The position numbers and the translations under genes were made by a program. This document shows, in pieces, positions 1 to 32,908 of a stretch of DNA of 32,908 nt (positions are counted from its first letter, which is position 1; each line of letters begins with the position of its first letter). The notes beneath the pieces were generated by a model. That model was not told the DNA's origin, searched no databases, and was given only the letters and a program-made list of their open reading frames with translations. The DNA is from Muribaculaceae bacterium (GTDB taxonomy: Bacteria; Bacteroidota; Bacteroidia; Bacteroidales; Muribaculaceae): contig JAFTDD010000088.1 in the NCBI GenBank assembly GCA_017454355.1, forward strand, positions 1 to 32,908, read 5' to 3'.

Positions 1-2
1 CC

Positions 3-101
3 GAGTCATTCAACTCCAAGATAAAGGGACTCCGCGCACAGGTGCATGGGGTGAATGACCTTGCGTTTTTCATGTTCCGTTGCGCCAAGATTTTCGGTTA
101 G
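3..101 (+). CDS. C-terminal end of an ISL3-like transposase (partial at window edge)
   Basis: Thirty-two codons are open from the window edge to a TAG stop. The peptide starts ESFNSKIKGLRAQ and ends FFMFRCAKIFG. This resembles the last residues of ISL3/IS204-type DDE transposases of Bacteroidales, where an E-S-F-N-x-K-I-K helix carries the final catalytic Glu and is followed by a short phenylalanine-rich tail. Only the tail is visible, so it cannot be said whether the gene is intact upstream. The family call rests on remembered motif similarity and a short peptide. Confidence 0.5.
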   Translation, partial: ESFNSKIKGLRAQVHGVNDLAFFMFRCAKIFG

Positions 102-140
102 GCGGCGAGGTGGCATCCACGGACATTCCCCCCTGCGCCT
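102..140. mobile_element. Possible right end of the ISL3-like insertion sequence
   Basis: The 39 bases after the transposase stop hold a GC-rich stretch (GGCATCCACGGACATTCC, then CCTGCGCC) before sequence changes abruptly to AT-rich AATAGACG repeats. The terminal inverted repeat of the insertion sequence most likely lies here. The partner end is outside the window, so this is inference. Confidence 0.3.
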
Positions 141-176
141 AAAAATAGACGTAAATAGACGTAAATAGACGAGAGG
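141..176 (+). repeat. Tandem AATAGACGTA repeat
   Basis: Three 10-base units of AAATAGACGT type end in AATAGACGAGAGG. The same units occur at 2519-2550 (opposite strand), 2694-2726 and 3599-3632, always in gaps between genes. Confidence 0.8.
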
Positions 177-205
177 TTGGAGAGTTGCGGAATTAAGGTT
201 AAGGT

Positions 206-460
206 TTACTGAATGAGGGCTTGCTCGAGTGCGTGGGCAAGTTGGTCGGGGCACGAGGTGGGCTTGGCGCCGCAGGTGATGCCCTTGAGTGTGGCGATTA
301 CCTCGTTCGCTTTGCGCCCCTCGACCAAGCGCGCCACTCCGAATGTGTTGCCCGGGCAACCGCCCACGAATTGCACATTGTGGATGCGGCCCTCTTCGTC
401 AATCTCCAGGTTGATAGCCTTGGAACACGTACCGCTTGTTGTGAACGAAATCTGTTTCAT
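206..460 (-). CDS. TSCPD domain protein (TIGR03905 family)
   Basis: This 84-residue protein has the TSCPD fold, named after a motif seen here as TSCPDQLA near residues 68-75. Other conserved cysteines lie in GTCSKAI (about residue 12) and GGCPGNT (about 35), with CGAK just before the motif. The family is small and of uncertain function; related domains occur at the C-terminus of class II ribonucleotide reductases. The cysteine pattern suggests metal or redox binding, which is inference. The gene is monocistronic and divergent from mtnN, with a -7-like element just upstream. Length is full for the family. Confidence 0.85.
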   Translation of the reverse strand: MKQISFTTSGTCSKAINLEIDEEGRIHNVQFVGGCPGNTFGVARLVEGRKANEVIATLKGITCGAKPTSCPDQLAHALEQALIQ

Positions 461-488
461 ATTGTCGTGATAGTTGTTGTTTTGACCG

Positions 489-496
489 CAAAATTA
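489..496 (-). promoter_or_regulatory. -7 element for the TSCPD gene
   Basis: The minus strand reads TAATTTTG, matching the Bacteroidetes TAnnTTTG consensus, about 29 bases before the start codon. No good -33 TTTG is seen at the expected distance. Confidence 0.5.
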
Positions 497-508
497 CAAT
501 TTTTTTTG

Positions 509-516
509 TAACTTTG
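509..516 (+). promoter_or_regulatory. -7 element for mtnN
   Basis: TAACTTTG fits TAnnTTTG about 60 bases before the mtnN start. A TTTG at 481-484 is 24 bases away, longer than the usual 19-21, so the -33 assignment is weak. It is divergent from the TSCPD promoter. Confidence 0.5.
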
Positions 517-575
517 CACTCTAAAAGATTATTTTAGACACAAGGACAAAAGAAACAAATATTTTCAACACTACT

Positions 576-1256
576 ATGACAATCGGAATTATCGTGGCAA
601 TGGACAAGGAGATGGCCTTGCTGCGCAATATCATCAATGACCCTGTCGAAGAGCATGCCGCCGGCAAGACGTTTATCTCCGGTAATATCGGCGAGACACG
701 TGTTGTGGCGATGCAATGCGGCATCGGCAAAGTCAACGCCGCCATCGGTGGCACACTACTCATCAACCGCTATGCGCCCGATGCGGTGATCAACACCGGC
801 GTGGCCGGCGCCGGCGATGCGCGCGTGGCCGTCGGCGACGTTGTCGTGGGCGAGCGCGTGGCCTATCACGACGTGTGGTGCGGTCCCGAGAGTGTTTTCA
901 ACGCCGTCCAAGGGCTGCCGCTATACTACAGCGGCGCCGAGTCGCTGCTCAACGCTTTGCCGCAAGACAAACACATCCACCGCGGGCTCATCTGCTCCGG
1001 CGACTGGTTTGTCGACACCATCGAGCGCGCCAGTGCCATCAAAGAAGCCTACCCCGACGTGCTCGCCGTAGATATGGAGAGCGGAGCGCTCGCCCAGACG
1101 TGCCATGTGCTCGGCGTGCCCTTCCTCAGCCTGCGCGTCATCAGTGATTCTCCACTTGCCAGCCACGACAACACAGCCGACTACACCTCTTTTTGGGACG
1201 ATGCGCCACAGCACACCTTCGACATCGTCCGAGCGATGTTAGCCGTTAGTCGTTAG
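576..1256 (+). CDS. mtnN: 5'-methylthioadenosine/S-adenosylhomocysteine nucleosidase
   Basis: The enzyme hydrolyses methylthioadenosine, S-adenosylhomocysteine and 5'-deoxyadenosine to adenine and the thioribose or ribose product in the cytoplasm, recycling products of methylation, polyamine and radical-SAM reactions. The 226-residue length is typical of Pfs/MtnN. Visible landmarks are the N-terminal IGIIVAMDKEM with catalytic Glu12, the NTGVAGAG loop (residues 73-80), the AVDMESGA motif with Glu168 that binds ribose, and Asp191 in VISDSP, the general acid. The start follows a TAACTTTG promoter element. The last codons (AVSR-stop) run into a GTTAG simple repeat. Confidence 0.95.
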   Translation: MTIGIIVAMDKEMALLRNIINDPVEEHAAGKTFISGNIGETRVVAMQCGIGKVNAAIGGTLLINRYAPDAVINTGVAGAGDARVAVGDVVVGERVAYHDVWCGPESVFNAVQGLPLYYSGAESLLNALPQDKHIHRGLICSGDWFVDTIERASAIKEAYPDVLAVDMESGALAQTCHVLGVPFLSLRVISDSPLASHDNTADYTSFWDDAPQHTFDIVRAMLAVSR

Positions 1257-1289
1257 TTACATCTATCGTCTAAAATCTAACATCTAAAC
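1238..1289 (+). repeat. GTTAG / ATCTAACATCTAA simple repeat at the mtnN stop
   Basis: GTTAGCCGTTAGTCGTTAG is followed by TCTAAAATCTAACATCTAA. The repeat encodes the last residues and the TAG stop of mtnN. Relatives lie at 11223-11257 and 15237-15276. Confidence 0.7.
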
Positions 1290-1318
1290 TGACCCATATT
1301 GTTATTTTTTCACAATGC

Positions 1319-1349
1319 TTTGCTATATCGCAAAAAAATTGTATTTTTG
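1319..1349 (+). promoter_or_regulatory. dnaN promoter
   Basis: TTTG at 1319-1322, a 19-base spacer and TATTTTTG at 1342-1349 match the Bacteroidetes primary sigma-factor promoter at ideal spacing. It lies about 43 bases before the dnaN start. Confidence 0.75.
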
Positions 1350-1391
1350 CCTTTTGAAACAAAAACAAACTTCATACTATAGTATCGCGAT

Positions 1392-2510
1392 ATGAGATTC
1401 AACATTCAAAGCAAACTGTTGCTTAACCGTCTTTCGGCAGTAAGCAAAGTTATTGGCAACAAGAACGCCTACGCTATCCTCGACAATTTCCTTTTTGAAC
1501 TGGAGGGCGACACACTCGTTGTCACCGGCAGTGACCTTGAGACGCTCCTCACCGCTGCCGTCAACGTCACCGAGGCCGAGGGCAGCGGCAAACTCGCGCT
1601 CGACGTGCGCCGTATGCTCAATATCCTCAAGGAGTTGCCCGACACCGCCCTCTCGTTTGATATCAACGACGAGACGCTCGAGGTGAACATTAAGTACCCC
1701 AACGGCGAGTTCAAGATTGCCGGTCTCTCGGGTGACGAGTATCCCGCACGAGCCATCGCCGCCGAGGAGCCCAAGGTGATGCAACTGCCGCAAAAGCAGG
1801 TTGTGTCCGCCATCCAGCGCACTGTGTTCGCCGTGGGCAACGACCCGGCGCACACCGTGTTTATGGGAGTCTATTGGGATATTATGCCCGACCGCATCGT
1901 CTTTGTCGCTACTGATAGCCATGTGCTCGTGCGCTTCAAGCACCTCAACGTCCAACCGGGTTTCGAGGCCTCGTTTATCCTGCCCACCAAGCCCGCCCAA
2001 ATTCTCACCAACGTGCTTGACAAGAGTGGAGAGGAACCGGTGCGCGTGTCAATCGATGACAAGAGCGTGACCTTTGAGACGGTTGACCTCACCCTCTCGT
2101 GCCGTACCATCAACGGACGCTACCCGCGCTATGAGGCCGTCATTCCCACCGATGTGCCTTACAACGTGACCGTCGACCGCGTCAGCCTGCTCAACGCCCT
2201 GCGCCGTGTCGCCGTCCTGGCCAGCCCCGGCGGACTGGTGCAGATGGACATCCGCGCCAACGAGATTGGCCTGCGTGCTCAAGACCTGGATCACGCCACA
2301 TCGGCCAGTGAGACCGTGCCTTGCGACTACAACGGCCCCGAGATGACTATGGGCTTCAACAACGACAACATTGTCGACGTTGTGGGCAATATCGACAGCG
2401 AGTCGCTCACAATTCAACTCGTTGACCCTGCCCGCGCCGGCATCTTCCTGCCGGGCGAGCAGCCAGAGGGTGAGGACTTGCTCATCCTGCAGATGCCCAT
2501 GATGGTGTAA
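1392..2510 (+). CDS. dnaN: DNA polymerase III beta subunit (sliding clamp)
   Basis: DnaN forms the ring-shaped dimer that tethers the replicative polymerase to DNA and serves as a docking platform for repair proteins. The 372 residues match the usual length and the three repeated clamp folds. Recognisable stretches are MRFNIQSKLLLNRLSAVSKV at the N-terminus, SGDEYPA near residue 115, the TDSHVLVRFK region and a C-terminal LPGEQPEGEDLLILQMPMMV typical of Bacteroidetes clamps. It is not beside dnaA here, which is common in this phylum. It has its own strong promoter. A 230-base spacer made of inverted repeats separates it from the exonuclease gene. Confidence 0.97.
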   Translation: MRFNIQSKLLLNRLSAVSKVIGNKNAYAILDNFLFELEGDTLVVTGSDLETLLTAAVNVTEAEGSGKLALDVRRMLNILKELPDTALSFDINDETLEVNIKYPNGEFKIAGLSGDEYPARAIAAEEPKVMQLPQKQVVSAIQRTVFAVGNDPAHTVFMGVYWDIMPDRIVFVATDSHVLVRFKHLNVQPGFEASFILPTKPAQILTNVLDKSGEEPVRVSIDDKSVTFETVDLTLSCRTINGRYPRYEAVIPTDVPYNVTVDRVSLLNALRRVAVLASPGGLVQMDIRANEIGLRAQDLDHATSASETVPCDYNGPEMTMGFNNDNIVDVVGNIDSESLTIQLVDPARAGIFLPGEQPEGEDLLILQMPMMV

Positions 2511-2518
2511 TCTCCAAA

Positions 2519-2725
2519 CTCTCGTCTATTTACGTCTATATACGTCTATATTTATCTTTTGGTATATTTCTCGTAAATTTTCGTAAATTCACGTAAATTA
2601 ACTATAAACAACAGAAAATAAATATTTACGAAGATTTACGAAATTGTAGGGCCTGGCCTTGGCCTAGCCGTTTTACGAATTATACGTGAGAATAATAGAC
2701 GGAAATAGACGGAAATAGACGAGAG
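2519..2725. repeat. Large imperfect inverted repeat of AATAGACG units
   Basis: The arms 2519-2550 and 2694-2725 are inverted copies of a 32-base sequence, 28 of 32 positions matching. Between them are TCGTAAATT and TTTACGAA units that also pair with each other, and a GC-rich module at 2646-2670 (GTAGGGCCTGGCCTTGGCC) that recurs at 16800 in the mobile element. No open reading frame lies inside. It fills the dnaN-exonuclease gap and could form a long cruciform or hairpin. Confidence 0.75.
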
Positions 2726-2744
2726 GAATTACTAATTTATTTAT

Positions 2745-3512
2745 ATGCCACTGGAATTAAAGAAACCGCTCATCGTCTTTGACGTTGAGAGCACCGGTCT
2801 TAATATCATCAGCGACCGTATCATTGAGTTGAGTTACGTCAAGTTGTGGCCCAACGGCAAGCGAGAGGAGAACACCTATCGCTTTAACCCCGAGTGTCCG
2901 ATTCCCAAAGAGTCGCAGGCCGTGCACCACATCAGCGATGAGGATGTGGCGGGCGAACCGGTGTTCAAGCAGCGCGCGCGAGAGATAGCCAACATCTTTG
3001 AGGGCTGCGACATCGCCGGCTTCAACAGCAACCACTTTGACATCCCCATCCTGATGGAGGAGATGCTTAGGGCTGGAGTCTCGTTCTCGATGGATGGAAG
3101 GCGTTTTATCGATGTGCAGGCCATTTACCACAAGAAGGAGCGTCGTGACCTTGAGGCCGCCTACCGCTTCTATTGCGGCAAGGAGATGGACAATCATCAC
3201 AACGCGATGTGCGATACCCGCACCACACTCGAGGTGTTGCTGGCCCAGGTGGACCACTATGCCGACCTGCCAAGTGATGTGCCCGGGTTGGCCGACTACT
3301 CGCAGCATAACCGCAACGTGGATTTGGCCGCGCGCATGATTTACAACGACAAGGGCGAGGAAACGTTTAACTTCGGCAAATATAAAGGGAAACCGGTCGT
3401 CGAAGTGCTGCGCAACGACCCGAGTTACTATGCTTGGTTTATGCGCTCCGACTTCTCGCTCGACAGCAAGAACCACCTGACACGCATCAAGTTGCGCATG
3501 GCAGCCAAGTAG
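2745..3512 (+). CDS. DnaQ-like 3'-5' exonuclease with C-terminal DUF3820-type domain
   Basis: This 255-residue DEDDh exonuclease is likely to act in DNA proofreading or repair. Exo I is IVFDVESTGL with Asp13 and Glu15, Exo II is GFNSNHFDIP with Asp99, and Exo III is HNAMCDTRTT with His152 and Asp157. After the nuclease domain, about residues 205-250 contain FNFGKYKGKPVVEVLRNDP and a YAWFMRSDF segment, matching the small domain called DUF3820 that often follows this exonuclease in Bacteroidetes. The exact substrate is unknown. The gene sits between dnaN and coaBC, a common neighbourhood in the order. The start at ATG 2745 puts the catalytic motif at a normal distance from the N-terminus. Confidence 0.88.
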   Translation: MPLELKKPLIVFDVESTGLNIISDRIIELSYVKLWPNGKREENTYRFNPECPIPKESQAVHHISDEDVAGEPVFKQRAREIANIFEGCDIAGFNSNHFDIPILMEEMLRAGVSFSMDGRRFIDVQAIYHKKERRDLEAAYRFYCGKEMDNHHNAMCDTRTTLEVLLAQVDHYADLPSDVPGLADYSQHNRNVDLAARMIYNDKGEETFNFGKYKGKPVVEVLRNDPSYYAWFMRSDFSLDSKNHLTRIKLRMAAK

Positions 3513-3658
3513 CATGTAGCGTGTAGCATGTAGCATGAGGTTAGCGTCAATTCACGTCTATGACAACGTCAATTAATGTGTAAAATAAAAAATTGATGAA
3601 AATAGACGTCGTTATAGACGATAATAGACGCGAAACAATTGTGAATTATGAATTATAA
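3510..3658. repeat. Intergenic simple repeats between exonuclease and coaBC
   Basis: Three repeat types follow each other: TAGCATGTAGCGTGTAGCAT from 3511, AATAGACG-type units at 3599-3632 with a weak inverted partner near 3554-3570, and GTGAATTATGAATTATAAT at 3640-3658. The last one carries the coaBC start codon. No promoter was recognised. Confidence 0.65.
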
Positions 3659-4868
3659 TAGCATTCTGGAGGGAAAGCATATTGTGCTGGGCATCACCGG
3701 CGGCATCGCGGCCTACAAGAGTGCCGCGTTGTGCCGACTGATGGTTAAGGCCGGCGCGCAGGTGCAGGTGATTATGACGCCCAACGCGCGCGAGTTCATC
3801 ACGCCCGTGACGCTGAGCACGCTATCGGGTCGCCCGGTGATAACGGAGTTTTTCACCGCCAATACCGGTCAGTGGAACAGCCATGTGGACTTGGGTCTTT
3901 GGGCCGATGCGATGGTTATCGCTCCGGCCACCGCATCGACCATCGCCAAGATGGCCACCGGCGTGGCCGACAATATGCTTGTCACGAGTTATCTATCCAC
4001 ACGCGCGCCGGTGTTTATCGCTCCGGCGATGGACTTGGATATGATGGCTCACCCCACCACAGTGCGCAACCTCAGCCTGCTACGCTCCTATGGCAACCAC
4101 ATTATCGAGGCGGCAACCGGCGAACTGGCGAGCCACCTCACCGGCAAGGGGCGTATGGAGGAGCCGGAGCGCATTGTCAAAGTGCTTGAAGAGTATTTTG
4201 GAACCGGCAGGGAACTTGCGGGCAAACGGGTGCTCATCACAGCGGGTCCCACTGTAGAGAAACTGGACCCGGTGCGCTACCTCAGCAATTTCTCGAGTGG
4301 CAAGATGGGCTTTGCTCTTGCGGCGCAGTGTGCCGCGCGTGGCGCCAATGTCACCCTCGTTGCCGGGCCGGTATCGCTCTCGACACCCGCCGGGCAGATT
4401 GAGCGCGTGAACGTCACTTCGGCTCTTGAAATGCACGACGCCGTGACGGCACGAGCCGCCCGGGCCGATGTGGTAATCCTTTGTGCCGCAGTGGCCGACT
4501 ATCGTGCCGAACAAACGGCAAGTTCTAAAATCAAGCGCGACGGCAACGTGCTGACTCTCACCCTCGTGCCCAATCCCGACATCGCCGCCGCTGTGGGACG
4601 CGACAAGCGCGACGGACAACTGATTGTGGGCTTTGCTCTCGAAACCGACAACGGCCTCGAGAATGCCCGCGCCAAGATGGTACGCAAGAAACTTGACATG
4701 ATTGTGCTTAACTCGGCACGCGAACCGAATGCCGGTTTCCAAGCCGACAATAACACCATCACAATCATCGACAGCGACGGCACGGTGACCCCTTACGACA
4801 ACAAACCGAAGACCGACGTAGCCGCCGATATTGTTGACCACATCGTCTCATTAATGCATAATTCATAA
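3648..4868 (+). CDS. coaBC: Bifunctional phosphopantothenoylcysteine decarboxylase / phosphopantothenate-cysteine ligase
   Basis: CoaBC performs two consecutive steps of coenzyme A synthesis: ligation of cysteine to 4'-phosphopantothenate (CTP-dependent) and FMN-dependent decarboxylation to 4'-phosphopantetheine. The 406-residue length is standard. The CoaC flavoprotein half (about 1-180) shows LGITGGIAAYKSA, the active-site histidine in NSHVDLG and APAMD. The CoaB half (about 185-405) shows ITAGPTVEKLDPVRYLSN, SSGKMG, AAVADYR and the KIKRDG lysine. The start codon and the C-terminal LMHNS-stop both lie within ATTCATA-type simple repeats. coaE, the last step of the pathway, lies about 6 kb downstream. 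Confidence 0.96.
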   Translation: MNYNSILEGKHIVLGITGGIAAYKSAALCRLMVKAGAQVQVIMTPNAREFITPVTLSTLSGRPVITEFFTANTGQWNSHVDLGLWADAMVIAPATASTIAKMATGVADNMLVTSYLSTRAPVFIAPAMDLDMMAHPTTVRNLSLLRSYGNHIIEAATGELASHLTGKGRMEEPERIVKVLEEYFGTGRELAGKRVLITAGPTVEKLDPVRYLSNFSSGKMGFALAAQCAARGANVTLVAGPVSLSTPAGQIERVNVTSALEMHDAVTARAARADVVILCAAVADYRAEQTASSKIKRDGNVLTLTLVPNPDIAAAVGRDKRDGQLIVGFALETDNGLENARAKMVRKKLDMIVLNSAREPNAGFQADNNTITIIDSDGTVTPYDNKPKTDVAADIVDHIVSLMHNS

Positions 4869-4889
4869 TTCACAATGCATAATTATATG
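4853..4889 (+). repeat. ATGCATAATTCATA simple repeat spanning a stop and a start codon
   Basis: TAATGCATAATTCATAATTC followed by ACAATGCATAATTATATG covers the end of coaBC and the beginning of the next gene. Related repeats lie at 3640-3658 and 12337-12376. Confidence 0.75.
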
Positions 4890-5810
4890 CGACGCCTATT
4901 ATCCTTTTTAATATTGCTGCTTGCGTTGTCGCTGACAGTGATGGCTCAGGAGGACACTGAACTCAACTGTGAGGTGGAGATTAACACCGAGAAGGTGCCT
5001 AACGCCAATAAGGAAATCTTCAACACCTTGAAGACGGCCATCAGTGAGTATCTCAACAACACCAAATGGACCGACGCCCACTTTATGGTCAACGAGAAAA
5101 TCCAGTGCAAGTTGCTGTTGGTGGTGTCGAAGTATGAGGACGCGGGAGGCGTAATAGCCGGCGAACTGACAATCCAAAGCCAACGCCCGGTGTATAACAG
5201 CAGTTACACCACCACGGTGATTAACTACAAGGACACCAAGGTGGAGTTCAGTTATAACGAGGGCGAGCAATTGGTGTTCTCCGAGACCGACATGATCAGT
5301 AATCTGACGGCAATCCTCAATTTTTGGGCCTATACAATTATCGCGATGGACTTCGACACGTTCTCGCTGCGCGGCGGTGATCCTTATTATGAGAAGGCCG
5401 CCAATATCGTGAGATTGGCACAAAGCAGCGGCGAGACCGGGTGGAAAGCCTTTGAGGACACACGCAACCGCAGCGCCGTGCTCAGCGCGTTGACCGACAA
5501 GCAGACCTCGGCCTTGAGGCAAATCCTCTATGACTATCATCGTCAGGGCTTGGACCAAATGGTGGTGAGCGTCGACAAGGGCAGGGCGGTGGTCACACAG
5601 TGCCTTGAGGAACTCAAGAAAGTCTATGACGCGGCGCCGATGAGCGTGGGACTGGTGATGTTTAAAGACTCCAAACTCGACGAACTGGTGAATATCTACA
5701 GCAAAGCCGGCACAAGCGAGAAACAGAATGTCTATGATATCCTCTATCAACTATATCCCACTGACCAGTCGCGCCTCGAAAAAATCAAGGAGGTTAGCAA
5801 CGACTTCTGA
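4887..5810 (+). CDS. DUF4835 (PorD-like) exported protein
   Basis: The encoded protein has about 307 residues and a classical signal peptide (MRRLLSFLILLLALSLTVMA, cleavage before QE). The mature part begins ELNCEVEINTEKV and contains YTTTVINYKDTKVEF and ILNFWAYTIIAMDFDTFSLRGGDPYYEKA, which I recognise as the DUF4835 family. That family has been linked to the type IX secretion system under the name PorD; whether this organism secretes by that route is not shown here. ATG 4875, four codons upstream, is also possible, but it lies inside a simple repeat and 4887 gives the cleaner signal peptide. The position between coaBC and recN is typical for Bacteroidales. Confidence 0.82.
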   Translation: MRRLLSFLILLLALSLTVMAQEDTELNCEVEINTEKVPNANKEIFNTLKTAISEYLNNTKWTDAHFMVNEKIQCKLLLVVSKYEDAGGVIAGELTIQSQRPVYNSSYTTTVINYKDTKVEFSYNEGEQLVFSETDMISNLTAILNFWAYTIIAMDFDTFSLRGGDPYYEKAANIVRLAQSSGETGWKAFEDTRNRSAVLSALTDKQTSALRQILYDYHRQGLDQMVVSVDKGRAVVTQCLEELKKVYDAAPMSVGLVMFKDSKLDELVNIYSKAGTSEKQNVYDILYQLYPTDQSRLEKIKEVSNDF

Positions 5811-5822
5811 TTCCACCGGACG

Positions 5823-7496
5823 ATGCTAAAACACCTTAGTATAACAAATTACGCCCTAATTGATCGTTTGGAACTCGAACTTGACGCCGGCTTGACGATC
5901 GTTACGGGCGAGACCGGTGCCGGCAAGTCCATCATTATGGGCGCGCTGGCGCTGCTGCTTGGCGAGCGTGCCGACGCAAAGATGGTGACCGATGCCGGAC
6001 GAAAGACCGTAGTTGAGGCCACATTTGACGTGGAGGGCTATAACCTTGCCGCATTGATGGCCGAGGGCGATATCGAGCATGATGAGCGTGAGTGTATCCT
6101 GCGGCGTGAGGTGAGCGCCAATGGTCGATCGCGGGCTTTTGTCAACGACACGCCGGTGCAGTTGACGTTTATCCGTTCGCTTGCCACTCGGCTGGTGGAT
6201 ATCCATTCGCAGCACAGCAATATGTTGCTCTCCCAGCCTGCCTATCAGTTGCATGTGCTCGATAGTCTGGCAGATAATGCCGGCTTGATAGGGGAGTATG
6301 CTGACGCTTACCGCGAATATTGCGCGCGTCGTCACGCTCTCGACCAGTTGCGAGCCTCAGTTGCGGCCGCGCGCTCCGAGCAGGACTACCTCCGTTTCCA
6401 ACTCGCGCAGTTGGAAACGTTGGATCTCAAGCCGGGCGAGGCCGCCGAACTCGAGGCTGCGCACGACCGCTTGGCAAATGTGGAACAACTCAAGGAGCAA
6501 CTGTGGGAGGCGACATCCTTGCTTGACGGCGATGGCCACTCGATGCTCGCCGACTTGCAGACTGTGGCCTCAAGGCTTGACGCCGCCGCGGAGCGGCTGC
6601 CCGAAATCGCCGACGCCGGCGACCGCGTGCGCTCGGCAATCATCGACCTCAAAGACATCGCCGCCACCGCGAGCCAGTTGCAGGACACGCTGGTGCATGA
6701 CCCGGCCGAACTGCAACGCGTTGAGGACCGCTTGGCTGCAATCTACTCGCTGCAGCGGCGTCATAATGTCGCCGACCCCGACGAACTGGTGGCCCTACGC
6801 GAGTCGCTCTGTGCACGATTGCAGAGTATTGACCATAGCGATGAGCAAACGGCAGCACTCGAGGCTGAAATCTTCGCATCGCGAGACGCGCTGCTCATCA
6901 AGGCCACCACGCTCAGTTGCCGCCGCATGCGCGCCGCCGAGGCACTGCGCGACGAGATGGAACGTCAGGCAGCCACGTTAGCCATGCCACACTTGCGCTT
7001 TGTGATTGACTTCACAACGTCTGATGAGCCCGGTCCCGTCGGTGTCGACTCGGTAGAGTTCCGCTTTGCATTTAACAAAAACCAGACGCCGATGCCCGTT
7101 GGAGCCACAGCCTCCGGAGGCGAAATTTCGCGCGTGATGCTATGCGTAAAAACGATTGTCGCACGCTCAATGCAACTGCCCACCATCATCTTTGATGAGG
7201 TGGATACCGGAGTGAGCGGCGACGTGGCCGCACGCATCGGCGAGATGATGCACGACATCGCCGGACACATTCAGGTGCTTGCCATCACCCATTTGCCGCA
7301 GGTGGCCGCGCGCGGCGACCATCACTGGCGAGTGTTCAAGAGCGATACCGAGCAGGGCACCGTCACGGCCGTCGAGACCCTTGACGATGAGGGACACGTG
7401 CTGGAGGTGGCACGTATGCTCGCCGGGCACGATGTTGACGCGGCTGCTGTCGCCAACGCGCGCTCTTTAATCAATTCTAAATTAGATTCAAAATGA
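5823..7496 (+). CDS. recN: DNA repair protein RecN
   Basis: RecN is an SMC-like ATPase that acts in double-strand break repair and sister-chromatid cohesion. The 557 residues fit the family. The Walker A motif GETGAGKS is at residues 29-36, followed by a family-typical MLLSQPAYQLHVLDS segment. A long coiled-coil region rich in Leu, Ala and Glu spans roughly 160-370. The ABC signature (ASGGEISRVML, about 430) and Walker B with D-loop (TIIFDEVDTGVSG, about 455) follow, then ITHLPQVAARGDHH, which carries the switch histidine. The gene follows DUF4835 by 12 bases and overlaps rlmB by 4 bases (ATGA), so the three are probably one transcript. Confidence 0.96.
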   Translation: MLKHLSITNYALIDRLELELDAGLTIVTGETGAGKSIIMGALALLLGERADAKMVTDAGRKTVVEATFDVEGYNLAALMAEGDIEHDERECILRREVSANGRSRAFVNDTPVQLTFIRSLATRLVDIHSQHSNMLLSQPAYQLHVLDSLADNAGLIGEYADAYREYCARRHALDQLRASVAAARSEQDYLRFQLAQLETLDLKPGEAAELEAAHDRLANVEQLKEQLWEATSLLDGDGHSMLADLQTVASRLDAAAERLPEIADAGDRVRSAIIDLKDIAATASQLQDTLVHDPAELQRVEDRLAAIYSLQRRHNVADPDELVALRESLCARLQSIDHSDEQTAALEAEIFASRDALLIKATTLSCRRMRAAEALRDEMERQAATLAMPHLRFVIDFTTSDEPGPVGVDSVEFRFAFNKNQTPMPVGATASGGEISRVMLCVKTIVARSMQLPTIIFDEVDTGVSGDVAARIGEMMHDIAGHIQVLAITHLPQVAARGDHHWRVFKSDTEQGTVTAVETLDDEGHVLEVARMLAGHDVDAAAVANARSLINSKLDSK

Positions 7497-8230
7497 ACGA
7501 TATGATATATGGGTTGCATCCGGTGATTGAGGCGCTTGAGGCCGGACGCACGATAGATAAAATTCTGATGCGTCGCGGGCTTGTGGGCGACAACGTGTCA
7601 CAACTATTGCAGTTGGCTCGCGAGCACCGCGTGCCGGTGCAACGGGTTCCGCCCGAGAAACTGGACCGCGTCACGCGCAAGAACCATCAGGGCGTAATTG
7701 CTCTGCTGGCCGCTGTGGACTACTGCCGCTTGTCGGATGTGCTGCCGGGCTTGTTTGAGCAAGGCGTCAATCCGCTCATTGTCGTGCTGGACGGTGTGAC
7801 CGACGTGCGCAACTTTGGTGCAATCGCCCGCACTTGTGACTGCGCTGGAGTGAACGCGCTTGTTATTGCCGAGCGGGGCAGCGTGACCGTTGGCGCCGAT
7901 GCGATGAAAACCAGTGCCGGAGCGTTGAACTATGTGACCGTTTGTCGAGAGCATAATTTGGCAGGCGCGTTGCGCTACCTGCGCGACAGCGGCGTGATGG
8001 TGATTGCCACCGCCGGTGGCACCGCCACGGCCCACACTGCCGCCGACTATACCGGCCCCGTTGCCATTGTGCTGGGTGCGGAAGGCGAAGGCATCAGCGA
8101 TGAAGTGCTCGAGGTGTGCAACACGCGAGTGGCTATCCCGGAGTTTGGGCACATTAATTCTCTCAACGTGTCGGTGGCCGCAGGTGTGGTAATCTACGAG
8201 GCGGTTCGTCAGCGTCTTGCCGATTTATAA
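7493..8230 (+). CDS. rlmB: 23S rRNA (guanosine-2251-2'-O)-methyltransferase
   Basis: RlmB, a SPOUT-class enzyme, methylates the 2'-OH of G2251 in the peptidyl-transferase P loop of 23S rRNA. The 245 residues include the N-terminal substrate-binding domain (IYGLHPVIEALEAGRTIDKI) and the catalytic domain with motif 1 LDGVTDVRNFGAIARTC, motif 2 IVLGAEGEGIS and motif 3 IPEFGHINSLNVSVAAGV, which form the trefoil knot. The start overlaps the recN stop (ATGA). A related spoU family member such as TrmH is less likely given the length and N-terminal domain. Confidence 0.93.
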   Translation: MNDMIYGLHPVIEALEAGRTIDKILMRRGLVGDNVSQLLQLAREHRVPVQRVPPEKLDRVTRKNHQGVIALLAAVDYCRLSDVLPGLFEQGVNPLIVVLDGVTDVRNFGAIARTCDCAGVNALVIAERGSVTVGADAMKTSAGALNYVTVCREHNLAGALRYLRDSGVMVIATAGGTATAHTAADYTGPVAIVLGAEGEGISDEVLEVCNTRVAIPEFGHINSLNVSVAAGVVIYEAVRQRLADL

Positions 8231-8253
8231 TTGATAATTAGTAATTCGTGAGT

Positions 8254-8300
8254 TACTTCGTACTTTGTACTTCGTACTTTGTACTTCGTACTTTTTTTCG
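8254..8300 (+). repeat. Alternating TACTTCG / TACTTTG heptamer array
   Basis: Five consecutive 7-base units alternate TACTTCG and TACTTTG (8254-8288), followed by TAC and a run of seven T (8292-8298). The array fills most of the rlmB-nusB gap and contains the -33 element of the nusB promoter. Confidence 0.85.
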
Positions 8301-8308
8301 TACCTTTG
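8278..8308 (+). promoter_or_regulatory. nusB promoter
   Basis: TTTG at 8278-8281, a 19-base spacer and TACCTTTG at 8301-8308 fit the Bacteroidetes consensus exactly. The -33 element is the end of the last TACTTTG heptamer and the spacer contains a T7 run. The nusB start is 24 bases downstream. Confidence 0.75.
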
Positions 8309-8331
8309 CACTTGAATTTGTAATATAGATA

Positions 8332-9297
8332 ATGATAAACCGAGTTTTGATACGCATCAAGGTGCTGCAACTGTTGTACAGTTATATGCTCAACCGCGAT
8401 GACGTGAACGGCTATGAGCGTGACATGCAGCAGGAACTGGCCGCCTGCTTTGAAGACTGCTATCTGCTCTACTTCCACCTGCTCAAGTTGCCGGTGGACT
8501 TGACCTACCTCAGGCTACGTCGACTTGATGACGCGATGTATAACAACACGTTGACGAGTAATCGTATTGACCCGGCCAACGACCGCTTTGTGAACAACAA
8601 AGTGGTGGCTGCGCTGGAGCATGACGAGGTGATGGCGCGCTTTGTCGACACCCACCCTGATGTCGCTTGGGATCGCGACGCATTGTTCCTCAAACGCATG
8701 CTGGACAAGGTGCTCGAGAGCGAGCCTTACCGCTGGTATATGTCGCGCCAGGAAACAACAATCATCGACGACGGACGCCTATGGCGGCAATTACTGCACG
8801 ATGTGCTTTTTAATGACGAGGAGTTCCTGCAAAACATCGAGGAAACCAACTCGATGTGGAGCGAGGACGACGTGGAACTCATCGGGCAGTTCGCGCTCAA
8901 GACGTTAAAGCAGATTGAGTATGGCAACATGCAGCCGATGCTGCCCATGTTCCGTGAGCCGGACGACCGTTACGACGACTGGGAGAGCGACGCCCACTTT
9001 GGTGAGCGCCTGATGCGGGCCACGCTGGCCAATTACGAGAACAATTCGCAGTTGATTGACAGCCTGATTAACGGCAAGAAATGGGATGCCGAGCGCATTG
9101 CCGTTATGGACCGTATAATCCTTTGTATGGCCATCGCCGAGGTTATAGAGTTTGACACAATCCCTGCTGTGGTGACTATCAACGAGGCGGTGGAGTTGGC
9201 CAAAAACTTCAGCACCGATAATAGCGGAGCCTATGTGAACGGTATCCTCCATTCTGCAATTGTGAAGTTGCGTGCTGATGGGGTAATTCTCAAGTAA
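8332..9297 (+). CDS. nusB: Transcription antitermination factor NusB (long Bacteroidetes form)
   Basis: NusB binds boxA RNA together with ribosomal protein S10 and supports antitermination of rRNA operons. At 321 residues this is about twice the E. coli protein; long NusB proteins with an extra N-terminal part are usual in Bacteroidetes. The start MINRVLIRIKVLQLLYSYML is family-typical, and the canonical all-helical domain is C-terminal, with AERIAVMDRIILCMAIAEVI and PAVVTINEAVELAKNFSTDN followed by FVNGIL-like YVNGILHSAI. The gene leads a tight series nusB-yajC-ybbR-coaE and has its own promoter in the heptamer array. Confidence 0.93.
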   Translation: MINRVLIRIKVLQLLYSYMLNRDDVNGYERDMQQELAACFEDCYLLYFHLLKLPVDLTYLRLRRLDDAMYNNTLTSNRIDPANDRFVNNKVVAALEHDEVMARFVDTHPDVAWDRDALFLKRMLDKVLESEPYRWYMSRQETTIIDDGRLWRQLLHDVLFNDEEFLQNIEETNSMWSEDDVELIGQFALKTLKQIEYGNMQPMLPMFREPDDRYDDWESDAHFGERLMRATLANYENNSQLIDSLINGKKWDAERIAVMDRIILCMAIAEVIEFDTIPAVVTINEAVELAKNFSTDNSGAYVNGILHSAIVKLRADGVILK

Positions 9298-9322
9298 ACA
9301 AATATTTAACAATTATATTATT

Positions 9323-9658
9323 ATGCTTAATTTGATTTTGATGCAAGAGCCGGCGGCTGCCGGCAGCGGTTGGAGTTCAATCATTATGATTGTGCTGCTG
9401 ATTGCGATATTCTACTTTTTCATGATTCGTCCGCAGTCGCAAAAGCAGAAGAAGATTCAAGAGTTCCGCAAGTCGCTCAAGAAAGGTAGCAAGGTGATGA
9501 CTGCCAGCGGCGTGTATGGTCGCATTGTTGACATCAACGACGAGACCGGCGAAGTGAAACTTGAGATTGCTCGCGACACTGTGATTCGCATCGATATCAA
9601 TTTCGTTTACGAGTCGGCGGATAGCGCCGCCGAGTCAACGGCCGAACAGGCCAAGTGA
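9323..9658 (+). CDS. yajC: Preprotein translocase subunit YajC
   Basis: YajC is an inner-membrane protein that associates with SecDF and the SecYEG translocon. The 111-residue protein has one transmembrane segment at about residues 18-34 (IIMIVLLIAIFYFFMI), followed at once by the signature RPQSQKQKKIQEFRKSLKKG and a small cytoplasmic beta domain with VMTASGVYGRIVDI. The N-terminus is short and rich in Ala and Gly, as in other Bacteroidales. It lies 25 bases after nusB and 39 bases before the YbbR gene. Confidence 0.95.
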   Translation: MLNLILMQEPAAAGSGWSSIIMIVLLIAIFYFFMIRPQSQKQKKIQEFRKSLKKGSKVMTASGVYGRIVDINDETGEVKLEIARDTVIRIDINFVYESADSAAESTAEQAK

Positions 9659-9697
9659 AAAACTCGCTGAGGCTCGATTACAAAAAACACTCCTGCT

Positions 9698-10651
9698 ATG
9701 GCCGGGAAGGTGAAAAAGATAACGTCGATGGTGCGCCGTCCGGCGATGCACACTGTGGCGGTGTTCACAGGCTTCTTGCTTGTGGCGGTGCTGCTGTGGT
9801 GCTTTGTGTCGTTCAACCGCGATGTGACGCTCAAGCAGGTGCCCGTTGTGGTGTCCGTCACCAACTGCCCGCCCGGCTATCGGTTTGTGGACCACGTTCC
9901 CGACACTGTGCTGTGCAACGTGAGCGGAGCCGGAATGAAGTTGCTTGTCGCCTTCTCGGGCGAAGTGCCGAGGCTGACGATTGACTTCGACAAGTTCGCT
10001 AACAAGGTGGATCACGTTTTGAGCGTTCCGTCGGTCAAGTCGCTGCTGTCGGCTCAACTGTCGACAAGCGGCATCACGGTGACAGATGTTGGCGTGACGT
10101 CGATTCACGCCCGCTATGCCGACTCGTCCAAGCGCGTGATGGTGGCGGTGATGGTGGATGAAAACAAGTTTGACATCACCGACGAGATTTTGCTTCAGCC
10201 TGACTCGGTGACCATCTTTGGCAGCCAAGCGCAGTTAGACACCATCAACGACATTGAGGCACCGGTAATACTCGAGGAGGGTGTGCGAGCCTACGATATC
10301 CGTCTGCTGCCTCCAGGCAGCGCTCTGCTAGCCGACCCGCCGTCGGTTCATGTTGAGGTGAACTTCATCAAGAAGGTGACGACGACCGAGACCGTCGTGC
10401 TCAGTGTGGTGAACGTGCCGCCCGATCTTGATGTGACTCTCGTGCCGGGCAAGGTGCAAGCGACCTACACTACCACGCTCGACCGCCGTAGCGACCGCCT
10501 GGACACTATCGCGTTTGACTATACCAACATCAAGCAACGGGCCGGACGACGTTTACCGCTCGACACCTCCTTGATGATGATGTCTCATCATGTTGAGAAT
10601 ATGGCTTTCAACACCGATAGTGTGGAGGTCGTTGTGGAGCGAAAACCATGA
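9698..10651 (+). CDS. YbbR-like domain membrane protein
   Basis: The 317-residue protein has a short basic N-terminus, one transmembrane helix at about residues 18-38 (VAVFTGFLLVAVLLWCFV), then a periplasmic part with YbbR-like beta repeats: VVSVTNCPPGYRFVDHVPDTV, ILLQPDSVTIFGS, VILEEGVRAYDIRLLPPGSAL. In Firmicutes YbbR (CdaR) controls the diadenylate cyclase CdaA; in Bacteroidetes the gene sits between yajC and coaE and its job is not established. It overlaps coaE by 4 bases, which suggests translational coupling. Start ATG 9698 was chosen because it leaves a normal short n-region before the helix. Confidence 0.85.
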   Translation: MAGKVKKITSMVRRPAMHTVAVFTGFLLVAVLLWCFVSFNRDVTLKQVPVVVSVTNCPPGYRFVDHVPDTVLCNVSGAGMKLLVAFSGEVPRLTIDFDKFANKVDHVLSVPSVKSLLSAQLSTSGITVTDVGVTSIHARYADSSKRVMVAVMVDENKFDITDEILLQPDSVTIFGSQAQLDTINDIEAPVILEEGVRAYDIRLLPPGSALLADPPSVHVEVNFIKKVTTTETVVLSVVNVPPDLDVTLVPGKVQATYTTTLDRRSDRLDTIAFDYTNIKQRAGRRLPLDTSLMMMSHHVENMAFNTDSVEVVVERKP

Positions 10652-11241
10652 TGAACGGGAAGCGGCGGCTGATTGCTATAACAGGAGGCATTGGCAGCGG
10701 CAAATCGGTTGTGAGCCGATTGTTGCGCTTGATGGGTTATGGCGTGTTTGACTGCGATAGTGAGGCCAAACGCCTCATGAATAGCGACCGCGCCATGCAA
10801 GACCGCCTGCGACGTGAGTTTGGCGACGATATCTTTACCGCAGCCGGCCTTATAGACAGGCCGGTGCTGGCGCAGAGGGTGTTTGCTGACTCTGACGCCC
10901 TGCAACGCCTTAATGCCATCGTTCATCCAGCGGTCACCAATGCCTTGCGGCAATGGCGTGAGAGCCAAGAGCGCCCCTTGTGTTTTGTCGAAACGGCAAT
11001 TTTGACCGAAAGCGGGCTGGATGCTGTGGTTGACGGCGCGTGGCATGTGACGGCTCCGGAGGCCGTGCGCGTCGGGCGTGCCGTGGACAGAGGCGGACTG
11101 ACGGCCGAGCAAGCGCTTGCTCGAGTGCGAAGCCAGCGTGATAATCCGGCGGACTATCGATGCCCACACCGTGACATTGACAACAGCGGCTCCATCGCCC
11201 TCATCCCGCAAGTGGAGCGCTTGCTAACGACTAATGACTAA
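10648..11241 (+). CDS. coaE: Dephospho-CoA kinase
   Basis: CoaE phosphorylates the 3'-OH of dephospho-CoA with ATP, the last step of coenzyme A synthesis. The 197 residues fit. The P-loop ITGGIGSGKSVVSRLL is at residues 11-26, the substrate-binding DCDSEAKRLM at about 36, LNAIVHPAV around 90 and the LID-like segment RVGRAVDRGGLTAEQALARV near 145. ATG 10651 one codon downstream is an equally possible start. The last codons (LLTTND-stop) are encoded by the first units of a CTAACGACTAA repeat. Confidence 0.94.
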   Translation: MMNGKRRLIAITGGIGSGKSVVSRLLRLMGYGVFDCDSEAKRLMNSDRAMQDRLRREFGDDIFTAAGLIDRPVLAQRVFADSDALQRLNAIVHPAVTNALRQWRESQERPLCFVETAILTESGLDAVVDGAWHVTAPEAVRVGRAVDRGGLTAEQALARVRSQRDNPADYRCPHRDIDNSGSIALIPQVERLLTTND

Positions 11242-11257
11242 CAACTAACGACTAACA
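11223..11257 (+). repeat. CTAACGACTAATGACTAAC simple repeat at the coaE stop
   Basis: Four to five units of CTAACRACTAA type encode the end and stop of coaE and lead up to the next start codon at 11262. Confidence 0.75.
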
Positions 11258-11261
11258 AAAT

Positions 11262-11684
11262 ATGTTGAAAAAAATTCTTTCTATCGCCGGCAAGTCCGGC
11301 CTCTACAAACTGGTGTCCTACGGTAAGAGTATGCTCATCGTTGAGAATCTGGAAACCGGCAAACGCACTCCTGCCTATGCGCGCGACAAAATTGTGTCGC
11401 TTGGCGACATCTCTATCTATACCCTCGAGGAGGATAAGCCGTTAGGCGAAGTGCTGCAGGCTCTTCTTGACAAGCAAGAGGGCAAGGCTGTCGATGCTGA
11501 CGTCGCTAAGGATAACGACGCATTGGTCTCTCTGATGGCTCAAGTGTTGCCAAATTATGACCCGGATCGAGTTCACCTGAGCGACATCAAGAAACTCGTG
11601 CAGTGGTATAACCTGCTCGTGGCCACCGACAACACCGAGTTTAAAGAGGCTCAAGAGGAGCCGGCCGAGGATAAGGCTGAGTAA
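11262..11684 (+). CDS. DUF5606 family protein
   Basis: This 140-residue cytoplasmic protein starts MLKKILSIAGKSGLYKLVSY, with a following SMLIVENLETGKRTPAYARDKIVSLGDISIYT that is characteristic of DUF5606, a small conserved Bacteroidetes family of unknown function. The N-terminal half looks like a compact beta domain; the C-terminal half is helical and acidic and ends in a poly-Glu tail (EAQEEPAEDKAE). It regularly follows coaE in Bacteroidales. A perfect 38-base palindrome starts 14 bases after the stop. No function is proposed. Confidence 0.85.
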   Translation: MLKKILSIAGKSGLYKLVSYGKSMLIVENLETGKRTPAYARDKIVSLGDISIYTLEEDKPLGEVLQALLDKQEGKAVDADVAKDNDALVSLMAQVLPNYDPDRVHLSDIKKLVQWYNLLVATDNTEFKEAQEEPAEDKAE

Positions 11685-11697
11685 TAATTATAACCTT

Positions 11698-11735
11698 TTC
11701 TAAGAGTTCTAAGATTAATCTTAGAACTCTTAGAA
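11698..11735. terminator. Perfect 38-bp palindrome, possible terminator
   Basis: Each 19-base half (beginning TTCTAAGAGTTCTAAGA) is the exact reverse complement of the other, without spacer. Each half is itself a tandem duplication of TTCTAAGA. It lies just after DUF5606. A hairpin could stop transcription in either direction, but neither side has a strong T run, so terminator is only one reading. Confidence 0.5.
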
Positions 11736-11753
11736 TGCTAAATCACCTGCGAT

Positions 11754-12332
11754 ATGCGTCGTGCCGCTTGTTACATACTGATGTTAGCGATGTTGCTGCT
11801 TGTCGCTTGCCGCGGCAAGCGTGAGACGCGCCGCGCCAGTTTCAAGCCGCATGACCGCACCGAGAAAACGACAAAGCGTGGGGACAACGGTAGCGCGACA
11901 ACGACGGTGACTGATGATGACGGTTGGGCTACGCTCACTATCAAACTCGGCCGCCGCGATAACCACAAACTCTATGAAGAGTGCCGTGAGTGGCTGGGCG
12001 TGCCTTACCTCTACGGCGGCCAAGAGAAAGACGGCACCGACTGCTCCGGCTTTGTGATGCAGGTCTATAAGGCGGTTTATGACCGCAAGATTGAGCGCAA
12101 CTCGGCGCGTATTTTTGAGCGCAACTGCGAGGAGATTGACAAGGATGAATTGCGCGAGGGCGATCTCGTGTTTTTCGCCACGGGTCGCACGAGCCGTATC
12201 TCTCACGTGGGGATCTACCTCAAGGACGGCAAGTTTGTCCACGCGTCGTCGTCTCGCGGAGTGAGGGTGAGTGACCTGAGCGAGCGTTACTACGTCAAGC
12301 ACTTCAAGTGTGCCGGCCGCGTCAAGAAGTAA
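11754..12332 (+). CDS. NlpC/P60 (C40) family lipoprotein endopeptidase
   Basis: This 192-residue predicted lipoprotein is likely to cleave peptidoglycan stem peptides at the cell envelope. The signal sequence ends in a lipobox LLVAC with Cys19. A low-complexity charged linker (residues 20-65) leads to the NlpC/P60 domain. The catalytic Cys97 lies in DGTDCSGFVMQVYK, His151 in RISHVGIYL, and the third polar residue is probably His163 in KFVHASSSRGV. The fold start is VPYLYGGQEKDG. The gene is full length and resembles Spr/NlpC enzymes. Confidence 0.92.
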   Translation: MRRAACYILMLAMLLLVACRGKRETRRASFKPHDRTEKTTKRGDNGSATTTVTDDDGWATLTIKLGRRDNHKLYEECREWLGVPYLYGGQEKDGTDCSGFVMQVYKAVYDRKIERNSARIFERNCEEIDKDELREGDLVFFATGRTSRISHVGIYLKDGKFVHASSSRGVRVSDLSERYYVKHFKCAGRVKK

Positions 12333-12334
12333 TT

Positions 12335-12376
12335 CCATAATTCATAATTCATAAGTCATAATTCATAATGCGCAAT
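12335..12376 (+). repeat. ATTCATA simple repeat carrying a start codon
   Basis: Units of CATAATTCATAATTCATAAG and CATAATTCATAATGCG fill the 35-base gap after the NlpC/P60 gene. The last unit contains the ATG of the next gene (12368). Confidence 0.75.
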
Positions 12377-13492
12377 TCACACTTACTTCGTACTACCTGC
12401 TACTTGCTATGTGCTACTTGCTACGTGCTACTGTTGTTTGGCGTGGATGCCTTAGCCTGCACGAGTGCCATCGTGAGCGGTCGGCTGACGGCTAACGGAC
12501 GTCCGCTCTTGTGGAAGCACCGCGACACCGGCGAGCCTAACAACCGCGTCAAGCGCATTGAGGCTCACGATGGGCTGATGGAGTTTGTGGCGCTATTCGA
12601 TGCTCGCGACCTGCGCGACACGGCGGCGTGGATTGGTATGAACACAGCCGGCTTTGCCATCATGAACACGGCTTCCTACAACCTGAACGCCGATGATGTG
12701 CCAACGAGCCAAATGGACCGCGAGGGCGTGGTGATGCGTTTGGCGCTTGAGCGCTGCGTTAGCCTTGCCGATTTCGAGACGCTGCTCGACACGCTGTCTC
12801 GTCCGTTGGGGGTGGAGGCAAATTTTGGCGTGATGGACGCCGCGGGCCATGCGGCCTACTACGAGACGGGCAACTACAGTTACCGCAAGTTTGACGTTGA
12901 CGACGCCCCCGAGGGGTATATCGTGCGCACCAACTACAGCCACAGCGGTCGCGAAGGCGAGGGACACGGCTACATCCGTGAGCGCAACGCATTGGAATTG
13001 CTGGCGCCCCACGTGGTGGCGCGCGACATTTGTCCGGCCACTTTCACCGAGGAATTATCGCGCACATTCTATAATTCACTCACTCGCGAGTTTCACCTGC
13101 CTGACACTCGGGCAGACCGCTGGATAGTCGACCAGGACTTCATTCCGCGGCGCATCTCCACAGCCTCGGTTGTTATCGAGGGCGTCTTGCCCGGAGAGGG
13201 CGGCGACCGCTCGGTGATGTGGACCGCGTTGGGCTATCCGCCGTGTGCCGTGGTATGCCCGGTGACGACCGGCGAAGGGGGAGTGCCCGAGCGATTGACA
13301 GGTCAGGGTCCGAAAAATCACGCGCCGGAGTGTGACGAGGTGTTGAGTCGCAAGGCTCAAGTGTTCTCTATCAGCCGCGGCAACGGTAGCCGCTACATCG
13401 ACTTTGACGTGCTCTATAACAATGATGGCACCGGCTACTGCCAGACGTTGCGTCGCCGCGCGATGGAAGTTTACCGCAATTATTCGCGTTGA
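12368..13492 (+). CDS. Secreted Ntn-hydrolase, C45 / linear amide C-N hydrolase type
   Basis: The protein has 374 residues and a signal sequence whose predicted end (VDALA) leaves Cys31 as the mature N-terminus in CTSAIVSGRLTANGRPL. An N-terminal Cys is the nucleophile of the acyltransferase-like Ntn hydrolases (penicillin/bile-acid amidase and C45 relatives). Supporting motifs are LLWKHRDTGEPNN, GMNTAGFAIMNTASYN and AAYYETGNYSYRKFD. The substrate, an amide in the periplasm or outside the cell, is unknown. The start codon lies in an ATTCATA repeat and codons 10-22 lie in a GCTACTTGCTAYGT repeat, so the hydrophobic core of the signal peptide is repeat-encoded. No better in-frame ATG exists downstream. 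Confidence 0.75.
   Translation: MRNSHLLRTTCYLLCATCYVLLLFGVDALACTSAIVSGRLTANGRPLLWKHRDTGEPNNRVKRIEAHDGLMEFVALFDARDLRDTAAWIGMNTAGFAIMNTASYNLNADDVPTSQMDREGVVMRLALERCVSLADFETLLDTLSRPLGVEANFGVMDAAGHAAYYETGNYSYRKFDVDDAPEGYIVRTNYSHSGREGEGHGYIRERNALELLAPHVVARDICPATFTEELSRTFYNSLTREFHLPDTRADRWIVDQDFIPRRISTASVVIEGVLPGEGGDRSVMWTALGYPPCAVVCPVTTGEGGVPERLTGQGPKNHAPECDEVLSRKAQVFSISRGNGSRYIDFDVLYNNDGTGYCQTLRRRAMEVYRNYSR
12396..12433 (+). repeat. GCTACTTGCTATGT repeat inside a coding region
   Basis: CCTGCTACTTGCTATGT, GCTACTTGCTACGT and GCTACTG follow each other within codons 10-22 of the Ntn-hydrolase gene. A similar repeat in inverted form is in the non-coding gap at 3511-3535. Confidence 0.7.
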
Positions 13493-13526
13493 ATTGCAAA
13501 GCACATTCCCACTAGCAACTTTTCTG

Positions 13527-13581
13527 ACAAAAAAATATATAGAAAAGGAAGAAAAACTTCCTTTTCTATATATTTTTTTGT
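13527..13581. terminator. Perfect 25-bp inverted repeat with five-base loop
   Basis: Arms 13527-13551 and 13557-13581 are exact reverse complements around AAAAA. The GC-richer inner stem (GAAAAGGAAG / CTTCCTTTTC) followed by TATATATTTTTTT fits a Rho-independent terminator 35 bases after the Ntn-hydrolase stop, and the mirrored A-rich arm would work for the other strand. Its last base is the first base of a -7 element, so a regulatory role is also possible. Confidence 0.7.
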
Positions 13582-13588
13582 AATTTTG
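13581..13588 (+). promoter_or_regulatory. -7 element before the AbiE remnant
   Basis: TAATTTTG, 20 bases before the remnant start, matches TAnnTTTG; no -33 TTTG stands at normal distance. The sequence continues TAATTTTGCGG, the same 11 bases found on the minus strand before the TSCPD gene. Confidence 0.5.
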
Positions 13589-13608
13589 CGGTCTTAAAAG
13601 GAAACAAT

Positions 13609-13884
13609 ATGGCGCGAAATCCGTTATTGCAGTTATCCCAAGCACCAATGACAACAGCGATGGTCGAGGCGTTGTTTCCTCACCTACACTCGCCGCTCAA
13701 AAAGGTGCAGGCACTTGAAAAACAAGGAGACTTGTTGCGCTTGCGTCGCGGACTTTATGTCGCGGTCAGCGATGTGCTCGGCAACCAGCCGGGTGTGGAA
13801 TTGTGTGCCAACCATATCTATGGCCCGTCTTACGTATCGCTGCATAGCGCATTGAGTAATTATGGCATGATTCCCGAGCGGTGA
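13609..13884 (+). pseudogene. AbiEi antitoxin, N-terminal fragment
   Basis: The 91-residue fragment is the N-terminal winged-helix part of an AbiEi-type antitoxin: PMTTAMVEALFPHLHSPLKKVQALEKQGDLLRLRRGLYV, then a YVSLHSALSNYGMIPER segment. Whole AbiEi proteins run on for about 100 or more residues after this point, with the domain needed for toxin neutralisation. Here a TGA follows IPER directly and the sequence passes into the C-terminal part of AbiEii. The DNA-binding half could still be made and bind its own promoter. Family membership is from motif recognition. Confidence 0.7.
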
Positions 13885-14255
13885 AACCATATTCGTTTTT
13901 CACACGATGCTTCACCCTGCCCGACTTGTTTGCCGGCAAAATGCACGCTTTGGTTTTCCGCAATTGGAAGTCGCGCGTCAAGGGACGCGACTGGTTTGAC
14001 TTCGAGTGGTACGTCCGCAATGGTGTGGCACTCGACTTTGCCCATCTGCATCAACGCGTTCTTGAGTTTAATGGCCGCGATATGTCGTGTGATGAATTTA
14101 TGGAAGAGTTGCGGCAGCGTTTGGCCACGACAGATATTGCCATGGTGAGGCGTGATGTGGAGAATTTTGTTGACCGTCCACGGGAGCTGGAGATTTGGTC
14201 CAACGACTATTTCCTGCGGTTGGCCGATATGATAAAATTCACCGCTTATAAATAA
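13881..14255 (+). pseudogene. AbiEii nucleotidyltransferase toxin, C-terminal fragment
   Basis: About 124 codons from a possible GTG start match the C-terminal part of AbiEii toxins: FTLPDLFAGKMHALVFR, then WKSRVKGRDWFDFEWYVRNG. The N-terminal half with the nucleotidyltransferase G-S and D-x-D residues is missing, so the toxin activity must be lost. The reading frame overlaps the AbiEi fragment by 4 bases. The simplest history is one internal deletion that removed the end of abiEi and the beginning of abiEii. The fragment ends with a normal TAA 9 bases before the GT90 gene. Confidence 0.7.
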
Positions 14256-14264
14256 AATATTGGT

Positions 14265-15236
14265 ATGCGACAGGCAAAGGCAGATTTTATCACAGAATCT
14301 CGGGTGGCGTACTGGTGCAAGGCGATTGCCCACTATGTGCTGCCCAAGTATCCTTATATAAAAAAGGAACAACAAATTATTGAACGCCTCACTGATAGCC
14401 AAATGGAGGAAGTGATGAGACGTGTCGACTACTATGTGGGCTTTGGCGAAGCGCCCTTGGAGACGGCAATGACGAGCGTTGGTGATTTCACATTTCCTTA
14501 TTTGGCGCGTCATCGCTTCTCCCTTTATTTTTTTGACCTTTATAGGATAGTAAGCCACTTCAAGAAGGAACTGTGGTTTAATTACCTCTTTGGCGATATT
14601 ATCCACAACACAACTGAGCCGACGTTTGTCAAAAGCCGTCCCATCAGGCAGGGCGAGACGTTGTCGACAATAATGAAACTCGATGCCCTGAGGCATTTCC
14701 GCTTCGTGAGCGACCCACGGCCGTTCGCCGCGAAAAAAGATATGTTGGTCTCGCGTAATTTCGTTACGCAGCCTCACCGCAAACTGCTGTTGGAGAAGTA
14801 TATCAACCATCCGATGTGTGACCTGGGCAAAATCAATGTTGCGGTTGACGATGAGCATCCCGAATGGGTCAGGCCGTTTATGAGCCTCGATGAGCAATTG
14901 AGTTATAAGTTCATTTCGTGTATCGAGGGAAATGATGTGGCGACAAATCTTAAGTGGGTGATGTCGTCCAACTCGCTGGCGGTGATGCCGCGGCCGCGTT
15001 ACGAGACTTGGTTCCGCGAGGCGGAACTGCAACCCGGGGTTCATTTTGTTGAGTTAAAGGCTGATTATTCCGACTTGATAGAGAAGATGGAATACTATAT
15101 ATCTCATCCCGACGAGGCACAGTTTATTATTGAGAATGCCCACAAATATGTTGCGCAATTCCGTGACGAGGAGATGGAGTTGGCAACGCAGTTGCTGACA
15201 GCAAAAGCCTATTTTGAGCGTACCGGCCAACTGTGA
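14265..15236 (+). CDS. Glycosyltransferase family 90 (CAP10/LpsA-like)
   Basis: This 323-residue enzyme probably adds a sugar, in other members xylose or glucose, to a surface polysaccharide or LPS core. The C-terminal half carries the GT90 hallmark: SLDEQLSYKFISCIEGNDVATNLKWVMSSNSLAVMPRP, then YETWFREAELQPGVHFVELK and DLIEKMEYYISHPDEA. The first half contains DYYVGFGEAP and FVKSRPI, matching bacterial CAP10-domain proteins. No signal peptide is seen, so it acts on the cytoplasmic side. It follows the AbiE scar by 9 bases and precedes another glycosyltransferase gene. Acceptor and donor cannot be deduced. Confidence 0.85.
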   Translation: MRQAKADFITESRVAYWCKAIAHYVLPKYPYIKKEQQIIERLTDSQMEEVMRRVDYYVGFGEAPLETAMTSVGDFTFPYLARHRFSLYFFDLYRIVSHFKKELWFNYLFGDIIHNTTEPTFVKSRPIRQGETLSTIMKLDALRHFRFVSDPRPFAAKKDMLVSRNFVTQPHRKLLLEKYINHPMCDLGKINVAVDDEHPEWVRPFMSLDEQLSYKFISCIEGNDVATNLKWVMSSNSLAVMPRPRYETWFREAELQPGVHFVELKADYSDLIEKMEYYISHPDEAQFIIENAHKYVAQFRDEEMELATQLLTAKAYFERTGQL

Positions 15237-15276
15237 ATTAGTAATTATCTAACATCTAACATCTAACATCTAATCT
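15237..15276 (+). repeat. CTAACATCTAACATCTAAC simple repeat
   Basis: Four 9-base ATCTAAC units follow TTAGTAATT between GT90 and GT2. The type also occurs after mtnN and coaE. Confidence 0.75.
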
Positions 15277-15281
15277 CAGGT

Positions 15282-16079
15282 ATGACGTTAGGAGTAATTA
15301 TTTCGACCTATAACAACCCGGAGTGGTTGGAAAAGACGCTGTGGGGCTATATGTGTCAGAGCCGCCCGGCAGATGAAATCGTGATTGCCGATGACGGTTC
15401 GAGGGACGACACCCGCCGCCTGATTGAACGCTATAGCGACCGGTTGCCGCTGCGTCACGTGTGGCACGAGGATGACGGCTTCCGGAAGACGAAAATTCTG
15501 AATGAGGCGTTGCGTGTGGCGCAGAGTGACTATCTGGTGTTTACCGACCAAGACTGTGTGCCACGGCGCGACTTTCTTGCCGTGCATACCGCTGCGGCCG
15601 AGCCCGGACGCTTCCTTAGCGGCGGCGCCTTCCGCCTGCCGATGGACATCAGTCGGCTGATGTCGCGCGATGACATTGAGAGCGGTCGCGCGTTTGATCT
15701 CACCTGGCTGCGTGCCAATGGACTGCCGCTGTCGTTCAAGTGCACCAAACTGGTGCAGAAACCGTGGTTCTCACGATTGATGAACACGGTGACTCCGGCC
15801 GGGGCGACGTGGAACGGCGGCAACGCGTCCACGTGGCGCGAACTGCTGTTGGCGGCGCGCGGCTTTGACGAGCGGCTGCGCTACGGCGGTGAGGACCGCG
15901 AACTCGGAGAGCGTCTGGTGAATGCCGGGGTGCGTGGCAAGCAGGTACGTTACAGCGCTGTCATCCTTCATCTGGACCACGGTCGTCCGTACGTCAATCA
16001 AGAGGCTATCGAGGCCAACAATGCCATCCGCCGTGAGACACGTGCCAGAGGCATCACCGTCACCGAGCATGGGTTGTAA
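15282..16079 (+). CDS. Glycosyltransferase family 2
   Basis: The 265-residue GT-A enzyme shows the nucleotide-binding start LGVIISTYNNPEWLEKTLWG, the DDGSRDDT loop (residues about 38-45), FTDQDCVPRRDF with the metal-binding D-x-D around residue 85, and a GGEDRELGERL motif of galactosyltransferase-type C-terminal halves at about 206. No membrane segments are seen. It probably works with GT90 on a surface glycan; sugar specificity is open. An ATCTAACATC repeat precedes it. The start at 15282 leaves only two residues before the first beta strand, which is normal. Confidence 0.88.
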   Translation: MTLGVIISTYNNPEWLEKTLWGYMCQSRPADEIVIADDGSRDDTRRLIERYSDRLPLRHVWHEDDGFRKTKILNEALRVAQSDYLVFTDQDCVPRRDFLAVHTAAAEPGRFLSGGAFRLPMDISRLMSRDDIESGRAFDLTWLRANGLPLSFKCTKLVQKPWFSRLMNTVTPAGATWNGGNASTWRELLLAARGFDERLRYGGEDRELGERLVNAGVRGKQVRYSAVILHLDHGRPYVNQEAIEANNAIRRETRARGITVTEHGL

Positions 16080-16096
16080 TCACCGTCACGTAAATA

Positions 16097-16168
16097 TTCT
16101 CCCGTGAAATATCGTGAATTTCCGTAAAATATTTTATTCACGATGATTAACGGGAATTCACGGGAGAA
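16097..16168. repeat. Nested inverted repeats between GT2 and phosphatase genes
   Basis: Outer arms TTCTCCCGTGAA (16097-16108) and TTCACGGGAGAA (16157-16168) are perfect 12-base complements. Inside, ATCGTGAAT (16111-16119) pairs with ATTCACGAT (16136-16144). It may act as a terminator or cruciform; no clear T run follows on the plus strand. Confidence 0.65.
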
Positions 16169-16240
16169 AAATCTTATGTATCTTATGTTCTTATGGCTAT
16201 GAAAAATATAACAATAGAGCAGAATAACAATTTTGAAGAG

Positions 16241-16774
16241 ATGTCAACTATCAAGGTGCGGTTGCTGTTTGTTTGTATGGGCAATATCTGTCGGTCGCCG
16301 GCGGCACAGGCTGTGATGCAACGCCTTGTGGACGAGCGCGGGCTGAGTGATTGTTTTGAGATTGACAGCGCGGGCACCATCGACTATCACGAGGGGGAAC
16401 TGGCCGATGCCCGAATGCGCCGTGCGGCCGCCCGTCGCGGCCTTGAACTGACTCATCGTAGCCGCCCCGTGCGTCCGGAGCGCGACTTCGACTATTTTGA
16501 CCACATCATCGTTATGGACGAGGCTAACCTGAGCTGGTTTGCCTCGCGCATGACGGCCATGGAGTGTGCGGCGAAAGTAATCCATCTGGGTCACTACATC
16601 CGCCACGAGTATGGCGGCCGCCGCTACGACGTTGTGCCCGACCCCTACTATGGCGGCCCGGCCGACTTTGAACTCGCTCTCGACCTGCTCGAGGACGCCT
16701 GCCCCGCCCTGCTCGACGCCCTGCTGGCCCTCCACCGCTGTCACAGTCTATCAAGAATTATTGCTGTCCGGTAA
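16241..16774 (+). CDS. Low-molecular-weight protein tyrosine phosphatase
   Basis: This enzyme dephosphorylates phosphotyrosine; bacterial members often control exopolysaccharide-export tyrosine kinases. The active-site loop LFVCMGNICRSPAAQ contains C-x5-R, and the general acid lies in VVPDPYYGG. The next IDSAGTIDYHEGELAD segment is family-typical. ATG 16241 starts a few residues before the P-loop as in relatives; ATG 16193 would add 16 residues. The end is altered: a mobile element inserted here, so the last codons IIAVR-stop are read from its terminal repeat. Before insertion the protein would have ended SLSRV-stop. The core fold is intact. Confidence 0.9.
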   Translation: MSTIKVRLLFVCMGNICRSPAAQAVMQRLVDERGLSDCFEIDSAGTIDYHEGELADARMRRAAARRGLELTHRSRPVRPERDFDYFDHIIVMDEANLSWFASRMTAMECAAKVIHLGHYIRHEYGGRRYDVVPDPYYGGPADFELALDLLEDACPALLDALLALHRCHSLSRIIAVR

Positions 16775-17174
16775 AATCCATTAGGATTGTCAAAGACTGT
16801 AGGGCCTCGCCTTGGCGTGGCCGCAAGCGGCGACAAATGTGAGCCCCGTCAGGGGCGACAGCTCCTAGGCGGGGGCGCTAGCCCCCGTGACTATGGTGTG
16901 AGTTTTTTCTCCAACAAAGCCCTGTAAGGGCGACAGAAACGTGCGGAGACTGTCGCCCCTACGGGGCTGCGGTTACTTGTAGTGGCAGAATTTATTCTGC
17001 CCATCATGTTTACGGGGGCTGGCGCCCCCGCCTATGTGCTGTCGCCCCCTATCGGGGGCTCTTGGCCTCGCCTTGGCGAGGCCATAGAGTAAGCCCCGAC
17101 AATGACAAAGACGCCTAAATTGCTATAATATAATCGATTATCTGAACGTTTGTTTAATTTACCGGACAGTAATA
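16759..17174. mobile_element. 416-bp palindrome-rich MITE-like element, copy 1
   Basis: The ends TATTGCTGTCCGGTAAA (16759-16775) and, on the minus strand, TATTACTGTCCGGTAAA (17158-17174) are terminal inverted repeats with 16 of 17 matches. Flanking ATCAAGAAT (16750-16758) and ATCAAGAGT (17175-17183) are a 9-base target duplication with one difference. The interior codes for no protein and is a string of GC-rich palindromes such as GGGGGCGCTAGCCCCC (16871-16886) and GGGGGCTGGCGCCCCC, with TGGCAGAATTTATTCTGCC. It is probably non-autonomous and moved by an insertion-sequence transposase encoded elsewhere. A second copy begins at 32594. Confidence 0.85.
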
Positions 17175-17192
17175 ATCAAGAGTATAAAGAGA

Positions 17193-17226
17193 CAATGGGA
17201 ACGCCACTCCTACGGCGTTCCCATTG
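17193..17226 (-). terminator. Hairpin terminator after the vWA lipoprotein gene
   Basis: CAATGGGAACGCC (17193-17205) and GGCGTTCCCATTG (17214-17226) pair perfectly over 13 bases with an 8-base loop. It lies 40 bases after the minus-strand stop. The T tract on that strand is weak (TCTCTTTAT). Confidence 0.65.
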
Positions 17227-17265
17227 CCACTAATTATTATTATTTGTATAGCAGGTGATACGGAT

Positions 17266-18495
17266 TTAGTCTTTTTCGAAGACTATATCGTAAGTCTTGT
17301 CGGCAATGATGTCGCCCTTGGAGCCTTGAGACTTGACGGTCATGTGAACCTTATGGGATTTGCCGTCAAAGAGATTCTCCACGTTGGTGAAGCGGATAAT
17401 GTAAGAATTTTCAAGTGCTCCGCTGACCGGGAGGTCGCTCAGTTTGACCGTGTTGCCATTGATATCACGGAAGTTGCTATTGGTGAATAGCATAGTGCCG
17501 TCGGTGTAAACCGATAGATCCCACGGGTAGTTTTCTCCGATGTATTCGCTGTAGTCATTTGCCCATGCGGCGGAACGGGTATAAACCGTGTGAATGGTGC
17601 CCATCGTGGATGTCCAGTTGTCTTTCACCCATTGTGTGCTGAACAGTTGAGGCTTGTCTGCGGGTTGGTTAGGCTCGTCGGTGATGTTGACGTACACACG
17701 GTTCGCTCCGCGGCGGAAGGAGAACAGGTCGTTGGCAAATCGCAATGCCATCACTCCACACTCATTATAATCCGGGTCGCTCCAATTGGTGTAAGAATAG
17801 TAGTTGCTGACGACGCGGTAGTTCTCGTCATTGGCCGCGGCCTCAAGGGTTGCGGCGTCACTTCCGGCGAAACCGCGTGTGCGCCACACGCCGTTCACGT
17901 TGCTGCTCATCCACGATTTATTCTCAAGATAGTCCTTGAGTTGCGGCGCGGTGGTAAGGTTGATTGCACCGCTGACAAAGCCACCGTAGCCAACGCATGC
18001 AAAGCGGATGTCGAGAGTGGATGACAGTTGCTCCGCCCATTCGATGATGTCGCGGCAGATGGCATCGGCCTCTTCGCTCATGCTGGTAGAGTTGTCCACC
18101 AAGAAAACAAGATCAACCGCGGGGTCCGGTAGGGTAGCCAATTCATCGATGGTGTTGGTCAACGAGAAGCCTTTGGGGACTCCGTCGAGTTCAATCCACG
18201 CGTTTTGGGTGCTGGCGTTGGTGGGACCATAGAGTTTCATCCAGTCTTTGGTGAACGGGTCCTGAACGCCTGTCATGTCGAGGCGAACCACTTTCCAGCC
18301 ATTCTCTGTAGAAACACTGTAACTGACGTTGGGAAGCACAGTGTTGAGGTCTTCACTGCTAACAACCGGGTTAGCGGTGGCATTGTCGTCTGATGGAATG
18401 CCGCTGACAGACGGTGTCTTGTCTTTGTCGTTGCAGCCGACAAGAGCAAAACCTGCCATCAAGGCGAGTGCAATGAGTTTGAATTGCTTTTTCAT
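17266..18495 (-). CDS. vWA-domain lipoprotein
   Basis: The 409-residue lipoprotein has a signal sequence MKKQFKLIALALMAGFALVG and lipobox Cys21. A linker and a small N-terminal domain lead to a von Willebrand factor A domain starting near residue 125 (PAVDLVFLVDNSTSMSEEAD); Asp134, Ser136 and Ser138 form the DxSxS of the metal-ion-dependent adhesion site. Other expected strands are DIRFACVGYGG and RVYVNITDEPNQP. Such domains mediate protein-protein contact at the cell surface. The substrate or partner is unknown. It is separated from the other minus-strand genes by a terminator and has its own -7 element. Confidence 0.88.
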   Translation of the reverse strand: MKKQFKLIALALMAGFALVGCNDKDKTPSVSGIPSDDNATANPVVSSEDLNTVLPNVSYSVSTENGWKVVRLDMTGVQDPFTKDWMKLYGPTNASTQNAWIELDGVPKGFSLTNTIDELATLPDPAVDLVFLVDNSTSMSEEADAICRDIIEWAEQLSSTLDIRFACVGYGGFVSGAINLTTAPQLKDYLENKSWMSSNVNGVWRTRGFAGSDAATLEAAANDENYRVVSNYYSYTNWSDPDYNECGVMALRFANDLFSFRRGANRVYVNITDEPNQPADKPQLFSTQWVKDNWTSTMGTIHTVYTRSAAWANDYSEYIGENYPWDLSVYTDGTMLFTNSNFRDINGNTVKLSDLPVSGALENSYIIRFTNVENLFDGKSHKVHMTVKSQGSKGDIIADKTYDIVFEKD

Positions 18496-18555
18496 TGGCT
18501 TTGAAAATTAAGAGATTAATAAAATAATAGATATTGATAAAAGACTACAGCGGTG

Positions 18556-18563
18556 CAAAATTA
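18556..18563 (-). promoter_or_regulatory. -7 element for the vWA lipoprotein gene
   Basis: The minus strand reads TAATTTTG about 60 bases before the start codon. A properly spaced -33 TTTG is not seen. Confidence 0.5.
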
Positions 18564-18699
18564 CATAATAATTACAAGACGTGGATGGTCGTGAAATGGA
18601 TATTGTTTGACTTGCACGGTTTAATGTATGAGTCAAGCCGTTTCCGTGACGAACCGCCACACAACCCTTCCACCGAGTGCTTCCTGGCGGCGAAAAAGA

Positions 18700-18738
18700 G
18701 GCGGATAGGACGTTGTGTAGCGAAGCGCCCTATCCGCC
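18700..18738 (-). terminator. Rho-independent terminator after the 314-residue lipoprotein gene
   Basis: On the minus strand AGGCGGATAGG pairs with CCTATCCGCCT, and TCTTTTTCG follows. The hairpin is 28 bases after the stop of the lipoprotein gene and upstream of the vWA gene, so the two are likely separate transcripts. Confidence 0.8.
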
Positions 18739-18766
18739 TTCTTTGGCTTAAACAACAAGGTGTACG

Positions 18767-19711
18767 TCAGAACTCATCGGCGTAGAAGAGCATGTTAATG
18801 CCGAAGGGCGTGCCGTTTTCAAAGTCTTCAACAGTAATGCCTTGCAGGAATCGTGAACTCTTTATCAGTTCAGAGGCCGGACTCTCAGTAACCCATTCGT
18901 CGAGGTCTGTGATTTCTTCGACCATTTTTTCTCCACTAATCGAAGTGACAGTCTGCTTGATGGCATAGATTTTGTTTGATTTCACAAGGAATTGTTGCGA
19001 TAGTTGCTTGACTCCTTCAACAATATACCATGCTTGTCCGGGTTTGAGACTGATGGAGTAGGTGAGGTTATCGCTATCCCAAGTGCCGTACAATGGTGTT
19101 GTGGGCAAACTATTTACGTATGGATAGTAGTCGTAGAAGCCTGATGAACTGTATTCCTCATGTTCTTTGCACCAGACCTCGAAATCGACGAGGGCGCGGA
19201 GGTCGCTGACTTTGTAATTGTGTTTGAGGAACGGGAGGAATTCAAAGAACACATTCTTGCCGTTGATATAGATGCCGTAGTCGCTGGCCGATGCCGCTTT
19301 CTTGCGTCCGGCCTTGTTGGCGGTGCGTCCGGCTTTGCCTATTATCTTTGCGGGAGCGTAGTACTCGTAGTCTCCGTTACCCATATTGAGAACCATGTTG
19401 TAGAATTCGCGGGCATCGGCCTCGTTCTGGAAAGCGAAGACGGCCATCGCGTCTGCGACGTTGCCGTTGTTGGCGGCCACGGCAAGGTAGGAGGTTCTGT
19501 CTTTGCGCGATGAAGTGGGCTTGAAGTAGCAGATGCCGTTAGAGGTCTCGCCGCTCCATCCGTTGGTGGTGGGGGTGGTCAGGTCCTCAATCTTGAGAGT
19601 GCCGCCACCTCCTGAAGCCGGCTCGTCATTCTTCTTGTCGTTGCCGCAAGCCACAAGACAAGCGATGCCAATCAGAGAAGCGGCAACAAAAGATGTTTTT
19701 AATAAGTTCAT
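18767..19711 (-). CDS. Uncharacterised lipoprotein
   Basis: This 314-residue protein has a lipoprotein signal (MNLLKTSFVAASLIGIACLVAC, Cys22) and a short Asp/Gly-rich linker. I do not recognise the domain. The mature part alternates polar beta-like stretches (TLKIEDLTTPTTNGWSGETS, GIYINGKNVFFEF) with a helix holding DVVF-like DAMAVFAFQNEADAREFYNMVL, and ends in ITDLDEWVTESPASELIKSS. A basic patch AGRTANKAGRKKAAS lies near residue 130. It starts 26 bases after the stop of the 140-residue lipoprotein gene, so the two are probably cotranscribed and surface-exposed or periplasmic. Confidence 0.8.
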   Translation of the reverse strand: MNLLKTSFVAASLIGIACLVACGNDKKNDEPASGGGGTLKIEDLTTPTTNGWSGETSNGICYFKPTSSRKDRTSYLAVAANNGNVADAMAVFAFQNEADAREFYNMVLNMGNGDYEYYAPAKIIGKAGRTANKAGRKKAASASDYGIYINGKNVFFEFLPFLKHNYKVSDLRALVDFEVWCKEHEEYSSSGFYDYYPYVNSLPTTPLYGTWDSDNLTYSISLKPGQAWYIVEGVKQLSQQFLVKSNKIYAIKQTVTSISGEKMVEEITDLDEWVTESPASELIKSSRFLQGITVEDFENGTPFGINMLFYADEF

Positions 19712-19737
19712 AGGAGTTAAAAAATGCGTCTATACGT

Positions 19738-20160
19738 TTATTGTCGGGTGAATGTTCTGGAAGAGGAGCCCCAATAGCCGCGGGTGGTGCTATTGGCGGG
19801 CGTGAGAGTCAACTTGCCGCCGCTGAGTTCGTAGTCAAATAACCATTCGTAGGTGTCATCGCTATCGTAGTAGGTTGGGGTAATAATCATTGCCACCGTT
19901 TTTGCCTCGGTGTCAATGACGCAGGTGCCTTCGTAAGTCTCGATGTCATCATCGTAACCGCGTTCTGTCCACTTTTCGATAAAAGAGACCTTATTTCCAT
20001 TGAATTTAAAGGTCAGGGTGCCTTCTGAATCCTTGTCGGAAAGATTTCGTAGCACCCATGTGCCGCCAAGGGCGCCTTTAGGCTCGTCGCTACCGCAGGA
20101 GTAGAGAGCCACGCAGGCCAGAGCAAGCACAGCGAACAAAAAGAATGATAGTTTTTTCAT
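19738..20160 (-). CDS. Small lipocalin-like lipoprotein
   Basis: The chosen start gives 140 residues with signal MKKLSFFLFAVLALACVALY and lipobox Cys22. The frame is open further upstream to 20364, but that part would be hydrophilic, would overlap the terminator hairpin and would bury the signal peptide. The mature domain begins GALGGTWVLRNLSDKDSEGTLTFKFNGN, a GTW start plus beta strands like the lipocalin-like (DUF4488/DUF5004-type) lipoproteins common in Bacteroidales, and ends with ELSGGKLTLTPANST. A ligand cannot be named. Confidence is good for a lipoprotein, moderate for the fold. Confidence 0.8.
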   Translation of the reverse strand: MKKLSFFLFAVLALACVALYSCGSDEPKGALGGTWVLRNLSDKDSEGTLTFKFNGNKVSFIEKWTERGYDDDIETYEGTCVIDTEAKTVAMIITPTYYDSDDTYEWLFDYELSGGKLTLTPANSTTRGYWGSSSRTFTRQ

Positions 20161-20193
20161 TGTTGAAAATAGTTTTTGTGTCGAGTTCAAAAT

Positions 20194-20228
20194 CAAGTGG
20201 AGGTGTCGTAGAGCGGCACCTCCACTTG
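20194..20228 (-). terminator. Hairpin after the outer-membrane barrel gene
   Basis: CAAGTGGAGGTG (20194-20205) and CACCTCCACTTG (20217-20228) are perfect 12-base complements with an 11-base loop, followed on the minus strand by ATTTTG. It lies 33 bases after the barrel gene stop and probably lowers read-through into the lipoprotein genes. Confidence 0.7.
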
Positions 20229-20260
20229 GATTAGTTAGACAAAAAGCCGTGGGCGTGTTG

Positions 20261-20956
20261 TTAGAAGCAGTAGCCGAGCGAAATTTCGGCGCCGCGCAAC
20301 TTGCCGGGATAATCCTTGCCGCCGGAAATCTTGTTGAAGTCGGTGCCATAGGAAACTCCGACAAGGATTTTATCGATGAAGCGTGCCTTCACACCGAGTT
20401 GCCAACCGATTTGAAAACGCTTCCACGCATAGTCTCCCATCTCATCATCGCTGCTACTGAAGAGGTTGACGCTATTTGACTCTTTTTCGCCTCTGTAACT
20501 GACTTCATCTTTGGCTTGTCCCCACAGATTGCCGCGCAGTGAAAGTCCGAAGAACGGGATAATGTCAACACGGCTGTTAGGGATACGCCACTTGTACATG
20601 AAGTTGATGGGCACCTTGAGCGATGCCAGTTGAATCTTCGAGGTAGCCTTTTCGCCGCCATCGCTGTCGCTCTCGCTCCAGAAAGAGTACTGCATCGCCA
20701 GACCGGTCTCGAGGTAGATGGGCACGGACTTGGTCAGTGCAAAAGCGTGGCTGTAGCCAAGCGCGAGTCCGTTGAAGGATTGGTCGTCAGAACTGTTGTT
20801 ACCCTTATAGTGAAGGGTCATCGGGTTGTACTGGAAGTAGACGGTGTTCCAGCCCGAGTTGTCGGCTGCGTCGGCCGAGCCTCCGCTGTTGGAGAACTGG
20901 GCCGAGGCGGTGAGGCCGATGACGGCCGCCGCCGCGAGAAGTAAAATCTTTTTCAT
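20261..20956 (-). CDS. Outer-membrane beta-barrel protein
   Basis: The 231-residue protein has a Sec signal peptide (MKKILLLAAAAVIGLTASA, then QF) and alternating hydrophobic/polar strands such as TVYFQYNPMTLHYKG, FNGLALGYSHAFAL, PIYLETGLAMQYSFW, INFMYKWRIP, IIPFFGLSLRGNLWG and FQIGWQLGVKARFIDKILVGVSYG. It ends in AEISLGYCF, an aromatic last residue as needed for insertion by BamA. This is the pattern of small OmpA/OmpW-like eight-stranded porin-family proteins. Function is unknown. It is downstream of the PD40 gene by 50 bases, probably in one transcript. Confidence 0.88.
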   Translation of the reverse strand: MKKILLLAAAAVIGLTASAQFSNSGGSADAADNSGWNTVYFQYNPMTLHYKGNNSSDDQSFNGLALGYSHAFALTKSVPIYLETGLAMQYSFWSESDSDGGEKATSKIQLASLKVPINFMYKWRIPNSRVDIIPFFGLSLRGNLWGQAKDEVSYRGEKESNSVNLFSSSDDEMGDYAWKRFQIGWQLGVKARFIDKILVGVSYGTDFNKISGGKDYPGKLRGAEISLGYCF

Positions 20957-21006
20957 TTCTTTTACTTTGTTGTTTAAAGGTTAATAATTATTGAATTAAT
21001 TGTTTG

Positions 21007-21996
21007 TCAGAATGGCTCGGTGAACGTCATGCGCCAGACGTTGGCCGTCGCCGTGGCGCTGCCGCGCTGTGAGATGAAGTAGATGTAACGTCCGTCGCGG
21101 CTCCACACGGGGCTGAGGTCATCGGCTGCGTGGTAGGTGAGTTGAGTGACTTGTGTGCCGTCGGTGCGGCAGACAAAGATGTCGGTGTTGCCGTACTGCA
21201 TGCTGCCGTTGATGAGCACATTGCTGCCGGTGAACACAATCCATCGTCCGTCGGGCGAAAGTTGCGGAGTGGAGTAACTGCGTACGGGGTCGGCGAGGAT
21301 ACATTCCTCAATGCCCGTCTCATAGTCCACCATCCAAATTTCGCCGCGTCCGTCAGTGCCGGTGCGCGTGCATAGGATTGAGTTGCCCGAGGCCATCGGG
21401 TAGGGGTTGTAACCGCGGGTGTAACTCGAGAGGAAATTGTTCTTGATGTTATAACTCCACACGCTGGCGCCGTTGACTTCTTGACGGGCGAAGAAGATGT
21501 TTGACATATCAGGCGAGTAGACCGGTGTGAAATCCTTGTTGTTGCTGGTGATTTGCCGGCAAACATATCCGCTGGTGGCGCTTGTCTGATAGATCTGGTT
21601 GTTGCGTCCTATCTTCTCGCAGAAGCAGATGTATTTGCCGTCGGGCGAGTAGGAAAAATCGATGACTGCCTGACGGTTGGTGCGTTGCACCGAACTGCCT
21701 TGCTTGTAGATGTTCTTGATGAAGATGTTAGAGGTCTTGTTGCGTATCGAGAGGTAGGCAAGGTTGTTGCCGTCGGTTGACACATCGATAACGCGGTTGG
21801 TGAACCAACTCACCTTGCCGCCCATACCGCGGTTTACTTCGGGCATAGCGACGAAGTCGTTTTCTGTTGTGATTTGTGTGAAGTCGATGCCGGCCTCCTC
21901 CGGCACGCTGAGCACCGAGTAGTCCACGCCGGCTATTGCCGTCAGCGGCAGGCATGCCATGGCCGCCAATGTGGTTTTCAAAAATCCATTTCTCAT
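21007..21996 (-). CDS. Exported PD40 (TolB-like) beta-propeller protein
   Basis: The start at 21996 gives 329 residues with a signal peptide MRNGFLKTTLAAMACLPLTA ending before GVDY. An upstream ATG at 22089 lies before the promoter element and would bury the signal. Repeated PD40/WD40-like blades are visible: DFSYSPDGKYICFCEKIG, TPVYSPDMSNIFFARQ, TPQLSPDGRWIVFTGSN and SPVWSRDGRYIYFISQRG. TolB-type propellers bind proteins in the periplasm and at the outer membrane. Partner unknown; the next gene encodes an outer-membrane barrel. It is the first gene of the minus-strand series. Confidence 0.87.
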   Translation of the reverse strand: MRNGFLKTTLAAMACLPLTAIAGVDYSVLSVPEEAGIDFTQITTENDFVAMPEVNRGMGGKVSWFTNRVIDVSTDGNNLAYLSIRNKTSNIFIKNIYKQGSSVQRTNRQAVIDFSYSPDGKYICFCEKIGRNNQIYQTSATSGYVCRQITSNNKDFTPVYSPDMSNIFFARQEVNGASVWSYNIKNNFLSSYTRGYNPYPMASGNSILCTRTGTDGRGEIWMVDYETGIEECILADPVRSYSTPQLSPDGRWIVFTGSNVLINGSMQYGNTDIFVCRTDGTQVTQLTYHAADDLSPVWSRDGRYIYFISQRGSATATANVWRMTFTEPF

Positions 21997-22054
21997 TGTT
22001 ACTATATTATAATGTGTAAACATAAATCGGCTGCCGGTAATGGCAACAACGGCA

Positions 22055-22062
22055 CAAAGGTA
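22055..22062 (-). promoter_or_regulatory. -7 element for the PD40 gene
   Basis: The minus strand reads TACCTTTG (TAnnTTTG). Transcription would start about 50 bases before the ATG at 21996. A TTTG at 22087-22090 is 24 bases away, longer than usual. Confidence 0.55.
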
Positions 22063-22100
22063 CTGTGTTTTCAGTAAACGGGAGGGCAAAGCCGCGTGCG

Positions 22101-22117
22101 CAATTGTTACACAATTG
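22101..22117. promoter_or_regulatory. Possible operator dyad CAATTGT-tac-ACAATTG
   Basis: A perfect 7+7 inverted repeat with three-base spacer lies between the divergent PD40 and HTH/LPS promoters. It may be a regulator binding site; no matching regulator is proved. Confidence 0.35.
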
Positions 22118-22179
22118 TAATGAAGTTGTTACGTCTTTTTTCGGCGGTCGGTGAGGGGATGTGATTTTTTTTGAATTTG

Positions 22180-22210
22180 TTGCACGGTTCATTTTTTGTT
22201 TGTACTTTTG
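22180..22210 (+). promoter_or_regulatory. Promoter of the HTH-waaA operon
   Basis: TTG at 22180-22182, a 20-base spacer and TACTTTTG at 22203-22210 match the Bacteroidetes consensus. The first start codon is about 350 bases downstream. Confidence 0.65.
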
Positions 22211-22216
22211 CGGCAT

Positions 22217-22565
22217 AAAACGATGCTCGGCCAATGCCGGGCTGCGGTCTTGAACATCAATGATGTCAGGGCCGTCGAGACATATAACGAAAGCGTCTTT
22301 GCTTGATTCCTTCCAAAGAAATCGCCAATTTCAATACCAAGGGAGTCGGGCAGTCCAAGAGTGCCTTCGCTGAGTGCCTATCTCCACCCCTAGGCCAGCC
22401 TGGGGTTGGGGGAGATAGCCGCACATTGCGTGGGGTGGACTGTTTGTTTTTGGTAGGGTGTTTGGCGATACCTTTTGGAGAACAGACAGGCAAGCGTCCC
22501 ACGCATTTCGTGTTTTGTGTTGAATTTCCCATGGGACGTGGGGAGGCAAAGAGCACGAGCCATCG
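22217..22565 (+). promoter_or_regulatory. Long structured 5' leader before the HTH gene
   Basis: About 350 bases between the promoter and the HTH start have no convincing gene. Strong potential hairpins include 22378-22418 (CTATCTCC...GGAGATAG with a GGC/GCC top) and 22495-22538 (CGTCCCA...TGGGACG). A frame open from 22303 has no family similarity and low complexity. It may be a regulatory leader, a small RNA reading through into the operon, or a decayed element; no known riboswitch was recognised. Confidence 0.45.
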
Positions 22566-22817
22566 ATGATAAACATCGGCCAAGCAATCAAGGATGAGTT
22601 AGAGCGCCAGGAGCGCACGGTAACGTGGTTCGCCGCCAAGGTGGGCTGCGACCGCCAGACGGTGTACCGCATCTTCAAGAAGTACAGCATAGACAGCGGC
22701 TTGCTGCTGCGCATCTGTCAGGTGCTACACCGCGACTTCTTCAAGGAACTCAGCGACAGCCTGAGAGGGGGTGCGCCGAGTGACGCGTCATGCCCAACCG
22801 ATGATGAGATGATATAG
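22566..22817 (+). CDS. Small helix-turn-helix protein
   Basis: This 83-residue protein is nearly all one XRE-like domain: MINIGQAIKDELERQERTVT, then helix 2-turn-helix 3 in WFAAKVGCDRQTVYRIFKK (residues about 21-39), and a SIDSGLLLRICQVLHRDFFKELS tail. Such proteins bind short DNA operators. It ends two bases before the waaA start, so the two should be translationally linked, and it follows a long leader. A role in controlling this LPS operon or itself is inferred from position only. Confidence 0.8.
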   Translation: MINIGQAIKDELERQERTVTWFAAKVGCDRQTVYRIFKKYSIDSGLLLRICQVLHRDFFKELSDSLRGGAPSDASCPTDDEMI

Positions 22818-22819
22818 AT

Positions 22820-24115
22820 ATGAAATCGTTATATGATATCAGTGTGGGAGCGGCGAGCGGCGCCGCAACGTTATTCGCAAAGGCTATAGATACTCTCACT
22901 AATGGGGAATGCAAGAGCAAGACGGCACAGTTCTGTCAAATGCAGAGAGATGTGTTTGATAAACTTAACGCCGCGCTTGCCGACAATGGTTGGCGCGATG
23001 CCTCCACGAGCGGTCCTGCATATTGGTTTCATGCGTCGTCGCTTGGCGAATATGCTGTGGCACGTCCTTTGATGCGCGCTCTCAAAGAAGCGAATCACGG
23101 TTGCCGCATTTTGCTGACATTCTTTTCTCCTACCGGGGTCAATGCTTTGAAGGGAGCCGCCACATTGCCGTGTGACATCGTTGTGCCCATGCCGCTTGAC
23201 ACGCCCGAAAACGCGGCCCGTTTTTTGGACCTTGTAAAGCCGGACCGCGCCGTGTTCATGGTATCGGAGTTATGGCCGAACTATATGTCGGAGTTGACGC
23301 GACGTGGCATTCCGTCGTTTCTGATATCGTACGTCGCCAAGCCCGGCACGGCCCTGCGCAAACCGTGGGGCGGACTATTGCGTGACGTGGTGAAAGGCTT
23401 CACGGCATGCACAGCACTTGACGACAACTCGGCCGCAGTGTTGCTTGAATCGGGCGCCCGCTCGGTGACGGTGTGCGGTAATCCGGCTTTGGATAATGCG
23501 ATTGAAGTGTCACGGATGGACTACCGCAATGATGTGGTTGAGAAATTTGTCAAGGCGGCCGGGGGCGCGGGCGTGTTTATTGCCGGCAGTGTGAGCGACC
23601 GTCGTGACACAGAGATGATTGCCGATTTGGCTAACGATAATCCCGGCACGCGCTTTATTGTGGTGCCGCATGAGATCAGTGAGGAGCGCCTCAACACACT
23701 GCGTATGCACTTCAAGGGGAACAGCGCGCTATATAGCGAATGTGACGCGGATAGCGACTTCACATCAATCCAGGTACTGGTGATAGACTTTGTGGGCGCT
23801 TTGGCCCGTCTTTATCGTTATGGCCGTTGGGCATACGTTGGCGGCGGTTTCACCCGGCTGTTGCATAGCGTGATAGAGCCGGTGGCGTATGGGCTGCCGG
23901 TGTCTTTCGGCCCTCGTGTGGAGCGTCAGGCCGCGCCTCGCCATCTTATTGATATCGGAGTGGGGACGATTGTGGAGAATAGCGCGGCCCTGGCGCGTTG
24001 GTTTGCCGCGGTAAAAGATGACGACGATAAATTGGCGCTGGTAAAGAGGCTGGCGTTGGATTACGTCAGCCATCAGAGCGGAGCCACCGCGCGCGTTGTT
24101 GAGATTATACGTTGA
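22820..24115 (+). CDS. waaA: 3-deoxy-D-manno-octulosonic acid transferase
   Basis: WaaA (KdtA, GT30) moves Kdo from CMP-Kdo to the lipid A precursor on the cytoplasmic face of the inner membrane. The 431 residues fit. The acceptor-side domain shows YWFHASSLGEYAVARPL (about residue 70) with the catalytic Glu in GE, LTFFSPTGVNAL, and DRAVFMVSELWPNY. The donor side has FIAGSVSDRRDTE, RFIVVPHEI, VGGGFTRLLHSVIEPVAYGLPVSFGPR. Bacteroidales WaaA usually adds a single Kdo. The N-terminal membrane anchor is replaced by a short SVGAASGAATLFAKAI segment. It overlaps or nearly touches both neighbours. Confidence 0.95.
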   Translation: MKSLYDISVGAASGAATLFAKAIDTLTNGECKSKTAQFCQMQRDVFDKLNAALADNGWRDASTSGPAYWFHASSLGEYAVARPLMRALKEANHGCRILLTFFSPTGVNALKGAATLPCDIVVPMPLDTPENAARFLDLVKPDRAVFMVSELWPNYMSELTRRGIPSFLISYVAKPGTALRKPWGGLLRDVVKGFTACTALDDNSAAVLLESGARSVTVCGNPALDNAIEVSRMDYRNDVVEKFVKAAGGAGVFIAGSVSDRRDTEMIADLANDNPGTRFIVVPHEISEERLNTLRMHFKGNSALYSECDADSDFTSIQVLVIDFVGALARLYRYGRWAYVGGGFTRLLHSVIEPVAYGLPVSFGPRVERQAAPRHLIDIGVGTIVENSAALARWFAAVKDDDDKLALVKRLALDYVSHQSGATARVVEIIR

Positions 24116-24119
24116 GCAG

Positions 24120-25013
24120 ATGGATGCCGCGGACAAGATGAAGGCGCAGTGTGCGTTATGGCTGCTGCAATTGTTGGCGTTGCCGCCTTTGCGGGTATTA
24201 TATGCTATCAGCACAGTGATGGCATGGGTGCTGCGTGTGGTGGTGAGATACCGTCGCAAGGTAGTGAGGCGTAATCTTGAACGGGCTTTGCCGGAAGTGG
24301 GGAAGGAAAGACTCCGGGAGATAGAGCTGCAGTTCTATATTCACTTGTGTGACGTGTTTTTCGAGGCGATAAAGATGTTGTATATCAGCATGGACGAGTT
24401 ACGCCGTCGTGTGGAGTTCACCAACGCGCCGTTGATGGCAGACTTGGCATCGCGGGGCAATTCGGTGATTCTCTATCTTGGCCATTATGGCAATTGGGAG
24501 TGGTTGCAACTTATCGGCGACCATGTCCCGCTGCCCAAAAGCCACAAGATGGAGGTATACAGGCCTATGCATTACGATTGGATAGACTTTGTTGTGAGAC
24601 ACATCCGCGACCGTTTCGACACCACTCTTGTCGCTCAAGACGCTGTGGTAAGGCAAGCGTTGGGGTTCCACCATGCCGGTGAGCCGTTCGCGTGCGCGTT
24701 CATCAATGACCAGCGCCCCAATAGTTACAACCTGCGTCATTGGGCTGAGTTCCTGCATCAAGACACGGCCATCTCGACGGGTGGCGAGCGCATTGGCCGC
24801 AAGGTGGGAGCAACGTTTGTCTATGTTGACGTGGAGAAGGTTGACCGTGGCCGCTACCGCGTGACCTATGTCCCGATGGAAGATGACGGCCGTGAGAACA
24901 GTTACTCGTTGCAGTTCCTGGGGTTGATGGAAACGACTATCCGCCGCGCGCCGCAATATTGGTTGTGGTCACATGACCGGTGGCGTTTCACCCGTGACCG
25001 CCAGCATGATTGA
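24120..25013 (+). CDS. Lipid A biosynthesis acyltransferase (LpxL/HtrB-like)
   Basis: This lysophospholipid acyltransferase-family protein likely adds a secondary acyl chain to lipid A at the inner membrane. The N-terminal membrane anchor is LWLLQLLALPPLRVLYAISTVMAWVLRVVV. The catalytic H-x4-D/E motif is HYGNWE in VILYLGHYGNWEWLQ, the second block is VYRPMH, and the third is FINDQRPN with a substrate-site Arg. ATG 24120 was chosen because it follows the waaA stop; an ATG at 24096 would overlap waaA. The total of about 297 residues is normal for Bacteroidales LpxL homologues. Confidence 0.88.
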   Translation: MDAADKMKAQCALWLLQLLALPPLRVLYAISTVMAWVLRVVVRYRRKVVRRNLERALPEVGKERLREIELQFYIHLCDVFFEAIKMLYISMDELRRRVEFTNAPLMADLASRGNSVILYLGHYGNWEWLQLIGDHVPLPKSHKMEVYRPMHYDWIDFVVRHIRDRFDTTLVAQDAVVRQALGFHHAGEPFACAFINDQRPNSYNLRHWAEFLHQDTAISTGGERIGRKVGATFVYVDVEKVDRGRYRVTYVPMEDDGRENSYSLQFLGLMETTIRRAPQYWLWSHDRWRFTRDRQHD

Positions 25014-25063
25014 GAAGATTGAGGATTTTCAGAATATACTGTTAAACCAAATAATACAGAGAT

Positions 25064-25795
25064 ATGAATATCTTGTGTGTAATTCCGGCTCGCGCCGAGT
25101 CGAGCCGTTTTTTTGAGAAACCGTTGGCGCTGATTGCCGGCAAGCCGATGATTCAGTGGGTGTATCAACACTGCATGGCTGTGCAAGAATTTGACCGGGT
25201 GGTGGTGGCAACAGACAGCGAAAAGATTGCCGCTGCGTGCCGCTCTTTTGGCGCACAGGTCGTTATGACATCGTCCAGTCACGACACGGCTACAGAGCGC
25301 CTCTATGAGGTGTCAACACTGATTGACGCGGACTTGTATGTGATGGTCAACGGTGACGAGCCTTTGCTCACGCGTGAGGCTATCGTGCAGTGCATTCCCG
25401 ACGTGGTTGACCGTGACGCGATTTATGTCTCCAATCTGATGACCGACTTCAGCAATCCGGTTGAGGTGGTTGACGCCACCAATCTGAAGATTGTGACCGA
25501 CGCTCATGACCGCTGCCTGTTTATCTCGCGCAGCCCGATTCCTTATCCGAAAGGGAATATGGACTATGTGTACCACAAGTTTGTTGGGGTGGGGGCATTC
25601 AACCGCAAGGCTTTGGAGTTTTATCACAACACAGCCCGTGGCCCGATTGAGAAGATTGAGGAGAATGATTCGTTCCGTTTTATCGAGAACGGTGTTCCAA
25701 TCTATTATTATAACTGTCATTGCAAGTCACTCTCGGTAGACACTCGCAAGGACATCGCCGGTGTTGAGGCATATTTGGCTACCCAAGGGCACTGA
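25064..25795 (+). CDS. KdsB-like cytidylyltransferase (CMP-Kdo synthetase family, divergent)
   Basis: The 243-residue protein belongs to the cytidylyltransferase family that makes CMP-Kdo from CTP and Kdo. It keeps the CTP-binding start IPARAESSRFFEKPLALIAG and KPMIQWVY. It differs from ordinary KdsB: SSR replaces STR, the substrate motif is HDTATER instead of H-x-SGTER, NGDEP replaces QGDEP, and the C-terminal half (GPIEKIEENDSFRFIENGVPIYYYNCHCKSL) differs from LE-x-IE-x-LEQLR but keeps VDT. It may therefore activate another ulosonic acid or a Kdo variant. The setting after waaA and lpxL supports an LPS role. Confidence 0.8.
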   Translation: MNILCVIPARAESSRFFEKPLALIAGKPMIQWVYQHCMAVQEFDRVVVATDSEKIAAACRSFGAQVVMTSSSHDTATERLYEVSTLIDADLYVMVNGDEPLLTREAIVQCIPDVVDRDAIYVSNLMTDFSNPVEVVDATNLKIVTDAHDRCLFISRSPIPYPKGNMDYVYHKFVGVGAFNRKALEFYHNTARGPIEKIEENDSFRFIENGVPIYYYNCHCKSLSVDTRKDIAGVEAYLATQGH

Positions 25796-26922
25796 TGGCG
25801 CGCATTGGTTTTGACGGCAAGAAGGCTGTATGTAATCTGACGGGCATCGGCAATTATAGTCGTCGCGTTGTTAACGCGCTGGCTACAAAGTTCGGCCCGG
25901 AAGATGAGTTGTTGCTCTATGTGCCGTTTCGCATGAATGTTGAGGCTGTCAGACGTCTTGACAGTCGAGTGTCGTTGCGTGCAGGCCACAGTAGCGGATG
26001 GCGGTATCAGTTATGGCGCGCGATGCGGCAATGGCATGCCGTGAAGGCTGATGGTGTTGACATCTACCACGGCTTGAGTAACGAGTTGCCGTGGCGCGTG
26101 AACGATGCCGGGTGTCGTAGCGTGGTGACGGTTCACGACTTGATTTTCATGCGCCACCCGCAGTGGTTTGGCACGATGGCTCGCGCTTTGCTGCGTTGGA
26201 AAGTCGCATACGCCTGCCGTGTGGCAAACCATATTATCGCAATCAGTGAGTGTACGCGCCGCGACATCATTGACCTGCTGGGTGTGGAGCCGTCGAGGGT
26301 GAGTGTCGTTTATCAGAGCATTGACCCGTGCTTTGCCGCGGTGAGACCATCGCCGGACGACAAACTTGCTTTGAGAGCGCGTCTGGGTATCGGCGCAGAC
26401 TATGTTGTTGCGGTAGGGACAATTGAGCGCCGTAAGAATCAAATTAATATAGTGAAAGCGATGCAGGCTGTGCCTGAGGATTTGAGCCTTGTTATAGCCG
26501 GACGGCCCACGTCATATCTGCGTGAGGTGATGGCCACGGCGCAATCGATGGGACTTGGCGACCGCGTGAAGGTACTCCACAACGTGGCGCAACAGGACTT
26601 GCCGTTGTTATATAATGGTGCGGTGGCGAGCGTTTATCTGTCGCGTTACGAGGGATTTGGGCTGCCGGTGGCCGAGGCACAGGCGGCGGGCGCTCCCGTG
26701 ATTGCCGCCACCGGGTCGTGCCTGGAGGAGGCTGGCGGTGACGCCGCGATTTATGTCTCGCCTGACGCGGTGCGTGATGTGGCTGAGGCGATTGCCGCGA
26801 TATGGGGCGACACGGGCAGGCGTGATGGCATGATTGCCCGTGGCAGTGTGAACGCGGCACGCTTTAACGACAATGCGATGGCTGACGGATTGCTCGGAGT
26901 ATATAGCAAAGTGACGAGATGA
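25795..26922 (+). CDS. Glycosyltransferase family 4
   Basis: The 375-residue retaining GT-B enzyme has an N-terminal Rossmann domain with GIGNYSRRVVNAL and VDIYHGLSNELP, and TVHDLIFMRHPQWF. The donor-binding domain has VGTIERRKNQINIVKAM (the K/R phosphate-binding site), and the E-x7-E pair in RYEGFGLPVAEAQAAGAPVIAA with the catalytic glutamates, followed by SCLEEAGGDAAIYVSP. It probably transfers a core sugar from a nucleotide donor to the growing LPS core. The ATG overlaps the kdsB-like stop by one base, so it is translationally coupled. Confidence 0.92.
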   Translation: MARIGFDGKKAVCNLTGIGNYSRRVVNALATKFGPEDELLLYVPFRMNVEAVRRLDSRVSLRAGHSSGWRYQLWRAMRQWHAVKADGVDIYHGLSNELPWRVNDAGCRSVVTVHDLIFMRHPQWFGTMARALLRWKVAYACRVANHIIAISECTRRDIIDLLGVEPSRVSVVYQSIDPCFAAVRPSPDDKLALRARLGIGADYVVAVGTIERRKNQINIVKAMQAVPEDLSLVIAGRPTSYLREVMATAQSMGLGDRVKVLHNVAQQDLPLLYNGAVASVYLSRYEGFGLPVAEAQAAGAPVIAATGSCLEEAGGDAAIYVSPDAVRDVAEAIAAIWGDTGRRDGMIARGSVNAARFNDNAMADGLLGVYSKVTR

Positions 26923-27917
26923 GTGGTGGCAGTGATAGGGTAGTGCTGATTGTCAGGCTCTCGGCGTTGGGCGATGTCGCGATGACGGTGCCGGCGATTT
27001 ATTCGGTAGCGCGGTGCTACAGTGAAACGTCGTTTAAAGTGCTGACGCGACGGCTGCCGGCGCGCTTGTTTGTGAACTCACCGTCGAATGTGACAGTGAT
27101 CACTGCCAATGATGATGAGATTGGCAGTATGACGGGGTTATACCGTTTGTTGAGGCGTTTGGCCGAGGAGGGCGTGACAGATGTGGCTGATTTGCACAAT
27201 GTGTTGCGGTCATGGATTATCGATGGGTATTTCATGGCAAGAGGGAGGCGCGTGGCGATGGTTGACAAGCAGCGGTTGGAGCGTTATCGCCGTCATGAGT
27301 CTAAACGTCCGTTTGTGGAACGCTATTTCGATGTGTTCAAGCGGCTTGGTCTTGGGGCGGCTGATACATTTGACGGTGTGCTGCCTCATGTGGCTGACGG
27401 TGGTGGCTGTCGTCGTGTGGGAATCGCTCCTTTTGCGCGATATAAGAGTAAGACCTATCCGCTGGCAATGATGCGCAGGGTTGTCGATGAGTTATCCGTA
27501 CGGAGCGATGTGAAGATTTTCCTTTTTGGCGGTCGCGGTACCGAAGCGGATGAACTGGCCGTGTGGGCATCGGGCAAGGACAATGTGACTTCTGTGGCCG
27601 GTGCCGGCGTGTTGGAGAGCGAATTGTCGCTGATGGCGACATTGGATTTGATGGTGAGCATGGACTCGGCGAATATGCATCTTGCCTCGCTGGTTGGCAC
27701 ACGGGTGTTGAGCGTGTGGGGCGGCACTACGCCGGACTGTGGCTTCCTGGGTCACGGTCAGCGTCGCGAGGATACGATAGAGGTGGGCCTGGGTTGCCAG
27801 CCGTGCACAACGGCCGGCGGTGATGGCTGCCGCTACGGTGACTTCCGCTGCCTGGCCGCGATCTCGCCCGAATATATCGTTTCGAGGATAGAGGAGATTT
27901 TAGTAATTAGTGATTAG
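26919..27917 (+). CDS. Glycosyltransferase family 9 (heptosyltransferase-like)
   Basis: This 332-residue GT9 protein resembles WaaC/WaaF heptosyltransferases. The N-terminus VLIVRLSALGDVAMTVPAIY is the GT9 acceptor-domain start with the catalytic-Asp loop. The donor domain shows IFLFGGRGTEADELAVWA and MDSANMHLASLVGTRVLSVWGGT, the D-S-x-x-M-H-x-A motif that binds the ADP-sugar, with a CxxC-like cluster GLGCQPCTTAGGDGCRYGDFRCL at the end seen in other Bacteroidales GT9 proteins. It overlaps GT4 by 4 bases. Bacteroidales cores often lack heptose, so the sugar may differ from ADP-heptose. Confidence 0.92.
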   Translation: MSGGSDRVVLIVRLSALGDVAMTVPAIYSVARCYSETSFKVLTRRLPARLFVNSPSNVTVITANDDEIGSMTGLYRLLRRLAEEGVTDVADLHNVLRSWIIDGYFMARGRRVAMVDKQRLERYRRHESKRPFVERYFDVFKRLGLGAADTFDGVLPHVADGGGCRRVGIAPFARYKSKTYPLAMMRRVVDELSVRSDVKIFLFGGRGTEADELAVWASGKDNVTSVAGAGVLESELSLMATLDLMVSMDSANMHLASLVGTRVLSVWGGTTPDCGFLGHGQRREDTIEVGLGCQPCTTAGGDGCRYGDFRCLAAISPEYIVSRIEEILVISD

Positions 27918-27954
27918 TAATTTTGATGTGTCATATTTATTTGAAGAGAGATTT

Positions 27955-29778
27955 ATGAAACGTGTGGTTTTGTTTTTGCTGCTATTCTGTGGTATTTCAC
28001 TTCTGTTTTTTCTATCAGTGCAGAAACCGTTATTCTTAATATATAACGGAATATATGGCTCTGGAATGGAGTTTGCGGACGTGATTAGTATTTATAAGAA
28101 TGGTTTTGCATTGGACGTGTCGGCGGCTTGTTATATGACAGCGGTGCCGTTGTTATTGTGTTGGATAGGAGTGATGTGTCAAGGTTTCAATATGCTGCGG
28201 TGGTTGCGTGGTTACACTATATTGATATCATTTGTTGTGGTTCTGATTTCGTGTGCCGATGCTTATTTGTATGAGTTTTGGGAATTTAAGTTGGACAATA
28301 CTGTGTTTCTCTATCTTGATGATCCTAAAAATGCTTTTGCAAGTGTGACAGTACCATATATTGTATTGCGAACTCTATTGCTGGCTGGTCTGTCTTGCTT
28401 ATTGTTCATGGCTTTATCTGTACCGCAACGATTGTTAAGTAAAAATTATTGTTGGCCATCAGGGAAGAGGTGGAAGAAGTCTTGTGTGATGATAGTGATG
28501 GCTGCGCTTGTGTTTGTTGGTATTAGGGGAGTGCGCGTGTGGCCGAATACTCCGGCAAGAGCCTATTATAGCAGTGTGCAATTTTTTAACCACACTGCCG
28601 TGAATCCATTGGAGAATGTTATTTATTCAATGTCAAAACGAAATGATTTCTCCTCGCAGTTCCGTTTCTTTGACTCAAAGGAAGTGACCGAAGTTTGTGC
28701 CGAGTTATTCCCTTTGACTAGCGACAGTGTGCATGTCGTGATTGATAATCGTCATCCTGATGTTGTTGTTATAGTACTTGAGGGTTTCGGCTCATTGTTT
28801 ATCGAGAGTTTGGGGGGCATGGAAGGAGTGGCGCCTAATATGAGCCGATTGTGTGATGAGTCGTTCTGCTTCACACACTGCTATTGCAGCAGTTTTCGCA
28901 CCGACCGTGGCATTGTGTCGGCAATCAGCGGCTATCCGGGTCAGCCAACCACGAGCATCATGCGCTACACCCACAAGATTAAAAAATTGCCGGGGTTGCC
29001 AAAGTCTCTAAAAAGAGCGGGGTATCGGACCGCAGCCCTGTACGGAGGTGACGCGTCGTTTTTCAATATGAGTGATTGGATGCTGGCCAGTGGCCACGAT
29101 AGAATAGTCAGTATCAATGACTTCCCTAAAGAGTGCCGCACCACAGAGTGGGGCGTGCCGGATCATGTGATGTTTGACTACTTGTTTCGCGACTTGAACA
29201 AGGAGGCGTATGACAGTGTGCATCCCCGTTATATGACGTTGCTCACAATCAGTTCACACTCGCCATTTGATGTGCCATATCATCGGTTGTCCGATCCGAA
29301 ACTCAACGCGTTTGCCTATACCGACAGTTGTATGGGTGATTTCGTTAACCGACTGCGCTTGACGCCCGCTTGGGATAATCTTCTTATAGTAGTCACGGCC
29401 GACCACGGTTTCAACCACAATCGAACTGATACCGCCGACTTCCCGTTCATTCCGTTATTGTTGACCGGCGGTGCTGTTAATGTAGAGCCATGTCGTGTCG
29501 ATAAGTTAGTCAACCAGACAGATATTCCGGCCATCGTGTTAGGGCAGTTGGGATTGCCGCATGACGAGTATCTCTTCAGCCGCGATGTTTTGGCCAAAAA
29601 TTATCGGTATCCGTTTGCGTTCAACACGTTCAATAATGGCTTCAACTACCGTGATAACACCGGTTGTACGGTTTGGGACAACGTCGCTGATAAGGCCATC
29701 GAGGGAGATGACCGTCGTCGCGAGCGTCTGGGTAAAACAATCCTTCAGCAGTTATACAGCAATCTGTCAGGTTTATGA
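27955..29778 (+). CDS. LTA synthase-like membrane phosphotransferase (1)
   Basis: The 607-residue protein has five transmembrane segments in the first ~200 residues and an alkaline-phosphatase-superfamily domain outside. Active-site features are VVIVLEGFGSLFIESLGG (metal-binding Glu), CSSFRTDRGIVSAISGYPG with the Thr nucleophile at R-T-D, and VVTADHGFNHN (metal-binding Asp-His). Such enzymes transfer phosphoglycerol, phosphoethanolamine or similar groups from phospholipids to a glycan; in a Gram-negative, likely the LPS core. ATG 27955 begins MKRVVLFLLLFCGISLLFFL; the longer start 27910 would overlap GT9 by 8 bases and add 15 residues before the helix. It is more AT-rich than its neighbours. 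Confidence 0.85.
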   Translation: MKRVVLFLLLFCGISLLFFLSVQKPLFLIYNGIYGSGMEFADVISIYKNGFALDVSAACYMTAVPLLLCWIGVMCQGFNMLRWLRGYTILISFVVVLISCADAYLYEFWEFKLDNTVFLYLDDPKNAFASVTVPYIVLRTLLLAGLSCLLFMALSVPQRLLSKNYCWPSGKRWKKSCVMIVMAALVFVGIRGVRVWPNTPARAYYSSVQFFNHTAVNPLENVIYSMSKRNDFSSQFRFFDSKEVTEVCAELFPLTSDSVHVVIDNRHPDVVVIVLEGFGSLFIESLGGMEGVAPNMSRLCDESFCFTHCYCSSFRTDRGIVSAISGYPGQPTTSIMRYTHKIKKLPGLPKSLKRAGYRTAALYGGDASFFNMSDWMLASGHDRIVSINDFPKECRTTEWGVPDHVMFDYLFRDLNKEAYDSVHPRYMTLLTISSHSPFDVPYHRLSDPKLNAFAYTDSCMGDFVNRLRLTPAWDNLLIVVTADHGFNHNRTDTADFPFIPLLLTGGAVNVEPCRVDKLVNQTDIPAIVLGQLGLPHDEYLFSRDVLAKNYRYPFAFNTFNNGFNYRDNTGCTVWDNVADKAIEGDDRRRERLGKTILQQLYSNLSGL

Positions 29779-30566
29779 CAAGGTGTAGAAAATATGATAA
29801 GATGACTAGAACAGTTTCCCTATTATTGATGTTGATAGTGTGCGATTATTCAATCGCGCAAGATAGCATTAATAGGGAATGTGTTGATTCCGTGTCGATA
29901 ATTGAGACCCGTACAAAATTCAATTATCGTCAGTTGGCAGTACCTTCGGTTATGATTGCGGTTGGCGCGTTTGGCGTTTCCAATAATTGGTTTGTGAAGC
30001 GCAAGACACAGTTGCGTGGTAAGATAGGAGCATGGCGAGGCGATAATCGTTTTCGTATTGACGATTACGCGCAATATCTGCCTGTGGTGTCCAATGTGCT
30101 GATGGGGTGTGTTGGTGTTAAGTCCCGTCATAGTTTCAAAGAGCGGGTCGCGGTTACAGCGACCGCATACGCCGCGATGGGTATCATGGTGAATGGTGTG
30201 AAGTGGATGGTGAATGAGCGCCGTCCGGATTCGAGTAATTTGAATTCTTTTCCATCGGGACATACCGCGACCGCATTCATGGGAGCCGAGTTGATTCGGG
30301 TTGAATATGGAAATGTTTTTGGAACGATTGCCTATGTGTTTTCAACATGTATAGGCCTATTGCGGATATACAACGACCGGCATTGGCTCAATGATGTAAT
30401 TGCCGGTGCCGGTTTTGGCATTCTTTCGGCGCGTATCGGTTATTGGTTATTGCCATTCGAGAGACGTTTGTTCGGGTGGAAGAAATCAAAGCCGGCAGTT
30501 GTGGTGTCGCCGTTCTATAATCCAAATCTCCGAGATGTGGGATTGGCCGTCTGTGTGGCTTTTTAA
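29775..30566 (+). CDS. PAP2-family phosphatase
   Basis: The 263-residue protein has a signal-like N-terminus (SLLLMLIVCDYSIAQD) and three PAP2 motifs: KWMVNERRP (K-x6-RP), SFPSGHTATAF and RIYNDRHWLNDVIAGA (R-x5-H-x3-D). Hydrophobic segments surround them. PAP2 enzymes remove phosphate from lipids; examples are lipid A phosphatases (LpxE/LpxF) and undecaprenyl pyrophosphate phosphatases. The position between two LTA-synthase-like genes in an LPS operon suggests lipid A or head-group phosphate removal, which is inference. The start overlaps the previous gene (ATGA); ATG 29802 is an alternative that gives a shorter n-region. Confidence 0.88.
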   Translation: MTRCRKYDKMTRTVSLLLMLIVCDYSIAQDSINRECVDSVSIIETRTKFNYRQLAVPSVMIAVGAFGVSNNWFVKRKTQLRGKIGAWRGDNRFRIDDYAQYLPVVSNVLMGCVGVKSRHSFKERVAVTATAYAAMGIMVNGVKWMVNERRPDSSNLNSFPSGHTATAFMGAELIRVEYGNVFGTIAYVFSTCIGLLRIYNDRHWLNDVIAGAGFGILSARIGYWLLPFERRLFGWKKSKPAVVVSPFYNPNLRDVGLAVCVAF

Positions 30567-30582
30567 CGGGTGTGAGATTAAG

Positions 30583-32544
30583 ATGAGAATTAAGAATAGT
30601 GATATAATATTGGTCTTGGCGGCTCTTGTAGGCAATATTCTGCTTGCTTTAGTCTGCTATGCTGTGTGTAGGATAGTGTTCGTTATTGAGAATTGGAACA
30701 TACTGGCTGTTCATTTAACTAAAGTTGATTTGGGCAGAGTAATAGCCGGTAGTCTTTTGTTTGACGGTGCGGCGATTGCCTACACTAATAGCCTATACGT
30801 GATACTGATGTTGCTGACGTTGCCGTCTGTGCAACCTAAGTTGCGTTGGTGGAACGGGCTTGTAAAGTTTTCCTATGTCATTCCAAATTCATTAAGCGTT
30901 ATTGCCAACCTTTGTGATTCGGTTTATTTTCCGTTTACCAAGCAGCGCACCACATCGATCGTGTTTGATGAGTTTGCCAACGAGAATAACTTACTCACAA
31001 TTTTCTGTATCGAGGCAATGCGGCATTGGTATCTGGTTTTGTTAGCCACCCTGTTAATATTTATCTTGTGGAAGTTTTACCGGCCAATTCAAAATAGTGA
31101 GCGAGCCAATGTCGCCTTTTATATAAGTCGTCTATTGGTTATTGTTGTCATGACCGCCTTGTCTCTTTGTGCAATGCGTGGCAAGTACACCGATTTCTCT
31201 TCGCGTCCGATTGCTATTAATGATGCTCACAAGTATGTGTCCTCTCCCATAATGACCGCTGTGGTGCTAAATACGCCGTTTGCCGTACTACGAACCATCG
31301 GAGAACGTCCGATGACTCTTCCCACATATTTCGCTGACTCTGCAACGTTGGATGCCACCTATACTCCAGTGCATCATCCTTGTGCCTATGCCCAACCGCT
31401 TCGCAAGAATGTGGTGATTCTGATTGTCGAAAGTTTTGCGGCGGAGTTTGTGGGCGCTCTTAACCGCGATTTAGAAAACGGTGCTTACCGTGGCTATACG
31501 CCATTTGCCGACTCGCTACTCTCAGTGAGCCTAACGTGGCGGGAATCATTTGCCAATGGAGGTATGAGCATTGATGCGATGCCGGCCGTGCTTGCCTCAA
31601 TACCACGAATGGATACCCCCTTTGTGCTACAACCCTATTCTCTCAACAAAATTAACGCAATCGCGACCGAACTCAAGCGTTTGGGCTATCAGTCCGCCTT
31701 TTTCCATGGAGCGCCCAATGGCTCAATGGGCTTCGAAGCGTTCGCACGATTGGCCGGCTTTGATGAGTATGTTGGCAAAACGGAATATGAGGCGGATGCC
31801 CGTTTTGGGGGGGCTGACGACTTTGACGGCACTTGGGCCATCTGGGACGAGCCTTTTCTTCAGTTTTTCGCTCATCGCATGAGTGACATGCGTGAGCCAT
31901 TTGTGACCGCTGTGTTCACCGCGTCGTCCCATCATCCGTTTAACGTGCCGGAGCAGTACCGTGACACATTCCCTGAAGAGGGCGCTTTCCCGATTCACAA
32001 GTGTATCCGCTACACTGACCATTCCCTTCGCCGTTTCTTTGATACAGCATCTCACCAACCATGGTATAACAATACTATTTTTGTGCTCACGGCCGACCAT
32101 GCCAGTAGCCGAATCACTCACGATGAATATAAGACCGAGGTTGGTTTGTTCCGGGTGCCGATATTGTTTTTTGACCCTTCAGGCGAGATGGAGAGGGGAT
32201 GCCGCGAGGGGATTGCCCAGCAGATAGACATCATGCCAACGTTATTGTCCTATTTGGGTTATGACCGTCCTTTTATCGCTTTCGGTAAGGACTTGCTGAG
32301 TACTCCGGTTGAGGATAGTTGGGCTTTTAACTGGGACCACATTCCTCAATATATACAAGGCGACTACACGATGCTCTTTGACGGCACGAGGGTCACTGGC
32401 CTATATAACTATAAGGACGACCCCTTGCTCCGCCACAATATTATGGGCAAGTGTGAGCGGCAGCCGCAAATGGAGTCGCGCATTAAGGCGATAATGCAGT
32501 CCTACATGGAGCGAATGAAGTCAAACAACATGACCCTCAAGTGA
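30583..32544 (+). CDS. LTA synthase-like membrane phosphotransferase (2)
   Basis: The 653-residue protein has five predicted membrane segments in about 270 residues (for example DIILVLAALVGNILLALVCY and SLYVILMLLTL), then a sulfatase-like domain. NVVILIVESFAAEFVGAL gives the metal-binding Glu. The nucleophile region reads FANGGMSIDAMPAVLASIPR, with Ser where LtaS has Thr, and VLTADHASS has the Asp-His pair. It is only distantly similar to the first copy. ATG 30583 was chosen because the frame further upstream (open to 30400) overlaps the PAP2 gene and lacks a membrane start. It closes the operon, 50 bases before the second mobile element. Confidence 0.87.
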   Translation: MRIKNSDIILVLAALVGNILLALVCYAVCRIVFVIENWNILAVHLTKVDLGRVIAGSLLFDGAAIAYTNSLYVILMLLTLPSVQPKLRWWNGLVKFSYVIPNSLSVIANLCDSVYFPFTKQRTTSIVFDEFANENNLLTIFCIEAMRHWYLVLLATLLIFILWKFYRPIQNSERANVAFYISRLLVIVVMTALSLCAMRGKYTDFSSRPIAINDAHKYVSSPIMTAVVLNTPFAVLRTIGERPMTLPTYFADSATLDATYTPVHHPCAYAQPLRKNVVILIVESFAAEFVGALNRDLENGAYRGYTPFADSLLSVSLTWRESFANGGMSIDAMPAVLASIPRMDTPFVLQPYSLNKINAIATELKRLGYQSAFFHGAPNGSMGFEAFARLAGFDEYVGKTEYEADARFGGADDFDGTWAIWDEPFLQFFAHRMSDMREPFVTAVFTASSHHPFNVPEQYRDTFPEEGAFPIHKCIRYTDHSLRRFFDTASHQPWYNNTIFVLTADHASSRITHDEYKTEVGLFRVPILFFDPSGEMERGCREGIAQQIDIMPTLLSYLGYDRPFIAFGKDLLSTPVEDSWAFNWDHIPQYIQGDYTMLFDGTRVTGLYNYKDDPLLRHNIMGKCERQPQMESRIKAIMQSYMERMKSNNMTLK

Positions 32545-32593
32545 CGTTGGCGAGTCAGTAGGTGAGACCGAAGAGCCAGAGGAGTAATAAAAG

Positions 32594-32908
32594 TATTACT
32601 GTCCGGTAAATTAAATAAACGTTCAGATAATCGATTATATTATAGCAATTTAGGCGCCTTTGTCATTGTCGGGGCTTACATATAGGCCACGCTGACGCGT
32701 GGGAAATCTTTCAAAATCCCAATTTTAAATTTCTCGCAAGCAGTCAAGTTGTTAGGGTGTAGGGGCAGAATTTATTCTGCCCGATTGCCGATGGGTGGGC
32801 AGAATAAATTGCTCCCGTTCGGTCGCGAGCTAAAGGTTCTGCCCCTACAAGTAACCGCAGCCCCGTAGGGGCGACAGTCTCCGCACGTTTCTGTCGCCCT
32901 TACAGGGC
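32594..32908. mobile_element. Palindrome-rich MITE-like element, copy 2 (runs off the window)
   Basis: It starts TATTACTGTCCGGTAAA. Bases 32594-32679 match the reverse complement of 17089-17174 at 84 of 86 positions, and 32845-32908 match the reverse complement of 16919-16982 at all 64 positions. Between these blocks copy 2 has 165 bases and copy 1 has 106, mostly unrelated except for palindromic GGCAGAATTTATTCTGCC modules. No protein is encoded in the visible part. The other end and target duplication are outside the window. Confidence 0.85.

Follow-up and report, generated by a model that had tools for sequence, protein, structure and literature searches.

What is the 416-bp non-coding mobile element (16759–17174) that lies at the 3′ end of a phosphatase gene in the window (i.e., the whole stretch of 32,908 nucleotides of Muribaculaceae DNA analysed here), and where does its palindromic interior come from? 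The reading that we consider probable is that of a gene-less REPIN-like unit inside a DDE-type MITE with ends of the IS4 family (DUF4372 type). The host assembly amounts to 2.7 Mb in 102 contigs and is 89% complete.

The terminal inverted repeats of the element are identical at 16 of 17 positions, and their arms can be extended to 19 nt at 95% according to an inverted-repeat search. The two 9-base flanks match at 8 of 9 positions, and thus represent an imperfect duplication. Both features had been claimed in an earlier note on this DNA, and both are confirmed in the sequence, the family to which the element belongs showing perfect 9-bp duplications as well. The same note described the interior as palindromes and not as a decayed transposase. 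Indeed, no open reading frame of at least 80 aa is present inside the 416 bp and the interior matches correspond to hairpins, and a decayed transposase was hence rejected. The features of the locus are collected in the following table.

Table. Features of the locus, with positions as numbered in the window
Feature	Position	Strand	Basis
Low-molecular-weight protein tyrosine phosphatase gene, last codons inside the element	16193..16774	+	PF01451, 111.5 bits; orthologues without the extension
Target-site duplication, left copy, ATCAAGAAT	16750..16758	+	sequence; 9-bp duplications across the family
MITE, 416 bp	16759..17174	+	terminal repeats, genome copies, duplication statistics
Left terminal inverted repeat, TATTGCTGTCCGGTAAA	16759..16775	+	common to IS4-family elements
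Brick A, GTAG + hairpin GGCCTCGCCTTGGCGTGGCC	16799..16822	+	also without outer ends in genus genomes
Brick B, AGCCCCGTCAGGGGCGACAG	16842..16861	+	core alignment
Brick C, TAGGCGGGGGCGCTAGCCCCCG	16866..16887	+	73 host-genome copies, 0 in control
Brick D, AGCCCTGTAAGGGCGACAG	16918..16936	+	repeat search; flanks of Y1 orthologues
Brick D′ (mirror of D)	16950..16968	-	inverted repeat; end point of several left-only copies
Brick E, GTAG + hairpin GGCAGAATTTATTCTGCC	16979..17002	+	missing from some copies
Brick C′ (mirror of C)	17013..17034	-	inverted repeat; brick C count
Brick B′ (mirror of B)	17040..17060	-	inverted repeat
Brick A′ (second A palindrome)	17064..17083	-	direct and inverted repeat
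Right terminal inverted repeat, TTTACCGGACAGTAATA	17158..17174	-	repeat search; end counts
Target-site duplication, right copy, ATCAAGAGT	17175..17183	+	sequence
Terminator-like hairpin between convergent genes	17188..17231	.	inverted repeat; scored terminator-like on the - strand only
Second element copy, partly assembled	32594..32908	-	similarity search; at window end

Regarding the insertion site, the present phosphatase frame ends in ...HSLSRIIAVR-stop, four residues longer than the frames obtained by joining the flanks with a script, which end in ...HSLSRV-stop (right copy of the duplication kept) or ...HSLSRI-stop (left copy kept). Removal of the element and one repeat hence restores a stop for the phosphatase, as had been proposed, while the exact pre-insertion end is something that we only infer, because the C-terminus varies between species. 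The C-terminal extension is absent from all 19 genus phosphatases examined, 18 of them at 54–58% identity and that of genome G016 at 85%; this comparison covered 19 of 22 genus matches, the three most distant ones (33–38%) being set aside. In G016, the closest relative met with, the phosphatase ends in ...TRYRL, carries no insert, and is closely followed by a terminator-like hairpin. A relative thus has the gene without the element, as the earlier note recommended looking for, and the finding that would have spoken against its reading (the same 3′ extension in element-free orthologues) did not turn up among the 19. The insertion of the element at the phosphatase end is well supported. An AT-rich inverted repeat (CACGTAAATATTCTCCCGTGAAAT...) occupies positions 16087–16180, just 5′ of the phosphatase gene, and similar ACGAAAATTTACG repeats occur at other loci of the host genome.

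A similarity search of the host genome with the element returned 102 matches, window included, which are pieces and not 102 elements. The 19-base end (at most 3 mismatches) occurs at 39 sites of the host genome versus 3 for the reversed pattern, and the exact 16-bp end is present in 14 of 101 genus genomes (control, 0). End pairs from six genus genomes, host included, enclose differing interiors of 76 to 972 bp. When all loci from many genomes are taken together, perfect 9-bp duplications flank 12 of 49 end pairs, some spurious pairs still being among them, versus a shuffled-flank mean of 0.29 and maximum of 4; the mean flank match over the 49 pairs is 5.18 of 9, versus 3.57 ± 0.19 for shuffled flanks. 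In these pairs, one base lies between the duplication and ATT/AAT. The two-ended copies of the host genome show flank matches, out of 9, of 8 (L001), 3 (L002), 6 (L003), 8 (L004), 8 (L007), 9 (L014), and 9 (L062), L002 thus showing no duplication. Conserved ends are common to the copies, many of which keep only one end; the second finding that would have spoken against the earlier reading, copies lacking conserved ends, is thus not borne out either. Such repeated copies with conserved ends, together with the insert-free relatives, support the earlier view of a MITE with a readable insertion history.

Some copies depart from this pattern. The second copy in the window differs in its interior, which has additional GGCAGAA palindromes and CCCACGCGTCAGCGTGG, and runs off the contig end. 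Three left-only copies of the host genome (L011, L012, and L016) have in common an alternative right end of ~50 bp (..TATTATTAACATGACTAT.AATCACTTTTACATCAG.., with differences) which is not the usual terminal repeat. In turn, a 972-bp element of genome G061 (contig C109; L100:1442-2413) has exact outer ends, a perfect 9-bp duplication, a helix-turn-helix gene (PF01381), and a small gene without Pfam match; the gene pair is arranged like the HigB/HigA toxin-antitoxin, and this element suggests that these ends can carry passenger genes. Short elements that have these ends and are flanked by perfect 9-bp duplications are also found in cultured Bacteroidales: 218 bp in Duncaniella muris (L230) and 231 bp in Prevotella ihumii (L206).

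The same ends bound 1.4-kb insertion sequences of the IS4 family (DUF4372) in other Bacteroidota, among the matches listed. The one from an uncultured Prevotellaceae (L231) measures 1,441 bp and has two exact ends, a perfect duplication (ATTCTAATC), and a transposase with DUF4372 and DDE_Tnp_1 domains that the curated model assigns to the IS4 family. Two parent-type proteins score 180.2 and 182.4 bits with the curated IS4 model NF033592 (cut-off, 115), and perfect duplications flank two further Prevotella elements (L265 and L268, the latter when its outer right end is taken). A terminal repeat next to a transposase gene, which the earlier note had proposed to look for, is therefore found in named Bacteroidota. 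The element resembles this group (NF033592; PF14294 + PF01609) in its 16-bp ends and 9-bp duplications, but differs from it in having no transposase and no parent copy found in the host genome.

No IS4/DUF4372 transposase was found in the host assembly. An IS4-type transposase match is present in 4 of 24 other genus genomes; only in G006 does it cover the full length, at 27% identity, the other matches being partial. Among the frames listed between the genus end pairs, no transposase was recognised by eye. The missing parent is weak evidence, because repeats break these assemblies. A contig-end sequence of genome G089 is matched at 11 places, spread over 7 of 297 family genomes; 10 of them lie at most 250 bases from a contig end, which is consistent with repeats lost in assembly. 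We infer that an IS4/DUF4372-type transposase, acting in trans, inserted the MITE, duplicating 9 bp, at a site where the phosphatase frame ends and the terminator-like hairpin follows.

The palindromes of the interior follow a mirror order, A-B-C-D, a 13-base loop, and D′-E-C′-B′-A′, in which the 47-nt arms B-C and C′-B′ are 85% complementary. Judged by eye, the motif compared with the GT[AG]G foot of REPINs reads GTAG in bricks A and E; GTAG or GTAA, inside the stem-loop, in D; and CTAG, ATAG, or GTAG in C. Brick C (at most 2 mismatches) occurs 73 times in the host genome and not at all in the reversed control; for 34 of these copies an outer end is at most 400 bp away, but not for the other 39. 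Seven host-genome cores (L021, L030, L064, L065, L066, L068, and L358) have no outer end nearby, which shows that the core also occurs on its own. The reverse situation is found in G016, where a 153-bp MITE (L109) has the same two ends and no core. Positions 1–43 and 305–416 of the element, once joined, give L109 with 7 mismatches in 155, neighbouring joins being nearly as good. The A palindromes form a 20-nt direct repeat. Two routes account equally well for the core-less form: (i) the array was inserted into a simple MITE, with no target duplication being made, which is how HUH enzymes act; or (ii) recombination between the A palindromes removed the core.

The host genome has several Y1 (PF01797) genes, one of which (C52:17695-18138) encodes 148 aa and is flanked by C bricks in inverted orientation (17625-17646 and 18211-18232). 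At this locus, a D brick lies just 5′ of the start with a B variant outside it, while the downstream D is degenerate and was missed by the pattern. With 73 copies in 2.7 Mb, a C brick on each side within 75 bp of the gene is not expected by chance. No other close copy of the gene is present in the host genome, the next best match listed being 39%. Its flanks thus carry inverted hairpins of a kind repeated across the genome, as in a REPIN/REPtron, and the core of our element is REPIN-like in layout. Shared sequence, order, and orientation support the view that this core, B-C-D/D′-C′-B′, would be the array that elsewhere flanks the Y1/HUH gene, here minus the gene. The earlier guess that the palindromes are structured or bind protein was hence right in kind, and they are best explained as a mirrored hairpin array of the HUH (Y1) type.

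The association extends beyond the host. Including the C52 gene, orthologues are present in 22 of 101 genus genomes; 21 were located by tblastn at 52–63% identity (one with a truncated match), the C52 gene itself being the 22nd locus. C- or D-type bricks adjoin 19 of the 21, on both sides in 17, and the two orthologues without a strict C/D match (L385 and L388) have mirrored flanks in the wider test described below. Brick sequences vary from species to species, related but different C-type bricks being found at the Y1 loci of other species. In a comparison that covered 10 of 26 Y1 loci, the upstream and downstream arrays of the same locus have 137 inverted 11-mers in common (13.7 each) versus 3.6 for mismatched pairs, and at least one such 11-mer is found in 9 of 10 own pairs versus 56 of 90 mismatched ones.

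For the wider test, the upstream flank was compared with the reverse-complemented downstream flank. Dropping loci with no match, short flanks, or duplicates reduced 66 loci to 56, three of which have no Y motif. Of the 53 genes with the Y---Q--HH motif, 50 had flanks that scored above all 100 shuffles, versus 2 of 27 ordinary window genes, the latter being the better control because the shuffles were simple base shuffles. The three exceptions are L285, L392, and L300, which is a tie. The 53 include five genes of other families in the same order (L284, L285, L290, L295, and L300), and within the genus the result is 47 of 48; discounting one success with abnormally low shuffle scores (L304) leaves 49 of 52. 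Neither of the two intact Y1 genes without the Y---Q--HH motif (L281 and L282) is mirrored, and L316, an interrupted gene with no Y motif and misplaced borders, is mirrored by eye but not by score. The interrupting sequence (L316:1388-1650) is an AT-rich repeat, AAAATCCGCAACTCGTTGTTTGCC..., which contains palindromes of the ACGTAAATTTACG type and recurs beside a MITE copy, from L062:1430 onward. Other Y1 genes of the host genome (L311, L312, L314, and L315) each have mirrored arrays of their own on both sides, whose sequences differ by eye.

The C52 protein has the motifs DHVH, WQ, and YIRNQEEHH, and passes the IS200/IS605 model NF033573 (63.4 bits; cut-off, 55), but its gene lacks a close second copy, whereas subclass 1.1 (IS200/IS605) comprises multi-copy IS with terminal hairpins and a Y---Q motif. 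With the REP_Tyr_transpos model NF047646 it stays below the cut-off (27.3 versus 80 bits), and the Y---NP motif, described as the class signature of TnpA-REP (RAYT, class 2) (PMC6006769), is absent. The enzyme is therefore not regarded as a RAYT. When judged by the published description, it agrees with TnpA-Y1 subclass 1.2 (Y---Q--HH, DHVH, WQ, ~148 aa, low copy number). This subclass is described as having a low copy number, as occurring mostly in Cyanobacteria and Bacteroidetes, and as being generally without terminal IS200 secondary structure (PMC6006769). Our enzyme is alike in length, motifs (YIxNQxEHH included), copy number, and phylum, but differs in its mirrored hairpins. The flanking arrays are, in consequence, a concrete candidate substrate for a subclass published as generally hairpin-free.

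That the core is, in its anatomy, the mirrored array of an orphan HUH family minus the gene is well supported, and a candidate mechanism can be outlined. The Y1 enzyme would recognise the hairpins as single strands, by analogy with REPINs, and would thereby move the array; a simple MITE may have captured the array, or the array may have been assembled within it, and would then spread together with the MITE. A wider proposal, in which we place as much doubt as trust, is that the orphan subclass 1.2 has a substrate, namely the mirrored array flanking each gene, which may spread without the gene, and that gene-less arrays enter IS4-type MITEs, resulting in one small element with DDE ends outside and a HUH core inside. 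Hairpin repeats might in this way spread by riding in the miniature of an unrelated transposon. Such a route could explain the abundance of some REP-like families, given the 73 copies of brick C, partly close to outer ends, versus the barely spread array of another host Y1 gene (C63), found at only 2 places away from its own locus. Array recurrence was counted for these two host Y1 loci, and the C63 count indicates that dispersal is not general.

The alternative that survives best, albeit an unlikely one, has no connection to Y1: the element would be an ordinary MITE of the IS4 type, and its palindromes would have arisen when GC-rich intergenic hairpins (terminators, repeats) recombined with one another. 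Interior bricks are indeed swapped, lost, and gained between copies, brick E being gained or lost among the 19 aligned distinct cores. Bricks A and E could not be tied to Y1 genes: the Y1 loci contain a single loose match to A and a few to an F palindrome (GGGACACAATTCATTGTGTCC), all of them away from the genes. Furthermore, G016 has 43 C bricks while its best match to the C52 protein is only ~40% identical, i.e. not a close orthologue; G074 has 6 variant bricks and a distant Y1 gene only. Brick C of this form is also much rarer in the genus, at 3 of 101 genomes, than the C52 gene and its orthologues, at 22. Against this alternative speak the B-C-D order and orientation, equal to those of the flanks of the host Y1 locus, the C or D bricks beside nearly all orthologues, and the mirrored flanks that ordinary genes seldom have.

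It is highly improbable that selection keeps the element at gene ends in a domesticated, regulatory or RNA role, such as that of a hairpin which stabilises or terminates mRNA. Its folding is extreme (z of -13.3 as DNA and -14.4 as RNA against shuffles, the shape being one long hairpin), and it separates the phosphatase stop codon from the terminator-like hairpin, so that, if co-transcribed, a long hairpin would sit on the 3′ end of the phosphatase mRNA. However, its distribution is patchy (the ends in 14 of 101 genus genomes and brick C, at one mismatch, in 3 of 101), the duplications mark it as mobile, and covariation is weak, with double changes in 5 of 45 pairs of a core alignment that mixes close copies. 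In addition, no Rfam family reaches its gathering score between 16000 and 17600; the best match, the plant microRNA model MIR1858 (37.4 bits versus a gathering score of 137), was rejected as a chance match on the long hairpin. Bacteroidales promoters are unlike the sigma-70 type, and a sigma-70-type promoter prediction at 17102–17129 was thus set aside.

Among left-end-only copies (14, with at least 150 bases past the break and no right end), the resemblance to the element stops at element positions 178–213, i.e. at the central hairpin, in 7. These breaks are not taken as proof of Y1 cutting, slippage at the palindrome explaining them equally. Although such breaks and the cores without outer ends would fit a composite moved mainly by the Y1 enzyme, with the outer ends as passengers, this is the least probable reading of all, for the 9-bp duplications point to a DDE enzyme, IS200/IS605 members being described as making no larger target duplications (PMC2817692).

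The preferred reading, a REPIN-like core inside a DDE-type MITE, finds partial parallels among known systems. In the open-licence PMC papers searched, neither hairpin partners of subclass 1.2 nor an IS4-type MITE with a REP-type core were found to be reported. REPINs and the REP-RAYT system, as described (PMC3116915; PMC2817692), are alike in their inverted hairpin pairs, in a Y1 gene lying between the same hairpins, and in their many copies; they differ in that here there are up to three hairpins per side, a Y---Q--HH motif instead of Y---NP, and a DDE MITE as carrier. The BrickBuilt MITE of Porphyromonas gingivalis, according to its description (PMC4596501), likewise belongs to Bacteroidales and combines a modular repeat interior with IS-type ends and few two-ended copies, whereas its ends are of the IS5 type and its interior is a 23-nt tandem minisatellite, in contrast with the mirrored hairpin array found here. 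Finally, bricks A and E resemble GTAG-tagged REPs in being short hairpins with a preceding GTAG, but the survey of these repeats places GTAG in other phyla and CGTC in Bacteroidetes (PMC3733652). At 4 of 32 sites checked in the genus genomes (L042:1507, L045, L048, and L052), brick A falls within an open frame of at least 150 codons; there it is always translated as VGPRxGVAD, which recalls palindromic repeats that have entered protein genes.
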